From Chryseobacterium sp. POL2 (GTDB lineage Bacteria; Bacteroidota; Bacteroidia; Flavobacteriales; Weeksellaceae), in assembly GCF_011058315.1 (NCBI RefSeq), contig NZ_CP049298.1:2418001-2482000 (forward strand): a DNA stretch of 64,000 bases, read 5' to 3'. The translations under genes were made by a program, and so were the position numbers. How positions within the stretch are numbered: position 1 is the stretch's first letter; every line of letters starts with the position of its first letter. The notes beneath the pieces were generated by a model, which worked only from the letters and a program-made list of their open reading frames with translations, was not told the origin of the DNA and made no database searches. Shown piece by piece: positions 1 to 64,000 of the stretch.

Positions 1-108
1 TCTGTCTTTAACGATTAGGGCGCCCACTTGTTTTCGTCTGCAATACGAAAGATTGGCCCATTCTAGCGCCATTTTTAGATAGGCAATGTCAAACTTATTA
101 AAGTTCAT
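1..108 (-). CDS. dCMP deaminase family protein (partial, N-terminus only)
   Basis: Only the first 36 codons lie in the window; the gene runs off the left edge. The start is the ATG whose complement lies at 106-108. The peptide begins MNFNKFDIAYLKMALEWA and continues through SYCRRKQVGALIVKD. That matches the N-terminal helix and first strand of deoxycytidylate deaminases of the ComEB type, which make dUMP from dCMP for thymidylate synthesis. The zinc-binding HxE and PCxxC motifs would lie beyond the edge, so the assignment rests on the N-terminus alone. It follows the enoyl-CoA hydratase gene by 6 bases on the same strand and is probably cotranscribed with it. Confidence 0.7.
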   Translation of the reverse strand, partial: MNFNKFDIAYLKMALEWANLSYCRRKQVGALIVKDR

Positions 109-114
109 GTTGTT

Positions 115-885
115 TTAGAAATTTGGTTTTCTCTTTTCTAAAAATGCATTTACGCCTTCTTTTTTGTCCTCGAGGCCAAACAATTCTCCAAAGTTTTTAA
201 TTTCTTTTTCAAAACCAGCTTGTGAATCATTAGAAAAGTTGACAGCCTCGATAGCCTTTTCTATGGCTAAAGGTGAGTTTTTTGAAATTGTTTCTGCTAA
301 CTCGGTTGTTTTAGTAAGAAGTTCTTCAATTGGGAAAACCTCATTAACTAAGCCGATTTCTTTGGCACGTTGTGCTGTAATCATCTTCGCAGAGAAAATC
401 ATCTCATTGGCAAGACCTTTTCCTACCAATTTTGGAAGTCTTTGTGTGCCACCATAACCAGGAATCAATCCTAAGGTAACTTCTGGAAGTCCAAGTTTTG
501 CATTTTCTGATGCGTATCTTATGTGACAAGCCATTGCCAGTTCTAACCCGCCACCAAGAGCAAAACCATTAACCGCAGCAATTACTGGTTTGTTTAGATT
601 TTCAATTTTATCAAATATTAGTTTTTGATTATCTCTAGAAAGTGCTTCTGCTTGCGAAACGTCCAAGTCTGTAAATTCTTTAATATCTGCTCCCGCTACA
701 AAAGATTTTTCGCCAGAACCGGTTAAGATAATCACTTTTATAGATTTGTCCTTCTCGACATTCTCTAAAGCTTTGTTGAGTTCTATTAACAATGGCGCAT
801 TAAGAGCATTAAGACTTTGGGGTCTGTTAATTGTTATGTAGGCGATTTTTTCTTTCTTTTCTAGAATGATATTTTCAAAAGTCAT
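115..885 (-). CDS. enoyl-CoA hydratase/isomerase family protein (crotonase type)
   Basis: A full-length crotonase of 256 residues, predicted to hydrate 2-enoyl-CoA in the cytoplasm (beta-oxidation or 3-hydroxybutyryl-CoA metabolism). The oxyanion-hole segments are present (AGADIKEF near residue 65 and NGFALGGGLELAMAC near 105-120). Both acid/base glutamates of true hydratases are kept: one in GGGLELA, the other in LGLPEVTLGLIPG. This argues for hydratase activity rather than a hydrolase or decarboxylase member. The C-terminus ends in FLEKRKPNF, typical of the family. It sits 6 bases upstream of the dCMP deaminase gene. The exact chain-length preference cannot be read from the sequence. Confidence 0.9.
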   Translation of the reverse strand: MTFENIILEKKEKIAYITINRPQSLNALNAPLLIELNKALENVEKDKSIKVIILTGSGEKSFVAGADIKEFTDLDVSQAEALSRDNQKLIFDKIENLNKPVIAAVNGFALGGGLELAMACHIRYASENAKLGLPEVTLGLIPGYGGTQRLPKLVGKGLANEMIFSAKMITAQRAKEIGLVNEVFPIEELLTKTTELAETISKNSPLAIEKAIEAVNFSNDSQAGFEKEIKNFGELFGLEDKKEGVNAFLEKRKPNF

Positions 886-2537
<1,652 letters not shown>

Positions 2538-2557
2538 GTAAGTTTTAACAAAATTTT

Positions 2558-2590
2558 AAAAAGAGCGAACTTTCGCTGTTTGCTCTTTTT
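2558..2590 (+). terminator. intrinsic terminator after eno
   Basis: An inverted repeat pairs aaaaagagcgaac (2558-2570) with gtttgctcttttt (2578-2590) around a 7-base loop. The stem is 13 pairs with one G-T wobble and ends in a T run. It starts 20 bases after the enolase stop codon. Confidence 0.85.
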
Positions 2591-2620
2591 TATGTATATT
2601 TATACCAAAATTATTTTATA

Positions 2621-3907
2621 ATGTCAGATAATAAAGTTATATTGAATTACGATGGTAATTCCTATGAATATCCTATCGTTGACAGCACTATTGGAGATAG
2701 AGGGATAGACATTTCTAAATTAAGAGACCAAACGGGTCTTATCACTTTGGATTTAGGTTACAAAAATACTGGTGCAACAATCAGTGATATTACTTACCTA
2801 GATGGTGATAAAGGAGAATTGTTCTACAGAGGTTATCCTATCGAGCAAATTGCTGAAAAATCAAACTTTACAGAAGTAATGTATTTGTTACTTCATGGTG
2901 AATTACCAACGCAAGATCAGTTTACTTCTTTTGATAAAAACATCAAAAATTATAATTTCGTAGCAGACGAAATGAAAAAAATTCTTGACGTTTTCCCTCG
3001 TTCTGCTCATCCTATGGGCGTTTTGTCTACTTTGACTTCTTCCTTGACAGCTTTTAATCCTAAAGCGGTTAATGTTAATTCAAAAGAAGAAATGGATCAC
3101 GCAGCAGAATTAATGTTAGCAAAATTCTCTCATCTTTGTGCATGGACTTACAGAAAAACGCAAGGTTTACCAATCAATCACGGTGATAATAGCTTAAGCT
3201 ATGTTGAGAACTTCTACAGAATGGCATTCAGATTACCAAACGAAGAATTTGTAATGGATCCAGTTGTAGTAGATGCTTTAGATAAATTGTTAATCCTTCA
3301 CGCTGACCATGAGCAAAACTGTTCTACTTCTACAGTAAGAATGGTGGGTTCTGCACACACAGGGCTTTTCGCATCTATCTCTGCTGGAGTTTCTGCACTT
3401 TGGGGACCACTTCACGGTGGTGCTAACCAAGCAGTTATTGAAATGCTAGAAATGATAGAACAAGACGGTGGTGACGTTAATAAGTGGGTGGAAAAAGCGA
3501 AGAGCAAAGAAGACAGCTTCAGACTAATGGGCTTCGGACACAGAGTTTACAAAAACTTCGATCCACGTGCTAAGATTATCAAAAAAGCAGCAGACGATAT
3601 CCTTAACAAATTAGGAATCCACGATAAAGCTTTAGATATCGCAATGCAACTAGAAAAAGTAGCATTGGAAGATGATTACTTCGTATCTAAAAAATTGTAT
3701 CCAAACGTTGACTTCTACTCAGGAATTATCTACAGAGCATTAGGCATTCCAACAGAAATGTTTACAGTAATGTTTGCATTAGGAAGACTTCCAGGATGGA
3801 TTTCTCAATGGAAAGAAATGAGATTGAAAGGTGATCCAATTGGTCGTCCAAGACAAGTCTACCAAGGTGCCGGTCTTAGAGACTATGTTGACATGACAAA
3901 CAGATAA
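2621..3907 (+). CDS. gltA: citrate synthase (type II, hexameric type)
   Basis: Condenses acetyl-CoA and oxaloacetate to citrate at the entry of the TCA cycle. At 428 residues it matches the Gram-negative type II enzyme, including the N-terminal beta-domain (GDRGIDISKLRDQTGLITLD). Catalytic residues are visible: the histidine in ILHADHEQNCSTSTVR, the histidine in WGPLHGGANQAV, the segment GFGHRVYKNFDPRA, and the aspartate region near VDFYSGIIYRALGIP. It is monocistronic in appearance, with hairpins before (2558-2590) and after (3927-3953). No TAnnTTTG word was found directly upstream. Confidence 0.97.
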   Translation: MSDNKVILNYDGNSYEYPIVDSTIGDRGIDISKLRDQTGLITLDLGYKNTGATISDITYLDGDKGELFYRGYPIEQIAEKSNFTEVMYLLLHGELPTQDQFTSFDKNIKNYNFVADEMKKILDVFPRSAHPMGVLSTLTSSLTAFNPKAVNVNSKEEMDHAAELMLAKFSHLCAWTYRKTQGLPINHGDNSLSYVENFYRMAFRLPNEEFVMDPVVVDALDKLLILHADHEQNCSTSTVRMVGSAHTGLFASISAGVSALWGPLHGGANQAVIEMLEMIEQDGGDVNKWVEKAKSKEDSFRLMGFGHRVYKNFDPRAKIIKKAADDILNKLGIHDKALDIAMQLEKVALEDDYFVSKKLYPNVDFYSGIIYRALGIPTEMFTVMFALGRLPGWISQWKEMRLKGDPIGRPRQVYQGAGLRDYVDMTNR

Positions 3908-3926
3908 TCAAATTTATCTTAAATAT

Positions 3927-3953
3927 AAAACTCCCTATTTTGGGAGTTTTTTT
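3927..3953 (+). terminator. intrinsic terminator after gltA, possibly bidirectional
   Basis: The stem aaaactccc (3927-3935) pairs with gggagtttt (3942-3950) around a 6-base loop and continues into T residues. It lies between gltA (+) and the convergent EamA gene (-). The A-rich left flank could also serve the opposite strand. Confidence 0.85.
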
Positions 3954-3970
3954 ATGTTTTAATTTTATCT

Positions 3971-4840
3971 TTAAACTTCTTTTCGGGAAGATAACATATT
4001 GAGCGAAACGCCGCTTAGTATTAAAACAATTCCGATTAATAAATTGCGTGTGAAAGCTTCATTAAAGAAATAAACACTCACGGCAACGGCAACAACTGGT
4101 TCCAAAGCGCCCATAATTGCAGTGGGCGTAGAACCGATTTTCTGGATGGCTAAAACCAAAGTTACACTAGATATTAATGTGGTTACAAATGCAAAACTGA
4201 CGAAATTTAAAACAATAGAAAAACTAGGAATGCTTAGATTTTCTTTTGAAATCAAAGATTTTATTAAAAAATAAATAGACGTGAATAACATCGAGTAGAA
4301 AGACAATTTTATCCCAGAAACATTGATTTTTGCTTTGTTCACGATGATGATATAAAGGCCATAAAACAACGCACTCAGCAATACAATTCCGAGCCCTAGA
4401 TAATTTATTTCAAATTTATCACCTTTCAAACACAAAATTATAACGCCAGAAAAAGCCAATAATAATGAAACAATGCCCATTTTGGAAAGTTTTTCATGGT
4501 AAAATAAAAACATAATCGACGCGACGATAACGGGATAAACGAAAAGAACTGTCGAGGCAATTCCAGCAGATAAATAATCATATCCCAGAAACAAAAATTC
4601 TGATGATAGGGCATAAAACAATCCCAAAATCATTAGAATCCCACATTCCCATTTGTTGATTTTAAAATTTACCTTTTTATATAGTAGATACAGGCTCACC
4701 ATAATTGCTGAAAATAAAAATCTATAAAACAACGTAACGTCCATAGAGAAGTTAATCTGTTTCATCGGAAGTATAAAAATCGGAATCAAACCATACGAAA
4801 TGGCTGAAATAATGGCTAAAATATATCCTTGAGATTTCAT
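3971..4840 (-). CDS. EamA/DMT family transporter
   Basis: A 289-residue inner-membrane protein with about ten hydrophobic helices arranged as two five-helix halves. Examples are AIISAISYGLIPIFIL at the N-terminus and AIMGALEPVVAVAVSVYFF in the second half. The motif with a proline-bearing helix ending in a glutamate (GALEPVVA) is typical of EamA repeats in drug/metabolite transporters. The substrate is unknown; family members export amino acids, purines or other metabolites. It is convergent with gltA and divergent from the arginine-deiminase-like gene at 5090. Confidence 0.88.
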   Translation of the reverse strand: MKSQGYILAIISAISYGLIPIFILPMKQINFSMDVTLFYRFLFSAIMVSLYLLYKKVNFKINKWECGILMILGLFYALSSEFLFLGYDYLSAGIASTVLFVYPVIVASIMFLFYHEKLSKMGIVSLLLAFSGVIILCLKGDKFEINYLGLGIVLLSALFYGLYIIIVNKAKINVSGIKLSFYSMLFTSIYFLIKSLISKENLSIPSFSIVLNFVSFAFVTTLISSVTLVLAIQKIGSTPTAIMGALEPVVAVAVSVYFFNEAFTRNLLIGIVLILSGVSLNMLSSRKEV

Positions 4841-4860
4841 TGCTTTTCAAAAAATTCTTG

Positions 4861-4868
4861 CAAAGTTA
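4861..4868 (-). promoter_or_regulatory. candidate -7 element for the EamA gene
   Basis: On the minus strand this reads TAACTTTG, fitting TAnnTTTG, about 20 bases before the EamA start codon. No correctly spaced TTG was seen, so support is partial. Confidence 0.4.
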
Positions 4869-5064
4869 CGTCTATGCAATCAGAATTTGTTTGTTTTTGC
4901 ACCAAATGATATTTTTTTTGCACGAAGTGTTTTTTCCATCTATTCCAAAAACTTTGGATAAATACTTTGAAATTGTTTAGTATTTCAAAAATTTTATATT
5001 TTAAATCATCTTCACGCAGATGATATTCCTCATGCCCGCGCCATAGGAGATACTTTGCAATCTG

Positions 5065-5072
5065 TATATTTG
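5065..5072 (+). promoter_or_regulatory. candidate -7 element for the arginine-deiminase-like gene
   Basis: TATATTTG fits TAnnTTTG and lies 17 bases before the ATG at 5090. No TTG at the proper distance was seen. The remainder of the 249-base divergent spacer carries no other recognised feature. Confidence 0.4.
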
Positions 5073-5089
5073 CCTTAGACGAGAATTTT

Positions 5090-6004
5090 ATGAAGCTAAA
5101 TATTAAAAACGAAACAGGACAACTGAAATCTGTAGTTTTGGGACAACCCAACTCTTTAGGAAATCCACCAAAACTAGAGGAAAGTTACGACGCAAAGTCT
5201 TATTTTTCTATTCAAAATAATATTTATCCTACAGAAACCGACATCGTAGCCGAGATGAATGCCTTCGAGCAAGTTCTTCTAAAACATAAGGTTAAAGTCT
5301 ATCGTCCAGAAGTTATCGAAGATTACAATCAGGTTTTTGCACGCGATGTCGCTTTTGTTATCGATGATAAAATGATTATTTCTAATATTATCGAAGACAG
5401 AGCGGACGAGCAGGAGGCTTATCGCAAAATTTTTGAGCAAGTCCCTTGGAGAAATATTATCAACCTTCCAGAAACTGCGCATATTGAAGGTGGCGACGTT
5501 ATCGTTTGGGACGATTTTGTTTTTGTAGGAACTTGTTACTCACAGGATTATAGGAATTTTAAAACCGCTAGAACCAATGGTTATGCCATAGAAATTTTAA
5601 AAGAATATTTCCCTAAAAAACGTATTCTCGATTTTGAACTAAAGAAAAATGATACCGAACCTTACAAAGGAATTCTGCATTTGGATTGTACGTTTAACCC
5701 TGTTGGAAAAGACAAATGTATAATTTATAAAAATGGATTTGTTGACGAAAGCGACTATCATTTGATTCTTGATATTTTCGGTAAAGAAAATTGTTTTGAA
5801 GTTAATGATGAAGAAATGTTCGAGATGTATCCTAATATTTTTTCCATCTCGCCAGAAGTGGTGGTTTCCGACAAAGCCTTTACAAGATTGAACAATCATC
5901 TTCGCGATGTTTGGGGAATAAGCGTGGAAGAAATCCCCTATCGTGAAATTTCTAAAATGGGCGGATTGCTAAGATGTTCTACTATGCCTTTGGTGAGAGA
6001 ATAA
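5090..6004 (+). CDS. arginine deiminase-fold hydrolase / amidinotransferase family protein
   Basis: A 304-residue member of the guanidine-modifying superfamily (arginine deiminase, DDAH, amidinotransferase). Visible signature pieces are QVFARDVAFVI (substrate-binding Asp region), IEGGDVIVW (acidic residue that binds the guanidino group), the His-x-Asp segment GILHLDCTFNPVG, and the C-terminal nucleophile segment GGLLRCSTMPLVRE. All catalytic positions appear intact. It is shorter than classical arginine deiminase (about 400 residues) and lacks the extra helical domain, so the real substrate may be arginine, a methylated arginine or another guanidine. It precedes the riboswitch-controlled metY and is probably separately transcribed. 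Confidence 0.75.
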   Translation: MKLNIKNETGQLKSVVLGQPNSLGNPPKLEESYDAKSYFSIQNNIYPTETDIVAEMNAFEQVLLKHKVKVYRPEVIEDYNQVFARDVAFVIDDKMIISNIIEDRADEQEAYRKIFEQVPWRNIINLPETAHIEGGDVIVWDDFVFVGTCYSQDYRNFKTARTNGYAIEILKEYFPKKRILDFELKKNDTEPYKGILHLDCTFNPVGKDKCIIYKNGFVDESDYHLILDIFGKENCFEVNDEEMFEMYPNIFSISPEVVVSDKAFTRLNNHLRDVWGISVEEIPYREISKMGGLLRCSTMPLVRE

Positions 6005-6013
6005 AAAATAGTC

Positions 6014-6044
6014 TTGCATATTTAAAATTTAGTTAATACTTTTG
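6014..6044 (+). promoter_or_regulatory. promoter of the metY riboswitch transcript
   Basis: TTG at 6014-6016 is followed after 20 bases by TACTTTTG at 6037-6044. Both boxes and their spacing match the flavobacterial housekeeping promoter. The riboswitch begins 28 bases downstream. Confidence 0.75.
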
Positions 6045-6072
6045 CTCTTGTAGTTCAAAATATAGAATTACG

Positions 6073-6168
6073 CTTATCCAGAAAGATGGAGGGATTTGAC
6101 CCGTTGAAGTCTTGGCAACCTGCTTAGGTAAGGTGCCACATTCAACCTCAGGAATGAGGAAAGATAAG
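6073..6168 (+). promoter_or_regulatory. SAM-I riboswitch (S-box leader) of metY
   Basis: The aptamer closes with P1 strands CTTATC (6073-6078) and GATAAG (6163-6168). Inside are the conserved internal pieces: CCAGAAAGATGGAGGGA at the 5' side, the invariant CTTGGCAACC (6111-6120), and AGGTGCCA followed by the last hairpin cctcaggaatgagg. These are the core landmarks of the S-adenosylmethionine-binding SAM-I class. High SAM is expected to lower expression of the downstream metY gene. Confidence 0.95.
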
Positions 6169-6204
6169 TCAGAGATTATTTGAAATATATTATTAAAAAT
6201 ATTC

Positions 6205-6240
6205 AAAACTCTTTCGGCTTGTCGGAAGAGTTTTTATTTT
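6205..6240 (+). terminator. regulatory terminator of the metY riboswitch
   Basis: aaaactctttcg (6205-6216) pairs with cggaagagtttt (6223-6234), with one T-G pair, and is followed by a T-rich tail. It lies between the aptamer and metY, so it is the likely expression platform (transcription termination when SAM is bound). A competing antiterminator was not resolved by eye. Confidence 0.8.
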
Positions 6241-6300
6241 TCCGGCAAATGCCCAACATCTTGGATAAGTTTTTAATGTTTAATAATTTTAAATTTATAA

Positions 6301-7590
<1,290 letters not shown>

Positions 7591-7619
7591 AGATTCTAAA
7601 TTCATAATGATAAAATGAC

Positions 7620-7657
7620 AAGTTCGGTGGTTTTTCTGCCGAACTTTGCTATTTTTG
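7620..7657 (+). promoter_or_regulatory. hairpin plus candidate -7 element between metY and ctlX
   Basis: aagttcgg (7620-7627) pairs perfectly with ccgaactt (7639-7646) across an 11-base T-rich loop. It may end metY transcripts, though no uninterrupted T run follows. Immediately after it, TATTTTTG at 7650-7657 fits the -7 consensus, 22 bases before the ctlX ATG. No TTG box is correctly placed. Confidence 0.45.
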
Positions 7658-7679
7658 TGACCTAAACATATTTCACATT

Positions 7680-8603
7680 ATGCAAACAACCAATACTGTT
7701 TTGATGATTGAGCCGATTGCCTTCGGTTACAATGCCCAAACGGCAGAGAATAATTATTTTCAAGTAGAACAAAAAGGCTTGGAAGTTCAGGATAAAGCTT
7801 TGGAGGAATTCCATGTTTTTGTTGAAAAACTTAGAAGTAAAGGTGTTAATGTTATAACAATAAAAGATACGTTGGATCCGCATACGCCAGATTCGATTTT
7901 TCCAAACAATTGGGTGAGCTTTGCTGCGGATGGGACAGTTGTACTTTATCCGATGTTTGCGCCCAACAGACGTGCAGAACGCCGTGAGGATGTTTTAAAC
8001 GCAATTAAATATAAAGGTTTTAATATCACTAAAATCGATGATAGAAGCAACGCTGAAAAAGATGAAAAATTCTTGGAAGGTACAGGAAGTATGATTTTCG
8101 ATCATGATCATAAAATTGCTTATGGCTCTGTGTCGTTGAGGTTGGACGAAAAACTATTCCGTGATTTCTGTGCAGAGTATGGCTATACGCCAATTGTTTT
8201 TCATTCTTACCAAACGGTGGATGGAATCAGGCTTCCGATTTATCATACCAATGTGATGATGTGTGTCGCGGATAGATTTGTGGTGATTTGCCTTGATTCT
8301 ATTGATAATGAACTGGAAAGAGAAAAAGTGATTGAAGTGATTAAATCTAGCCAAAAAGAAATCGTAGAAATCTCGGAAGAACAACTTCAGCAGTTTGCAG
8401 GAAATATGCTTCAGGTTCAGAATGATCATGGTGACAAATTCCTTGTGATGAGTCAATCGGCTTATCGCTCTCTAGATAAACATCAGATCGCACAAATTGA
8501 ACAATATTGTGAAATTATCTATTCGGATTTAGAAACGATAGAAACTAACGGTGGCGGAAGTGCGCGTTGTATGTTGGCGGAGGTTTTCCTTCCTAGAAAT
8601 TAA
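7680..8603 (+). CDS. ctlX: citrulline utilization hydrolase CtlX-type / arginine deiminase-related protein
   Basis: A 307-residue member of the arginine-deiminase fold whose sequence matches the group named CtlX, implicated by others in citrulline use. Signature segments are FPNNWVSFAADGTVVLYPM, the acidic LEGTGSMIFDH, the histidine in LPIYHTNVMMCV, and the nucleophile region NGGGSARCMLAEVFLPR near the C-terminus. All superfamily catalytic positions seem to be kept. It ends 14 bases before a copy of the dispersed repeat, beyond which the polyamine-like operon begins. CtlX activity on citrulline is from family naming; the product in this organism is unproven. Confidence 0.8.
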   Translation: MQTTNTVLMIEPIAFGYNAQTAENNYFQVEQKGLEVQDKALEEFHVFVEKLRSKGVNVITIKDTLDPHTPDSIFPNNWVSFAADGTVVLYPMFAPNRRAERREDVLNAIKYKGFNITKIDDRSNAEKDEKFLEGTGSMIFDHDHKIAYGSVSLRLDEKLFRDFCAEYGYTPIVFHSYQTVDGIRLPIYHTNVMMCVADRFVVICLDSIDNELEREKVIEVIKSSQKEIVEISEEQLQQFAGNMLQVQNDHGDKFLVMSQSAYRSLDKHQIAQIEQYCEIIYSDLETIETNGGGSARCMLAEVFLPRN

Positions 8604-8617
8604 TCTTTTTGTATGTG

Positions 8618-8723
8618 ATGACCAATCTCTAGCCCCGATGGAAGCGGCATCCTTTTTTGAGGTGGCTGAGCGGAGCCGAAGCCCCGTAACAAAAGATACA
8701 GCGGACAGCGGGAATAAGCTTCC
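8618..8723 (+). repeat. dispersed GC-rich repeat, copy A
   Basis: This segment is strikingly GC-rich against its neighbours. Its first 38 bases (8618-8655) are identical to 15078-15115, and its right end (agcggacagcggga) recurs in copy B. Left landmark: agccccgatggaagcggcat. The ends are loosely complementary, suggesting a folded RNA or DNA form. It lies just after the ctlX stop codon, in the same sense. A short overlapping ORF here is an artefact of the repeat. Confidence 0.85.
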
Positions 8724-8770
8724 AAATAATCAAAGACAGACTAAAAATATCTTGAAAAAACACAACATAA

Positions 8771-9121
8771 ATGAATGACAAAGGGCTTCATATTTTAATA
8801 ACTTTAAAAACAGAAAAAAAAGATTTGCTTTTGGATTGTGAATCTTTTGAATCTTTTGCAATTTCAACTTTAGAAAAATATGAAGCAGAAGTTGTGGGGA
8901 AATGCAGGCATATTTTTGATAACCAGAGTTATACTACTACGATTGTTTTGAAAGAATCGCATCTGTGTATACATACTTGGCCAGAATATAATCAACTGCA
9001 ATTCGATGTTTTTTTATGTAATTATTTACAAGATAATACGAAAAAAGTGGAAGCTATCGCAGAGGATATCGTTTCATATTTTGAAGGAGAAGTTTTGCAA
9101 CAAGATAAAATATATCGCTAA
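8771..9121 (+). CDS. S-adenosylmethionine decarboxylase-like pyruvoyl enzyme (SpeD family)
   Basis: A 116-residue class 1b SpeD-like proenzyme that should self-cleave to form a pyruvoyl cofactor. The processing site is Glu62-Ser63 in [14 protein letters not shown]. His68 and Cys83 (VFLCN) fall at the same numbers as the processing and catalytic residues described for the Thermotoga enzyme. The segment after Cys83 reads N where the family normally has G, and the stretch between (NQLQFD for the usual GYAALD) is divergent. The substrate may therefore be SAM, or ornithine/arginine as in neofunctionalised SpeD proteins. Its stop codon overlaps the next start (TAATG), so it begins a translationally coupled operon. 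Confidence 0.85.
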
Positions 9122-10548
9122 TGGAGTTCGTTTGTCCAGTTTGTAATATAAAAAATCAGCATCAGCTTGACTTTATAATCGAAGAATATGTTTGTTCCTC
9201 ATGTTATAATCTTATTGATGTCAGACAAAACAAATCGAGAAAACAATTACCTAGACAAGGAAGTAATGTGGTTTTAGACACCACAAAACGCGGAATAATA
9301 GATGGTGTAGAGTATTTTGTGGTTGCAGTCACTTGTCGCAACTATGCTAATGTTGCGGAATGGAGAGAATATTTTCTAAAAGACAAAGATGGTAATAATG
9401 CCTTCCTGAGTGAGAGCGATGGACATTGGGTGTTTTTAAAATTGCAAGATGAAGCTTTTAATGAGCATCGTGGTTATTGTGATTTTAAAGGCAAATTATA
9501 TAGACATTATGAGACAACACCAAGTTCAGTTTCTTATCTGGAAGGTTTTTTTGAGGATAGAGTGAGTTTTAAAGTTGCTACATATAAAGAATACGTCAAT
9601 GGTACAGAAATGGTCTCTTGGGAGCAAAGCGGTTCGGGGAAAGTTTTTTTCTGGGGAAAACATATTTCTAAATACAAGATCAAACAACAATTTCTGCCGA
9701 ACTATATGCCAAGCTATCAAGGTATAGGTATTGTCCAACCCTTTTATGTAAATATAAAACAGGTAGCTCCGATTTTTGTAATGACAGTTTTGTTGATGAC
9801 TTTGTTTCAGATTTTTGTAACGAGTAATAACAACAACAAAATAGTTTTCGACCAAAGAATTTTATATAGAGATATTTTTAATAAAGAATTAATCACCAAA
9901 AGTTTTAGCTTAGAGGGTGCATCTGCTCCTATGCAAGTAAAATTGGCTACAGATGTTGATAATTCTTGGGCAAGTATAGAGCTTAGTCTTGTTAATGAAA
10001 AAACGAATGAAGTGACCTATGCAACCAAAGATATAGAATATTATCATGGTTACGAATCTGGTGAAAGCTGGAGCGAAGGTTCCAAAACTGAAAAGTTTAA
10101 CTTATGCGGAGTAGCTCCAGGGAATTATCATTTTGTAATTGCTGCCCAAAAGGAAAAAGCGCCTTACATTTACAATGACGTCTATATATCTGAGGATAGA
10201 TCCAAAAGTTATGTTATGACCAACGACGGTTTTATGGATGTTATTGAAAACCCTACTGGAGATAAGATGGCTATTAATCTTTCAAATTTAGAGAATAATA
10301 ATCCAGTCGTTTTTAAAGAATTAGAAGCAGCAAAACTTTTTACAAAGAATAATCCATCAGCTGTGCTATCTATCAACGAAGAAGAAACTAATACTGATTT
10401 TGGTATTACAGCAGAATGGCTACCAGTTAGCTATAGGAATTTTGTGATTATTATAATTGTAATATTAGCTTTGGGTATAGGATTATATTTTTTGAAAGGA
10501 TATTTTGATACGATGAAGTGGAAGAACAGCTCTAACTCACCTTATTAA
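9121..10548 (+). CDS. DUF4178 domain protein with zinc ribbon and two membrane segments
   Basis: A 475-residue protein of unknown biochemical role. It opens with a zinc ribbon (CPVC at 5-8, CSSC at 25-28). A DUF4178-like domain covers about residues 40-190 (GVEYFVVAVTCRNYANVAEW, then DGHWVFLKL). One transmembrane helix follows near 217-235 (APIFVMTVLLMTLFQIFV). A long, probably extracytoplasmic, region follows and a final helix near 440-462 (NFVIIIIVILALGIGLYFL). DUF4178 genes commonly occur beside SpeD, SpeE and DUF350 genes, as here. The membrane layout suggests a scaffold or delivery factor for the polyamine-type product; that is inference. Confidence 0.75.
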   Translation: MEFVCPVCNIKNQHQLDFIIEEYVCSSCYNLIDVRQNKSRKQLPRQGSNVVLDTTKRGIIDGVEYFVVAVTCRNYANVAEWREYFLKDKDGNNAFLSESDGHWVFLKLQDEAFNEHRGYCDFKGKLYRHYETTPSSVSYLEGFFEDRVSFKVATYKEYVNGTEMVSWEQSGSGKVFFWGKHISKYKIKQQFLPNYMPSYQGIGIVQPFYVNIKQVAPIFVMTVLLMTLFQIFVTSNNNNKIVFDQRILYRDIFNKELITKSFSLEGASAPMQVKLATDVDNSWASIELSLVNEKTNEVTYATKDIEYYHGYESGESWSEGSKTEKFNLCGVAPGNYHFVIAAQKEKAPYIYNDVYISEDRSKSYVMTNDGFMDVIENPTGDKMAINLSNLENNNPVVFKELEAAKLFTKNNPSAVLSINEEETNTDFGITAEWLPVSYRNFVIIIIVILALGIGLYFLKGYFDTMKWKNSSNSPY

Positions 10549-10558
10549 TTTTCTAAAA

Positions 10559-10750
10559 ATGAAAAATGTTTTCAATTATATTAAATCGAATTGGTTGCTA
10601 CTGAGTATTGGTTGCGGATTTTTTGTTTGGTTTGTCTACCTGACTTATTCTGGGAACCAATGGTGCGATTGTGTCAAAACTGAAAAAATTCAAGATGGGC
10701 AACGTACAAATACACATACAAGAAGTTTTTACAGATTTTATCATAAATAA
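10559..10750 (+). CDS. small single-pass membrane protein with CxC motif
   Basis: 63 residues, not recognised as any named family. It has one hydrophobic helix (WLLLSIGCGFFVWFVYLTY) followed by NQWCDCVKTEKIQDG, where two cysteines form a CxC pair just outside the membrane, and a basic tail (TRSFYRFYHK). It starts 10 bases after the DUF4178 gene and ends 12 bases before the DUF350-like gene, which supports its being a real operon member. By position it resembles the small DUF4247-like genes seen between DUF4178 and DUF350 in other bacteria, but I cannot confirm homology. Confidence 0.6.
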   Translation: MKNVFNYIKSNWLLLSIGCGFFVWFVYLTYSGNQWCDCVKTEKIQDGQRTNTHTRSFYRFYHK

Positions 10751-10762
10751 AAAATAAAAGAG

Positions 10763-10978
10763 ATGGGAGAATTTAATTACTTACCGATTATAAATTCGAT
10801 ATTGTATTCTTTTTTAGGAATTGCAATTTTGGTACTTTGCTATTGGATTATTGAAAGGTTGACACCAGAAAAAACCTGGCATGAAATTTCAAAAAATAAT
10901 AATATGGCGCTAGCTATTATTTTTGGTGCCTTTATTATTGGGATTTCTATTATCATAAGCGCCGCAATACATGGGTAG
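10763..10978 (+). CDS. DUF350-like membrane protein (half-length, two helices)
   Basis: 71 residues with two membrane helices: NSILYSFLGIAILVLCYWII and MALAIIFGAFIIGISIIISA. The segment between them (TWHEISKNNNMALAI) has the short polar hairpin found in DUF350 repeats such as YjfL. Full DUF350 proteins are about 130 residues with four helices, so this is a single repeat that may work as a dimer. Its end overlaps the start of the aminopropyltransferase gene by 8 bases, showing tight coupling. Confidence 0.7.
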   Translation: MGEFNYLPIINSILYSFLGIAILVLCYWIIERLTPEKTWHEISKNNNMALAIIFGAFIIGISIIISAAIHG

Positions 10979-12485
10979 AATAAAACTCTCTTTTGAGATT
11001 TTGTTGCTTTTTTCGGTGTTTGTAATAGCAACTTGTGGTCTGGTATACGAGTTGGTTGCGGGTGCTTTGGCAAGTTACCTTTTGGGAGATTCTGTGAAAC
11101 AGTTTTCTTTCATTATCGGTGTATATCTTTTTGCAATGGGTGTGGGCTCTTATTTGGCAAAGTTTGTTAGAAAAGATCTTATTGACAAATTCGTAGAAAT
11201 CGAAATCCTTGTAGGCGTTATTGGAGGAATAAGCTCTATAGTCTTGTTTACAATTTTTAACACAACAGACCATTTTGAGTGGGTATTGTATATGTTTGTA
11301 TTTGTAACAGGATGTCTTGTGGGGTTAGAAATTCCTTTATTGATGAATATTCTCAAAGATAGAGTAGAGTTTAAGGATTTGGTTTCCAATGTGTTTGCAT
11401 TTGACTATATTGGTGCGCTTATCGCCTCAATTCTGTTTCCCTTAATATTAATTCCGAAACTCGGGATTCTTAGAACACCACTTTTCTTTGGACTCATCAA
11501 TATCTCCGTTGCTATATTTCTCTGTTTCTATTTAAAAAATGAAATTAAATCTCGCATAGCTTTACAGACAAAATCGATTATTTCTTTTTTTATTTTGTTG
11601 GGTTTATTTGTTTTTGCTGACCGAATATTATCCCTTTCTGAAGAAAAACTTTATGGCGAAAATTTAATTTATACGCACAGTTCACCATACCAACGGATTG
11701 CTTTAACTAGAAATAATAAAGAGTTTAGGCTTTATCTTAATAATAATTTGCAGTTTTCTTCTACCGACGAATATCGTTACCACGAAGCTTTGGTACATCC
11801 TGCAATGTCCATGGCTCCAAAAATTGAAAGAGTCTTGGTTTTGGGTGGAGGTGATGGTTTTGCAGTTAGAGAAGTTTTGAAATACGCGAATGTAAAATCT
11901 ATAAAATTGGTGGATCTTGATCCAGAGATGACACGGTTTTTTAAAGAAAATACGACAATGCGCCAACTCAATAACGATGCACTGAATAATGCGAAAGTTG
12001 AAATCATTAATCAAGACGCCTATATGTGGGTTAAACAAATGAAGGATACTTTTGATGTCATTATTATTGATTTTCCTGATCCATCCAATTATAGCTTGGG
12101 AAAGCTTTTTTCATTACAGTTTTATATAGAATTAAAAAAAATAACAACACCGAAAACCTATATTTCTGTACAAACGACTTCTCCTTATTTTGCTCCAAAA
12201 TCATTCTGGAGTATTCATAAAACAATTAACCAGGTTTTTCCAGAAGTTAAGGCATACCACACCTACGTACCATCTTTTGGAGAATGGGGATTTTGTTTAG
12301 CTTCTCAAGAGCTGCAGAACAATAAGATTTATAACAAGTTAAATAATCTTCGATTTTATGATTATAACTTTTCGCAGATGGCTTATTTTAATAAAGACAT
12401 GATAGCAAAAGATGTGGAAGTTAACCGTCTCGATAACCAAATTTTAGTAAGATATTTTGATGAAGAGTGGGGAAGGATACAATAG
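10971..12485 (+). CDS. membrane-anchored spermidine synthase-like aminopropyltransferase
   Basis: 504 residues: about seven transmembrane helices in residues 5-217, then a soluble SpeE-type Rossmann domain from about 230 to 500. The domain carries VLVLGGGDGFAVREVL, KLVDLDPEM, INQDAYMWV and IIDFPDPSNYSLGKLF. These are the nucleotide and amine-binding landmarks of polyamine aminopropyltransferases. The SpeD-like protein encoded at the head of the operon could supply decarboxylated SAM. Attachment to the membrane and partner genes imply that the acceptor is a membrane-linked or exported amine rather than plain putrescine. It overlaps both neighbours (8 bases upstream, 26 downstream). Confidence 0.85.
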   Translation: MGRIKLSFEILLLFSVFVIATCGLVYELVAGALASYLLGDSVKQFSFIIGVYLFAMGVGSYLAKFVRKDLIDKFVEIEILVGVIGGISSIVLFTIFNTTDHFEWVLYMFVFVTGCLVGLEIPLLMNILKDRVEFKDLVSNVFAFDYIGALIASILFPLILIPKLGILRTPLFFGLINISVAIFLCFYLKNEIKSRIALQTKSIISFFILLGLFVFADRILSLSEEKLYGENLIYTHSSPYQRIALTRNNKEFRLYLNNNLQFSSTDEYRYHEALVHPAMSMAPKIERVLVLGGGDGFAVREVLKYANVKSIKLVDLDPEMTRFFKENTTMRQLNNDALNNAKVEIINQDAYMWVKQMKDTFDVIIIDFPDPSNYSLGKLFSLQFYIELKKITTPKTYISVQTTSPYFAPKSFWSIHKTINQVFPEVKAYHTYVPSFGEWGFCLASQELQNNKIYNKLNNLRFYDYNFSQMAYFNKDMIAKDVEVNRLDNQILVRYFDEEWGRIQ

Positions 12486-14055
12486 AAGAGGCTTTGTTTT
12501 AACAATGTTTTGGGGCAGCATGATGTTGCCTTTTTTACAATTCTGTTCTAAGAAAGCAAAATCATTTTTACTAAAAATTACAGGAACTAATCATATTTTG
12601 GGACATCGCCTTTGGGCTAAAGATTTTCCAAAAGTTTCCGAAGTTATCCGTACGGAGGTATTGATAGTTGGTTCGGGCATTTCGGGATTATCGGCTGCAC
12701 GAGAACTTTCGATGCATGCCAAAACAAACTTCTTGATTTGTGAAATGGAAAGTTTCATAGGAGGTAATTCTTCCAATGGAGAAAACAAATATTCTAAATA
12801 TCCACGTGGAGCTCATTATCTTCCGCTTCCTAATAAAGACAATCAAGAACTTATTGATTTTTTGAAAGAAGCCAAAATCTATCTAGGCGACGATGAATAT
12901 GAGGATCCAATTTTGGATGATTATCAATTAGTTTTTCCGCAAGATGAACGATTGTTTTTCAAAAATGCTTGGCAAAATGATATAATTCCGCAAAGAGGAC
13001 TAGATGAAAATTCTAAACAAGAGTTTGATCGTTTCTTTAAAATGATGAATGATTTTAAACTAAAAAAAGATGATTTTGGAAAATTTTGGTTTACAATCCC
13101 TAGTCAAAATGTAAGTCAGAATGAAGAGACTAAAAAACTCGATAATTTAAAATTTAAAACTTGGCTGGACGAAAATGATTTTAAATCCCAAGAACTTCTA
13201 TGGTATCTAGATTATGCATGCAAAGATGATTATGGACTAGGGATTGAGTATGTTTCTGCATGGGCAGGGATTAATTATTTTGCAGGAAGAAAACATGATT
13301 GGGCACCCAAAAAATCTGACCAAGTTATGACTTGGCCAGAAGGTAATGCACGCTTATCAAAACATCTTGCTGTACACTCTGAAAACAAAATTCTAAAACA
13401 ACATCTGGTGTTTGATGTTATAGAAACAGAGCAGAATGTTGAAGTTTTAGTTTTTGATAATGTTAACAAAAAAACGATTAAAATTGTTTCTGATAAGTTG
13501 ATTATGGCAACACCTCAGTTTGTTAATAACTTTTTTTTTAAAAACAGAAAAATAAAAAATTTCACATACGTGCCTTGGTTGTTGGCGACCTTAACTTTGG
13601 ATAAAGATTTCGGAGGTGGTGAAGAATTAGCATGGGATAATGTTATCTATGGAGGAGAAGGTTTAGGCTATATCTACGATCAACATCAAAATATTTCTCA
13701 AAATATAGGGCATAAAGTTATCACGTATTACAGAAGTTTTTCAACTGATGATTCTAACAAAGCAAGAAAACAACTTTTTAAAATGAAAGAAGAGGATCTA
13801 AAAGAATTGGTTTTAAAAGATTTCCGAATAGCGCATCCTCTTATTGATGATTTTATCATCGAGATTGAGTTTAATAAAATTGGACATGCTATGATTGCAC
13901 CTACTCCTGGGAAAATTTTTGGAAAAGATTCTCAAATAGCTAAAGAGGATATTAATCGGAAAATTTTTTTCGCACACTCGGATTTGTCAGGAATTTCCAT
14001 TTTTGAAGAGGCCTTTTATCAAGGTATTTATATAGCTCGTAAAATTTTGTCATGA
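12460..14055 (+). CDS. FAD-dependent amine oxidase-like oxidoreductase with Tat-type N-terminus
   Basis: About 531 residues. An FAD-binding Rossmann motif lies near residue 65 (VLIVGSGISGLSAARELS), followed by a flavin amine oxidase-like body (GGNSSNGENKYSKYPRGAHY; MTWPEGNARLSKHL). A C-terminal FAD segment reads FFAHSDLSGISIFEEAFYQG. The ATG at 12460 is preferred over an in-frame TTG one codon earlier. The start has NRRGFVLTMFWGSMMLPF, twin arginines before a hydrophobic stretch, as in Tat signals. A cysteine follows (LQFC), but a lipobox is doubtful. If exported, it would oxidise an amine outside the cytoplasm. It overlaps the aminopropyltransferase gene by 26 bases. Confidence 0.75.
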   Translation: MKSGEGYNRRGFVLTMFWGSMMLPFLQFCSKKAKSFLLKITGTNHILGHRLWAKDFPKVSEVIRTEVLIVGSGISGLSAARELSMHAKTNFLICEMESFIGGNSSNGENKYSKYPRGAHYLPLPNKDNQELIDFLKEAKIYLGDDEYEDPILDDYQLVFPQDERLFFKNAWQNDIIPQRGLDENSKQEFDRFFKMMNDFKLKKDDFGKFWFTIPSQNVSQNEETKKLDNLKFKTWLDENDFKSQELLWYLDYACKDDYGLGIEYVSAWAGINYFAGRKHDWAPKKSDQVMTWPEGNARLSKHLAVHSENKILKQHLVFDVIETEQNVEVLVFDNVNKKTIKIVSDKLIMATPQFVNNFFFKNRKIKNFTYVPWLLATLTLDKDFGGGEELAWDNVIYGGEGLGYIYDQHQNISQNIGHKVITYYRSFSTDDSNKARKQLFKMKEEDLKELVLKDFRIAHPLIDDFIIEIEFNKIGHAMIAPTPGKIFGKDSQIAKEDINRKIFFAHSDLSGISIFEEAFYQGIYIARKILS

Positions 14056-15071
14056 AACAAGCTTGGATACATAATGCCAGAACGGATATAATTTTCATAT
14101 TGTCGCCACCTATTGTAGTCTTAGCGATTGTATTGTTATTTCATCAACAGTTGGAGCAGGTGCAAGATCATTATTCCTTTTTCACATGGCTGTTTTTAAT
14201 AGTTTTTGTTGATGTGGCGCATGTTTATTCTACTTTGTTTAAAACCTATTTTGTAAAAGAAGAATTCCAAAGAAGAAAACTAATGTATCTGGGTATTCCA
14301 ATTTTTAGTTTGATTTTAGGAATTATTCTTTATCAATTTGGAGAGTTGTTTTTCTGGTCTGTTTTAGCTCTGGTTGCAGTCTTTCATTTTGTGCGCCAAC
14401 AATATGGTTTTATGAGACTTTATGCTAGGTTCGAGTCAAAAGGGTTTTCTAAAACTATCGATAATCTCAGCATATATTCTGCTACTATATATCCGATGAT
14501 GTATTGGTTTTGCACGCCTCGTAAGTTCAATTGGTTTGTAGATTCAGAGTTTTCTTGGATGCAGAACTTAAATGTTTTTTTGAGATACTTCACAATGCTT
14601 TACGTTGCAGTAATTCTATTATGGATTGGTAAAAGTATTTTTGAATTTATAAAAACAAAAAGTATCAATATTCCTAAAAATTTATTGATAGTCGGGAGCT
14701 TCTTATCTTGGTATTTTGGAATTGTTTATTTTAATAATGATTTGATTTTTACGTTATTAAATGTCATCTCTCATGGCATACCTTATATCGCGCTAATCTA
14801 TATTAAAGAAATTGAACAAAAATCTGATTCCGGTCTCAGATCTCTCCTTATTTTTAAACAGGCTTTTGGTGTGGTACTTTTTGTATTTGTTATTTTAGGT
14901 TTTGCCCTTTTTGAAGAATTTATTTGGGAAAATCTCGTGTGGAGAGAACATATTAGTTGGTTCGGAATTTCTTCTATAGAAAAGTCTTATTTTGTTTTGA
15001 TTCCACTTTTGGTTGTTCCCCAACTGACACATTATTTGCTAGATGGATTTATCTGGCGACAACAAAAATGA
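14052..15071 (+). CDS. polytopic membrane protein with conserved-looking histidines
   Basis: 339 residues with about eight to nine transmembrane helices and no family I can name securely. Histidines sit at helix ends in recurring contexts: VDVAHVYSTLFKTYF, AVFHFVRQQYGFMRLY, VISHGIPYIALIY and QLTHYLLDGFIW. Such spaced histidines in a membrane protein resemble metal ligands of integral-membrane oxygenases or desaturases, though the classical HxxHH boxes are absent. It overlaps the FAD oxidase gene by 4 bases (ATGA) and is the last gene of the operon. The repeat copy B follows 6 bases after its stop. Confidence 0.6.
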   Translation: MKQAWIHNARTDIIFILSPPIVVLAIVLLFHQQLEQVQDHYSFFTWLFLIVFVDVAHVYSTLFKTYFVKEEFQRRKLMYLGIPIFSLILGIILYQFGELFFWSVLALVAVFHFVRQQYGFMRLYARFESKGFSKTIDNLSIYSATIYPMMYWFCTPRKFNWFVDSEFSWMQNLNVFLRYFTMLYVAVILLWIGKSIFEFIKTKSINIPKNLLIVGSFLSWYFGIVYFNNDLIFTLLNVISHGIPYIALIYIKEIEQKSDSGLRSLLIFKQAFGVVLFVFVILGFALFEEFIWENLVWREHISWFGISSIEKSYFVLIPLLVVPQLTHYLLDGFIWRQQK

Positions 15072-15077
15072 TTTTTT

Positions 15078-15198
15078 ATGACCAATCTCTAGCCCCGATG
15101 GAAGCGGCATCCTTTGGCGTTGGCGTGAGGTGGCGGAGCGTAGCGGAGCCAACCGAGCGACAAGGCTAAAGATATAGCGGACAGCGGGAAAAAGCTCC
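15078..15198 (+). repeat. dispersed GC-rich repeat, copy B
   Basis: Its first 38 bases (15078-15115) are identical to copy A at 8618-8655 in the same orientation. The right end (gatatagcggacagcggga) also matches A. The middle (ggtggcggagcgtagcggag) is longer than in A and matches copy C. It directly follows the polyamine-like operon. Confidence 0.85.
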
Positions 15199-15212
15199 AA
15201 AGAAATAAATGA

Positions 15213-15242
15213 AAAAGCTTCAATCCTAGGATTGAAGCTTTT
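15213..15242. terminator. bidirectional terminator between convergent operons
   Basis: aaaagcttcaatcc (15213-15226) and ggattgaagctttt (15229-15242) form a perfect 14-pair palindrome with a two-base TA centre. It is flanked by A residues on the left and T residues on the right, so it works on both strands. It separates the polyamine-like operon (+) from the outer-membrane receptor gene (-). Confidence 0.85.
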
Positions 15243-15270
15243 CATTGAAAAATATAATTTAGTTAAATGT

Positions 15271-17574
15271 TTATCTCGTTCTCGATTTGATGTCGTCTGC
15301 CGCACTGTCGATATTTCTGACTTTTTTAACTTTTTGATTACCAAAGTTGTAAGTTAAACTTACGGTAACACCTCGACGGAATTGATCGTTGAGAACCTTG
15401 TTGTAATTGCCATTGGCTTGGATGTCTTCTATTTTGATAATGTTGGTTCTCAAAACATCGCTAAGATTAAGCGCAAAAGTCCAATTGTTCCAAAGTTTTT
15501 TGATGCTTAGATCAAGGCTGGATAATGATTTTAGCATACCAAGTTCGATTTGTTGTTTGTCGACATAAAAGAAGTTGACACCAGCGAACCATGTTTTGGC
15601 TTTGTCCAGGCGAATGTTGTTGCTGGTTTTTATCACAAAACTCGTGGAATTGGTTTTGTTGATGTATTCTGAGAAAACGTCGCCAGTAGTTGGGTCAATG
15701 CTAAGACTTCCGTTGTTGCGGTTGTGTTGTACTCCTAAAGTTAAATTGGCTGTCCAATATTGTTTGAAGAAAGATTTTTGCATCCCAAGCATTGCGGACA
15801 TCGTTTGCTTGTCTCCGAAATTGGTTCTTATGTAGCGCAATTGTTGAACTTTGTCAATAATTGGTTCCCCGTTTTGGTTTTCCATAGGATTTCCATTGTC
15901 ATCAAGTCTTGGCACATCCAGTGTTCTTTGTAAAGGAACTTGCGTAATAACATCTTTGAAGTAAGAATGGCTCAGCACCATGAAATATGCATTGTGGAAC
16001 ATATATGTTAACTCATTATTGTAGGAAGATGCGGCTTTTACAAATGGATTGTTTTGGGTGTAATTATTTTCGGTTAAAATATTTCTTACAGGATTCAGTT
16101 CCCAAAAGCTAGGTCTTCTCATTCGGCTGGAAAATGCATACGACAGATTGTTTTTTTCATTGATGGCGTAATTCAGACTTAAATAAGGAAGCAGTTTTTT
16201 ATAATTTTGTTCCACGCGTGCCATGTCTGGACGGTCGATTGGCGCATGGTCAGACGTTCCTACGCTGTTGGTTATTTCGTAGCGTGTACCGATTTTACCT
16301 GAGAATTTATCAGAAAATTTCTTCTCTAAAGTTAAATACAGTCCATAGATGTTTTCGTCGTATATGAAATAATTAGGTTCATATTTGGTATCTTTTGATG
16401 GAATGTAAAATTGCGTTTCATACTTTGTGTCGTTATCGGTTTTGGTTTTGTTGTAGTTACCACCGACAGAGATTGTAAAGTCATTTTTGAACTTTTTAAT
16501 ATAATCCACCATTCCTGAGAAATTGTTGATTTTTTGTGGAATGCTTTGGAAAATCGTTTGTGATTTTTCAATATAGTTGGCATTGGCATCAGAGAGCCAC
16601 GTGTCATTTGTAGAATTTTGAATACGTTTGTAGGTAAGATAGGCGGCATTAAGATTAAGCTTACTTCCCAGAGAATCTGTTTTTAATTCGTAGTTCAAAT
16701 TAAAGTTGTTGTTGTAAGACCTTGCATTTTCGATGTTGTCAGAAATATTATAGCGGTAATCTTCTATAGCTTTATCATTTAAAAATTTAATGGTATTAAA
16801 AAGATTAATGCTAGCGCCATAACTTCTATTGGCCCAAGTATTCCATGTAAGTGCCAAATTACTTTTCTCCGTCAATTGATAATCAATGTTGAGATAACCT
16901 CCGATATTTTTATTCGGGTCATCTATTCTACCAACCGAAGTGTTTGAATTTTCGGACGTGCCATTCGCGAGTTCATAATATTGCGCTTCGATATCTTCTC
17001 CACCTGTGATATTGGCACTTATCCCCAATTTGTCTTTGCGATAGTTAAGGCTAAGACTCGCCGAAGATTCGTTGTATTTTGATTGCGTGTTTGACATTCT
17101 CATATTTCCGTTGAGTCCGTCAGAGGTTTTTTTCTTTAAGATGATATTGATAATGCCATCGTTAGCCTCCACCTGATACTCGCTTCCAGGCATGGTTATC
17201 ACTTCTATTTTTTGAATGTTTTCAGACGGTGTATTTTTAAGAAATTGCGCCAAAGAATCTGCGTCCATATTACTTTTTCGACCATTGATGTAGATCACGG
17301 TGTTGCCTTTTCCGGCAATCGTTAAACTTTTGTCATCTGTAGAAGATATTAAAGGCGTTTGTTTCAAAAGATCAAAGGTCGTACTTCCTTTGGCTACTGG
17401 CGATGCTGCAACATCATAAACAAAACGATCGCTTTCTTTTTTGAAAACTTGTTTTGTAATAGTAACTGCTTGTATTTCATTGGTTTTTTCAGCTTTTGTG
17501 CTGTCGCTAGGTTTTAGCTGAGCCATGGCAAGTCCACTGAAAAATATTGCTGCGATGAGAAGTTTTGGTTTCAT
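15271..17574 (-). CDS. TonB-dependent receptor-type outer membrane beta-barrel protein
   Basis: About 767 residues. The chosen start (MKPKLLIAAIFFSGLAMAQ) gives a clear signal peptide; a reading 25 codons longer lacks one. The plug-like region contains TFDLLKQTPLISS, IAGKGNTVIYINGRKSNMDADSLAQFLKNTP-type sequence and IEVITMPGSEYQVEANDGI, as in the Bacteroidota OMP_b-brl_3 group. A long barrel with many aromatic beta strands follows, ending VTVSLTYNFGNQKVKK near the C-terminus. Transport substrate is unknown. No SusD-like partner is adjacent. It has its own promoter and faces the bidirectional terminator. Confidence 0.88.
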   Translation of the reverse strand: MKPKLLIAAIFFSGLAMAQLKPSDSTKAEKTNEIQAVTITKQVFKKESDRFVYDVAASPVAKGSTTFDLLKQTPLISSTDDKSLTIAGKGNTVIYINGRKSNMDADSLAQFLKNTPSENIQKIEVITMPGSEYQVEANDGIINIILKKKTSDGLNGNMRMSNTQSKYNESSASLSLNYRKDKLGISANITGGEDIEAQYYELANGTSENSNTSVGRIDDPNKNIGGYLNIDYQLTEKSNLALTWNTWANRSYGASINLFNTIKFLNDKAIEDYRYNISDNIENARSYNNNFNLNYELKTDSLGSKLNLNAAYLTYKRIQNSTNDTWLSDANANYIEKSQTIFQSIPQKINNFSGMVDYIKKFKNDFTISVGGNYNKTKTDNDTKYETQFYIPSKDTKYEPNYFIYDENIYGLYLTLEKKFSDKFSGKIGTRYEITNSVGTSDHAPIDRPDMARVEQNYKKLLPYLSLNYAINEKNNLSYAFSSRMRRPSFWELNPVRNILTENNYTQNNPFVKAASSYNNELTYMFHNAYFMVLSHSYFKDVITQVPLQRTLDVPRLDDNGNPMENQNGEPIIDKVQQLRYIRTNFGDKQTMSAMLGMQKSFFKQYWTANLTLGVQHNRNNGSLSIDPTTGDVFSEYINKTNSTSFVIKTSNNIRLDKAKTWFAGVNFFYVDKQQIELGMLKSLSSLDLSIKKLWNNWTFALNLSDVLRTNIIKIEDIQANGNYNKVLNDQFRRGVTVSLTYNFGNQKVKKVRNIDSAADDIKSRTR

Positions 17575-17612
17575 GATATTTTGAGTTATGTAAAAATTAA
17601 TATTTGTTGATA

Positions 17613-17644
17613 CAAAGATATATATTAAAATAAGTAGTATGCAA
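17613..17644 (-). promoter_or_regulatory. promoter of the outer-membrane receptor gene
   Basis: On the minus strand TTG (17642-17644) precedes TATCTTTG (17613-17620) by 21 bases, matching the flavobacterial promoter. The start codon is 38 bases further on. Confidence 0.65.
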
Positions 17645-17771
17645 TACAAAGTACTATAAATAGTTAGTTTTAAAATTTAATATGTTGATTATCAGTGTTA
17701 AAAAATTAAAATTAAATTTGCTTCTTGTATAATTAGACAACAGACTTTATAGATTTGTTACATAAAAGCAT

Positions 17772-17801
17772 AAAAAAAACACCGATTTTTTTTCGATGTT
17801 T
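17772..17801 (-). terminator. intrinsic terminator of the recJ-nadD-DUF3817 operon
   Basis: Read on the minus strand, AAACATCG pairs with CGGTGTTT (one wobble) and is followed by a run of T. It lies 36 bases after the end of the DUF3817 gene. Confidence 0.75.
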
Positions 17802-17836
17802 CTTAAAGTCTTGATTTTAAATTAGTAAAATCTAAA

Positions 17837-18175
17837 TTATTCGCGTTCTTTCTTAGCCAATTTTTTTTCGACCCATATTGTCGCAAACGGGAAAAAAGCG
17901 GAGATCAGCGCAATGACAAAATCTTCGTCATCCCAATTGTATATTTTTCTCATAGATGGCATAAACAAAAGATATAATGTGAAAAATAATCCGTGGATGT
18001 TACCAATGATAATGATGTAGATGGTCGGCAAAAGTCCATCTCGGTCTTCTCGTATCCAGATCATCGCGGTGAAGAGGAAAAACCATGAAATAGCTTCTGC
18101 GGTACAAACCTGTTTAAACCATTTGATAACTTTTTCTTCAGGATATTTTGCAAAAAATTGTTCTAAAAAATTCAT
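17837..18175 (-). CDS. DUF3817 integral membrane protein
   Basis: 112 residues with three hydrophobic helices. The family landmarks are the first helix TAEAISWFFLFTAMIW, a second helix with GNIHGLFFTLYLLF, and the third, ALISAFFPFATIWVEKKL, followed by a basic end. DUF3817 proteins are small membrane proteins of unknown function. The start lies 6 bases after the nadD stop, so it is probably expressed with recJ and nadD. Confidence 0.8.
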   Translation of the reverse strand: MNFLEQFFAKYPEEKVIKWFKQVCTAEAISWFFLFTAMIWIREDRDGLLPTIYIIIIGNIHGLFFTLYLLFMPSMRKIYNWDDEDFVIALISAFFPFATIWVEKKLAKKERE

Positions 18176-18181
18176 TTCAGT

Positions 18182-18769
18182 TTATTTATAAAAATTGCTG
18201 CCGTCCAAATAATCAAAAACCTCTGGAGGAAGCATTGGACGCGTGTTTTTTCCTTCCTTTATCATATTGCGAATTTCCGTTGCAGACAACTCAATGATTG
18301 GCGCGTTGATCAGAATAATATTTTCGCTTTCAGAAGTATAATTATTATCTTTCTTTTCACCATCAAATAATCTTGGATAAACAATAATCTGATGGTTTTT
18401 AATTAAAACATCCGCATTTTTCCACTTATGAAGTCCTGCCAAATTATCTTCACCCATAATCAAACTGAATTGATAGTTTGGATATTTCTCCTGAAGATAA
18501 GCAAGTGTGTCAATTGTATAACTCGGTTTTGGAAGCCCGAATTCTACATCGGAAGCGCGTATTTTGGGATAATTTTTTATGGCGAGGTTAACCATGTCCA
18601 GACGATTGTGATCGGACAAAAGTGATTTTTTATCTTTAAAAGGATTTTGGGGACTCACCACAAACCACAATTCAGACATGTCAGATTTTTCCAAAATGTA
18701 ATTGGCTAAAATTAAATGCCCAATATGTATTGGATTAAAAGATCCGAAAAACAATCCGATTTTTTTCAT
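18182..18769 (-). CDS. nadD: nicotinate-nucleotide adenylyltransferase
   Basis: Transfers AMP from ATP to nicotinate mononucleotide in NAD synthesis. From the chosen ATG (18769) the protein is 195 residues and starts KKIGLFFGSFNPIHIGHLIL, the nucleotidyltransferase GSFNPxHxGH signature. The C-terminal IELSATEIRNMIKEG segment is the second ATP-binding motif, ISSTxIR type. A start ten codons earlier would overlap recJ and adds residues unlike the family. The 10-base gap to recJ and 6-base gap to DUF3817 indicate an operon. Confidence 0.94.
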   Translation of the reverse strand: MKKIGLFFGSFNPIHIGHLILANYILEKSDMSELWFVVSPQNPFKDKKSLLSDHNRLDMVNLAIKNYPKIRASDVEFGLPKPSYTIDTLAYLQEKYPNYQFSLIMGEDNLAGLHKWKNADVLIKNHQIIVYPRLFDGEKKDNNYTSESENIILINAPIIELSATEIRNMIKEGKNTRPMLPPEVFDYLDGSNFYK

Positions 18770-18779
18770 GAATTCAATT

Positions 18780-20486
18780 TTAATGAAACGAAACGTCACG
18801 GATATTTAAGAAATATGATACATTACCTTTCCAATGATTTTCTTCCACTGTGAAGGCCATATCAAAAGATTTATTTCTAAAATCATTAGCAAATTCTCCA
18901 AGTTTGAAGCCGATGCATTCAATATTTCTGTTGGTACTTGGTTGATGAATGAAGAACTTCAAATGATTGCCATCTTTTCCCATTAATCTAACATAACCAG
19001 CCACTTTCACATCTTTTAACACCAAAACTGGCTTCATGTTTTTAGGCCCAAAAGGCGCTAATTTTCTATGGAAATTGTAGAATTCTCGGTTTAGATCATC
19101 AATATTAATAACGCTATCGACATAGATCGACGGCTCTTTTTGATGCTCCTGAATGTGATCCCGAACATAACCTTCGAACATGATTTTAAAAACTTCAAAA
19201 TTTTCCTTTTCCATGGATAAGCCTGCAGCAGCCTGATGTCCGCCAAATTTCAGAAATAATTCGGAGCAATAATCCAAAGCTTCATGAATGTCAAAATCCG
19301 ATACAGAACGCGCTGAAGCGACCATCTCACCATTGTTCCCATCGGTGAAAACCAAAGTCGGTTTGAAATGACTTTCTATAAGTCGAGATGCGACAATTCC
19401 GATAACGCCTTTGTTCCAAGAAGGATCATAGACAATTGTAGAAAGTGTGTCTTGTGAAGATTCCAAAACCTGATTCATCGCCGATTGTGTAATGTTATGA
19501 TCCATCTCGCGGCGCTCATCATTTAGGTTGATGATGTTATCAACAATTTGCTGTGCTTGTTTCAGATTATCAGAAATCATAAGTTCTACAGCCGCTTTTG
19601 CATGAGAAATTCTTCCTGCAGCATTTATTTTTGGCGCGATATCAAAAACAATATTTGAAATTTCGAAATGTGCCAGTTTTTCTTCCGGTATTAATAATCG
19701 CAAACCGAATTTTCTCGTTTTACGAAGGAATTTTAATCCTTGTTTTGCTAATACACGATTCTCTCCAGTTAGTGCCACAATATCTGATGCAATACTAATT
19801 GCCAAAAGATCGGTTAGTTCAAACAATTCACTTTCCGGAATTTTATAGATGGTATTAAGACCTTGGCAAAGTTTGAAACCAACACCACAGCCGCTTAACT
19901 CTTTATAAGGATAGCGACAATCTTTACGTTTGGGGTCCAAAACCGCAACAGCCTTTGGTATTTGGTCGCCGGGTAAGTGGTGATCGCAAATGATAAAATC
20001 AACACCTAGTTTGTTGGCATATTCAATTTTATCTACTGATTTTATACCACAATCCAAGGCGATTATTAAGCTGAAGCCATTTTCTTTGGCAAAGTCAATA
20101 CCTTCATTAGAAATGCCGTAGCCTTCAACATTACGATCTGGAATATAGAAATCAAGATATTTTTTGTCCACGATTTTGCTCAGATAAAGATACATGAGCG
20201 CGACAGAAGTTGTTCCGTCCACATCGTAATCGCCATAGACCATCATTTTTTCACCATTTTCTATTGCTGTAGCAATACGCTCGACAGCTTTTTGCATGTC
20301 GGCCATCAGGAATGGATTATGGATGTCACCACCATTAGGTTTGAAAAACTCACGCGCACTTTGGTAGTTGTCAATGTCGCGCAAGACGAGAAGTTTGGAT
20401 TCCAAAGTTCCAAATCCAATCGAGGAAATGAGACCGTCTACAATGTCTTCGTCGGGTTCTGGTTTATAAATCCATTTTTGACTCAT
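18780..20486 (-). CDS. recJ: single-stranded-DNA-specific exonuclease RecJ
   Basis: A DHH-family 5'-3' exonuclease in recombination and repair. From the ATG at 20486 it has about 568 residues starting MSQKWIYKPEPDED; the in-frame extension upstream looks non-coding. The metal-binding motifs are visible: MVYGDYDVDGTTSV, ALDCGIK, FIICDHHLPGD (DHH), and later FGGHQAAAGLS (DHHA1). The C-terminal OB-like region has APFGPKNMKPVL. First gene of the recJ-nadD-DUF3817 unit. Confidence 0.95.
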   Translation of the reverse strand: MSQKWIYKPEPDEDIVDGLISSIGFGTLESKLLVLRDIDNYQSAREFFKPNGGDIHNPFLMADMQKAVERIATAIENGEKMMVYGDYDVDGTTSVALMYLYLSKIVDKKYLDFYIPDRNVEGYGISNEGIDFAKENGFSLIIALDCGIKSVDKIEYANKLGVDFIICDHHLPGDQIPKAVAVLDPKRKDCRYPYKELSGCGVGFKLCQGLNTIYKIPESELFELTDLLAISIASDIVALTGENRVLAKQGLKFLRKTRKFGLRLLIPEEKLAHFEISNIVFDIAPKINAAGRISHAKAAVELMISDNLKQAQQIVDNIINLNDERREMDHNITQSAMNQVLESSQDTLSTIVYDPSWNKGVIGIVASRLIESHFKPTLVFTDGNNGEMVASARSVSDFDIHEALDYCSELFLKFGGHQAAAGLSMEKENFEVFKIMFEGYVRDHIQEHQKEPSIYVDSVINIDDLNREFYNFHRKLAPFGPKNMKPVLVLKDVKVAGYVRLMGKDGNHLKFFIHQPSTNRNIECIGFKLGEFANDFRNKSFDMAFTVEENHWKGNVSYFLNIRDVSFH

Positions 20487-20491
20487 AGTTA

Positions 20492-20499
20492 CAAATTTA
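20492..20499 (-). promoter_or_regulatory. candidate -7 element of recJ
   Basis: Reads TAAATTTG on the minus strand, ending only 5 bases before the recJ ATG. No TTG is properly spaced. A leader this short would be almost leaderless, so this may be chance. Confidence 0.25.
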
Positions 20500-20562
20500 G
20501 TCAAAAATTTGCTGTTTAAGAAATAGTTTTTTTTCTTGGGCAATTCCCTCACCGAACTTTGT

Positions 20563-20684
20563 CCGCAGCTCGGGTCGGGCTGTTCGCTTTATCTTGAGCT
20601 GTGGCGCTCGGTCGGCTCCGCTGCGCTCCGCCGCCTCGCTCCACACCCAAGGATGTCGCTGCCATCCCTATTGCAGAGATGGCA
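20563..20684 (-). repeat. dispersed GC-rich repeat, copy C (diverged)
   Basis: On the minus strand it follows the order of copy B with substitutions: agggatggcagcgacatcct, then gaggcggcggagcgcagcgg, then gataaagcgaacagc. It lies 57 bases after the metF stop codon and points in the same sense as metF. Confidence 0.75.
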
Positions 20685-20741
20685 GACCAAAATATAGATG
20701 TTAAAAAAAATAATTTTCAAGGATTTGAAAAATGATAGTTT

Positions 20742-21698
20742 CTAAAAAACCGCGGAAGCAATTTTTTTTGTCACATCGCTTTTTCCCATGGTGTAGTAAT
20801 GTAGAACTGGCGCACCTTTTTCTAGTAGTTCTTTACTTTGTTGGATGCACCATTCGATACCGATTTCTTTAGCAGCTTTGTTGTCTTTACTTTTGGCAAT
20901 TTCGATGACCAATTCGTTTGGAATATCCACTTTGAAACGATGCGGAATCATACTTAGCTGGCTTTTGGTAACCAAAGGCTTCAACCCAGGAATTATCGGA
21001 ATATTTATGCCTTCTTCTCTGCATTTGTCAACAAATTCAAAATATTTTTGATTGTCAAAAAACATTTGTGTCACGATGTAATCTGCGCCAGCTTCAACTT
21101 TCTTCTTTAAATAGTGCAAATCTTGCGAAAGACTTGCAGCCTCCATGTGTTTTTCGGGATAGCCAGCAACGCCGATGCAAAAATTAGTTGGACAAGAGTT
21201 TTCCAAAGACTCATCAAGATAATTTCCAGAATTAAGACCTTGAATTTGAAGCACCAAATCGCTCGCATTGGCGTGACCGTTTTTTTCAGGTTTAAAATAA
21301 ATTTCGGATTTTACAGCATCGCCACGAAGTGCTACCACATTTTCGATACCCAGAAAATCCAAATCGATCAGAAAGTTTTCGGTATCTTCACGATTGAAGC
21401 CGCCACACAAAATATGAGGAATGGCATCAACTTTATATTTGTTTTGGATTGCGGCGCAAATGCCGACCGTTCCTGGACGTTTTCTGACAACGCGTTTTTC
21501 CAATAGCCCGTCGTGTCTTTCGATATATTCGTATTCTTCGCGATGATAAGTCACATCTATAAAAGCGGGATTATAATCAAGCAATGGATTAATCGCATCA
21601 AAAATCGATTGAATGTTTTGACCTTTTAAGGGCGGTAATATTTCAAAAGAAAATAATGTTTTTCCGTTTGCGTTTTTTATGTGTTCTGTAATTTTCAT
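20742..21698 (-). CDS. metF: 5,10-methylenetetrahydrofolate reductase
   Basis: Makes 5-methyltetrahydrofolate, the methyl donor for methionine synthase. 318 residues with the MTHFR landmarks: FSFEILPPLKGQNIQ at the N-terminus, FIDVTYHREE, the flavin/folate segment VVALRGDAVKS, IGVAGYPEKHMEA, and ADYIVTQMFFDNQKYFEFV. It is the last gene of the methionine operon, 88 bases after the metH C-terminal gene. It lacks the regulatory domain of eukaryotic enzymes, as expected in bacteria. Confidence 0.96.
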   Translation of the reverse strand: MKITEHIKNANGKTLFSFEILPPLKGQNIQSIFDAINPLLDYNPAFIDVTYHREEYEYIERHDGLLEKRVVRKRPGTVGICAAIQNKYKVDAIPHILCGGFNREDTENFLIDLDFLGIENVVALRGDAVKSEIYFKPEKNGHANASDLVLQIQGLNSGNYLDESLENSCPTNFCIGVAGYPEKHMEAASLSQDLHYLKKKVEAGADYIVTQMFFDNQKYFEFVDKCREEGINIPIIPGLKPLVTKSQLSMIPHRFKVDIPNELVIEIAKSKDNKAAKEIGIEWCIQQSKELLEKGAPVLHYYTMGKSDVTKKIASAVF

Positions 21699-21786
21699 GT
21701 TTTAGATTATAGAGTCAAGATTCAAGACTTTATTTATATTTTTCTTATTTTTAAACCCACAACTATCAACTGATAACCAACAACCT

Positions 21787-24450
21787 TTAACCTTCCACCA
21801 AAATCGGAGCAAGCCATTTTTTAGCGTTATCCAAGGCGATATTTTTACGATTTGCAAAATCTTCCAATTGGTCTCCTTTAATTTTTCCAACCCCAAAATA
21901 TTTGGCGTGTGGACTTCCAAAATAATAGCCAGAAACCGCTGCTGTTGGGAACATGGCTAAACTTTCGGTAAGGATAACGCCAATATTTTCTTCAACTTTT
22001 AAAAGTTCCCAAATCGTTTCTTTTTCTAAGTGATCAGGGCAGGCAGGATAGCCAGGCGCTGGACGGATGCCTACATATTTTTCGGCAATTAATTCTTCAT
22101 TTTCTAAATTTTCATGTTCAGCATATCCCCAAAATTCGGTTCTCACTTTGAAATGAAGACATTCGGCAAAAGCTTCGGCAAGACGATCAGAAAGTGCTTT
22201 GGCTAAAATGGCATTATAATCGTCATGATCCTGTTTAAAGGCATTCACCAGTTCATCAGTTCCAAAGCCTGTGCTTACTGCGAAACAACCGATGTAATCT
22301 TGCTTTCCGGTTTCTTTTGGGGCAATAAAATCGGCAAGCGCAAAATACTCTTTACCGGCTGATCTTTTCAGTTGCTGACGAAGCGTGCGGAAGGTAGAAA
22401 TTACGTTTCCGTTTTCATCATACACTTCAATATCATCATCGCTCACCGAGTTTGCAGGGAAAATCCCAAAAATTGCTTTTGCCGTTAATTGTTTTTCAGC
22501 GATGATTTGGTTCAGCATTTTTTGAGCATCTTGATAAACTTCTCTCGCTTGTTCGCCCACAATTTCATCCTCTAAAATTTCTGGAAATTTACCATGAAGT
22601 TCCCAGCTTCTGAAAAACGGTGACCAGTCCAAGAATGGAAGAAGTTCTGCCAAATCAAAGTCTTCAATTATTTGGATTCCTAATTTTTTAGGTTGAAAAA
22701 TAGTTTCATTTTTCCAATCGATTTTAAATTTATTTTTTCGTGCTTCTTCAATTGGGAGATAAACTTTTTCAATTTGTCTGCCCAGGAATTTTTCACGGAA
22801 CTCGTCGTATTCGGCTTTTAATTCTTTCTGGTAATTTTCAGAATTTCTATCCAAAAGTTGTGAAACCACACCTACAGCTCTGGAAGCATCATTGATGTGA
22901 ACTACAGTGTTCTCGTATTTCGGAGCAATTTTTACAGCAGTATGCGCTTTAGAAGTCGTTGCACCCCCGATTAACAAGGGGAATTTTAAGTTTTTTCTTT
23001 GCAGTTCATCGGCAACATGCACCATTTCGTCCAAACTTGGGGTAATCAATCCGCTAAGACCAATGGCATCCGCATTTTCATCAATCGCAGTTTGAATGAT
23101 TTTTTCCGCTGGGACCATCACACCCAAATCCACAATTTCGTAATTGTTACAACCCAAAACCACGCTCACAATATTTTTTCCAATATCGTGAACATCGCCT
23201 TTCACGGTTGCCATCACCACTTTTCCATTGGCTTTTCGGGTGCTGTCTTTTTCTGCTTCGATGAAGGGTTGAAGATGAGCCACCGCTTTTTTCATCACCC
23301 GAGCCGATTTCACCACTTGGGGAAGAAACATTTTTCCGCTGCCGAACAAGTCGCCTACAACGCCCATTCCGGTCATCAGATTAATTTCGATAACATCCAA
23401 AGGTCGTTCTGCAGACAATCGGGCTTCCTCCACATCTTCGATGATGAACCGATCTGTTCCCTTCACCAATGCATGGGTAATTCTGTCCTGCAATGGCTGG
23501 TTTCTCCATTCCAGATTTTCTACCGTTTCTTTTTTTGTGGATTTATGTTTTTCAGAATAGTCTAAAAGTCGCTCTGTGGCATCATCTCTACGATCCAACA
23601 TCACATCTTCCACCAGTTCTAACAATTCTTTTGGAATTTCGTCATACACTTCCAACATCGCAGGATTCACGATTCCCATGTTCATTCCGTTTTTAATGGC
23701 GTGATACAGGAAAACCGAGTGCATCGCTTCTCGAACAGTATCATTTCCTCTAAACGAAAATGAAACGTTGGAAACACCGCCACTCACGGAAACATAAGGT
23801 AGATTTTCGCGAACCCATTTTGTGGCCTCAATAAAATCTAAAGCATTTCGGCGATGCTCGTCCATTCCCGTTGCTACTGGGAAAATATTAAGGTCGAAAA
23901 TAATATCTTCCGCAGGAAAACCAACTTTGTTCACTAAAATATTGTACGAACGTTTTGCAATTTCAATTCTTCTGTCGTAATTATCGGCTTGTCCGGCCTC
24001 ATCAAAAGCCATAATTATCGCCGCTGCACCGTAACGTTTTATGATTTTTGCATGTTGAATAAATTCGGTTTCACCTTCTTTTAGAGAAATGGAATTCACC
24101 ACCGCTTTTCCTTGAACGACTTGCAATCCTGCCTCCAAAATTTCCCATTTTGAAGAATCAATCATAATCGGGATTCGAGCGATATCAGGCTCTGAAGCAA
24201 TGAGATTTAGGAATCTTACCATCGAGGCTTTTCCGTCCAATAATCCATCATCGAAATTAACGTCCAAAATTTGCGCACCGCCTTCCACTTGATGACGAGC
24301 GATATCCAAAGCTTCGGAAAATTTTTCTTCTTTAATTAAACGCAAAAATTTCTTAGACCCCGCAACATTGCTACGTTCTCCAACATTGATAAAATTGGAT
24401 TCTGGGGTGATGATGAGGGGTTCGAGACCGCTTAGTTTTAAATATTTCAT
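21787..24450 (-). CDS. metH: methionine synthase, pterin-, cobalamin- and activation-domain part of a split MetH
   Basis: 887 residues carrying everything in MetH except the homocysteine-binding module. Order: pterin-binding barrel ([27 protein letters not shown]), cobalamin cap helices near 300-390, B12 Rossmann domain with [11 protein letters not shown] (cobalt-ligating His421), and the SAM-dependent reactivation domain ([30 protein letters not shown]). The missing domain is supplied by the adjacent gene 24502-25536, 51 bases upstream. Such split MetH pairs are known in Bacteroidota. The activation domain indicates reductive reactivation as in E. coli MetH. Confidence 0.95.
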
Positions 24451-24501
24451 AGTGTTAATGAATGTAACAATGTATCAATTTACCAGTCTAGCAATTATTT
24501 G
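24451..24501. repeat. short-word repeat in metH spacer (shares 18 bases with 60644-60661)
   Basis: The spacer contains caatgtatcaatttacca at 24468-24485, an exact match to 60644-60661. It is rich in related words (TGTAAC, TAGCAAT). It is probably a remnant of a degenerate intergenic repeat. Confidence 0.5.
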
Positions 24502-25536
24502 TTAAACTGTTACATTAATTTTTCTCGGTTGATAATTTTTAGCCAAATCAGCAATCGCTTTAATATGAGGTGGCGTTGTACCGCAACATCCTCCAATAAT
24601 GTTGATTAAGCCTTTTTCTAAATATTCTTTAACTTGTTGTGCCATTTGTTCGGGCGTTTCGTCGTACTGACCGAAAGCATTCGGTAAACCAGCATTCGGA
24701 TAGGCTGAAATCAAAAATTCTGATTTAGAAGAAATGGTTTCCAAATAAGGCGTTAGTTGTTTTGCTCCCAAAGCACAATTGAAACCAACGCTCAACAAAT
24801 CCAAATGCGAAACAGAGATTAAAAATGCCTCTGCTGTTTGTCCGCTCAATGTTCTTCCCGAAGCATCCGTAATCGTTCCTGAAACCATAATGGGAATTCG
24901 GATTCCTCGTTCTTCAGCAATTTCATCAATGGCGAAAAGTGCTGCTTTTGCATTCAATGTATCGAAAATGGTTTCCACCAAAAGAATATCTGAACCGCCT
25001 TCTAACAAAGCTTCCGCCTGTTGTTTGTACGCAATTCTCAATTCATCAAAAGTAATGGCGCGATAGCCTGGATCGTTAACATCTGGACTCAAACTCGCAG
25101 TTTTGTTGGTTGGACCAATAGAACCCGCTACAAATCTCGGTTTTTCAGGATTTTGAGCGGTGAACTCATCGCAGACTTGACGCGCTATTTTTGCGGATTC
25201 AAAATTCAGTTCATAGACTAAATCCTCCATGTGATAATCGGCCATCGCGATTGTAGTTCCGGAGAATGTGTTGGTTTCGATGATATCTGCGCCAGCTTCC
25301 AAATATTTTTTGTGAACCTCAGCAATGGCTTGTGGTTGGGTTAAAGAAAGTAAATCGTTATTTCCTTTCAAAGGATATTCCCAATCTTTGAAACGTTCAC
25401 CACGATAATCTTCTTCTTCGAATTTGTAGCGTTGAAGCATGGTTCCCATGGCGCCGTCAAGAATCAGTATTTTAGTTGAAAGTTGATGGTAGAGAGTTGA
25501 TTGTCTCTCCGATATCAAAGTTTTATTATTTATCAT
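24502..25536 (-). CDS. homocysteine S-methyltransferase module of split methionine synthase
   Basis: 344 residues forming the N-terminal module of MetH. It binds homocysteine through zinc: a cysteine in VGFNCALGA and the pair in [12 protein letters not shown]. Other landmarks are [25 protein letters not shown] and [20 protein letters not shown]. It works with the 887-residue partner just downstream. The first 20 or so residues before ILDGAMG are unlike the family: their codons consist of the same AACTCTC/ATCAACT words found in local intergenic repeats. Its start lies 11 bases inside the end of the four-helix-bundle pseudogene. Confidence 0.94.
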
Positions 25537-25897
25537 TTTCTAATTTTTTATAGTAGGTAATAAATCCACTAATTAATTTTTTACATAAGACAGTTTGGAG
25601 CTGAATCGATTTAAAATCATCATCATTGATATAGTTTTGGTCGAGCGCAATATAAAATTGTGTTTCTAATTCATACAAAGACCCTCTGGCAATATGCAAA
25701 AACTGAAGTGTATCTTTTACGGTTCTTCTTCCGCATCCCTCAGCGATATTGGATGGAATAGAAATCGCAGCTCTTCGCATTTGATTAACTAAACCAAACA
25801 ATTCATCTTTTGGGAAATTCTTTGACAAAATGTAAACTGAATTCACAAGTTTTCTAGCCTCTTGTCAAACTTCTAATTCTGTATATTCCTTTTTCAT
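25526..25897 (-). pseudogene. four helix bundle protein (IVP family), interrupted by an in-frame TGA
   Basis: From the ATG at 25897 the reading is MKKEYTELEV, then a TGA (complement at 25865-25867), then QEARKLVNSVYILSKNFP. The family normally has tryptophan here (EVWxxARKL), so TGG has become TGA. The rest is intact: FGLVNQMRRAAISIPSNIAEG and a helical C-terminus, about 106 residues after the lesion. A GTG at 25846 could still start a shortened protein. Relatives are found in 23S rRNA intervening sequences or as stand-alone genes; a place inside a methionine operon is odd. It may also be a sequencing error. Confidence 0.75.
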
Positions 25898-25934
25898 TTT
25901 TCTAATAACCAATAACTTTTAACCGATAACTAAT

Positions 25935-27125
25935 TTAATCCAAAGCTTGCCTTAAATCACCAATAATATCCTCCACATTTTCTAATCCTACTGAACAACG
26001 CACCAATCCTGGAGTAATTCCCACCTCGTTTCTTTCGTCACCAGAAAGCTTGGAATGTGTTGTGGATGCGGGATGCGTAACAATGGTTCGGGTGTCGCCC
26101 AAGTTGGCGGAAAGGGAACACATTTTTATTTTGTTCAAGAAATTTCGACCGCCTTCGCTGCCTCCTTTCACTTCAAAAGCGACAATATTTCCACCTAATT
26201 TCATTTGTTTTTTAGCAACTTCATAGCTTGGATGCGATTTTAAGAAAGGATATTTCACCAATTCTACATTCGGATGATTTTCTAAAAACTCAGCCACTTT
26301 CAAAGCATTTTCGCAATGTTTCTCAACTCGAATGGCTAAAGTTTCCAAACTTTTACTCAAAACCCAAGCATTAAAGGGAGAAATTGCGGGTCCTGTGTTT
26401 CTCGCAAACAAATAAATTTCCCGAATTAAATCTGCTTTTCCGACCGCTACACCGCCTAAAACACGACCTTGACCATCTATTAATTTCGTTGCAGAATGCA
26501 CTACAACGTCTGCTCCGTACTTAATGGGTTGCTGCAAATAGGGCGTTGCAAAACAATTATCTACGATAAATAAAAGATTGTGCTTCTTCGCGATTTGGGC
26601 CAAAAATTCTAAATCTAAAATCTCAATCGCAGGATTGGTGGGTGTTTCAACATAAAGAATTTTGGTGTTGGGTTGGATGTATTTTTCAACATTCTTTTCG
26701 TCTTCGGCTTTGAAATAGGAGGTTTCGATATTCCATTTTGGAAAATATTTTGTGAATAAAGTATGCGTTGAACCAAAAACCGACTGGCAACTTACAATGT
26801 GATCGCCAGAATTCAACAAAGCGGCAAAAGTGGAATAAATTGCCGCCATTCCCGTTGCGAAAGCGTAACCAGATTCTGCGTCTTCCATTTTCACTATTTT
26901 ATCGATAAACTCAGTTACGTTGGGATTAGAAAATCGGCTGTACAGATTTTTGTTTTTTTCATCTGCAAAACTTGCGCGCATATCTTCGGCATCTTCGAAA
27001 ACGAAGCTTGATGTAAGATATAACGGTGTAGAATGCTCATCGAACTGCGTGCGTTCGGTTTGGGTGCGAACGGCAAGGGTTTCGAAATGGTTATCAGTTG
27101 TTGGTTGTTGATTGTCGGTACTCAT
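25935..27125 (-). CDS. O-succinyl/O-acetylhomoserine sulfhydrylase or cystathionine gamma-synthase-like PLP enzyme
   Basis: 396 residues of the Cys/Met PLP family, closest in layout to MetZ. Landmarks: TSSFVFEDAEDM, YSRFSNPN, ATGMAAIYSTF, the PLP aspartate in FIVDNCFATPYLQQP, the Schiff-base lysine in VVHSATKLIDGQGRVLGG, and THPASTTHSKL. It sits between the homoserine dehydrogenase and metH genes, so it should use the acetylhomoserine made by MetX. Whether it uses sulfide (MetZ) or cysteine (MetB) cannot be decided. Its first 13 residues (STDNQQPTTDNH) are unlike the family and are encoded by local repeat words. Confidence 0.85.
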   Translation of the reverse strand: MSTDNQQPTTDNHFETLAVRTQTERTQFDEHSTPLYLTSSFVFEDAEDMRASFADEKNKNLYSRFSNPNVTEFIDKIVKMEDAESGYAFATGMAAIYSTFAALLNSGDHIVSCQSVFGSTHTLFTKYFPKWNIETSYFKAEDEKNVEKYIQPNTKILYVETPTNPAIEILDLEFLAQIAKKHNLLFIVDNCFATPYLQQPIKYGADVVVHSATKLIDGQGRVLGGVAVGKADLIREIYLFARNTGPAISPFNAWVLSKSLETLAIRVEKHCENALKVAEFLENHPNVELVKYPFLKSHPSYEVAKKQMKLGGNIVAFEVKGGSEGGRNFLNKIKMCSLSANLGDTRTIVTHPASTTHSKLSGDERNEVGITPGLVRCSVGLENVEDIIGDLRQALD

Positions 27126-27185
27126 TGTTTTATTTTATTAGTCTACCATTTTATGAACTATTGTTACATTGCTATATTATCTAAT
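27126..27185. repeat. short-word repeat in spacer (shares TGTTACATTGCTA with 60673-60685)
   Basis: The 60-base gap between the homoserine dehydrogenase and metZ-like genes includes TGTTACATTGCTA at 27162-27174, repeated exactly at 60673-60685. It is otherwise low in complexity. Confidence 0.4.
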
Positions 27186-28724
27186 TTATTTCGTTTCACT
27201 CAATCTTAAAATATCTCCGAAAACGCCACGAGCGGTTACTTTTGCTCCAGCACCAGCTCCCATAATTACAATCGGATTTTCGCCGTAACTTTCGGTATAG
27301 ATTTCAAAAATAGAATCAGAACCTTTTAGTTGTCCCAATGCGGAATTGGCAGGAACGGAAATTAATTTCACGTCCAATTCGCCTTTGTCTTTTTGCAAAT
27401 CGCCATGCAAATCTCCGACGTAGCGAAGAACGTGATTCGGTTCTTGATCATCTTTCGTTTTTTGGAAAACCTCATCTAGCTCTTCAATTCTCGATAAAAA
27501 TTCATCTTTAGAAATTGGAAGAAGTGGTTCTGTAACGAGGTTTTTGATGTTGATATCTTCAAATTCGTTTACTAAATCTAATTCTCTCGCCAAAATCAAC
27601 AGTTTTCTTGCGACATCATTTCCAGAAAGGTCTTCACGAGGGTCTGGCTCTGTAAAACCTTTGTTCATTGCTTCTTTCACTATGCTTGAAAATTTCTCAT
27701 CCCGAACTGAAAACTGATTAAAAACATAACTCAAAGTTCCCGAAAAAACACCTTTAATTCGTGTAATATTTTCTCCCGAAAGATGCAGAAGTTTAATGGT
27801 GTCAATTAAAGGTAAACCTGCTCCCACATTGGTTTCGTATAAGTATTTTTTGTTATTTTTAGCAAGAATGTTTCTGAAATCTCGATAGTCGGAAATCGAA
27901 GAGGTGTTGAAAATTTTGTTAGAAGAAACGATATCAAAACCATTGTCCACAAATTCTGTATAATTTTTAACAAAATCTTTGCTAGCCGTATTGTCCACCA
28001 AAACAAGGTTTTCTAGATTGTGATCTTTGGCGTAATGGATAATGTCTTGAATATTAGTTTCTGTATTTGAATAATTGATTTTTTGTCGCCAATCGCTTCT
28101 GAAGCCGGATTTATTTAATACCATTTTCTTTGAATTGGAAATTGCAATGATTTTTAAATCAATTCTTTTTCTTGTTAAAATGTCATAGGCCGAATCTAAA
28201 ATCTGTTCAATTAAAGTAGAACCAACATTTCCATGCCCAATTAAAGCCAGATGAACGACTTTAGGTTTTCCAAAGATCTCGGTTTCGATGATGTTTTGGG
28301 TAATTTCCGTTTGGTTATCTGTCACCACAATGTTGACGCGACCAGTTGATGATGCTTGACTTAGTAATAAAGGGAAGATTTTATTACGTTGAAGCTCGGA
28401 TAGTATTTTTGTATTCTGTTCCGATACAAAACCGAGTACACAAAGGTTATCAATGCTGTAAATATTGCTAACGATGCCCGCGTTTTTTTCATGTTTAAAT
28501 TCTTTGGAAAGCAATGTTACAGCCGCTTCTGCGTCTTTCTCATCGACCAAAACCGAAACGCCATTTTCTATAGCCTGTTGAGAAATAACGCCAACGCTGA
28601 TGCCGCCATTGTTTAAAGTGTTAAAAATTCTTGAATCTATACCAATTTGACCAAGGAAGTCCTTGCCTTCGAAATTAACTAAGGCTTTTTTTCTGTATAT
28701 ATTGATGGAGGGTTGATCTGTCAT
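27186..28724 (-). CDS. homoserine dehydrogenase with N-terminal tandem ACT region (kinase-less ThrA form)
   Basis: 512 residues. Residues about 1-155 look like the two ACT-type regulatory units that normally follow aspartate kinase in ThrA (RIFNTLNNGGISVGVISQQA, then LCVLGFVSEQNTKILSEL). No kinase catalytic domain precedes them. The dehydrogenase starts near 157 (HLALIGHGNVGSTLIEQIL, the NAD(P) site) and includes VDNTASKDFV, VSSNKIF, NVGAGLPLIDTI, GVFSGTLSYVFN and the catalytic EPDPREDLSGNDVARK. It supplies homoserine to MetX, 5 bases upstream in the same operon. The ACT remnant may still bind an effector such as threonine. Confidence 0.88.
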   Translation of the reverse strand: MTDQPSINIYRKKALVNFEGKDFLGQIGIDSRIFNTLNNGGISVGVISQQAIENGVSVLVDEKDAEAAVTLLSKEFKHEKNAGIVSNIYSIDNLCVLGFVSEQNTKILSELQRNKIFPLLLSQASSTGRVNIVVTDNQTEITQNIIETEIFGKPKVVHLALIGHGNVGSTLIEQILDSAYDILTRKRIDLKIIAISNSKKMVLNKSGFRSDWRQKINYSNTETNIQDIIHYAKDHNLENLVLVDNTASKDFVKNYTEFVDNGFDIVSSNKIFNTSSISDYRDFRNILAKNNKKYLYETNVGAGLPLIDTIKLLHLSGENITRIKGVFSGTLSYVFNQFSVRDEKFSSIVKEAMNKGFTEPDPREDLSGNDVARKLLILARELDLVNEFEDINIKNLVTEPLLPISKDEFLSRIEELDEVFQKTKDDQEPNHVLRYVGDLHGDLQKDKGELDVKLISVPANSALGQLKGSDSIFEIYTESYGENPIVIMGAGAGAKVTARGVFGDILRLSETK

Positions 28725-28729
28725 GGTGT

Positions 28730-29692
28730 TTAGTAAATAGGTTTTAGAAGTTCTTGTAATTGTTTGTATTCCATTAAAAAAGCGTCGTGGCCATGGCTGG
28801 ATACGATCTCGTCGTAGAAAATATCCTTTTTGTCCTGTTTAATTTTTTCGAAACATTTTTTAATTTCAGATACTGGAAAAAATAGATCCGTATTAATAGC
28901 GATGAGGTTGATATTGGCTTTAATTTTTCTTAAATATTTTTCATCCGTATCTATGGTCATCAACAGTTGGTTCATGAGCTTGTAGGCTTTCAAACTAAAT
29001 CTTTCGTTGAGTTTTTTGCCGTGATAGATAAGCCAATCTTCTGATTCGCGCATGGATTTTTCTGGAAGTATTTTGTTATTAAATCTTTCATTAAGAGATT
29101 CTGGCGTTCTGTAACATAACATGGCGTGTACGCGGGCTTTTTCTAAAGGCTTCTCTGCGGAATCTAAAAGGTACTTTTGTACCAAGCATTGTGAATAAAG
29201 CCAATCGTGGGTTTTGTAATCTGAGGCAATTGGGATGAAGTTTTCGGCAAGATTTGGTTGTAATGCTAACATTTCCCAAGCAATAGAACCTCCTAGAGAA
29301 CCTCCAATAATACTATGGAGTCGCTGGATTTTTAAATGTTTTAATCCAAGTAAAAATAGATTTGCAATATCTTTACTCGTAAAGCTTTCATAATCCTCGA
29401 TAAAAAAATCGTTGTAACCATTGCCAGGAATATTAAAGCTAAGAATACTGTATTTTTTAGTTGAAATAATCTGTTGCGCTCCGATGATATTTTTCCACCA
29501 ACCTTTGCTTCCAGAAACGGTTGAGTTTCCAGTTAGGGCATGATTTACTAATACAATTGGCGCAGTGCCGAGAGTTTTGCCAAAGACTTCGTAGCTAAGA
29601 GGAATTTCAAAGTGTTTTCCTGAAAGTGTTTTGTAATTGATGTGGATTGTTAATAATTCTTTTTTCAATGTTGATGATGTTTTTAAATACAT
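28730..29692 (-). CDS. metX: homoserine O-acetyltransferase (alpha/beta hydrolase fold)
   Basis: 320 residues, slightly short for the family. The catalytic serine lies in IIGGSLGGSIAWEM, the oxyanion region in LVNHALTGNS, the aspartate in AINTDLFFPVSE and the histidine in VSSHGHDAFLMEY. It acetylates homoserine at the first committed step of methionine synthesis and opens the operon, directly after the SAM-I riboswitch. The ATG at 29692 is 41 bases from the aptamer. Confidence 0.93.
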   Translation of the reverse strand: MYLKTSSTLKKELLTIHINYKTLSGKHFEIPLSYEVFGKTLGTAPIVLVNHALTGNSTVSGSKGWWKNIIGAQQIISTKKYSILSFNIPGNGYNDFFIEDYESFTSKDIANLFLLGLKHLKIQRLHSIIGGSLGGSIAWEMLALQPNLAENFIPIASDYKTHDWLYSQCLVQKYLLDSAEKPLEKARVHAMLCYRTPESLNERFNNKILPEKSMRESEDWLIYHGKKLNERFSLKAYKLMNQLLMTIDTDEKYLRKIKANINLIAINTDLFFPVSEIKKCFEKIKQDKKDIFYDEIVSSHGHDAFLMEYKQLQELLKPIY

Positions 29693-29733
29693 TGAAAATG
29701 CCGTTGAGAATGGCTGAAAAAAGAACTTCAGTT

Positions 29734-29836
29734 GTTATCTGTCCAAAATATTTTGGTAGAACGTAGCACCTTCTTCGCTTTCGCAAAGGGTTGCCAAGGT
29801 TTCGTAGGGTCTAGTCCCTCAACCTTTCTGGATAAC
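29734..29836 (-). promoter_or_regulatory. SAM-I riboswitch of the metX operon
   Basis: On the minus strand P1 is formed by GTTATC and GATAAC-type strands at the two ends (29831-29836 and 29734-29739). Between them are CCAGAAAGGTTGAGGGACT, ACCTTGGCAACCC, AAGGTGCTA and a final hairpin, the SAM-I core. Only 41 bases separate it from metX, and I find no strong terminator there. The leader has just a weak stem (CTGAA with TTCAG) and a six-T run. Control may therefore be at translation or use P1 itself. Confidence 0.93.
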
Positions 29837-29864
29837 ATTTTCAATATGTGAATGAACGCTTGTG

Positions 29865-29894
29865 CAAATGTAGCAACTTAATTTTAATTTCCAA
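29865..29894 (-). promoter_or_regulatory. promoter of the metX operon
   Basis: On the minus strand TTG (29892-29894) is followed after 19 bases by TACATTTG (29865-29872). Both boxes and spacing match the flavobacterial consensus, and the riboswitch begins 28 bases downstream, exactly as at metY. Confidence 0.75.
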
Positions 29895-30048
29895 TAAAAA
29901 AATCTAAAAATAACAATATTTTAGAAAATTTTATGGGTAAAGTGTTTTTGTTTTAAGTTTTTATTTAAAATATTCTAATTTCTGATTTTGCTGAGTAGGG
30001 GTTTTTTAATCTTTTTTAAACATATTTATTGTGATAAAATTTAATGTT

Positions 30049-30075
30049 TTGAGAACGCCGAATTTTGTAATTTTG
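30049..30075 (+). promoter_or_regulatory. candidate promoter of the GH63 pseudogene
   Basis: TTG at 30049-30051 and TAATTTTG at 30068-30075 are separated by 16 bases, one short of the usual range. The rest of the 435-base gap 29693-30127 holds the metX riboswitch and promoter on the other strand; 29895-30048 shows nothing else. Confidence 0.4.
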
Positions 30076-30127
30076 TTAGTGAGACTTTATCATTTTAAAT
30101 AAAATATTTTGATAAGAATAATAGCAA

Positions 30128-32724
30128 ATGGTAGAATTTGAAAGAATAAATAATCCGAATTGGAAAAAATGGGGCCCTTATGTTAGTCACCGCCAATGGG
30201 GAAATGTTCGGGAGGATTATAGTAATAATGGTGATGCGTGGGGATTTACAAACCACAATAATGCCGAAAGTTGGACGTACCGTTGGGCGGAAGAAGGCAT
30301 TGCCGGAATTTCTGATGACAGGCAGTTGATATGTTTTGCCTAGTCTTTTTGGAACAAAAAAGATGCAATTATCAAAGAGCGTTTCTTTGGGTTGAGCAAT
30401 TACCAAGGCAACCACGGTGAAGATATTAAAGAGATTTTTTATAATCTCGATAATACACCATCGCACAGCTATATGAAAATGCTTTACAAATATCCTATAA
30501 ATGCTTTTCCATACGAGGATTTAATTAATACCAATGCACACCGAACCAATAAGGAAAGAGAATACGAAATTATCGATACAGGTATTTTTGATAATGATGA
30601 ATATTTTGACATTTTTATAGAATATGCTAAAGTTGGAGAAGATGATTTTTTGGTGAGAATTGATGTTCATAATCGTAGTGATAATGATGCGCCTTTGGTT
30701 GTTTTGCCAACACTTTGGTATCGTAATAATTGGCGATGGGGTTATAACGATTACAAAGCTCAATTAAAATTTTCTAAACAAGGCGAAATTGATATTCATC
30801 ATGATAGTATCCCGCTGAAGAAGCTTTATTCCAGAAATAAAAATGTAGAAGCGCTGTTTTGTGAAAACGAAACCAATAGGCCGAAACTCTTCGGGGAAAC
30901 ACACGACGATGGTTTTTATAAAGATGGGATTAATGATTATATCCTCCGTGGCGGAACTTCTGTAAATCCTGAGAAATTAGGAACCAAAGCGGCTTTTCGT
31001 TGCGAAGAACTTATACCAGCAAAAGCCAACAAAATTTTTGAATTTCGTTTGTCGCCACATATTCTAGAAGATGCCTTTTGGGATTTCGAAGAACATTTCA
31101 ATCGCCGTATTCAGGAGGCCAATGATTTTTATGCCCATATTCAACAAGATATAAAAAGTGAAGATGAAAAAAATGTCCAGCGACAAGCTTTCGCGGGACT
31201 ACTTTGGAACAAACAATTTTACCATTATAATGTCGGGAAATGGCTGACAGGCGATCCAGATAATCCTGTTGAGCGTTTAGGCTATATTAGAAATCATGAT
31301 TGGCAACATCTGCACAACAAAGATATTATCTCGATGCCCGACAAATGGGAGTATCCTTGGTATGCGACGTGGATTTGGCATTTCATTGCGTAAGTTTTAG
31401 TTTGATAGATTCTCTTTTTGCAAAAAATCAACTTTTGTTGCTGACCAAAGAATGGTATATGCATCCTAATGGACAACAACCAGCCTACGAGTGGAATTTC
31501 AGTGATGTCAATCCGCCTGTACATGCATGGGCAACGTTTCGTGTTTTTAAGATTGATGAAAAACATAATGGAAAACTTGATTTATTCTTCTTAGAAAGTG
31601 TATTTCAGAAACTGTTATTAAATTTCACTTGGTGGGTTAATCGTAAAGATTTGAATGGAAATAATATTTTCGGTGGTGGATTTCTTGGCTTGGATAACAT
31701 CGGCGCATTTGATAGAAATATGAAACTCACCGAAGGTGAATATCTTGAGCAGGCGGATGGCACGAGTTGGATGGCGATGTATGCGCTTAATATGATGCGT
31801 ATTGCGATGGAACTGGCGACATACAATCCAGTTTATGAAGATATGGCGATTAAGTTTTTCGAACATTATTTGTACATCGCGGAAGCTATGGAAAATATAG
31901 GAAACGAAACCAATGGACTTTGGAATAAAGACGATGGGTTTTTTTATGATCTTTTACAATTGCCAGATGGATCCAGCGTTAATTTAAAACTTCGAAGTAT
32001 TGTTGGTTTAATTCCGATGTTTGCTGTTGAGGTTATTGAGGATAGTTTGCTAGAAAAACTTCCTAATTTTAGGAAAAGGATGGATTGGGTGTTACACAAC
32101 AAAAAAGATTTAACGCAATTGGTGTCCAAATGGTATGTTGAGGGCGAAGGTAACAAACATTTGATGAGTATCATGCGGAAAACGCGTCTTAAAAAAGTCT
32201 TGGACAGAATGTTGGACGAAAAAGAATTTCTGAGTGATTATGGAATTCGCGCCCTGTCAAAAGTTTATGAAGAATATCCTTTCAAATTCAGTATTGCAGG
32301 GTATCATTACGAAGTGGGTTATCTTCCCGCAGAAAGCGACAGTCGGATGTTTGGCGGAAATTCGAATTGGCGAGGTCCAATATGGTTTCCGATAAATTTT
32401 TTAATTGTCGAAAGTCTGCAACGCTTTCATTTTTTCTATGGTGATAATCTGAAGGTAGAATTTCCGAAAGCTTCTGAAAATGTCGTTAATCTTAACGAGG
32501 TTTCTAAAGGACTTTCACAACGATTGTGCAATATTTTTCTGAAAGACAAGCATGGAAATCGCGCGTTCAACGGTGGCGATTCAAAATTCAATCAAGACCC
32601 GTATTTCAAAGATTACATCATGTTTTACGAATATTTCCATGGTGACAATGGTCGGGGTGTTGACGCGTCGCATCAATGTGGCTGGACGGCTACGGTTGCC
32701 AAATTATTGAAACCGAGATTTTGA
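30128..32724 (+). pseudogene. GH63/MGH1-like glucosidase, disrupted by a nonsense codon and a frameshift
   Basis: Homology runs across three open stretches that together would encode about 866 residues, near the length of bacterial GH63-like glucosidases. Landmarks: WKKWGPYVSHRQWGNVREDY at the start; LSNYQGNHGEDIKE; RNHDWQHLHNKDIISMPDKW; LEQADGTSWMAMYALNM; GNSNWRGPIWFPINFLI; ASHQCGWTATVAKLL at the end. Lesion one: TAG at 30341-30343, where CFA-L-SFWN is expected (TTG to TAG). Lesion two: one G missing near 31371, so the frame YATW-DLAFHC continues in the next frame. The product would be nonfunctional unless these are sequencing errors. Confidence 0.85.
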
Positions 32725-32873
32725 TCTTTTTTAATGATTAAAGGAGTATGGATTTTTAATATTTAAAATTGGATCTAAAACATCGGAAATCTTGATTGTT
32801 ATTAGTATTTTTGAGAAGGATTAAACCCTATTTTTTTACAATATTTATTAAATTAAATTTTAAAATTCTAAGA

Positions 32874-33698
32874 ATGAAAAGTTTTGCAGCCACAGACATT
32901 TCGACTTACGAAATGCAGGATATTATGAAATATGCGATTGCGCCGCGTCCTATTGCGTTAGCTTCCACCATCGACTCAGAAGGAAATTGCAATTTGTCGC
33001 CGTTCAGTTTCTTTAACATGTTCAGTGCAAAACCGCCGATACTGATTTTTTCGCCATTGCGACAAGGAAAAGACGATCCTAATAAAGACTCTTTACGGAA
33101 TATTTTGGAAGTTCCCGAAGTTGTGATTGGGTTGGTTAATTTTGATATTGTTCAACAAATTTCGTTAGCGTCGGCGCCTTTCGGTCGCGAGGTTAATGAG
33201 TTTGAAAAAGTGGATTTAACAACTTTGGACGCTGACCTTGTAAAACCAAAACTTATCGCAGAATGTCCAGTTAATTTTGAATGTAAAGTTCTTGAAGTGA
33301 AAGCGCTTGGTGAAAATGCTGGCGCTGGCAATCTTATTATTTGTGAAGTGCTAAAAGTTCATGTTAAAGATGATTGTTTTGGGGAGGATGGAAAAATTGA
33401 TCAGGCTAAACTAGATTTGGTGGCGCGGCTGGGTGGCGATTGGTATTCGCGAAATAATGATCAAAATCTATTTAAAGTGCCACGACCAAATAATCAAAAT
33501 ATTGGTATTAATAATCTTCCTTTTGAATTGAGAAGTAGTAAAGTTTTTACTGGAAACGATCTAGGAATGTTGGCAAATATCGATGCGCTTCCTGAAGCTC
33601 TGTTTTCTTCCGATGTTGACCATCATAAAAAAGCGCAAAACTTCCTGCTTCAGAACAGAATTGAAGAAGCATGGGAAGTTTTAATTTTAAAATCTTGA
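32874..33698 (+). CDS. flavin reductase family protein (FMN-binding split barrel)
   Basis: About 274 residues from the ATG at 32874; an in-frame extension upstream is AT-rich and unlike the family. The split-barrel flavin site shows in IAPRPIALASTIDSEGNCNLSPFSFFNMFSAKPP-type sequence and the segment NRSSK-like FELRSSKVFTGNDLGML. Proteins of this DIM6/NTAB group bind FMN and reduce flavin or act on small acids. It ends 3 bases from the convergent IclR gene. Its position beside the aromatic cluster is suggestive only. TATTTTTG at 32806-32813 is a possible -7 element. Confidence 0.8.
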   Translation: MKSFAATDISTYEMQDIMKYAIAPRPIALASTIDSEGNCNLSPFSFFNMFSAKPPILIFSPLRQGKDDPNKDSLRNILEVPEVVIGLVNFDIVQQISLASAPFGREVNEFEKVDLTTLDADLVKPKLIAECPVNFECKVLEVKALGENAGAGNLIICEVLKVHVKDDCFGEDGKIDQAKLDLVARLGGDWYSRNNDQNLFKVPRPNNQNIGINNLPFELRSSKVFTGNDLGMLANIDALPEALFSSDVDHHKKAQNFLLQNRIEEAWEVLILKS

Positions 33699-33701
33699 TA
33701 A

Positions 33702-34490
33702 TTATTCCGGGAGTTGATAGCCTCTTTTTTGAGAGATTTCAAGGCCAGCTTGTTTTAGCATTTTTGCGGCGCTTCCGTTGATGCGGTCGTCGAGTCCACC
33801 GATTTTTCCCATAATGGTTAAACCGGCAATCATGGTGTTGGAAAAGTCAAAAATAGGAACCGAAATTGCCGTGAGATCCGATAAGATTTCTGCGCGACCT
33901 TGGCTGATACCGTCTTGTTTAACGGTCTCAAGCATTTCTTTCACTTTGTTAAGATTGTTTTCCAGGTCAAGTTCTCCTTTGTTGCTCTTGATTTCTTCGA
34001 TAATCATCGGCATCATTGAGCTATGGGGAAGATGTGCCGCAAAGTTTTTACCAACTGCTGAGGTGAGAATAGGTAATACACTTCCGATTCTTAAATCAAA
34101 TAAAGTTTCGCTATATGTGCCGTCCAATCTATAGATAATGGTTGGGCCGCGGTTACCCCAAACGCCTAAAAATATGGTGTGTCCCAAGTCGTTTGCGAGT
34201 TGACGCATATGGGGTTTGCAAAGTTCTGCAAGATCGGATTGGTCGAGATAGGCAAGTCCGAGTTTCAAACAAGAAGTGCCCAAGCTGTAAAAGCCAGTAT
34301 CGGGATTTTGTTGTACAATTTCTTCTTCCTGAAAACTGACAAGATAAGAGTGGATTTTGCTCGGGGAAAGTCCAATTTGCTCTGAAATTTCTTTTAACGG
34401 TAACGGATATTGAGATTGCATTAATGCTTTTAATATAGAAAAGCCAACATTAATTGATTGTATGCCTCTTTTCTTTTTGCCTTCCTCCAT
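33702..34490 (-). CDS. IclR family transcriptional regulator
   Basis: 262 residues. The N-terminal winged helix covers about residues 10-75 (SINVGFSILKALMQ; LKEISEQIGLSPSKIHSYLVS as the recognition helix). The effector domain follows (DLGHTIFLGVWGNRGPTIIYRLDG; GSVLPILTSAVGKNFAA; EILSDLTAISVPIFDF). IclR proteins next to aromatic catabolic genes usually respond to a pathway aromatic acid. It is the best candidate regulator of the divergent cluster 34586-51114. Confidence 0.9.
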   Translation of the reverse strand: MEEGKKKRGIQSINVGFSILKALMQSQYPLPLKEISEQIGLSPSKIHSYLVSFQEEEIVQQNPDTGFYSLGTSCLKLGLAYLDQSDLAELCKPHMRQLANDLGHTIFLGVWGNRGPTIIYRLDGTYSETLFDLRIGSVLPILTSAVGKNFAAHLPHSSMMPMIIEEIKSNKGELDLENNLNKVKEMLETVKQDGISQGRAEILSDLTAISVPIFDFSNTMIAGLTIMGKIGGLDDRINGSAAKMLKQAGLEISQKRGYQLPE

Positions 34491-34508
34491 GTGATTCTAA
34501 ACTTTTTA

Positions 34509-34516
34509 CAAAATTA
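34509..34516 (-). promoter_or_regulatory. candidate -7 element of the IclR gene
   Basis: Reads TAATTTTG on the minus strand, 18 bases before the IclR ATG. No spaced TTG box was seen. Confidence 0.4.
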
Positions 34517-34552
34517 ATAATTTTAATGCCAGTTTTATTATAATTAAATAAT

Positions 34553-34579
34553 AAGGCTCTACATTTTCCGTAAAGCCTT
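34553..34579 (-). terminator. hairpin after the maleate isomerase gene
   Basis: aaggctctac (34553-34562) pairs with gtaaagcctt (34570-34579) with one wobble pair around a 7-base loop. It lies 6 bases after the stop of the maleate isomerase gene. The T tract on the minus side is weak (TTATTATTTAATT). Confidence 0.55.
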
Positions 34580-34585
34580 TTGTTT

Positions 34586-35344
34586 TTAGTATTTTCCTGA
34601 AAGTAAAGCTCCTGCATTAGGAACTTTTGCTTCGAGTCCTAGTTCTTTTAACATTCTATAGGTTGTAGAGATTGCGGCGGTAATAACTGGTAAGCCAGAT
34701 TCGTCTTCTACAAATTGTACCGATGGTAAAGATGGCATCTGGACACAAGCTGAAAGTACGATTGCCTCTACACCGTCGAGATTTAGTTTTTTATAAATTT
34801 CTTTTAAATTCTCCGGATCCAAAGCTGCAACTTCCAGATTGTCGGAAACCTCTAGTGCGATCCAATCTTTTACAGTAAAACCTTGATCTTCTATATAATC
34901 AACAACCATTTGTGTCAAAGGCTTCATGTAGGGTGCAACAACGGCAATGTTTTTTACGCCCAATGTTGTAAGGCCTTCTATCAATGCGCCGGCGCTCGTT
35001 ACGATAGGTGTGGGATAATCGTTTTCTACTGTTTTTTTATAAAGGCGCTCTTGAGAAACGCAATGATAGCCTTTTCCCATAGACATGATCGCTACCAAGC
35101 AGGCATAACCCATAACATCTACGTGAGCATCAGAAAGTTCTAAAGCGCATAAGTCTGAATTAGCGTCCATTTTTGCAAGTTCTTCTTTGGTAACATGTTT
35201 CATTCGCATTCTTGCAGAGTGAAATGTAAAACGTTCAGGAAAAATGCTTTCGCGAAGTCTAAACATTGCAGGGATTTCCGTTTCCATCGTTACGTTCGAG
35301 CTTGGCACGATTTGTCCAATACGGTAATTTAATTTCTTTGCCAT
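34586..35344 (-). CDS. maleate isomerase (maleate cis-trans isomerase, Asp/Glu racemase superfamily)
   Basis: 252 residues. The two catalytic cysteines of the racemase-like fold are present: Cys82 in VMGYACLVAIM and Cys200 in IVLSACVQMPSLP. The N-terminus RIGQIVPSSNVTMETEIP matches NicE-type maleate isomerases, which turn maleate into fumarate. Arylmalonate decarboxylase relatives have different cysteine patterns. As the last enzyme gene of the minus-strand block it would deliver ring-cleavage carbon to the TCA cycle. It lies 3 bases after the fumarylacetoacetate-hydrolase-family gene. Confidence 0.88.
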   Translation of the reverse strand: MAKKLNYRIGQIVPSSNVTMETEIPAMFRLRESIFPERFTFHSARMRMKHVTKEELAKMDANSDLCALELSDAHVDVMGYACLVAIMSMGKGYHCVSQERLYKKTVENDYPTPIVTSAGALIEGLTTLGVKNIAVVAPYMKPLTQMVVDYIEDQGFTVKDWIALEVSDNLEVAALDPENLKEIYKKLNLDGVEAIVLSACVQMPSLPSVQFVEDESGLPVITAAISTTYRMLKELGLEAKVPNAGALLSGKY

Positions 35345-35347
35345 GGT

Positions 35348-36259
35348 TTAAGCTTTAACAATGTAATTTTTTAAAGTTCCTAATTTGTCAATTGTGATTT
35401 CTACAACGTCGCCTGGCCACATGAATTCTTGAGGCTCGCGACCTGCGCCAACACCTGCGGGAGTTCCTGTTGCGATGATATCGCCGGGTTCAAGGCTTAT
35501 AGACTCGCTGATGTCTTCGATGATGTCGTTAACATTGAACAACATGAATTTTGTATTCCCGTTTTGTTTTTCAACGCCATTTACTTTCGTTGTAATTTGT
35601 AAATCGTGAGGATTGCTTAGTTCGTCAGCTGTGATTACATAAGGACCCATTGGTGCGTAGGTGTCTTGACCTTTCGAAACAATCCATTGTCCAGAACGGC
35701 GACAATCTCTTGCGCTAATGTCGTTGATAATAGTATATCCAAATACGTAATCTAGAGCTTTTTCTTTTGAAACTTGTGTTGCTTTTTTGCCCATGATAAC
35801 GGCCAATTCGCCTTCCCAGTCCATTTGTTTGGTAACATTTTCATTGTGCTTGATAGCATCACCTGGGCCGATAACTGTTGTCGGAGGTTTTGAGAAGATA
35901 ACACATTTCTGTGGTAGATCTTTTGAGGTGTCGAGTGTTCTTGCGGATTCTGCTACGTGCTCTGTGTAATTAAGTCCAATTCCGAAAATGTTCTTGCGTG
36001 GTTTCGGTATTGGGGCGGTAATAATTGCGTTGGATAAAGGGATGCTTGTTGCCACCAAGCTTCTAGCCTCGATATTTTTTAAAGTTTCTGCTACTGCTTT
36101 TACTGCTGCTGGTCCAAGATCAATAAATTCCAGCATTGTTGACGGTAGGTCGAGATCGTTTTCGATGCCCCAAGATTCCATGTCAATAATGAGATCTTCG
36201 TGTACAATTCCTAATCTGATTTCTGATTCGATATCGCTTCTAAAACTTACTAACTTCAT
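35348..36259 (-). CDS. fumarylacetoacetate hydrolase family protein (acylpyruvase / maleylpyruvate hydrolase candidate)
   Basis: 303 residues. The metal-binding core is visible: NIFGIGLNYTEHVAES, the acidic ligands in DWEGELAVIMGKKA and DYVFGYTIINDISARD, then SKGQDTYAPMGPYVI and ISLEPGDIIATGTPAGVG. Members hydrolyse C-C bonds of acylpyruvates. Between gentisate dioxygenase and maleate isomerase genes, the obvious job is cleavage of maleylpyruvate (or an amide analogue) to pyruvate plus maleate. Spacing to the dioxygenase gene is 11 bases. Confidence 0.87.
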   Translation of the reverse strand: MKLVSFRSDIESEIRLGIVHEDLIIDMESWGIENDLDLPSTMLEFIDLGPAAVKAVAETLKNIEARSLVATSIPLSNAIITAPIPKPRKNIFGIGLNYTEHVAESARTLDTSKDLPQKCVIFSKPPTTVIGPGDAIKHNENVTKQMDWEGELAVIMGKKATQVSKEKALDYVFGYTIINDISARDCRRSGQWIVSKGQDTYAPMGPYVITADELSNPHDLQITTKVNGVEKQNGNTKFMLFNVNDIIEDISESISLEPGDIIATGTPAGVGAGREPQEFMWPGDVVEITIDKLGTLKNYIVKA

Positions 36260-36270
36260 AATTTTATATT

Positions 36271-37383
36271 TTATTTTAATTGCTGGTGTCCTTCTGGGTG
36301 TGCTTTTTCTTGATAAAAACCTAATTTTTCCACGGTTGGTAAATCATTGAAAGAGAATAAATACAACTCTTCTGTTTCGGATGTGTTAGCGAATTCGTGA
36401 TACAGCCAAGATGGAATGCAGAAAGTGTCTTTTTCTTTAAACTCATATTTAATACCGTCTATGATAACATAACCTTGGCCTTGTGCAACTTGAAATACAA
36501 AAGAACCGGTATGTTTGTGGGCTTTGGTTTTTTGTCCAGGTTTTAGCATTTGCATAGTAGCGCCCATTGTTAGCATAGGATGTCCACCTGTTAGAGGATT
36601 GGCGTATCGCATGATGTAGGCGTCATAAGCTGTGCCTTCGCTAACTTGAGCTAGATTTTGTAAAGCTTTTTGTGTATTTTCCCAAGAATATTTGAATAAT
36701 GGTGAGTAAGGTTTGTCCCATTCTCGGTCTATTGGGATAACGCCAGCACCTGAGTAGCTCATTGGTGAATAATTTTCTGCGACAACCAAATCTTGTCCGC
36801 CAGCTTCTTCTTCCAATACAGCATAATCATTTGCTTCGAAAGCGTTAATCATCGGAATGTCCAAGCCGTCTAGCCAAATGCAGGTTTGTCCATCTTTTTC
36901 TACGCCATGCTCATGCCATGCGCTATTTGGTGTAATCACAAAATCGCGAACGCCTAGTTCTATTTTGTTGCCGTCAACAATAGTGTAGCCTTTTGCGCCT
37001 TCCATGATGAAACGAAGCGCAGATGCTGCGTGGCGGTGCGCGGGTGTGAACTCGCCAGGTTGCGTTATTTGGATGCCGGCATAGAGTAGTCCGACAGCGG
37101 CTTTTTCCTTGATTCTATTCTTATTTTGAAGATAAACAACGCGTCTGCCTGCTTCGCCAGGAGTTACCAAACGTGCCGCTTCCAAGACAAATGGACGTAA
37201 CTTTTCGTAGCTCCAAAACATAGGGGCGGAAATGGTATGTGGTTCCCATGGTTCGATATCGTTGGCGACAGTCCATAACGCGCCTGTGTCCATGTCTTGT
37301 AGTTCTTTATAATATATTTCTAGTTCTTCGGAGCTTTTTACTTTAGCTCTACCATAGATGTCATCGCTGTAGTTAGTTTCCAT
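36271..37383 (-). CDS. gentisate 1,2-dioxygenase
   Basis: 370 residues of two cupins. Iron ligands in the first cupin are His116 and His118 (PAHRHAASALRFI) and His157 (AWHEHG). The second cupin keeps KAHKHTGSFVFQV. Other landmarks are ALWTVANDIEPWEPH and GEAGRRVVYLQNKN. The family opens gentisate between C1 and C2 to maleylpyruvate; some members accept amino-substituted analogues. Its ATG lies 11 bases inside the end of the nitrilase gene, so the two are translationally coupled. Confidence 0.92.
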   Translation of the reverse strand: METNYSDDIYGRAKVKSSEELEIYYKELQDMDTGALWTVANDIEPWEPHTISAPMFWSYEKLRPFVLEAARLVTPGEAGRRVVYLQNKNRIKEKAAVGLLYAGIQITQPGEFTPAHRHAASALRFIMEGAKGYTIVDGNKIELGVRDFVITPNSAWHEHGVEKDGQTCIWLDGLDIPMINAFEANDYAVLEEEAGGQDLVVAENYSPMSYSGAGVIPIDREWDKPYSPLFKYSWENTQKALQNLAQVSEGTAYDAYIMRYANPLTGGHPMLTMGATMQMLKPGQKTKAHKHTGSFVFQVAQGQGYVIIDGIKYEFKEKDTFCIPSWLYHEFANTSETEELYLFSFNDLPTVEKLGFYQEKAHPEGHQQLK

Positions 37384-38374
37384 AAGTTTGATTTTTATTG
37401 TAATCTAATTCTTCAATTGTTTCATAAAACTGAGCAGGAGTTTGGGGTGTGGTATTCACTTTAAAGTCAAAGATATCAAATCTGTTATAGTGACCCAAAA
37501 TGTCGTGCATCTGTTTTGGTTGGATGCAAGCGGATAAGTCTATTTCAGCGTAAGCAATGCCTTCTTTGTCAATTAATGGTTCGCCAATAACTTGCCCGTT
37601 AGGGTCGATGAAGCCTGAAAATGCAGAGTTTTCTCTTTGGAATAATGATCGACATTCTGGATTTTCTTCTTCAAAAAGTTTAATAATATCCTCATTAATT
37701 GTACTGCAAGAGATAATGGTGTAAAGTTTACCCTCGAACGAATGAGCGGCTGCACGAATTTTTATAGCTTCAGCCATATTGTAGTCAACTGGTGCTACAG
37801 GAAGGCTGATGTAGTTGGCGATATGGATCAGTTCTCCTTGAGAAATTAAAGCAAAACGGGCTAAGGTGTTCGTGTTTTCTCCGCACGCCAGAGTTCCTAA
37901 TGGGCCAACGGAAGTGTCATAAACTTTAAGAGAAGAACCGTCGCCACCAGTCCAAGTTAGCTTTTCTGCCCAAGTCGGAACCAGCTTTCTGTGCCTTCCC
38001 AAAAGTTGACCTTCGTTTGAGATAATCAAATTGGTATTATATATAGTACCAGTCTTTCTGTTTTCTTTTTCGTTAATTCCGATAACGACATTGATGTTGT
38101 TGAGTCTTGCGGCATCAAATAATTTTTGTAGCCTCGGATCGTCAATGGCGATAGAGTTTTCATATAATTTTTTAAACCATTTGCTGCCCTTTACCGGATT
38201 CATAATCCAATTCCAATATGGGTAAGCGCAAATGAAAACTTCTGGAAATGCTACTAGTTCGGCGCCATTGCTTGCTGCTTCTGCTATCAAATTGCAGGCT
38301 TTATCAATGGTCGCTTCGATGTCAAAATATACTGCGCTGGTTTGTACGGTTGCAGCCTTGAATTTTCCTAACAT
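37373..38374 (-). CDS. nitrilase / carbon-nitrogen hydrolase family protein
   Basis: 333 residues from the ATG at 38374; an upstream in-frame TTG adds ten atypical residues. The catalytic triad is complete: Glu45 (VAFPEVF), Lys130 (GRHRKLVPTW) and Cys164 (LACGENTN). The TWAEKLTW and CxEN contexts fit nitrilases rather than typical amidases, although CGE replaces the common CWE. The substrate could be an arylacetonitrile such as indole-3-acetonitrile. It could also be an amide released after ring cleavage. First gene of the minus-strand block, with a -7 element TATTTTTG at 38402-38409. Confidence 0.88.
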   Translation of the reverse strand: MLGKFKAATVQTSAVYFDIEATIDKACNLIAEAASNGAELVAFPEVFICAYPYWNWIMNPVKGSKWFKKLYENSIAIDDPRLQKLFDAARLNNINVVIGINEKENRKTGTIYNTNLIISNEGQLLGRHRKLVPTWAEKLTWTGGDGSSLKVYDTSVGPLGTLACGENTNTLARFALISQGELIHIANYISLPVAPVDYNMAEAIKIRAAAHSFEGKLYTIISCSTINEDIIKLFEEENPECRSLFQRENSAFSGFIDPNGQVIGEPLIDKEGIAYAEIDLSACIQPKQMHDILGHYNRFDIFDFKVNTTPQTPAQFYETIEELDYNKNQTYGN

Positions 38375-38616
38375 GATTTGGTGTGATTTTTTACTTTGAT
38401 TCAAAAATATAAAATTGATTTCAATAATGGTGAATAAAAATATAAAAAAATCAAATAAAATTTTGATTTAAATATTATTTGGCTGAAAATCAAATAACTA
38501 GAATAATTCAGCAAAAAAAATATGCAAATATTGAATTTATTTTACCAATGTTGAATTTTTTTTATACATTAGCAAAACCCAAACATTACAAAATATTAAT
38601 ATGAAAATTCATTATT
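38375..38616. promoter_or_regulatory. divergent control region of the aromatic gene cluster
   Basis: This very AT-rich 242-base spacer holds a minus-strand -7 word (TATTTTTG at 38402-38409, 27 bases before the nitrilase ATG). It also holds an inverted repeat aaatcaaa (38448-38455) / tttgattt (38462-38469), and a second pair gctgaa (38482-38487) / ttcagc (38507-38512). Two direct copies of ttgaattt follow (38531 and 38551). A near-consensus TACATTAG occurs at 38565-38572 for the plus strand. The repeats are candidate sites for the IclR regulator. Confidence 0.4.
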
Positions 38617-39408
38617 ATGGTTCAATTAAAAGATAAAGTATTTATAATAACGGGGGGCGTTGCTTCAATCGGTTATGAGATTGCAAAGAAAATGATTGAT
38701 CTAGGGGCTAGAGTTGTGATTGCTGATATTGCAGATGATATGGGCAAGGCGGCCCAAGAGCGCTTAGGAGAACACGCGTTCTTTGTTCATACAGATATTA
38801 CTAAAGATGAAGATTGTGAAAATCTGATTCAGCAATGCGTAAATAGATTCGGTAAAATAGATGTTTTAGTAAATAATGCTGCATCTTATGGTGATGATGG
38901 CGCTAAGACCACTCGTGAAACATGGCTCCATACACTTAATGTAAATGCTGTTGCGGCAGCAATTTTGGGTGAGATGGCACGTCCTTATTTGAAGGCGTCA
39001 AAAGGTTGCATTGTTAATACGGGCTCAATATCTGGAGCTTTTCCTCATATTGAACGCTGGGCCTATCCTGTATCAAAGGCAACATTAATCCATCTTAATA
39101 AAACCCAGGCTGTTGAATATGCAGCGGACGGTATTCGTGTTAACATGGTGCGTTTAGGGCATGTTTGGTCTGCGCCTTTCGAAGGTTTAACTCAGAATGA
39201 TCGTGCGCATGCGGATAAAGTTACGAAAGCTTATAATCTTATTGGTCGTGTGGCTAATGGAGAAGAAATAGCGAATGCGGTAGCTTTTGTAGCGTCTGAT
39301 GATGCTAGTTATATGACGGGTTCGGAGATTGTTGTGGATGGTGGCTATAGTGCTATGGGGCCAGAGCAACATTATCCGTTGATGTCAAAATTAATGAAAA
39401 ACCAATAA
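38617..39408 (+). CDS. SDR family NAD(P)-dependent oxidoreductase
   Basis: 263 residues with a Rossmann fold. The cofactor loop is FIITGGVASIGYEIAKKM and the acidic residue after beta-2 (VVIADIAD) favours NAD(H). The catalytic set is present: serine in IVNTGSISGAF and Tyr/Lys in WAYPVSKATLI; NNAAS is also kept. The C-terminus shows SYMTGSEIVVDGGY. In indole oxidation clusters an SDR oxidises the dihydroxyindoline or dioxindole intermediate; that role is inferred from the next gene, a StyA-like monooxygenase 14 bases on. Confidence 0.88.
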   Translation: MVQLKDKVFIITGGVASIGYEIAKKMIDLGARVVIADIADDMGKAAQERLGEHAFFVHTDITKDEDCENLIQQCVNRFGKIDVLVNNAASYGDDGAKTTRETWLHTLNVNAVAAAILGEMARPYLKASKGCIVNTGSISGAFPHIERWAYPVSKATLIHLNKTQAVEYAADGIRVNMVRLGHVWSAPFEGLTQNDRAHADKVTKAYNLIGRVANGEEIANAVAFVASDDASYMTGSEIVVDGGYSAMGPEQHYPLMSKLMKNQ

Positions 39409-39422
39409 GCAAATTATAATAT

Positions 39423-40652
39423 ATGTCAAGAAAAGTTTCAATTGTAGGTGCGGGGCAATCCGGCCTGCAGCTAGGTTTAGGCTTAGTACAAAAAGGTTAC
39501 GATGTAACAATTTATAGTAATCGTACGCCTGAGCAAATTAAAAATGGAAAAGTAATGTCGAGCCAGTGTATGTTTGACATGGCTTTGGAAAATGAAAGAG
39601 AGTTAGGTATTAATTATTGGGAAGATACTTGTCCGCCAGTTGAAGGCTTGGGTATCACAGTGCCTCATCCAGAAAAACCAGGAGAAAAATTATTCACTTG
39701 GGCAGGGAAATTGGATAAGCCTGCATATGCAGTCGATCAACGTATCAAGATGCCTTACTGGATGGAGAAATTTGAAGAAATGGGTGGTAAAATCATCATT
39801 AAAGATGTTGATGAAAACGATCTAGAAGATATTACTGCAGAAAGCGATTTGACCATTCTTGCAGCAGGTAAAGGAAGTATTGTGCAAATGTTCGAGAGAG
39901 ATGCTGAAAAAAGTATGTATGACAAACCGATGCGTGCTTTGGCGTTGACTTATGTGAAAAACATGGAACCTAATAAGCCATTTTCCAAAGTGGCATTTAA
40001 TTTAATTCCTGGTGTTGGAGAATATTTTGTTTTCCCAAGCGAAACTATTAATGGTTCTTGCGAAATTATGGTTTTAGAAGGTATTGTTGGTGGTCCAATG
40101 GATTGTTGGCAAGACATCAAAACACCAGAAGAACACTTGGCTAAAAGTTTAGAAATTCTTAAAACCTATTTACCTTGGGAGTACGAACGTTGTAAAAATG
40201 TAGAGTTAACAGATGATAACGGTATTTTGGCAGGACGTTTTGCGCCAACGGTGAGAAAGCCAATAGCGACACTTCCTTCTGGTAGAAAAGTTTTCGGAAT
40301 TGCGGATGTTGTTGTTGTTAATGATCCAATTACAGGACAAGGTTCTAATAACGCTTCGAAGTGTACCAAAATTTATTATGATTCTATTTTAGAAAGAGGC
40401 GATCAAGCTTTTGATGAAGCTTGGATGCAAGGTACTTTTGACCAATATTGGGAAGCTATTAAAGACGTAGCACTTTGGACAAATACATTGCTAGGCCCAC
40501 CGCCACCACATATTCTTAAATTCTTAGGTGCGGCAGCTTCTCAACCAAAATTAGCACATTTGTTTGCTAATAATTTTAATGATCCTAGACAATTCTTCCC
40601 TTGGTGGTTGGATCCAGTAAAGACTGACGAATTAATCGCTGAAAACGCTTAA
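39423..40652 (+). CDS. styrene/indole monooxygenase-type FAD oxygenase (StyA-like)
   Basis: 409 residues, single-component oxygenase part of a two-component flavin monooxygenase. FAD site: VSIVGAGQSGLQLGLGL; second FAD region VVVVNDPITGQGSNNASKC. The full-length match to StyA/indole monooxygenase proteins includes the start, SNRTPEQIKNGKVMSSQCMF, and the end, NNFNDPRQFFPWWLDP. These enzymes epoxidise styrene or the C2-C3 bond of indole using reduced FAD supplied by a partner. The partner is the flavin reductase encoded 10 bases downstream. The rest of the cluster favours indole over styrene. Confidence 0.88.
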   Translation: MSRKVSIVGAGQSGLQLGLGLVQKGYDVTIYSNRTPEQIKNGKVMSSQCMFDMALENERELGINYWEDTCPPVEGLGITVPHPEKPGEKLFTWAGKLDKPAYAVDQRIKMPYWMEKFEEMGGKIIIKDVDENDLEDITAESDLTILAAGKGSIVQMFERDAEKSMYDKPMRALALTYVKNMEPNKPFSKVAFNLIPGVGEYFVFPSETINGSCEIMVLEGIVGGPMDCWQDIKTPEEHLAKSLEILKTYLPWEYERCKNVELTDDNGILAGRFAPTVRKPIATLPSGRKVFGIADVVVVNDPITGQGSNNASKCTKIYYDSILERGDQAFDEAWMQGTFDQYWEAIKDVALWTNTLLGPPPPHILKFLGAAASQPKLAHLFANNFNDPRQFFPWWLDPVKTDELIAENA

Positions 40653-40662
40653 AATAAAACTT

Positions 40663-41142
40663 ATGGAAATTAAAGAGTTTGACAGCAGAGCCTTTCGTAA
40701 TGCCTGTGGGACTTTTACTACAGGTGTTACAATTATCACGAGTAAAAAAGAAGATGGTACAGTGCATGGGATGACGGCTAATGGGTTTATCTCTGTTTCT
40801 TTGGATCCGCCATTAATTGCCGTTTCCATTGGTAACAATCAAAAGATGCTCGAGACGATTAAAAATTCTGGCGTATATGGCGTAAGTATTCTTAAAGATG
40901 ATCATTTGGAGCATTGCAACCACTTCGCAGGAAAACACAATCCAGACTTGGTGGTAGATTTTGTTGAGTATGACGACGTTCCTGTTTTGCCAAATGCCTT
41001 AGCGCATTTCGTAACCAAAGTTCATTCCTCGCATTTGGCGGGCGATCACACCCTTTATATTGGGGAAGTTTTAGATTTTTATTCAGAAGAAGATGGTAAT
41101 CCCATTCTTTTTCACCGAGGACAATTTAGAGAATTAAAGTAA
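40663..41142 (+). CDS. flavin reductase (StyB-like partner)
   Basis: 159 residues of the FMN-binding split-barrel type: RNACGTFTTGVTIITSKKED, NGFISVSLDPPLIAVSIG and FHRGQFREL at the end. It should reduce FAD with NADH and pass it to the StyA-like oxygenase; it could also serve the LLM enzyme next door. The start is the ATG 10 bases after the oxygenase stop. Confidence 0.9.
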   Translation: MEIKEFDSRAFRNACGTFTTGVTIITSKKEDGTVHGMTANGFISVSLDPPLIAVSIGNNQKMLETIKNSGVYGVSILKDDHLEHCNHFAGKHNPDLVVDFVEYDDVPVLPNALAHFVTKVHSSHLAGDHTLYIGEVLDFYSEEDGNPILFHRGQFRELK

Positions 41143-41174
41143 TTTAATTCCATTTCAAATTTCAAAATATTATA

Positions 41175-42260
41175 ATGAGTTCACATCCTTTTACAGAAAA
41201 AAATAAATTTATACTTGGTACATTCTCAACCAATTGCGGCGGTGGAATGACCGTTTCCAAGCTTGATGACCGTTGGAAAGCAACTTGGGAAAACAATGAA
41301 AAACTTGCCGTGTTGCTTGACGAGGCGGGTATCGATTTTATGCTTCCTATCGCACGTTGGGTAGGTTATGGTGGTGAGACAGACTTTCATGGTGAGGTTT
41401 TAGAAACAGTAACTTGGGCAACTGCTTTGCTGGCAAAAACTAAAAACATCCAGATTTTTGCAACCGTTCATACTGTTGCTAATCATCCTTTGGTGTTAGC
41501 GAAACAAATCGCAACCATGGCAAAAATAAGTGGCGATCGCGTCGGTCTTAATATCGTTGCTGGTTGGAATAAGCCAGAATATGATGCCTTAGGTTTAGAT
41601 TTACCAAACGATCACGAAACGCGTTATGCTTATGCGCAAGAATGGATTGACTTTGTGAAAAAATTATGGACAACAAAAGAAAGGTTTGACTGGAACGGAA
41701 CGTATTTTAAAACCAAAGGAAGTTACGGAAATCCATTGCTGGAAAAAACACCGCCAATTCTTAATGCGGCAGGTTCGCCACAAGGTCGTTCTTTTGCAAT
41801 TAATAACGTGAATTATCTTTTCACACCAGCCATTGATCTTGAACGTTCTAAAACTGAAATCGCTGAACTTAAAAAACAAGCAGAAGCAGAAAATAAAAAA
41901 ATCGGTGTGTTGACTTTCTCTCATGTAATCTGTAGACCAACAGAGGAAGAAGCGCTTGCCGAAAAGAAAAGAATTCTTGATAATATTGATGACGGTGCTG
42001 TTGACAATCTGGTTAATTTGCAGTTTGCACACGCGCATAGTTTTCCTCATGATTTGTTAGCGGAGATTAGAGAAAGCATGGCACTTGGACATGGCGGCTT
42101 CCAGTTAGTTGGGACACCACAGCAAGTTGCGGATAAGATTTGTGCTTTGCATGATGCCGGCTTTGGAGGAACAACTTTGTCGTTTTTCGATTATGTAAAA
42201 GAGTTTCCATATTTTAGAGATAATGTTTTGCCGATCTTGGCAGAGAGAGGTATTAGATAA
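41175..42260 (+). CDS. LLM class flavin-dependent oxidoreductase (RutA-like group)
   Basis: 361 residues of the luciferase-like TIM barrel. Typical pieces: FMLPIARWVGYGG, ATVHTVANHPLVLAKQIAT, GDRVGLNIVAGWNKPEYDA, PPILNAAGSPQGRSFA and GGFQLVGTPQQVADKI. Related enzymes are FMNH2-dependent monooxygenases acting on pyrimidines, sulfones or amines. Its step in this cluster is unknown. Oxidative C-N or ring cleavage of an indole-derived intermediate is possible. It is placed between the flavin reductase and the aminobenzoyl-CoA monooxygenase genes. Confidence 0.85.
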   Translation: MSSHPFTEKNKFILGTFSTNCGGGMTVSKLDDRWKATWENNEKLAVLLDEAGIDFMLPIARWVGYGGETDFHGEVLETVTWATALLAKTKNIQIFATVHTVANHPLVLAKQIATMAKISGDRVGLNIVAGWNKPEYDALGLDLPNDHETRYAYAQEWIDFVKKLWTTKERFDWNGTYFKTKGSYGNPLLEKTPPILNAAGSPQGRSFAINNVNYLFTPAIDLERSKTEIAELKKQAEAENKKIGVLTFSHVICRPTEEEALAEKKRILDNIDDGAVDNLVNLQFAHAHSFPHDLLAEIRESMALGHGGFQLVGTPQQVADKICALHDAGFGGTTLSFFDYVKEFPYFRDNVLPILAERGIR

Positions 42261-42292
42261 CTTATATAGCATTTAGCTTAAAATTATTTTTC

Positions 42293-44605
42293 ATGAAAAT
42301 AACGGTAATTGGAGGAGGACCAGGTGGAATGTACTTTTCAATTTTAACAAAGAAAAGAATTCCAAATGCGCAAATTGATATTTATGAACAAAACAAACCC
42401 GATGATGCTTTTGGTTTTGGAGTAGTTTTTTCGGACGAAACGCTTAGTGAGTTTTTGTCTTACGACGAACGTTCTTATGAGTTAATCCGAAATAGCTTTG
42501 CCTATTGGGATAATCTGGACGTTGCCCGTGATGGAGAAATTGTCAGGATTGAAGGGAATGGCTTTTGTGGATGCTCTCGCAAAACTTTGCTAGAGCTTTT
42601 GCAACAGCGCTGCAAAGAAGAAGGTGTTAATCTTCACTTTGAAACCCGCGTTAACGATGTATCACAATTTGATGATAGCGATTTGGTTTTATTTGCTGAC
42701 GGTATTAGTTCTTCCATGCGTGGAAAATTTGAAAACGAATTTGGTACCGAAACAGAAATGCGTAAAAACCGTTTCATCTGGTGCGGAACAAGCAAGCCTC
42801 TAGACGCTTTTACCTATTTTTTTAGAAATACACCTTACGGTGCTTTTTGTGCGCATTCTTACCAATATGAAGAAGGAAAAAGTACGTTTATTTTCGAGTG
42901 TTCTCAAGAGACTTACGACAAAGCGGGTTTTGTAGAACAGGATGAAGCGGGTTCTTTAGCAAAATTGGAAGAGCTTTTCAAGGAAGAATTAGATGGTCAT
43001 AAGTTGATTGGTAATCGATCTTGGTGGCGTACTTTTCCTAGAGTTTATAATGCCAATTGGTATTTTAACAACAAAGCACTGATTGGTGATGCCAAAACAT
43101 CGGCCCATTATTCTATTGGATCAGGAACCAAATTGGCGATGGATTGTGCGATAGGACTTTCGGATGCCGTGGTTGCCAATCAAGACAATATGCAAAATGC
43201 ATTAGAGGATTATACCAAACGCCGCAGAATGCCAGTAGATATGATTCAGCATGCTGCAGACGTTTCTTTGATGTGGTTTGAAGATATGGACCGTCACATG
43301 AAGTTGGATTTTGACACTTTCAGTTTTGCGGTGATGTCTCGAAGTAAAAAAATTACCATCGAGAATCAAGCGCGCCGTGATAAGAAATATGCAGAACGAA
43401 TTATTCAGAATTTTAATAAAAGAATTGGGTCAGAAGATCTTAATACGCCTCCTGCATTTACGCCTTATCAATTAGGAAAATTAACATTACACAACCGCAT
43501 CGCTATGAGTGCGATGGGGCAATACAAATCTGTGGACGGTATTCCTGGTGAATGGGATTTCGTGCATTTGACCTCACGTGCTGTTGGTGGTACAGGTTTA
43601 ATAACTACAGGTTTGGCGGCAATTTCACCAACGGGAAGAATCACGCCAGGTTGTTATGGACTTTATAATGACGAACAGGTTACAGCTTGGAAACGCATTA
43701 CAGAGTTTATCCATCAACATACAGATTCTAAAATTGCTGTGCAGATTGGGCATTCGGGCAGAAAAGGTTCTTGCCAATCGACTAACTTAGGAAAACATCT
43801 TGAGGAAGGCGCGTGGCCATTAATTTCTGCAGATGCAATTGCCTTTCGGCCAGAATTTCCAACGCCAAAAGCAATGGATATTGAGGATCTCAAAACGGTG
43901 AAAATGGAATTTGTTGATGCAGCTAAACGCGCTCTGGAAGCTGGTTTTGATGCGGTGGAATTACAAATGCATAATGGGTTTTTATTGGCTTCATTCCTTT
44001 CGCCTTTGACCAATAAGAGACAAGACCAATATGGGGGAAATATTGAAAACCGAGCGAAATATCCTTTAGAAATTGTAAAAGCGATAAAGGAAGTTCTTGG
44101 CGATGTTCCTTTAATTGTTAAACTAAATGTGATCGACTGGCATCCTGAAGGTATTACAAAAGATGAGGTGGAATATGTCGCAAAACAATTGAAATCTTTG
44201 GACGTTGATATGTTAAATGTAAGTACAGGAAATACCGTAATCGATCAAAAACCGTTTATGGGAAGAATGTGGCAAACACCATTTTCCGAATGGATCAGAA
44301 ATACAATTGATATTCCAACCATGACTTCTGGTCGTATTGAAAGCATTGATCAAATCAACACCTTGTTGCTAAATGCGCGCGCGGATATGGTTGCTTTGGG
44401 ACGTTCTCTGTTAACAGATCCTTATTTTGTTCTTACAGCTAAAGCTTATGAGCAATACAAAGCAAATGATCCCATGTCAATTGGTGCACCATATCCTTAT
44501 ATGGGAGGCGTTGCAACAGAGTACATGAAAGCTAAAAAAGACCGTGAAGAATTTGAACAAATGAAACGTGAATTAAAACCAGTAAGTCACCAACTTCAAA
44601 AATAA
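42293..44605 (+). CDS. bifunctional 2-aminobenzoyl-CoA / salicylyl-CoA 5-monooxygenase-reductase
   Basis: 770 residues, a fusion. Residues 1-390 form a PHBH-type FAD monooxygenase (ITVIGGGPGGMYFSIL; NRSWWRTFPRVYN; KALIGDAKTSAHYSIGSGTK). Residues 395-770 form an Old Yellow Enzyme barrel (LTLHNRIAMSAMGQY; VQIGHSGRKGS; MHNGFLLASFLSPLTN; DQYGGNIENRAKY; MVALGRSLLTDP). This architecture is that of 2-aminobenzoyl-CoA monooxygenase/reductase and of salicylyl-CoA 5-hydroxylases; both domains look intact. It needs an aroyl-CoA substrate, yet no CoA ligase is encoded nearby, and IorAB could make that thioester instead. Confidence 0.92.
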   Translation: MKITVIGGGPGGMYFSILTKKRIPNAQIDIYEQNKPDDAFGFGVVFSDETLSEFLSYDERSYELIRNSFAYWDNLDVARDGEIVRIEGNGFCGCSRKTLLELLQQRCKEEGVNLHFETRVNDVSQFDDSDLVLFADGISSSMRGKFENEFGTETEMRKNRFIWCGTSKPLDAFTYFFRNTPYGAFCAHSYQYEEGKSTFIFECSQETYDKAGFVEQDEAGSLAKLEELFKEELDGHKLIGNRSWWRTFPRVYNANWYFNNKALIGDAKTSAHYSIGSGTKLAMDCAIGLSDAVVANQDNMQNALEDYTKRRRMPVDMIQHAADVSLMWFEDMDRHMKLDFDTFSFAVMSRSKKITIENQARRDKKYAERIIQNFNKRIGSEDLNTPPAFTPYQLGKLTLHNRIAMSAMGQYKSVDGIPGEWDFVHLTSRAVGGTGLITTGLAAISPTGRITPGCYGLYNDEQVTAWKRITEFIHQHTDSKIAVQIGHSGRKGSCQSTNLGKHLEEGAWPLISADAIAFRPEFPTPKAMDIEDLKTVKMEFVDAAKRALEAGFDAVELQMHNGFLLASFLSPLTNKRQDQYGGNIENRAKYPLEIVKAIKEVLGDVPLIVKLNVIDWHPEGITKDEVEYVAKQLKSLDVDMLNVSTGNTVIDQKPFMGRMWQTPFSEWIRNTIDIPTMTSGRIESIDQINTLLLNARADMVALGRSLLTDPYFVLTAKAYEQYKANDPMSIGAPYPYMGGVATEYMKAKKDREEFEQMKRELKPVSHQLQK

Positions 44606-44616
44606 AACATACACCA

Positions 44617-45372
44617 ATGAACAATTTATTAGATATTTTAAAAACGAAAAAAATTGTTGATCTAACACATACACTTAACGAAAGTTTTCCAGCCTTAGCG
44701 CTTCCACCAGAAATGGGGCAAGTCGCAACTTTCAAAAAAGAACAAATCTGCCGTTATGACGAAAAAGGACCGGGTTGGTACTGGAATAACTTTACGGTCG
44801 GCGAGCATTTTGGAACACACTTCGATGCGCCCTCACATTGGATAACAGGAAAAGATCATAGCAACAATACTGTTGACAACATTCCAGTGGAAAATATGAT
44901 GGCAGGCGCTTGTGTAATAGATGCAAGTGCAGAAGTTTCAGAAAATCCAGATTTTGTATTAACACCAGAATTTATCCAAGAATGGGAAAAGCAACATGGC
45001 GAACTCGAGAAAGGTGCGTGGGTGTTATTCCGTACCGATTGGAGCAAAAGAACCTTGGATGAAGCTTTTACAAATACAGATGAAAATGGACTAAATCATA
45101 CACCAGGACCAAATAAAGAAGCGGTGGAGTATATGATTTCTAAAGAGGTGTTGGGCTTCGGTGTTGAAACCGTTAATACAGATGCCGGGATGTCTTTTAC
45201 TTGGGAGTTTCAATTGCCGTGTCATACGTTGATGCATGGTGCAGGGAAATATGGTTTGCAATGTTTGAAAAACCTAGATCAATTACCTCCAAAAGGAGCA
45301 GTAATCGTTGCAGCACCGTTAAAAATTGAGGACGGTTCTGGAAGCCCGCTAAGAGTTTTAGCAATTGTTTAA
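44617..45372 (+). CDS. cyclase family metal hydrolase (isatin hydrolase / kynurenine formamidase type)
   Basis: 251 residues. The metal site HxGTHxDxPxH is intact: His64, His68, Asp70 and His74 in GEHFGTHFDAPSHW. Other landmarks are VDLTHTLNESFPAL, WVLFRTDWSKR and GFGVETVNTDAG. The family opens lactam rings, and isatin hydrolase makes isatinate from isatin. With an indole monooxygenase upstream and IorAB downstream, isatin hydrolysis is the most economical role. Kynurenine formamidase is the alternative, but no kynureninase or tryptophan dioxygenase is present. Confidence 0.85.
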   Translation: MNNLLDILKTKKIVDLTHTLNESFPALALPPEMGQVATFKKEQICRYDEKGPGWYWNNFTVGEHFGTHFDAPSHWITGKDHSNNTVDNIPVENMMAGACVIDASAEVSENPDFVLTPEFIQEWEKQHGELEKGAWVLFRTDWSKRTLDEAFTNTDENGLNHTPGPNKEAVEYMISKEVLGFGVETVNTDAGMSFTWEFQLPCHTLMHGAGKYGLQCLKNLDQLPPKGAVIVAAPLKIEDGSGSPLRVLAIV

Positions 45373-45420
45373 AAAAATCTTATTATTTTTTAGTTTGAAT
45401 TAAATTAAAATGTTGGAGTT

Positions 45421-47577
45421 ATGGCTGAACGTTCGTTTAAGCAAGAAGTTGAAAAATTACGATTAAAAGAAGGTGAAATTTTCCATGGAGAAGGGATTTT
45501 AGCCGTAACTAAAGCCTTGCTGCAATGTGGTGTTGGCTATGTTGGTGGTTATCAGGGGTCGCCGATTTCGCATCTTATGGATGTATTCGCAGATGCAGAT
45601 CCACTTTTGAAAGAACTGGGCGTTTATTTTGAAAATAGTGCCTCGGAAGCAGGTGCGGCAGCCATGTTGTCGGCATCTGTAATGTATCCCGTGCGTGGTG
45701 CGGTAACATGGAAGTCGACGGTTGGCACCAATGTAGCTTCGGATGCGCTTTCAAACTTGGCGTCGTCTGGTGTTACGGGTGGAACAGTGGTTATTATCGG
45801 TGAAGATTATGGCGAAGGTTCGAGTATTATGCAGGAAAGAACACATGCTTTTGCGATGAAATCTCAGATGTGGTTGATCGATCCACGACCAAATTTACCA
45901 AGCATTGTCCACTTTACGGAAAAAGCGTTTCAGCTTTCGGAAGCGAGTAACACGCCCGTTTTTTTGGAATTGAGAGTTAGATCTTGCCATTTGTACGGGC
46001 AATTTGTGGCCAAAGACAATCAAACACCAAAATATACTTTAGCGGAGGCGCTTAACAATCCAATTCGGGATCTCAATAAAATAGTCCTTCCGCCAGCGTC
46101 GTTCCTACAAGAGGAAGATAAAATTAAACGTCGATTACCGGCTGCTATTCAGTTTATTAAAGATAATAAAATGAATGAATTTTTGTCGGGAGATCGTGAG
46201 GATATCGGAATAATCGTTCAAGGGGCTTTGTTTAATAACTTGAATCGCGCATTAATTCAATTCGATTTATCAGATCATTTGGGTAATGTCAAGATTCCAG
46301 TGTATGTGATGAACGTAACTTATCCTGTGATTGATGATGAGGTTTTAGAATTTTGTAAAGGTAAAAAAGCCGTACTTCTTGTTGAAGAAGGTCAACCTAA
46401 TTATATCGAACAAAGTATTGGTTTGACCTTGTTCCATAAGGAAGTGAAAACAAAACTTCACGGTAAAGATTTGTTACCGATGGGTGGCGATTATACCATC
46501 GGACGATTGGAAACAGCCTTGTCGGAATTTTTTAATCTTTATCAAAAAGAAATTGAAATCTCAGAACGAGAAGGTTCTATTAACATTTTGGCGGAAGATG
46601 CCAAAGCTTTATCAGAAGCAGTACCTGCAAGACCGGCAGGTTTTTGTACTGGGTGTCCAGAACGCCCAATTTTTGCAGCCTTAAAATTGGTGCAACAAAA
46701 TATGGGTGACTATCACGTTTCGGCAGATATTGGTTGTCATTTGTTTTCTATTTTACCCCCATTTAATATTGGTGCTACCACGATGGGTTACGGTTTAGGT
46801 GGCGCTTCGGCTTCGGCATTTAATATGGACTTTGTCCGAAAAGATAATGGACAAAAACGCGTTATTTCCATAATGGGAGATGGCGGATTTTGGCACAACG
46901 GTTTGACAACAGGTATTACCAATGCTGTTTTTAATAATAATGATGGTTTAACAATTATTATTGATAATAATTATGCTGCAGCAACGGGAGGGCAGGATGT
47001 ACCATCGTCTAGATTTAATAATAAAATCCGAACGATTAATAATCCGATTGAAAAAGCAGTTCACGGTGTTGGCGTCAAACATGTCGATTTTATTGATAAT
47101 ACTTATGATGTTGACAAAATGGTAAAAGTAATTACCAAAGCTTTAACGTCAAACGAAAAAGGTCCAAAAGTTATTATTGCACAATCCGAATGTATGCTGA
47201 ATAAGCAACGTCGTGATAACAAAGTGAAAAAGAAAAAACTAGAAGAAAAAAAACGCGTTGTCAACGAGAAGTTCGGTATAGATTCCAAAGTTTGTACAGG
47301 CGATCACGAGTGTATGCGACTTTCGGGCTGTCCATCGTTGACGTTGACCTACAGCGATAATCCGCTGCGCGAAGATCCTATTGCAACAATAGATTCTTCT
47401 TGTGTGGCTTGTGGTAATTGCGGTGAGGTGGCAGAAGCAGCAGTATTATGCCCATCATTTTATAAAGCACAAGTGGTTAAGAACCCAACAAGTTGGGAAA
47501 AGTTTAAACACAACGTGAAGCAAAGTATTTTTAGTTATTTACAAAATAGAAGAGAGAAAAAAAGACAATTGGCATGA
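45421..47577 (+). CDS. indolepyruvate ferredoxin oxidoreductase alpha-like subunit (2-oxoacid:CoA acylating)
   Basis: 718 residues. Thiamine-diphosphate domains lie at both ends of the core (GYQGSPISHLMDVF near 42; GDGGFWHNGLTTGITNAVFN near 495). A C-terminal iron-sulfur domain has cysteines in CTGDHECMRLSGCPSLT and CVACGNCGEVAEAAVLCPS. IorA-type enzymes decarboxylate aryl-2-oxoacids to acyl-CoA with ferredoxin reduction. Here isatinate (2-aminophenylglyoxylate) would give 2-aminobenzoyl-CoA, the substrate of the preceding monooxygenase. Its stop overlaps the beta-subunit start (ATGA). Confidence 0.9.
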   Translation: MAERSFKQEVEKLRLKEGEIFHGEGILAVTKALLQCGVGYVGGYQGSPISHLMDVFADADPLLKELGVYFENSASEAGAAAMLSASVMYPVRGAVTWKSTVGTNVASDALSNLASSGVTGGTVVIIGEDYGEGSSIMQERTHAFAMKSQMWLIDPRPNLPSIVHFTEKAFQLSEASNTPVFLELRVRSCHLYGQFVAKDNQTPKYTLAEALNNPIRDLNKIVLPPASFLQEEDKIKRRLPAAIQFIKDNKMNEFLSGDREDIGIIVQGALFNNLNRALIQFDLSDHLGNVKIPVYVMNVTYPVIDDEVLEFCKGKKAVLLVEEGQPNYIEQSIGLTLFHKEVKTKLHGKDLLPMGGDYTIGRLETALSEFFNLYQKEIEISEREGSINILAEDAKALSEAVPARPAGFCTGCPERPIFAALKLVQQNMGDYHVSADIGCHLFSILPPFNIGATTMGYGLGGASASAFNMDFVRKDNGQKRVISIMGDGGFWHNGLTTGITNAVFNNNDGLTIIIDNNYAAATGGQDVPSSRFNNKIRTINNPIEKAVHGVGVKHVDFIDNTYDVDKMVKVITKALTSNEKGPKVIIAQSECMLNKQRRDNKVKKKKLEEKKRVVNEKFGIDSKVCTGDHECMRLSGCPSLTLTYSDNPLREDPIATIDSSCVACGNCGEVAEAAVLCPSFYKAQVVKNPTSWEKFKHNVKQSIFSYLQNRREKKRQLA

Positions 47578-49097
47578 AAACTTTAGAACCTATTAAAATA
47601 GCTTTATTAGCAGTTGGAGGCGATGGTGGCGGCGTTCTTACAGGTTGGATTGCACAACTTGCGGAGAACAATGGCTATTTTGTTCAATACACTTATATTG
47701 CGGGAGTTGCCCAAAGAACGGGCGCAACTGTTTATTATATCGAATTATTTCCAACCAAAAATCTGCAAGATAACGTAGCAGAAAAAACGCCCGTACTTTC
47801 ACAAATGCCAGGCCCACACGATGTGGATATTTTGATGGCGACAGAATTAATGGAAGCGGGTAGATCCATTCAACGCGGCTTTGTTTCCAAAAAGACAACG
47901 ATGATTTTCTCGACCAACCGTAACTTGGCGATTCGTGAAAAAGAAAGTTCGGGAGATGGCATTGCAGATGGCGCGAAAATTTTTGAAATGACCGAAAAGT
48001 ATTCTAAAAAATCGCTATTCGGAAATCTTAAACTCATTGCAACCAAAAACGGAAGTATTGTATCTTCTAGTTTGTTTGGAGCTTTGGCAGCAAGTGGAAC
48101 GTTGCCGTTCTCTAAAGATGAATTTATCAAAGTGATCGAAACTTCTGGCGGAAAAGGCATCAAACAGAGTCTTAACTCTTTCAATGAAGCTTATCAATAT
48201 ATTAAAGATTTTATTTCGCAGCCCAAACCTTATCTGCCGGATATACGTCCTGCGGTGTTCCAGGCTTTACCAACGTCGGTTTCATCTAAAAAATTAAATG
48301 AAATTTTAGAAGAAGTGAAATCAAAATTTCCTATGGAAACGCATGACGTCGTTTGGCATGGACTTAATCATGTTATCGATTTTCAGGATTTAAAATATGG
48401 AAAGGTCTATTTGGACAAAGTTTTACAAATATTAAATTTAGATTCTTCGGATAAAAATTATCAGTTAACAAGACAAACCGCGAAGAACTTAGCTGTAGGA
48501 ATGGCTTATGACGATTTGATTTTTGTGTCTGACGAAAAAACCAAAAAATACAGACAAAAAGAAGTCTATCAACAAGTTGGTGCCAAAGAAAACGAAATCG
48601 TTAATACATTAGATTATTTGCATCCAGGCTATGAGGAGGTTATCGGGTTTTTACCGGCGAGCTTGGGCAAAAAGTACATCGATAATGAAAAAATGCGCGA
48701 CTTTTATAAACGAAAGTTTGACAAAGACAGAAGAATGCACTCGACAGGATTGTTTAATTTTTTGATGCTTTATGTGATGGGAGGCATGCGCGGATGGCGT
48801 ATGAAAACTTTCCGTCATTATGAAGAGATGGAGAATGTCGATCAATGGTTAGAAAGAATAAAAACGATTACTAAAGTTAATTACAACTTAGCCGTTGAAG
48901 TTGCCAATTCTTATCGACTGAAAAAGGGTTATGGCGATACTTATAAAAAAGGACATTCCAAATTTGCAATGCTTAATAAATATGCAACAGATTACATGAA
49001 TGTTCCGAATATCGAAGAAAAAGTTCAGCACATCTTGTCGGTGGCTATTCAGAATCATGACAAAAAAGAAACCGAAAAACTTATCGCAAACCTATAA
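47574..49097 (+). CDS. indolepyruvate oxidoreductase beta-like subunit with C-terminal DUF6537 region
   Basis: 507 residues. Residues 1-195 are the gamma/beta-type 2-oxoacid oxidoreductase domain (IALLAVGGDGGGVLTGWIAQ; VQYTYIAGVAQRTGATVYYI; MATELMEAGRSIQRGFV). The C-terminal half is helical, with FMLYVMGGMRGWRMKTFRHY, as in the DUF6537 extension of long IorB-like proteins. It overlaps IorA by 4 bases and surely forms a complex with it. Confidence 0.87.
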   Translation: MKTLEPIKIALLAVGGDGGGVLTGWIAQLAENNGYFVQYTYIAGVAQRTGATVYYIELFPTKNLQDNVAEKTPVLSQMPGPHDVDILMATELMEAGRSIQRGFVSKKTTMIFSTNRNLAIREKESSGDGIADGAKIFEMTEKYSKKSLFGNLKLIATKNGSIVSSSLFGALAASGTLPFSKDEFIKVIETSGGKGIKQSLNSFNEAYQYIKDFISQPKPYLPDIRPAVFQALPTSVSSKKLNEILEEVKSKFPMETHDVVWHGLNHVIDFQDLKYGKVYLDKVLQILNLDSSDKNYQLTRQTAKNLAVGMAYDDLIFVSDEKTKKYRQKEVYQQVGAKENEIVNTLDYLHPGYEEVIGFLPASLGKKYIDNEKMRDFYKRKFDKDRRMHSTGLFNFLMLYVMGGMRGWRMKTFRHYEEMENVDQWLERIKTITKVNYNLAVEVANSYRLKKGYGDTYKKGHSKFAMLNKYATDYMNVPNIEEKVQHILSVAIQNHDKKETEKLIANL

Positions 49098-49125
49098 GGT
49101 TTAATAATTTAATAAAAATCATTGT

Positions 49126-50700
49126 ATGTCAAATTACCATACTATTCTTGTTGGAGGAGGAATCAATAACTTGGTTTGCGCTAGTCTTCTAGCAAAGTCT
49201 GGAAAATCGGTATTGCTTCTAGAAAGAACCGAATTTCTTGGTGGCTGCATCCGTAGCGAAGAATTGGCAGGATGTATTATCGATAGCCTTTCCACGGCAT
49301 ATCCATTGTTTGTGACCTCGCCAGCGTACGCCGCTTTGAAAGAGGATTTGGACAAAGAAGGTGTCGAGTTTGTTTCTACAACCACGCCAACAGGAACGGT
49401 ATTGTCTAATAAATCTTATGCTTTAATTACGACGGATAAAGCAACAAACGATAAAACCTATAATGGGCTTTTTGATGGTGATGGGAATCGTTATCGCGAT
49501 CAAATTGCTTTTATTGAACAAAATGCGGATTTGCTTTTTTCTTTTTTAGGAAAAGATTTGATGACTACTTCCATGGCGACTTATCTTGCGAAATACGTTT
49601 GGAAGAATAAAATTAAAAATACAACCGAGAAAGTCGGCTCTTTCGTGGCTAATGTCAGAAACGATTTTCCGAGATATTATAAAGGAAAAGAATTGCAAGC
49701 TTGCCTTGCACCTTGGATTTTGCATACAGGTCTTGCCCCAGAAAGTCCTTTTTCATCAACGATGGCGAAGATTATAGCTTTTACAGTAGAGTTGGTAAGT
49801 TTACCTTTGGTGAAAGGTGGAAGCTACAAAATTGTCGATGCTTTTAAAAATATTATCGAAAAAAATGGCGGCCAAATTTTACTTAACCAAGAAGTTGACG
49901 AAATTTTAGTAGATGTTGACGAGAAAGTAAAAGGCGTTCGTACCAAAGATGGAAAAGCTTTTGAATCCAAAAACGTTGTTGCAAGTGTTACACCAAAACA
50001 ACTTTATGGAAATCTATTAAAATCTTCAGCAAAAGTTTCTAATGAGGTGAAAAATGATGCCGAAAATTATCGCTTCGGGATGGGAAATATGCAGATTCAT
50101 GTGGTGATGAATGAAGAACCGAAATGGTATGACGAGGCGCTTTCCAAAGTTACCTATTGCCATCTTTCGGATGGTATTAATGATATTTCCAAAGCTTGTA
50201 TCCAGGCGAAATGCCAAGAATTACCAGAGCAACCAACCATTGCTATTGGGCAGCCAACTGCGACAGATCCTACTCGTGCAAAAGATGGCAAACATGTTTT
50301 GTGGATTCAGCTTCCAGAATGTCCTAATTTTCCAGTAAAAGACGCTGCAGGACAACTGTCGCATCTTTGCAATGGCGAATGGACTGAAGAACTCAAAGAA
50401 GCTTATGCAGATAGGGTTTTAGAAAGAATTAGTCAGTATATTAGTAATGTTAAATCAGCTTGTGTCGCAAGAAAAGTTATTTCACCGAAAGATTTAAGTG
50501 AGCTAAATATTAATCTTGTTGGTGGCGATCCGTATGCCGGATTGTGTGAGATAGAACAGTATTTGGTTTTTAGACCTTTGAAGTCAACAAAAAATCATAC
50601 AACGCCAATTAAGAATCTTTACCAAAGTGGTGCTTCAACACATCCAGGGCCAGGATTGGGCGGAGGGTCTGGCTTTTTAATAGCTCAAGCTTTAAAATAA
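49126..50700 (+). CDS. NAD(P)/FAD-dependent oxidoreductase, phytoene-desaturase (CrtI-like) family
   Basis: 524 residues. N-terminal dinucleotide motif HTILVGGGINNLVCASLLAK with the GG-type second motif (LERTEFLGGCIRSE). A C-terminal FAD segment reads YQSGASTHPGPGLGGGSGFL, as in CrtI-like desaturases and isomerases. No carotenoid genes are nearby. Within this cluster it might dehydrogenate the non-aromatic ring produced by the monooxygenase/reductase; this is inference. Confidence 0.82.
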   Translation: MSNYHTILVGGGINNLVCASLLAKSGKSVLLLERTEFLGGCIRSEELAGCIIDSLSTAYPLFVTSPAYAALKEDLDKEGVEFVSTTTPTGTVLSNKSYALITTDKATNDKTYNGLFDGDGNRYRDQIAFIEQNADLLFSFLGKDLMTTSMATYLAKYVWKNKIKNTTEKVGSFVANVRNDFPRYYKGKELQACLAPWILHTGLAPESPFSSTMAKIIAFTVELVSLPLVKGGSYKIVDAFKNIIEKNGGQILLNQEVDEILVDVDEKVKGVRTKDGKAFESKNVVASVTPKQLYGNLLKSSAKVSNEVKNDAENYRFGMGNMQIHVVMNEEPKWYDEALSKVTYCHLSDGINDISKACIQAKCQELPEQPTIAIGQPTATDPTRAKDGKHVLWIQLPECPNFPVKDAAGQLSHLCNGEWTEELKEAYADRVLERISQYISNVKSACVARKVISPKDLSELNINLVGGDPYAGLCEIEQYLVFRPLKSTKNHTTPIKNLYQSGASTHPGPGLGGGSGFLIAQALK

Positions 50701-50703
50701 AAT

Positions 50704-51114
50704 TTGAAAATGAAATTTATTAAAGAACAACGTATCCGTTTCGAACATTGTGATCCCGCAGGAATTGTATTTTATCCTCGATATTTTGAAATGTTAAATG
50801 GGCTTATGGAAGATTTCTTTCGTGAGGTTTTAGAATATCCGTTTGAGCAGATGCATCAGGATAGCGGTATTCCGACGGTGGATATCAAAACACAGTTTAA
50901 ATCCCCAGCACGTTTGGGCGATATTATTTCCAAAACGATGTTTATATCAAAGTTGGGTAAAACCTCGTGTACATACCAATATCATTTTAGTTTAGATAAT
51001 AAAACAATTTTGGAAGGCGAAGGGACTGTTGTGTTTGTGAGTCTTAAAAACAATGGAATAGAGCCTAAAGATTGGGCTGCGCTGCGTGACAAAATGCAGG
51101 CTTATTGTGAATAA
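50704..51114 (+). CDS. acyl-CoA thioesterase, hotdog fold (4-hydroxybenzoyl-CoA thioesterase type)
   Basis: 136 residues. The 4HBT signature includes the catalytic aspartate in RFEHCDPAGIVFYPRYFEML. Strands follow (TVDIKTQFKSPARLGDII; YQYHFSLDNKTILEGEG). It is the last gene of the plus block, 3 bases after the CrtI-like gene. It probably frees the hydroxylated aromatic acid (gentisate or 5-hydroxyanthranilate) from CoA so that the dioxygenase can act. Confidence 0.88.
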   Translation: MKMKFIKEQRIRFEHCDPAGIVFYPRYFEMLNGLMEDFFREVLEYPFEQMHQDSGIPTVDIKTQFKSPARLGDIISKTMFISKLGKTSCTYQYHFSLDNKTILEGEGTVVFVSLKNNGIEPKDWAALRDKMQAYCE

Positions 51115-51154
51115 AACAGATGGAAATGTATTGTTAAAAGAAGAAAAGTGAAAC

Positions 51155-51186
51155 AAAAAAACCTCGTAGATTTGCGAGGTTTTTTT
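51155..51186. terminator. bidirectional terminator between thioesterase and rpmA
   Basis: aaaaaaacctcg (51155-51166) pairs perfectly with cgaggttttttt (51175-51186) around an 8-base loop. A residues on one side and T residues on the other allow use on both strands. Confidence 0.85.
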
Positions 51187-51205
51187 ATGTTTTAAGTATG
51201 TCAGA

Positions 51206-51463
51206 TTAAGCGTTAGCTTCTACAGATACAAAAGATCTGTTGTTAGCTTTCTTTCTGAATACGACTTTACCGTCAACTAGTGCGAACAAAGTGTGGTCTT
51301 TACCGATTCCCACGTTTTCACCTGGGTGGTGTTGTGTACCTCTTTGTCTTACAATGATGTTACCAGCGATAGCTTCTTGACCACCGAAGATTTTAACACC
51401 TAATCTTTTAGAGTGAGATTCTCTACCGTTTTTGGAGCTACCAACTCCTTTCTTATGTGCCAT
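51206..51463 (-). CDS. rpmA: 50S ribosomal protein L27
   Basis: 85 residues with the complete family sequence: [20 protein letters not shown] at the start, then [34 protein letters not shown] and GKVVFRKK. It follows rplU by 28 bases on the same strand, the usual L21-L27 pair. No N-terminal extension needing cleavage is seen. Confidence 0.98.
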
Positions 51464-51491
51464 CTTATTTTAGCTTTTTAAAATTAAACAA

Positions 51492-51866
51492 TTATTCAGC
51501 TGATGTTTCTTCTTTTTTAGAAGCTTTTTTAGCTGGTTTAGCTTTTTTCTCACCGTCGAATCCTGTGATAGATACGATTTGGATTTGAGTTAATTGTTGT
51601 CTATGACCGTTTTTCTTAGCATAACCTTTTCTTCTTTTCTTTTTGAAAATGATTACTTTGTCAGCTTGAACGTGGTCAAGGATTTCTACTTCTACGGTGA
51701 TACCGCTTACAGCTGGGGCGCCTACAGTTACTGCTCCGTTAACAGTCATAAGAACTTTGTCGAAAGATACTTTCGCTCCTTTTTCTCCTGCTAGACGGTT
51801 TACAAACAACTTCTGGTCTTGCTCAACTTTGTATTGAAGCCCTGCTATTTCTACAATTGCAAACAT
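51492..51866 (-). CDS. rplU: 50S ribosomal protein L21
   Basis: 124 residues. The core is canonical (FAIVEIAGLQYKVEQDQKLF; VDHVQADKVIIFKKKRRKGY; GHRQQLTQIQIVSI-like end). About 20 extra residues, rich in lysine, alanine and glutamate (KKAKPAKKASKKEETSAE), extend the C-terminus, as is common in Bacteroidota. First gene of the rplU-rpmA operon. Confidence 0.97.
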   Translation of the reverse strand: MFAIVEIAGLQYKVEQDQKLFVNRLAGEKGAKVSFDKVLMTVNGAVTVGAPAVSGITVEVEILDHVQADKVIIFKKKRRKGYAKKNGHRQQLTQIQIVSITGFDGEKKAKPAKKASKKEETSAE

Positions 51867-51898
51867 TGTTTATGATTTTTATATAATTATTCGAGGTG

Positions 51899-51932
51899 CA
51901 AATATAGTGTTTTTTACGAATTATAATATCAA
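51899..51932 (-). promoter_or_regulatory. promoter of rplU-rpmA
   Basis: On the minus strand TTG (51930-51932) and TATATTTG (51899-51906) are 23 bases apart, at the upper end of the accepted spacing. The rplU ATG lies 32 bases downstream. Confidence 0.6.
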
Positions 51933-51989
51933 ATTATCTTTTTTATTTAAATTATTTATAATTCTGAGTTTTAATTCATTAGCTATTGG

Positions 51990-51997
51990 TAAATTTG
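51990..51997 (+). promoter_or_regulatory. candidate -7 element of the GH3 gene
   Basis: TAAATTTG fits TAnnTTTG and ends 19 bases before the ATG at 52017. No TTG box at the right distance. Confidence 0.4.
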
Positions 51998-52016
51998 GAC
52001 TCGAATAATCAACTTT

Positions 52017-53513
52017 ATGTTAGGATTTTTAAAGAAAAAAATTGCCAAAATTTGGGCAAAAAAACATGTTGCCAAAACACATGATTTTAAAACGAATGCT
52101 GTCGCACAACAAGAAGCTTTACTCTTAGATTTAATTAAAACTGCCGATAAAACCTTATTCGGACGTAGTCATCAGTTTGAAACGATACAGTCGATTGGCG
52201 ATTTTCAAAAGCAAGTTCCGATTTCGGATTACGAAGATCTTCGCCCTTATATTGAAAAAATAAAAAAAGGTCAAGCCAAAATCCTTTGGTCAGGACTTCC
52301 AGAATATTTTGCGAAAACTTCTGGAACCACTTCGGGCGCGAAATATATCCCGATTTCTAAAGAAGCAATGCCTTACCAAATTGCTGCCGCGCAAAGTGCC
52401 ATTTTCCATTATATTGCTAAAAAAGATAACGCAGATTTCGTAAACGGGAAAATGATTTTTTTGCAAGGTTCGCCAGAACTAGAAGAAGTGAATGGGATAA
52501 AAACAGGGCGACTTTCTGGGATTGTGGCACATCATATTCCTAATTATTTACAGAAAAACAGATTGCCAAGTTGGGAAACCAATTGTATCGAAGATTGGGA
52601 AGCCAAAGTGGATAAAATTGTGGAAGAAACGGAATATGAGAATATGACTTTGATTTCCGGGATTCCGCCCTGGTTGATTATGTATTTTGAAAAGTTGACC
52701 GAGAAACATGGTAAAAAGATTTCACAAATTTTTCCGAATCTTCAATTGATTATTACAGGTGGTGTTAATTATGAGCCTTATCGTGAAAAAATGAATGATC
52801 TTTTGGGAAAACCTGTAGATATTGTACAGACATTTCCTGCTTCGGAAGGGTTTTTCGCTTTTCAAGATGATTTTGAAAAAGAAGGCTTGTTGTTGTTGAC
52901 CAATCATGGAATTTTTTACGAGTTCGTGCCTTTGGAAGATTTTGGAAAACCAGAGGCTAAACGCTTAACTTTAAAAGATATTGAACTCAATAAAGATTAC
53001 GCATTGATTCTTACAACCAATTCTGGATTGTGGGCCTATTCTATTGGTGATGTTGTGCGTTTTATTGACAAGCATCCACACCGCATTTTGGTAAGTGGAA
53101 GAACCAAACATTTTACGTCTGCTTTCGGTGAACATGTTATCGCTTACGAAGTTGAAGAAGCCATGAAAGCAACGGTCGAAAAACACCCATGCCAAATCAC
53201 AGAGTTCCATCTGGCGCCACAAGTAAATCCTGTAGAAGGTTTGCCTTATCACGAATGGTTTATCGAGTTTGATAAAGAACCGGAAAGTTTAGAACAATTT
53301 AGATTAGAACTGGATCAACAATTAAGAGCACGGAATACCTATTATGATGATTTGATTGCTGGAAATATTCTTCAAACTTTAAAAATTAAAAATTTAAAGA
53401 AAAATGCTTTCCAAGATTATGCAAAATCCGAAGGCAAGTTGGGAGGACAAAATAAAATTCCTAGATTGGCTAATGACCGGAAAATTGCTGAATTTTTAAA
53501 AAAATTGAGTTAA
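52017..53513 (+). CDS. GH3 auxin-responsive promoter family protein (acyl-acid amido synthetase-like)
   Basis: 498 residues matching bacterial GH3 proteins, which are related to plant enzymes that join indoleacetate or jasmonate to amino acids through an acyl-adenylate. ATP-binding pieces: FAKTSGTTSGAKYIPIS near 100, then QTFPASEGFFAFQDD, and YSIGDVVRFIDKHPHRILVSGRTKHF. The C-terminal EEAMKATVEKH helix region is also present. Such genes are widespread in Bacteroidota and their substrates are generally unknown. It is 900 bases from the indole-type cluster, but separated from it by ribosomal genes. Confidence 0.87.
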   Translation: MLGFLKKKIAKIWAKKHVAKTHDFKTNAVAQQEALLLDLIKTADKTLFGRSHQFETIQSIGDFQKQVPISDYEDLRPYIEKIKKGQAKILWSGLPEYFAKTSGTTSGAKYIPISKEAMPYQIAAAQSAIFHYIAKKDNADFVNGKMIFLQGSPELEEVNGIKTGRLSGIVAHHIPNYLQKNRLPSWETNCIEDWEAKVDKIVEETEYENMTLISGIPPWLIMYFEKLTEKHGKKISQIFPNLQLIITGGVNYEPYREKMNDLLGKPVDIVQTFPASEGFFAFQDDFEKEGLLLLTNHGIFYEFVPLEDFGKPEAKRLTLKDIELNKDYALILTTNSGLWAYSIGDVVRFIDKHPHRILVSGRTKHFTSAFGEHVIAYEVEEAMKATVEKHPCQITEFHLAPQVNPVEGLPYHEWFIEFDKEPESLEQFRLELDQQLRARNTYYDDLIAGNILQTLKIKNLKKNAFQDYAKSEGKLGGQNKIPRLANDRKIAEFLKKLS

Positions 53514-53536
53514 TTACTTTAAAAGATATAGTATTA

Positions 53537-54775
53537 ATGATTTCCCTCGAACCTCTTAAAGTTTTAAAAAATCAAGAATATAAGAATCTTCTTATGGGAA
53601 GATTTTTTTTAATACTTGCCTTCAGAATGTTGGCGACATTGCTCGGTTGGTGGGTTTATCAATTGACCAAAGATCCTTTGTCGATAGGTTTAATAGGGCT
53701 TTCGGAAGTTGTTCCCGCTGTTGGAAGTGCGCTGTATGCCGGCCATATTATTGACAATAACGAAAAAAAGAAATTGCTTTTAATCTGCAATTATGCTTAT
53801 GTCGTTTTAATTAGTTTTCTTTTAATTCCTGCTTTTTTGGGACACAAATTTCATTTTACCGGGCACGAAATCACGTATTTTATTTATGTAATTATTTTTT
53901 TTACAGGGATTTGTCGTGCTTTTTTAGGACCTTTGGTTCCGTCCATGATTCCTAAAATCGTGAAGATGGAAAATCTTCCGTATGCTGTAACGATGAATCA
54001 GGCGACTTTTCTTACAGCATCTGTTTCTGGACATGCTATTGGCGGGTTTTTAATTGCTTTAATCACTATCAAATATACGTTGGTGGTCATTGTTTTTAGT
54101 ATGATTATCGCTTCTATTTTCTTTTGGAATCTTAAAAAACAACATCCTGTTGTAGACCACGATGAAAAGCCCAAAGTTTGGCAAAGTATTAAAGAAGGCC
54201 TTTCTTTTATTGTGAGAACTAAGGAAATTCTTGGGGCGCAAATGCTCGATATGTTTGCTGTGTTATTTGGTGGTGCAGTGGCGATGATTCCCGTTTTTGC
54301 AAGCGACATTCTCAAAGTCGGTTCCGAAGGTTTTGGATTGTTAAATGCCGCGTCGGATATTGGATCGATGTGCGTTATTATTTTCTTGTCTATTGTTCCT
54401 TTAAAACGCAATCAAGGTAAAATTCTGTTAGCAGTGGCGGCAGGTTTTGGCTTGTGTATTATTGGATTTGGCTTGTCGGAGCTGTATTGGCTGTCATTTG
54501 GATTTCTAATGCTGAGTGGCATGCTAGACGGCATAAGTGTTGTAATCCGCGGAACGATTGTTCAATTAAAAACGCCTGACGAATTGCGTGGTCGCGTGAT
54601 GAGCGTTAACTCTATATTTATTATGTCGAGTAACGAGTTGGGACAATTTGAAAGTGGTGTAATGGCGAAGATTTTTGGAGTCGCAAGATCGGTTGTTATT
54701 GGCGGTACATTAACTTTTGCGACTGCAGTATTTATTGGATCGACTTCACCAAAACTTCGCAAGATGGAATACTAA
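53537..54775 (+). CDS. MFS transporter
   Basis: 412 residues with about twelve transmembrane helices. Signature pieces are the N-terminal LLMGRFFLILAFRMLATLLGWWVYQL, the loop DNNEKKKLLLICNYAYVV, and the later LRGRVMSVNSIFI. It looks like the MFS_3 / EntS exporter group. It begins 23 bases after the GH3 gene and could be cotranscribed. Substrate unknown. Confidence 0.85.
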   Translation: MISLEPLKVLKNQEYKNLLMGRFFLILAFRMLATLLGWWVYQLTKDPLSIGLIGLSEVVPAVGSALYAGHIIDNNEKKKLLLICNYAYVVLISFLLIPAFLGHKFHFTGHEITYFIYVIIFFTGICRAFLGPLVPSMIPKIVKMENLPYAVTMNQATFLTASVSGHAIGGFLIALITIKYTLVVIVFSMIIASIFFWNLKKQHPVVDHDEKPKVWQSIKEGLSFIVRTKEILGAQMLDMFAVLFGGAVAMIPVFASDILKVGSEGFGLLNAASDIGSMCVIIFLSIVPLKRNQGKILLAVAAGFGLCIIGFGLSELYWLSFGFLMLSGMLDGISVVIRGTIVQLKTPDELRGRVMSVNSIFIMSSNELGQFESGVMAKIFGVARSVVIGGTLTFATAVFIGSTSPKLRKMEY

Positions 54776-54781
54776 TTTTTT

Positions 54782-54869
54782 GGGCAGCTATTTCCGTCTT
54801 CCGCTCCCAATCTTTTGTCATTCCTCATTCTTCGTCATGACAAAAGGATTTCCGCTCAAGCCGGGCTGC
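54782..54869 (-). repeat. dispersed repeat, copy D (most diverged)
   Basis: On the minus strand it keeps the frame of the family: agcccggcttgagcggaaat, then a variable centre, then aaaagattgggagcggaag and aatagct. It lies 69 bases beyond the serS stop codon in the same sense as serS, beyond the bidirectional terminator. Confidence 0.6.
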
Positions 54870-54886
54870 ACAAGAATTGCACATAA

Positions 54887-54916
54887 AAAGGCGAACATTT
54901 TAAAATGTTCGCCTTT
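54887..54916. terminator. bidirectional terminator between MFS gene and serS
   Basis: aaaggcgaacatttt (54887-54901) and aaaatgttcgccttt (54902-54916) form a perfect 30-base palindrome, which would fold with a small TTAA loop. It separates convergent genes. Confidence 0.85.
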
Positions 54917-54938
54917 CATTATAATTTATCTTTTAAGA

Positions 54939-56207
54939 CTAATTAATCAATTCAAATCTTGCGTATTCGGCAATTTTCTTTGGAAGTCTGATGCCTTCAG
55001 GTGTTTGGTTGTTTTCCAACAAAGCCGCCATAATTCTTGGAAGCGCCATTGCAGAACCATTTAATGTGTGCACCAATTGTGTTTTGCCCTCAGTTTTGTA
55101 ACGGCATTTCAAACGGTTAGCTTGGAAGGTTTCAAAATTAGAAACAGAACTTACTTCTAACCATTTTTCTTGTGCAGCACTCCAAACTTCAAAATCATAA
55201 GTCATCGCAGAGGCAAAACCCGTATCGCCACCACAAAGTCTTAAAATTCTGTATGGTAATTCTAGATCTTCAAGAATAGATTTGATATGCTCTACCATTT
55301 CTTCAAGAACAGCATAAGAATTTTCTGGTTTTTCAATTCTTACGATTTCCACCTTTTCGAATTGATGAAGACGGTTAAGACCTCTTACGTGCGCACCATA
55401 ACTTCCTGCTTCTCTTCTGTAACATTGTGAGAAAGCTGTGTTTTTGATAGGCAGATCTTTTTCGTCCAAGATAACATCACGATAAATGTTGGTTACCGGA
55501 ACTTCCGCAGTAGGAATCAGATACAAATCGTCTGCACCAACATAATACATCTGTCCTTCTTTATCTGGTAATTGTCCCGTTCCGTAGCCAGAAGCTTCGT
55601 TAACAACATGTGGCGGATTAACTTCCAGATAGCCAGCATCGGTGTTTTTGTCCAAGAAATATTGCACCAAAGCACGTTGCAATCTTGCACCTTTTCCTAG
55701 ATAAACGGGGAAGCCAGCACCAGCTATTTTTACACCCAATTCAAAATCGATAAGATTGTATTTTTTTGCGAGTTCCCAATGTGGGATTGCGCCTTCGCCA
55801 AGTCCTTCTACTGGTGTTGATTGATAGATGTTTTGATTGTCTTCTTCAGAACTACCCGCAACAACTTTATCGTTCGGGATGTTTGGGATTTGATAAAGAA
55901 TATCTAACAAAGTTTTTTCAGCATCATTTAGTTGCTGTTGCAATTCTTTACTCGACTCTTTGTACTGCGCAGTTTGGGATTTTGCAGCTTCGGCGTCGTC
56001 CTTTCTGCCTTCTTTCATCATGATGCCAATTTCTTTCGAAATTTTGTTCATTTCAGCAAGTTGGGAGTCAAGGTCGAATTGAAGTTTTTTTCTGTTGTCG
56101 TCTGCGGAAATGGCAGCATCTACCAATTCTAAATTTTTGAAATGACGTTTCTTTAAACCTTCAATAACGCGCTCTTTTTCTTCGCGTAAAAAATTAACTT
56201 GTAACAT
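54939..56207 (-). CDS. serS: seryl-tRNA synthetase
   Basis: 422 residues of a class II synthetase. The N-terminal coiled coil is clear (residues about 30-105, LDSQLAEMNKISKEIGIMMK and following). Motif 2 reads CYRREAGSYGAHVRGLNRLHQF and motif 3 NGSAMALPRIMAALLENNQ. Serine-site residues occur in LIPTAEVPVTN. It charges tRNA-Ser. A -7 word, TAATTTTG at 56292-56299 (-), lies about 85 bases upstream with a TTG 24 bases before it, a possible promoter inside the lipoprotein gene's downstream edge. Confidence 0.97.
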   Translation of the reverse strand: MLQVNFLREEKERVIEGLKKRHFKNLELVDAAISADDNRKKLQFDLDSQLAEMNKISKEIGIMMKEGRKDDAEAAKSQTAQYKESSKELQQQLNDAEKTLLDILYQIPNIPNDKVVAGSSEEDNQNIYQSTPVEGLGEGAIPHWELAKKYNLIDFELGVKIAGAGFPVYLGKGARLQRALVQYFLDKNTDAGYLEVNPPHVVNEASGYGTGQLPDKEGQMYYVGADDLYLIPTAEVPVTNIYRDVILDEKDLPIKNTAFSQCYRREAGSYGAHVRGLNRLHQFEKVEIVRIEKPENSYAVLEEMVEHIKSILEDLELPYRILRLCGGDTGFASAMTYDFEVWSAAQEKWLEVSSVSNFETFQANRLKCRYKTEGKTQLVHTLNGSAMALPRIMAALLENNQTPEGIRLPKKIAEYARFELIN

Positions 56208-56306
56208 AATTTTGTTGTTAGTATATTGATTTTGTTGATGCTTTCTGTTTTAAAATTAAATTTAAAAATCAAAAAACATCAGTTAAGATTGCAAAATTAG
56301 TGATTT

Positions 56307-56807
56307 TTATTTCACGATGTTGACAATATTCGGTTGAGTATCCGATTTTGTAAAGACCAATTGGTTGGAATGCCACATTTTGGAAACTTCAAACTTTTGT
56401 GGTGTCCAGTTGTATTCTATTCTTATCGTGTCATCGTCGATAACTGGCGCCTTGTCAACAATTTTTGTTAAACGAATAATCATCGACGAATAATAACTTT
56501 TTGAATTTTCGTTGATAGAATCTTTTATCAGACGTGTTGCGCCCGCCACATATTCCACATAACGTACAGAATCTTTGTCCATGATAATGTTGGAGCTAAC
56601 CGGCTTTTGGTCAGTTGTTGCTAACAAATCTAACAGAGCGACATTGGTATAATGAGCATCAAGTTTTGTATTTAATAAATCTTGACCCGCATCATTTTTG
56701 ATATAGATATTGAGGATTTGATCAATGTCTTGTACCACGTCGTCATCAGATCGGCAAGCGAGCAATGTTAGGAGGCTAAATATAAAAAGTGAAAATTGTC
56801 TTTTCAT
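56307..56807 (-). CDS. hypothetical lipoprotein
   Basis: 166 residues with a lipoprotein signal: KRQFSLFIFSLLTLLAC, where LLAC is the lipobox and the mature protein starts at the cysteine, followed by RSDDD. An acidic start of this kind favours surface or outer-membrane sorting in flavobacteria. No domain recognised in the remainder, which is predicted to be mostly beta. It lies 38 bases downstream of the flippase gene. Confidence 0.75.
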   Translation of the reverse strand: MKRQFSLFIFSLLTLLACRSDDDVVQDIDQILNIYIKNDAGQDLLNTKLDAHYTNVALLDLLATTDQKPVSSNIIMDKDSVRYVEYVAGATRLIKDSINENSKSYYSSMIIRLTKIVDKAPVIDDDTIRIEYNWTPQKFEVSKMWHSNQLVFTKSDTQPNIVNIVK

Positions 56808-56845
56808 AGAACAAAGATAATTTTAAATCTTTAAAAAATTTAAGT

Positions 56846-58084
56846 TTAAAGACTCTTAAGGTATTTTGTAAAGAAGAAAAAATAAATTAAGCCTTCCCAA
56901 ACCAAAATCGTAGTTAAGGAAATTCCCATACCGATTAAGCCAAATTCTTTAACCAACTGGAACGAAATAAGTGTCAAAAGAAGCAACGATATCGCCGACA
57001 CCCACGTGTTAATTTCTATTTTTCCTACTGCTGGCAAAAGGTTTCCGTAAATGTTGCGAGAGAGCATTCCAAAGCAAAAACCAAATAATAGAATCATGAG
57101 CAAGTTGCCGTTTTCAATATATGTTTTTCCAAAAAATAACTGAAGAAGATCTGTTTTAAAAAAGTAAAAAAAGCCGAAAATAAAAATACAAATCGGGATG
57201 AATAATTTGTAATAGTTTCTTAAATAGGACGTCAAAAATGCTTTGTCTTTATGGTTTTTTGTAAGTCTTGGATAATCGCTCTGCATAAAACTTATCGCAA
57301 GAAACGGAATGTTCGAAGGTAACAAAATAGCGACTTTATAATTGGCGACAGCGGTTTCGTTCATTAAAAAACTTAATAACAAAATGTCTAATGAAAATAA
57401 AGTTTCGGAAATAACAGACGTGAATGCTGTGAAAATCCCGAAGCGCCATAATTCGCGCGTGTTAGGAAAGAGGCTTTTTTTGAAACTGAACATTTCCTTT
57501 TTTAACCAAAATAAAGAGGAGAAAGGCATCAGCGCCATCGCGGTCAAATAACCGTAAAATCCCCAATAATATGTCAGTAAAAAAAGCAGAATAAATCCAC
57601 CAATATTATTAACATTATTGATTCTTGCAAAAATGTTATTTCGGCCTGTTATTCTGTAAAAAGTCTGTATATGATTCAGAAAATAAAATCCGAAAAGCCT
57701 TACGCCACAAAATAAAAATATAGTCAGGATGTCATCGTATTTTTCCATGTAAAACATAGAAAAACCAATAAAAATTGCGACCAATACGATTTCGTAGAAA
57801 AAGCCTTTGAAGAAAAGATAAGACGATAGTTTTCTTTTGTCTTCTTCATCATGCAAGGAGCCGTATCTCAAGAGAATTTGGTTGCTTCCTAATCCTGCAA
57901 ATGGTAAAAATATTGCGAATACGGATAGCACGATGCTGAGAATTCCGAATTCATTTTCTGGCAATAATTTTATGATGACAATTGAGGATAAAAACCCACA
58001 AATTTTTGCAATCAAAAAAGATAAGAAAACAAAATGCCCTTTATTATTGAAAAAATTATTTAAAAATTCTTTCAAGCTATTCAT
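56846..58084 (-). CDS. oligosaccharide flippase family protein (Wzx-like)
   Basis: 412 residues with about twelve membrane helices of the MOP superfamily. The N-terminal half contains AKICGFLSSIVIIKLLPENEFGILSI, typical of Wzx-type polysaccharide exporters. The adjacent glycosyltransferase gene overlaps its start by 8 bases, suggesting a joint role in moving or building a surface glycan. Confidence 0.82.
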   Translation of the reverse strand: MNSLKEFLNNFFNNKGHFVFLSFLIAKICGFLSSIVIIKLLPENEFGILSIVLSVFAIFLPFAGLGSNQILLRYGSLHDEEDKRKLSSYLFFKGFFYEIVLVAIFIGFSMFYMEKYDDILTIFLFCGVRLFGFYFLNHIQTFYRITGRNNIFARINNVNNIGGFILLFLLTYYWGFYGYLTAMALMPFSSLFWLKKEMFSFKKSLFPNTRELWRFGIFTAFTSVISETLFSLDILLLSFLMNETAVANYKVAILLPSNIPFLAISFMQSDYPRLTKNHKDKAFLTSYLRNYYKLFIPICIFIFGFFYFFKTDLLQLFFGKTYIENGNLLMILLFGFCFGMLSRNIYGNLLPAVGKIEINTWVSAISLLLLTLISFQLVKEFGLIGMGISLTTILVWEGLIYFFFFTKYLKSL

Positions 58085-59228
58085 GTGATTTCAGTGTAGC
58101 ATGTTGGTTAATAGTCTGCTGGTAGATGTCGTCAAATTGCCTTGCAATCGCCTCTTGAGAAAAATTTTCTACCGCATATTCTCGGATTTTATTTGGATCT
58201 GCAAAGCGGATTTCTCCAGAAACAATTTTTTCTAGTTTATTGTACAAATCCTCTTGATTGGCTTTTTCGACACCAACGGCAAAATTTTCTATTATAAACT
58301 CTTTGGCGCCACCAACTTCTGTTGACACAACAGGAACGCCACAAGCATAAGATTCTAAAATGACACAACCTTGCGTTTCGTTATCGCTGAAAAGAATGAA
58401 ACAATCGGAGTTTTGCATTTTTTTGGCAACTTCCTGATAAGAAATGGCACCAAAAACTTCGATGAAAGCGTTTGCGTTAAGTTGTTTTATTTTGTTTTGT
58501 AAAGGCACGATATCGCCGTCACCGCCAATTTCCAGTTGTACTTTATAATTGTTTTGGTGCAATTTGGCAACAACTTCTATAATTTCCAAAGGCCTTTTTC
58601 TGTCTATTAAACTAGAAACATGCAAAAATCTGAAATTCTGTTTTGGAAACTTCTGCTCACTAATGTCGAAAACCTCTGTCGATACAACATTTGTGATAAT
58701 CTTCATCGGCGTTTTTATTCCAAGTTGAGAAAGGCTTTCTTTCAGATTGTTGCTTACAGGCATTACAAAGTTAGCTTTGGAAGCAATGTATTTAGCAATT
58801 TTAATAATAAACTGGGAAGTCTTGGCATGATTGTCTTTTTGTAAAGCGGTCCAATGTTCGGTAACAACAAAAGGAATCTTGTATTTTTTCTTTAAGTAAA
58901 CCGCAAAAAGCATATTGTTATGCAACACGTTAGCGTGCACCAAATCTGGTTTTTTCAATTTTGAAAAGCCCAATTTGTAAGCTTTCATTCTTCTCAGAAA
59001 ATTCGTGGCAGGATTGTTTGTGTTTTTGTAATAAACAATCAAAGTCCGAATGCCATTAATCATTTGGTCATCGAATATGAATTTCTCCTTTTGGTTAAAA
59101 TCGCCAATAGCATGGAGGATTTCAACTTCGTGTTTCAGCGCCACAGCTTGGGCATGACGTTGCACAAAATTACCATTGGTAGGTTCTAATCTGTTAGGAA
59201 ACCAAGAAGAAATGAAAAGTATTTTCAA
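58077..59228 (-). CDS. glycosyltransferase family 4 protein
   Basis: 383 residues of the GT-B fold. N-terminal LFISSWFPNRLEPTNGNFVQRH and C-terminal donor domain with RFLHVSSLIDRKRPLEIIEVV, LEIGGDGD, and ILFSDNETQGCVILESYACGVPVVSTEVGGAKE-type sequence, where the E(x7)E motif binds the nucleotide sugar. The sugar is not predictable. It overlaps the flippase gene by 8 bases and follows the next upstream gene by 6. Confidence 0.88.
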   Translation of the reverse strand: MKILFISSWFPNRLEPTNGNFVQRHAQAVALKHEVEILHAIGDFNQKEKFIFDDQMINGIRTLIVYYKNTNNPATNFLRRMKAYKLGFSKLKKPDLVHANVLHNNMLFAVYLKKKYKIPFVVTEHWTALQKDNHAKTSQFIIKIAKYIASKANFVMPVSNNLKESLSQLGIKTPMKIITNVVSTEVFDISEQKFPKQNFRFLHVSSLIDRKRPLEIIEVVAKLHQNNYKVQLEIGGDGDIVPLQNKIKQLNANAFIEVFGAISYQEVAKKMQNSDCFILFSDNETQGCVILESYACGVPVVSTEVGGAKEFIIENFAVGVEKANQEDLYNKLEKIVSGEIRFADPNKIREYAVENFSQEAIARQFDDIYQQTINQHATLKSHE

Positions 59229-59234
59229 TGCAAA

Positions 59235-59723
59235 TTATTTTATAGTCGCCGCCCAACTTCTGTTAAGTGGTTGCAAAAAATGGCTTAAAAAATCTAAATA
59301 CGTATTTTTAGAAAAGTCGAAAACTTCAATGTCTTTTGATAATTCTCCATTTCTGATTTTATTTTTAAAATCGATAAGTTTTAGCGTTTTAACTTCTCCA
59401 TTTTCCACAAAACTGGCTTTCATTCTGTCGAACAAACCAAGTTCATATTCTTTATCAAATTCGCGCATTAAACTTCCCAAAGCATCAATGCTACAGCCAG
59501 AAGCCATTTCTTTTTCCTCGTCCACACAGATGATGATGAATTGGTTTTTCTCAATTTTGAAAGAAGCTTCCAGAGGCTTGCCGTGCGCTGCCCAAGTTGA
59601 CAAAAATTCGTACAGACGCTCTGCGATGTCTTTTGCTTCTTTTGTGGCAAAAGGACGTGACGCAGGATATATTATTACTCTATAATCGTTGGTTTCTACG
59701 ATGCTAGATTCTTCAATTTTCAT
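59235..59723 (-). CDS. conserved flavobacterial protein of unknown function
   Basis: 162 residues. Relatives are often labelled ABC transporter ATPase, but no Walker A, Walker B or signature motif is visible, so that label is not justified. Visible features are the start (ETNDYRVIIYPASRPFATKE), FLSTWAAHGKPLEASF, and MASGCSIDALGSLMREFD, where a conserved-looking cysteine sits. It is predicted soluble and alpha/beta. It comes first in the unit with the glycosyltransferase and flippase. Confidence 0.65.
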   Translation of the reverse strand: MKIEESSIVETNDYRVIIYPASRPFATKEAKDIAERLYEFLSTWAAHGKPLEASFKIEKNQFIIICVDEEKEMASGCSIDALGSLMREFDKEYELGLFDRMKASFVENGEVKTLKLIDFKNKIRNGELSKDIEVFDFSKNTYLDFLSHFLQPLNRSWAATIK

Positions 59724-59781
59724 TTTAAATGTATTTAAATTTAAACCTAAAATTACGAAATATTCTTTAGTTGGCTATTCT

Positions 59782-59813
59782 AAAAAATAAAACCCAAGCC
59801 GTGCCTGAGTTTT
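59782..59813 (-). terminator. intrinsic terminator after the CCG-domain gene
   Basis: On the minus strand AAAACTCAGGC pairs with GCTTGGGTTTT (two G-T pairs) around a 3-base loop, followed by a T-rich tail. It begins 25 bases after the stop of the gene at 59838. Confidence 0.7.
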
Positions 59814-59837
59814 AATTGTATTTTGAAAAGTCGGATA

Positions 59838-60623
59838 TTACAAGTCGTCTGCTTCGGCAATAAGTTCTACAATATCTTTGACTTGTACTTCTTCGGTTTT
59901 GTTGAAATGCTTCACGCCATCTGTCATCATGGTATTACAGAAAGGACAACCTGTTGCGATGACTTTTGGTTGCTCTGCAAGCGCCTCTTCGGTTCTCTCA
60001 ACGTTAATGTCTTTGTTGCCTTTTTCTGGCTCTTTGAACATTTGCGCACCGCCAGCACCACAACAAAGCCCATTGGTTTTGCAACGTTTCATTTCTACCA
60101 GTTCGGCATCTAGCTTTTCTAAAAGCATTCTTGGTGCTTCGTATTCGCCATTGCCTCTTCCTAAATAGCAAGGGTCATGGAAAGTGATTTTTTTACCTTT
60201 AAATTGTCCACCTTCTATCTTCAGACGGCCTTCTTCCATCAGTTGTTTTAGAAACTGCGTGTGGTGAAGAACTTCATATTTTCCGCCAAGACTTGGATAT
60301 TCGTTTTTCAAGGTGTTGAAACAATGCGGACAAGCTGTAACGATTTTTTTAACATCGTAAGCGTTAAGAATTTCGATGTTTGTAAGTGCCATCATTTGGA
60401 AAATAAATTCGTTGCCAGCACGTTTTGCAGGATCTCCTGTGCAAGATTCTTCTTGTCCAAGAACTGCAAATTCAACACCTATTTTGTTTAGAATTTTACA
60501 AAAGGCTTTGGTGATTTTTTTGGCGCGGTCGTCAAAACTTCCTGCACAACCTACCCAAAACAAAACTTCTGGTGATTTTCCTTCGGCAGCATATTCTGCC
60601 ATTGTTTTTATAGTGAAATCCAT
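59838..60623 (-). CDS. (Fe-S)-binding protein with two CCG domains (HdrB-like)
   Basis: 261 residues with two cysteine-rich CCG-type domains. First: WVGCAGSFDDRAKK and IVTACPHCFNTLKNEYP. Second: FHDPCYLGRGN, LCCGAGGAQMF and GCPFCNTMMTDG. Such domains bind unusual iron-sulfur clusters in heterodisulfide reductase HdrB, GlpC and LutA proteins. With the upstream membrane iron-sulfur protein, 78 bases away, it probably forms a quinone-linked electron-transfer module whose partner dehydrogenase is not in the window. Confidence 0.85.
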   Translation of the reverse strand: MDFTIKTMAEYAAEGKSPEVLFWVGCAGSFDDRAKKITKAFCKILNKIGVEFAVLGQEESCTGDPAKRAGNEFIFQMMALTNIEILNAYDVKKIVTACPHCFNTLKNEYPSLGGKYEVLHHTQFLKQLMEEGRLKIEGGQFKGKKITFHDPCYLGRGNGEYEAPRMLLEKLDAELVEMKRCKTNGLCCGAGGAQMFKEPEKGNKDINVERTEEALAEQPKVIATGCPFCNTMMTDGVKHFNKTEEVQVKDIVELIAEADDL

Positions 60624-60701
60624 AATTAGTTTACCAATTTAATCAATGTATCAATTTACCAAATTTCAGTAATGTTACATTGCTAGATTTTTATATTTGT
60701 A
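60624..60701. repeat. short-word repeat in spacer
   Basis: Holds an 18-base exact copy (60644-60661) of 24468-24485 and a 13-base copy (60673-60685) of 27162-27174. It fills the gap between the two iron-sulfur protein genes. Confidence 0.5.
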
Positions 60702-62039
60702 TTAGTTTTCGTTTGCCCAGTTGAGTCTGTCCGCTTGGTTGTATTGCCAAGGTGCAGCATTGTTCTCAACATTGGTCATCATCATATTCAGTTCTTGTGG
60801 CGCTGCGGATTGTTCCATAACCAAGAATCGTCTCATTTCAAAAATAATGGATAAAGGATCGAGTAGGATAGGACAAGCTTCGGTACAAGCATTACAAGTT
60901 GTACAGGCCCAAAGTTCTTCTTTGGTAATGTAATCGTTTAATAATTTTTTACCATCGTCCACAAATTTGCCGCCGTTGGCGTCCATATTCTTGCCGACTT
61001 CTTCTAGGCGGTCACGTGTCTTCATCATTATCAAACGCGGTGATAATTCTTTCCCAGTAATATTGGCAGGACAGTTAGCGGTACAACGACCACATTCTGT
61101 ACACGAATAAGCGTTAAGAAGCTGAACTTTATTAAGATCAAAAACATCTTCGGCTCCGAACTTTGATGGCACTTCTGCTTGGTCTTCAGCTGGCGCCGCG
61201 TATGGATCAGCGTTGGGATCCATCATTAATTTGATTTCTTTGGTTACAGATTCCAAATTGTTGAATTCGCCTTTTGGATCAAGATTCGCATACCAAGTAC
61301 TTGGAAATGCCAAGATGATATGTAAATGTTTAGAATAATAAAGGTAATTCATGAAGATTAAAATCCCTACAAAATGGAACCACCATGCTGCTTTTTCTAC
61401 AAGAACTAAGAAGCCGTTGTCAAAGTTGAACCATTCCAAAATAGGAACGAACAGCATGTCGCTTATTGGAAAATAACCTGCGGCTTCATAAAAGCCTCTT
61501 GCCTGAAGAATAGATTCTGAAGCATTTAGTTTGAAGAATGCCATCATCAAAGCAAACTCGATAATCAAAATGATGTTGGCATCATCTTTTGGCCAGCCGA
61601 CAAGTTCTTTCATTGTTAAACGTTTTACGCCAACAATGTTTCTTCTGATAAAGAATACAACAACTGCAAAGATTACTAAAATAGCCAATACTTCTAAAGT
61701 TGCTGTAAAGACGTTATAAAATGTATCTCCTAAAATAGAATGTAAAAAGCGATGTGTCCCGAAAATTCCATCGACAATTATTTCTAACAATTCGATGTTA
61801 ATAATTACGAATCCAACATAGACAAATACGTGTAAAATGGCTGCAATAGGGCGTTTTCCCATTTTGCTTTGTCCTAAAGCTACACGTGTCATGGTTGCCC
61901 AACGTTCGGACTTTCTGTCGGATCTGTTAATGTCTTTACCAAGGTTGATATTTCTATAAATCTTTTGTAAGCTTTTCGCAAACATGCCAAAACCAAGAAT
62001 CAAAAGAATTACAAAAATGATGTTGTCAATATACTGCAT
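60702..62039 (-). CDS. membrane (Fe-S)-binding oxidoreductase (HdrC/GlpC-like with cytochrome b-like N-terminus)
   Basis: 445 residues. About five membrane helices in residues 1-270 carry histidines suited to heme b ligation (AAILHVFVYVGFVIINIEL; RFLHSIL; WWFHFVGILIFMNYLYY). A cytoplasmic ferredoxin domain follows with two 4Fe-4S motifs: CTECGRCTANCP and CTTCNACTEACP. It would pass electrons between the quinone pool and the CCG protein encoded next. It begins 11 bases after the MlaD gene. Confidence 0.85.
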   Translation of the reverse strand: MQYIDNIIFVILLILGFGMFAKSLQKIYRNINLGKDINRSDRKSERWATMTRVALGQSKMGKRPIAAILHVFVYVGFVIINIELLEIIVDGIFGTHRFLHSILGDTFYNVFTATLEVLAILVIFAVVVFFIRRNIVGVKRLTMKELVGWPKDDANIILIIEFALMMAFFKLNASESILQARGFYEAAGYFPISDMLFVPILEWFNFDNGFLVLVEKAAWWFHFVGILIFMNYLYYSKHLHIILAFPSTWYANLDPKGEFNNLESVTKEIKLMMDPNADPYAAPAEDQAEVPSKFGAEDVFDLNKVQLLNAYSCTECGRCTANCPANITGKELSPRLIMMKTRDRLEEVGKNMDANGGKFVDDGKKLLNDYITKEELWACTTCNACTEACPILLDPLSIIFEMRRFLVMEQSAAPQELNMMMTNVENNAAPWQYNQADRLNWANEN

Positions 62040-62050
62040 ATCAATCGAAG

Positions 62051-62992
62051 TTATTTTTTTCCAAATACAGAAATGTTAATGTAACGTTTAGGGTTAGCTT
62101 TAAGATCTTCTATTAAAGCGTTAAGACTGTTAGATGTTTTGTTCAGATTGTTGTAAAGTTCTTCATCTTTGGTAAGCTTTCCAAGAGAACCTTCTCCATT
62201 TTGTATGCCAGAAATAACAGAATTCAGTTTGTCTGCTGTTGTGCTAAGATTGTCAATGGCAGAGTTCAGTTTTTTAACATCAACATTGTCGGCAACTGTC
62301 CCGAATTTTTCTACTGTTGTTTTTGTAGACTGTAGAGTTTTGTTGGTATTATCAAGTACCGAATGGATGCCAGCTTCGTTATTCGCTAAAAGTCTGTTAG
62401 TTTGGTCAGCTGTTGTTTTGAAAGCTGCAACCGTTTGGTTTAGGTTGGCTAAAAGTAGTTTTATCTGTTGGCGATTTTGTTCATCTACCAATTTGTTTGC
62501 ACTTACCATAGTTGAGTCTAGTTTTGTAAGAACGCTAGCAACTTGGTCTTTTACAGGTCCGACTTGTGAGGCTAAAGAGTTTAACATTGATAGTTGGAAA
62601 TTCCCCATCAAAGTGTCACCGTCTTTAGCAAGGATATTTCCTTTGGCTAAATTAATCCTAAGCTCTTTGCCAGACATTAAGCCTGGCTCAAAGATTTCTA
62701 CTTTAGACTGTTTAGAAAATTCGAATCTGTCGTTCACAGTAATTTCAACGACAAAGTGGATGTCGCCAGAAGTCGTCGGGATAGGTTTGATGTCAGAAAC
62801 CTGACCTACACGTAATCCATTGATGGAAACTGGATTTGATTTTGCTAAACCTTCAACGTTATCGTATTTAATGTAATATTGATTATCGGTAGAGAAGATG
62901 TTTTTCCCTTTCATAAATTGATACAATATGACAAAGGAAATAACCGCAAATATTGCGATAAGACCCGCCTTTAATTCTTTACTAAACTTCAC
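62051..62992 (-). CDS. MlaD family protein (MCE domain, lipid transport)
   Basis: 313 residues. An N-terminal membrane anchor (GLIAIFAVISFVILYQFM) is followed by the MCE domain at about 38-115 (YYIKYDNVEGLAKSNPVSIN; GLRVGQVSDIKPI; LMSGKELRINL). A long helical, coiled-coil-prone tail extends to the end. MlaD-type proteins form periplasmic rings that move phospholipids between membranes. The start is a GTG at 62992 (MKFSKELKAG); no ATG fits. A -7 word TATATTTG (63015-63022, -) lies 22 bases upstream. Confidence 0.88.
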   Translation of the reverse strand: MKFSKELKAGLIAIFAVISFVILYQFMKGKNIFSTDNQYYIKYDNVEGLAKSNPVSINGLRVGQVSDIKPIPTTSGDIHFVVEITVNDRFEFSKQSKVEIFEPGLMSGKELRINLAKGNILAKDGDTLMGNFQLSMLNSLASQVGPVKDQVASVLTKLDSTMVSANKLVDEQNRQQIKLLLANLNQTVAAFKTTADQTNRLLANNEAGIHSVLDNTNKTLQSTKTTVEKFGTVADNVDVKKLNSAIDNLSTTADKLNSVISGIQNGEGSLGKLTKDEELYNNLNKTSNSLNALIEDLKANPKRYINISVFGKK

Positions 62993-63057
62993 GTAAATAT
63001 TATTTTTTAGGTTACAAATATAAGAATATTGAGATTAATATTCTTTCTAAATAAAAT

Positions 63058-63095
63058 AAGAAAAGCGATTTGCAAAAATACAAACCGCTTTTCTT
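63058..63095 (-). terminator. intrinsic terminator after the prolyl isomerase gene
   Basis: aagaaaagcgatttg (63058-63072) pairs with caaaccgcttttctt (63081-63095) with a single mismatch around an 8-base loop. It lies 23 bases after the stop codon at 63119. Confidence 0.75.
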
Positions 63096-63118
63096 TATGT
63101 TTTTAAATAATTTTATTC

Positions 63119-64000
63119 TTATTGGTGGTTTTTATCCCAAACTTCAATTCTGAAATCTTCGATATCCGCGTTATCCTGAAGAGATTTAAGATAACCTTGT
63201 CCGAACATAGAACTATTTTGTTGTTGGATAGACTCAACGACTTGTTTAGCATCACCAGGCATTTTGTTACTCTTAAGCGATTTGCGTTGTACAACATATA
63301 CGCCACTCATCCCTTCGATAGGAGAAGAAAGCTTGTTGTTTGCAACACCGAAAGCCGCACCAGCAACTTTTGGCTCCATAGAGTTTGCTAAGAATGCGTT
63401 GAAGAAGTTGATGTCAGAGTTTGCTTTTTGTGTGTTGAACATTTTCGCAATTTGATCTAGACTTCCCGCTTTTGCAGAATTGATTTTTTCTATGATTTTC
63501 TTCGCAAGCAACTTGTTTTTCACAATAGGTTCAATCTGTTCTCTGACGCTTTCTGGATTTGCCAGACCTGCATCTTGTTTGCCAGCAACGTAAACAACAA
63601 TGCGATCTCCTGTCCCGTCAACAGTGAAGATATCCGTATCTCCAATTTCTCTTTTCTTGTCAAATGCCCACATTAATATTTCTGAATCTTTATCCGTTCC
63701 TAAACCAGGCAATTGACCTTGGAATCGTGTAACAGATTTTGGATTTTGCATAGTAAAGCCACCCTTTTTAGCAATGTTAGAGAATTCGTTAAAGCTCTTA
63801 CCTTGGATTTGTTGGATAAATCGTGTTGCTTTATTGTGAACATCGCTTTCCGTTTTGTCGGAAGCTTTGATGCTTTTTGCTAAATGAGCTACTTTGTAAG
63901 CCATGCTACCCGCTTTTTTATCATCGATTTTGATGATGTGGTAACCGAACTGCGTTTCTGCTAATCCGATTGTTCCTTTGCTGTTTGTTGCTAAGAATTG
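63119..64000 (-). CDS. peptidylprolyl isomerase, PpiD/SurA-type (partial, C-terminal part)
   Basis: The open frame continues to the right edge, so only the last 293 residues are seen. It begins with the end of a parvulin domain (GLAETQFGYHIIKIDDKKAG). A second degenerate parvulin-like or PpiD C-terminal region follows (LMWAFDKKREIGDTDIFTVDG; SSPIEGMSGVYVVQRKSL). The end is IEDFRIEVWDKNHQ. PpiD proteins are periplasmic folding factors held in the inner membrane; the N-terminal anchor would be outside the window. An internal methionine at 63904 is not the real start because the parvulin motif lies before it. Confidence 0.85.
   Translation of the reverse strand, partial: QFLATNSKGTIGLAETQFGYHIIKIDDKKAGSMAYKVAHLAKSIKASDKTESDVHNKATRFIQQIQGKSFNEFSNIAKKGGFTMQNPKSVTRFQGQLPGLGTDKDSEILMWAFDKKREIGDTDIFTVDGTGDRIVVYVAGKQDAGLANPESVREQIEPIVKNKLLAKKIIEKINSAKAGSLDQIAKMFNTQKANSDINFFNAFLANSMEPKVAGAAFGVANNKLSSPIEGMSGVYVVQRKSLKSNKMPGDAKQVVESIQQQNSSMFGQGYLKSLQDNADIEDFRIEVWDKNHQ

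Follow-up and report, generated by a model that had tools for sequence, protein, structure and literature searches.

A seven-gene operon of Chryseobacterium encoding a membrane-bound spermidine synthase homolog and its putative C-terminal lysine acceptor

Background

What is the acceptor of a spermidine synthase-like enzyme that is built into the membrane and encoded together with an exported amine oxidase? The question is raised by seven genes of Chryseobacterium sp. POL2, located in a stretch of 64,000 nucleotides (contig NZ_CP049298.1, positions 2,418,001 to 2,482,000; hereafter the window). An earlier note on this DNA proposed that an aminopropylated compound is made at the membrane and then oxidized outside the cytoplasm. 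In the literature that we searched, where subscription journals are thinly covered and a negative result is correspondingly weak, we found neither a substrate for the 7-TM spermidine-synthase fusions nor a proposal of a tail or C-terminal lysine as the substrate, including in the available text of PMC11237479, PMC10407285, PMC12506659, PMC12568646 and PMC10948618; the terms "lysine" and "C-terminal lysine" are absent from the main text of PMC11237479. The core of the neighborhood is already in print, and what is new is the tail of a small protein, g3, ending in His-Lys-COOH, and a code in the C-termini of its counterparts. It names a single candidate residue as the substrate of the 7-TM fusions.

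Results

Layout and conservation of the operon

The ORF check found seven reading frames on one strand between positions 8771 and 15071 of the window (Table 1), separated from g1 to g7 by -1, 10, 12, -8, -29 (or -26) and -4 bases, which agrees with the close packing (overlaps or gaps of at most 12 bases) described earlier. The family assignments made at that time were also recovered, as the profiles AdoMet_dc, DUF4178, DUF350 (half-size), Spermine_synth/NF002956 and NAD_binding_8/Amino_oxidase were all matched. The small protein g3 has no match above the family cut-offs in Pfam and NCBIfam.

Table 1. Genes of the operon and the proposed acceptor codons, in window coordinates
Feature	Description	Position	Strand	Remarks
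g1	SpeD-type AdoMet decarboxylase	8771..9121	+	AdoMet_dc 5.7e-20
g2	zinc-ribbon-like Cys, DUF4178, TM, beta-rich domain, TM	9121..10548	+	domain layout by eye
g3	small single-TM protein, proposed substrate	10559..10750	+	C-terminus ...FYRFYHK
His62-Lys63 codons of g3	invariant C-terminal pair	10742..10747	+	Lys is the proposed aminopropyl acceptor
g4	half-size DUF350, 2 TM	10763..10978	+	candidate conduit or partner
g5	7-TM and spermidine-synthase-like domain	10971..12485	+	NF002956
g6	exported FAD amine oxidase	12457..14055	+	start TTG 12457, alternatively ATG 12460 (by eye)
g7	multi-TM protein, 4 invariant His	14052..15071	+	candidate redox partner

The gene order cannot be put down to chance, because it recurs both in a sample of the phylum and in nearly all loci collected with the oxidase as bait. 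In the phylum sample (296 genomes; threshold for g6 of E <= 1e-20), g5 is matched in 79 genomes, 22 of which have the full-length 7-TM form, while the oxidase is found in 12 and g7 in 20 (strongly in 9). The oxidase adjoins a 7-TM SpeE in all 12 genomes that have it and is followed by g7 in nine, and the seven genes are collinear in nine genomes (the window's own and eight others); two genomes (G289, G257) have only the five-gene core and three (G002, G212, G291) lack g7. Among the 33 oxidase-baited loci (32 from Chryseobacterium, including C. gregarium, L050, and one from Flavobacterium), a set that is conditional on its bait, 32 have all seven genes collinear, and in the remaining one, L078, the order is kept but the frames are broken. 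On plasmids, a 7-TM SpeE lies beside the oxidase in all seven records with an oxidase (three of Novosphingobium, three of Burkholderia, one of Gemmatirosa). Hence, the survey called for by the earlier note finds the seven families conserved together, and the oxidase accompanies the system in at least three phyla. The suggestion that the oxidase and the His-bearing protein extend the known neighborhood holds for both inasmuch as both are conserved, but g7 has the narrower distribution, being seen only in part of Bacteroidota and accompanying, in the phylum sample, nine of 12 oxidases.

The decarboxylase, g2, g4 and polyamine genes elsewhere in the genome

The product of g1 has the domain, the Glu-Ser site, the His and the Cys of a class 1b AdoMet decarboxylase. 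Residues E62, S63 and H68 are invariant in 51 of 51 aligned sequences and C83 is nearly so; E62-S63, H68 and C83 are presumably the cleavage and catalytic residues of the AdoMet_dc family. The score against TIGR03330 is 71.4 bits, below the cut-off of 75.65. The DUF4178 match of g2 lies at 22.9 bits by hmmscan, just below the cut-off of 25, and at 26.9 bits, above the cut-off, in the genome search; four of its cysteines (C5, C8, C25 and C28) are invariant in 47 sequences, and g2 is a candidate membrane scaffold or sensor. The match of g4 to DUF350 (3.9e-15) is above the Pfam cut-off and spans positions 6-66 of the 133 of the profile, i.e. g4 is half the size of a full-length DUF350.

The g1 product is the sole AdoMet_dc match in the genome. 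Spermine_synth is matched in full once, by g5, and partially a second time at 24.1 bits, so that no SpeD and no full SpeE match exists outside the operon. A gene of the DS family (145.7 bits) lies apart from it, and homospermidine could accordingly be made elsewhere. That the operon serves mainly to make free polyamines was considered and rejected, in view of this separate gene and of the tail code described below, which a diffusible product leaves unexplained.

The membrane-bound synthase and its predicted orientation

The g5 product matches Spermine_synth (1.4e-40) and NF002956 (642.9 bits against a cut-off of 472) and has the architecture of the 7-TM (PRK03612-type) proteins, with seven segments by hydropathy and charge and a synthase domain above the cut-off, whose motifs align with those of solved synthases, including the Asp pair D367-x-x-D370. 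The mean number of Lys and Arg residues alternates along the chain (2.6 at the N-terminus, then 0.6, 2.6, 0.2, 2.8, 0.8, 3.5, and 1.8 after TM7), and inner loops exceed outer loops in 102 of 102 SpeE sequences. Counted per residue and with the N-terminus excluded, the values are 0.197 for inner and 0.076 for outer loops, again in 102/102 sequences and in 70/70 when the bait set is removed, with all loop borders set on one hydropathy/charge profile. By the positive-inside charge distribution, seen in all 102 sequences, g5 is predicted to have its N-terminus inside and its catalytic domain outside the cytoplasm. This placement agrees with the exported oxidase, the lipoprotein-like tail proteins and the layout of the fusion in locus L028 (see below); a counterpoint is that the ligase of the GG class, also discussed below, uses ATP and should act in the cytoplasm. 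With its SpeE domain outside, the enzyme would depend on decarboxylated AdoMet (dcAdoMet) crossing the membrane, and DUF350 and the 7-TM part are candidate routes that we infer.

The oxidase and g7

The g6 product matches NAD_binding_8/Amino_oxidase and has the FAD amine oxidase fold. Its model, predicted with moderate confidence (pLDDT 66.7, pTM 0.71), is nearest to putrescine oxidase (Z 21.9 over 396 residues, rmsd 4.1), with spermidine dehydrogenase also near. The N-terminus carries a putative twin-Arg signal, NRRGF, and a lipobox-like ...LQFC, whose Cys30 is invariant in 25 of 25 sequences and nearly invariant in 44. The conserved Cys makes it probable that g6 is exported as a lipoprotein. 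SRK takes the place of RR in the Chryseobacterium clade; a pattern scan of 64 homologs gave RR in 21 (one of them, from L082, in an over-long ORF), RK in 38 and neither in 5, two of which (L080 and L087) have RR when read by eye.

For g7, nothing above the cut-offs was found in Pfam, NCBIfam or PDB profile searches, and its model is poor (pLDDT 54.9), with a best fold match (E 1.2) that is not usable. Weak matches were inspected in three of 11 cases (L043-L045), none of which has other genes of the operon in the surrounding stretch. Four histidines (H57, H112, H241 and H327) are invariant, and g7 is a candidate redox partner; it may be a multi-His metalloenzyme or a haem protein.

The g3 protein and its counterparts

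In an alignment of 43 sequences of g3, the only invariant residues are G32, H62 and K63, the latter two being the last residues of the protein. The CxC motif is absent in L031 and L033 and was for this reason rejected as the functional center. It appears from the alignment that the cysteines of g3 are dispensable and that the C-terminal HK is not. C-terminal conservation alone proves nothing, since the C-termini of g4 (..IHG) and g5 are conserved as well.

The same ending recurs in small TM proteins that occupy the position of g3 and are missed by its HMM, in Novosphingobium (..GPSHK or ..GPTHK), L034 (..NHYHK) and Gemmatirosa (..RFRHGK), and in a lipoprotein-like protein of Burkholderia (..YGSHK) encoded between SpeD and DUF4178. 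L028 lacks a separate g3; its DUF4178 protein (29.3 bits) shows an additional, third TM by eye and terminates in ..SGSHK, and a DUF4178 protein of L105 (52.7 bits) terminates in ..SRGFGK. The tail thus changes carriers, among them DUF4178 fusions, lipoprotein-like proteins and other small TM proteins (Novosphingobium, Ensifer, Tritonibacter and Gemmatirosa). In loci without the oxidase, it belongs to a larger protein with a tail rich in Gly, Ser and Arg that ends in ..GK. In 27 such proteins, a lipobox-like pattern is present in only 15, and 12 of the 729 alignment columns are invariant, including two Arg and the terminal Lys. In sum, g3 looks like a substrate rather than an accessory protein.

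The tail code

A tail protein was located in each of 104 loci with a 7-TM SpeE, 89 by HMM and 15 by hand, and it ends in Lys in 97 of them (65 HK, one HGK and 31 other -K) and in Gly-Gly in the remaining seven; ten of the tails (L028, L036, L081-L083, L088, L089, L105, L113 and L124) come from scans that were filtered for -HK/-K ends. Without the bait set (L047-L079), the 72 loci comprise 33 HK, one HGK, 31 other -K and seven GG. Forty further SpeE loci, taken from 24 of the 38 new genomes of one search and from every new genome of the other searches, were collected after the rule had been noticed: all 37 tails found by HMM fit it (21 GK, 11 HK and five GG), the other three having been placed by hand. 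As a background, 653 ORFs of at least 100 aa from 60 loci, excluding the tail proteins, end in K in 80 cases, in GK in four, in GG in three and in HK in none.

The endings follow the enzymes. GG is found in 7/7 loci with a GSP_synth ligase and in 0/97 without it. HK is found in 62 of 64 loci with the oxidase, with L099 (GK) and L081 (HGK) as exceptions, and in three of 40 loci without it (L029, L030 and L124, the latter on a contig that ends inside SpeE). On a SpeE tree of 70 sequences, the four tail labels require three changes, the minimum possible. As the tail types follow clades of this tree, loci are not independent trials, and the ligase-GG pairing appears on the tree as one event within the 7-TM SpeE loci. 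That enzyme and tail are partners is well supported by the clade-linked pairing; counting is weak evidence, and we did not accept per-locus counting as proof (Fisher 6.8e-10, or a binomial on the charge test), the labels being linked to clades.

The GG ending was also found where there is no 7-TM SpeE, which provides a replicate from outside these loci. Neighbors of GspS-like ligases in such places end in GG in seven of the eight cases examined, namely E. coli YgiB and YjfM and proteins of Rhizobium, Vibrio, Sulfitobacter, Pseudomonas FeN3W and Arthrobacter (one of two neighbors read), the exception being Leptolyngbya (..GGASS); the six plasmid cases were chosen from 138 matching records. The corresponding E. 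coli ligases, YgiC and YjfC, are named peptide--spermidine ligases in RefSeq, and YgiB and YjfM may be natural substrates of the neighboring ligases.

Discussion

We propose, as a reading that we consider on balance likely, that the operon makes a post-translational modification and not a free polyamine, the C-terminal Lys of the tail protein being aminopropylated and then oxidized. In this scheme, whose acceptor, transport and order of steps we infer, cytosolic SpeD (g1) would produce dcAdoMet, which would reach the outer face of the inner membrane via the 7-TM part of g5 and/or g4. The synthase-like domain of g5 would transfer the aminopropyl group to the C-terminal Lys of membrane-anchored g3. 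As the Lys side chain is an aminobutyl group and so mimics putrescine, aminopropylation would give N-epsilon-(3-aminopropyl)lysine, a spermidine-like arm with which the flexible tail would end. Where the oxidase is present, the exported and probably lipid-anchored g6 would oxidize the arm, for its maturation, cross-linking or erasure and perhaps using the neighboring His, and g7 might serve as an electron relay or process the product further. In the sister operons of the GG class, a GspS-like ligase would attach an amine to the Gly-Gly tail, in place of the encoded Lys. By either route, a flexible tail would come to carry an arm of similar kind.

The reading of the earlier note, in which a diffusible small molecule is aminopropylated at the membrane and oxidized outside, with the tail protein as an accessory, seems to us unlikely. 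Its membrane-linked chemistry and external oxidase are supported, but the charge distribution places the SpeE domain outside as well, and the probable substrate is g3 instead of a small compound. The intact SpeE motifs of g5 and the nearest structural neighbors of g6, putrescine oxidase and spermidine dehydrogenase, speak in its favor; however, it explains neither the invariant terminal Lys nor why GG occurs exactly at the loci with a GSP_synth ligase, and fusions of this kind reportedly fail to complement a deletion of spermidine synthase. We give slightly less credence to the view that the C-terminal K, HK or GG is left unmodified and acts as a signal for docking, assembly or proteolysis of a complex of SpeE and DUF4178. 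Conserved C-termini can indeed serve as binding motifs, and the fusions of the tail with DUF4178 in L028 and L105 suggest a physical linkage, but the ligase that accompanies GG has E. coli relatives named peptide--spermidine ligases, and Lys chemically mimics the usual acceptor of SpeE. That a lipid or another envelope amine is aminopropylated, with the tail protein presenting or sensing it, is improbable: the membrane location of the fusion and the PspA, band-7 and ion-channel neighbors of related operons would suit it, but no lipid enzyme was recognized among the seven genes with Pfam and NCBIfam and the tail code is left unexplained.

Returning to the modification of a C-terminal Lys, the same neighbors of related operons make a role in envelope stress plausible; sensing of such stress, cross-linking, and metal or anion binding are possible roles. 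The reading would imply a new C-terminal protein modification, a shift of aminopropyl chemistry to the outside of the cytoplasm and an exporter of dcAdoMet. It may further be, although we lean slightly against so broad a claim, that an extracytoplasmic modification is widespread and has gone unrecognized, in which a periplasm-facing aminopropyltransferase builds a C-terminal arm on a tail protein, the acceptor is an encoded Lys or an amine added by a ligase to Gly, the His-Lys subclass adds oxidation by a flavoenzyme, and one code (-K, -HK, -GG) unites the 7-TM SpeE operons with YgiB-YgiC and YjfM-YjfC. The DUF1190 proteins of E. coli would then gain a candidate role as polyamine carriers.

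Relation to known systems

Li et al. are said to have described, in 2019, fusions of an MFS or 7-TM part with spermidine synthase that occur together with AdoMetDC and DUF350, in organisms with a functional AdoMetDC and no spermidine, their substrate being unknown; such fusions are said not to complement a spermidine synthase deletion. The core enzymes are common to both systems. Present only in the operon described here are g2, in which DUF4178 is joined to TM segments and another domain, the protein with the HK tail, which is our candidate substrate, the exported oxidase and g7.

In the available text of Ravi et al. 2024 (PMC11237479), the PspA-CesT/Tir group 2 operon comprises a 7-TM SpeE fusion, DUF350, DUF4178 and the Ctha_1186 lipoprotein, presumably the GK-tail protein described above, and "aminopropylation of other substrates" is mentioned, as is an operon of Shewanella oneidensis MR-1 with a comparable lipoprotein; the view that SpeD, SpeE, DUF4178 and DUF350 form a recurring neighborhood is borne out there too. 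The 7-TM SpeE fusion, DUF350 and DUF4178 are shared with our operon, which differs, as far as that text goes, in its half-size DUF350, in a small HK protein in place of the lipoprotein and in the added oxidase. Neither PspA nor CesT was found among the seven genes with Pfam and NCBIfam, which places the operon outside group 2; CesT_Tir_1 adjoins a relative of the GK class (L040).

The E. coli pairs YgiB-YgiC and YjfM-YjfC (DUF1190 and ligase) resemble the operon in that a tail protein rich in Gly, Ser and Arg is encoded directly before the gene of a polyamine-type enzyme, but the tail ends in GG, the enzyme is a GspS-like ligase and there is no 7-TM SpeE.

Finally, hypusine and deoxyhypusine of eIF5A provide a precedent for a polyamine-derived arm on Lys, and in this respect they are similar to the modification proposed here. 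However, the Lys of eIF5A is internal and cytosolic, it receives an aminobutyl group from spermidine, and the enzymes are different.

Genomic surroundings of the operon

A homologue of the DDAH-type amidinohydrolase was found in 42 of the 104 loci in the fetched stretches that were searched, and all 42 come either from genomes of the same family or from Chryseobacterium loci fetched via the oxidase. The operon in the window is bracketed on both sides by Flavo-1 RNA elements; this SAM-consuming operon also has two SAM riboswitches in its vicinity. Where the window has its upstream Flavo-1 element, the two relatives examined on this point (L128 and L129) have only about 22 bases between speD and the gene upstream.

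Features around the operon and at related loci
Feature	Locus	Coordinates	Remarks
DDAH-type amidinohydrolase gene	window	7680-8603	precedes operon
Flavo-1 RNA element (RF01705)	window	8627-8719	directly flanks operon, upstream
Flavo-1 RNA element (RF01705)	window	15087-15195	directly flanks operon, downstream
SAM riboswitch (RF00162)	window	6071-6170	upstream of Cys/Met PLP enzyme gene
SAM riboswitch (RF00162)	window	29732-29838	
TatA-like ORF, 59 aa	L092	10284-10463	just upstream of operon; identified by eye, one genome
DUF4178 domain fused to GK-tailed protein	L105	5260-5964	DUF4178 match, 52.7 bits
Protein resembling the L105 fusion	L118	3710-5005	by eye only
Protein resembling the L105 fusion	L120	4010-5422	by eye only
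GK-tail protein	L099	13261-13959	single in locus

Variant organization and tails

One relative (L099, 6674-13959) carries the 7-TM SpeE in two copies on opposite strands, one of which is followed by the gene of the four-His membrane protein and then by that of a distant oxidase, in swapped order.

In E. coli K-12 (L090 and L091), both YgiB and YjfM end in Gly-Gly at the C-terminus, and the gene of each is directly followed by its own peptide--spermidine ligase gene.
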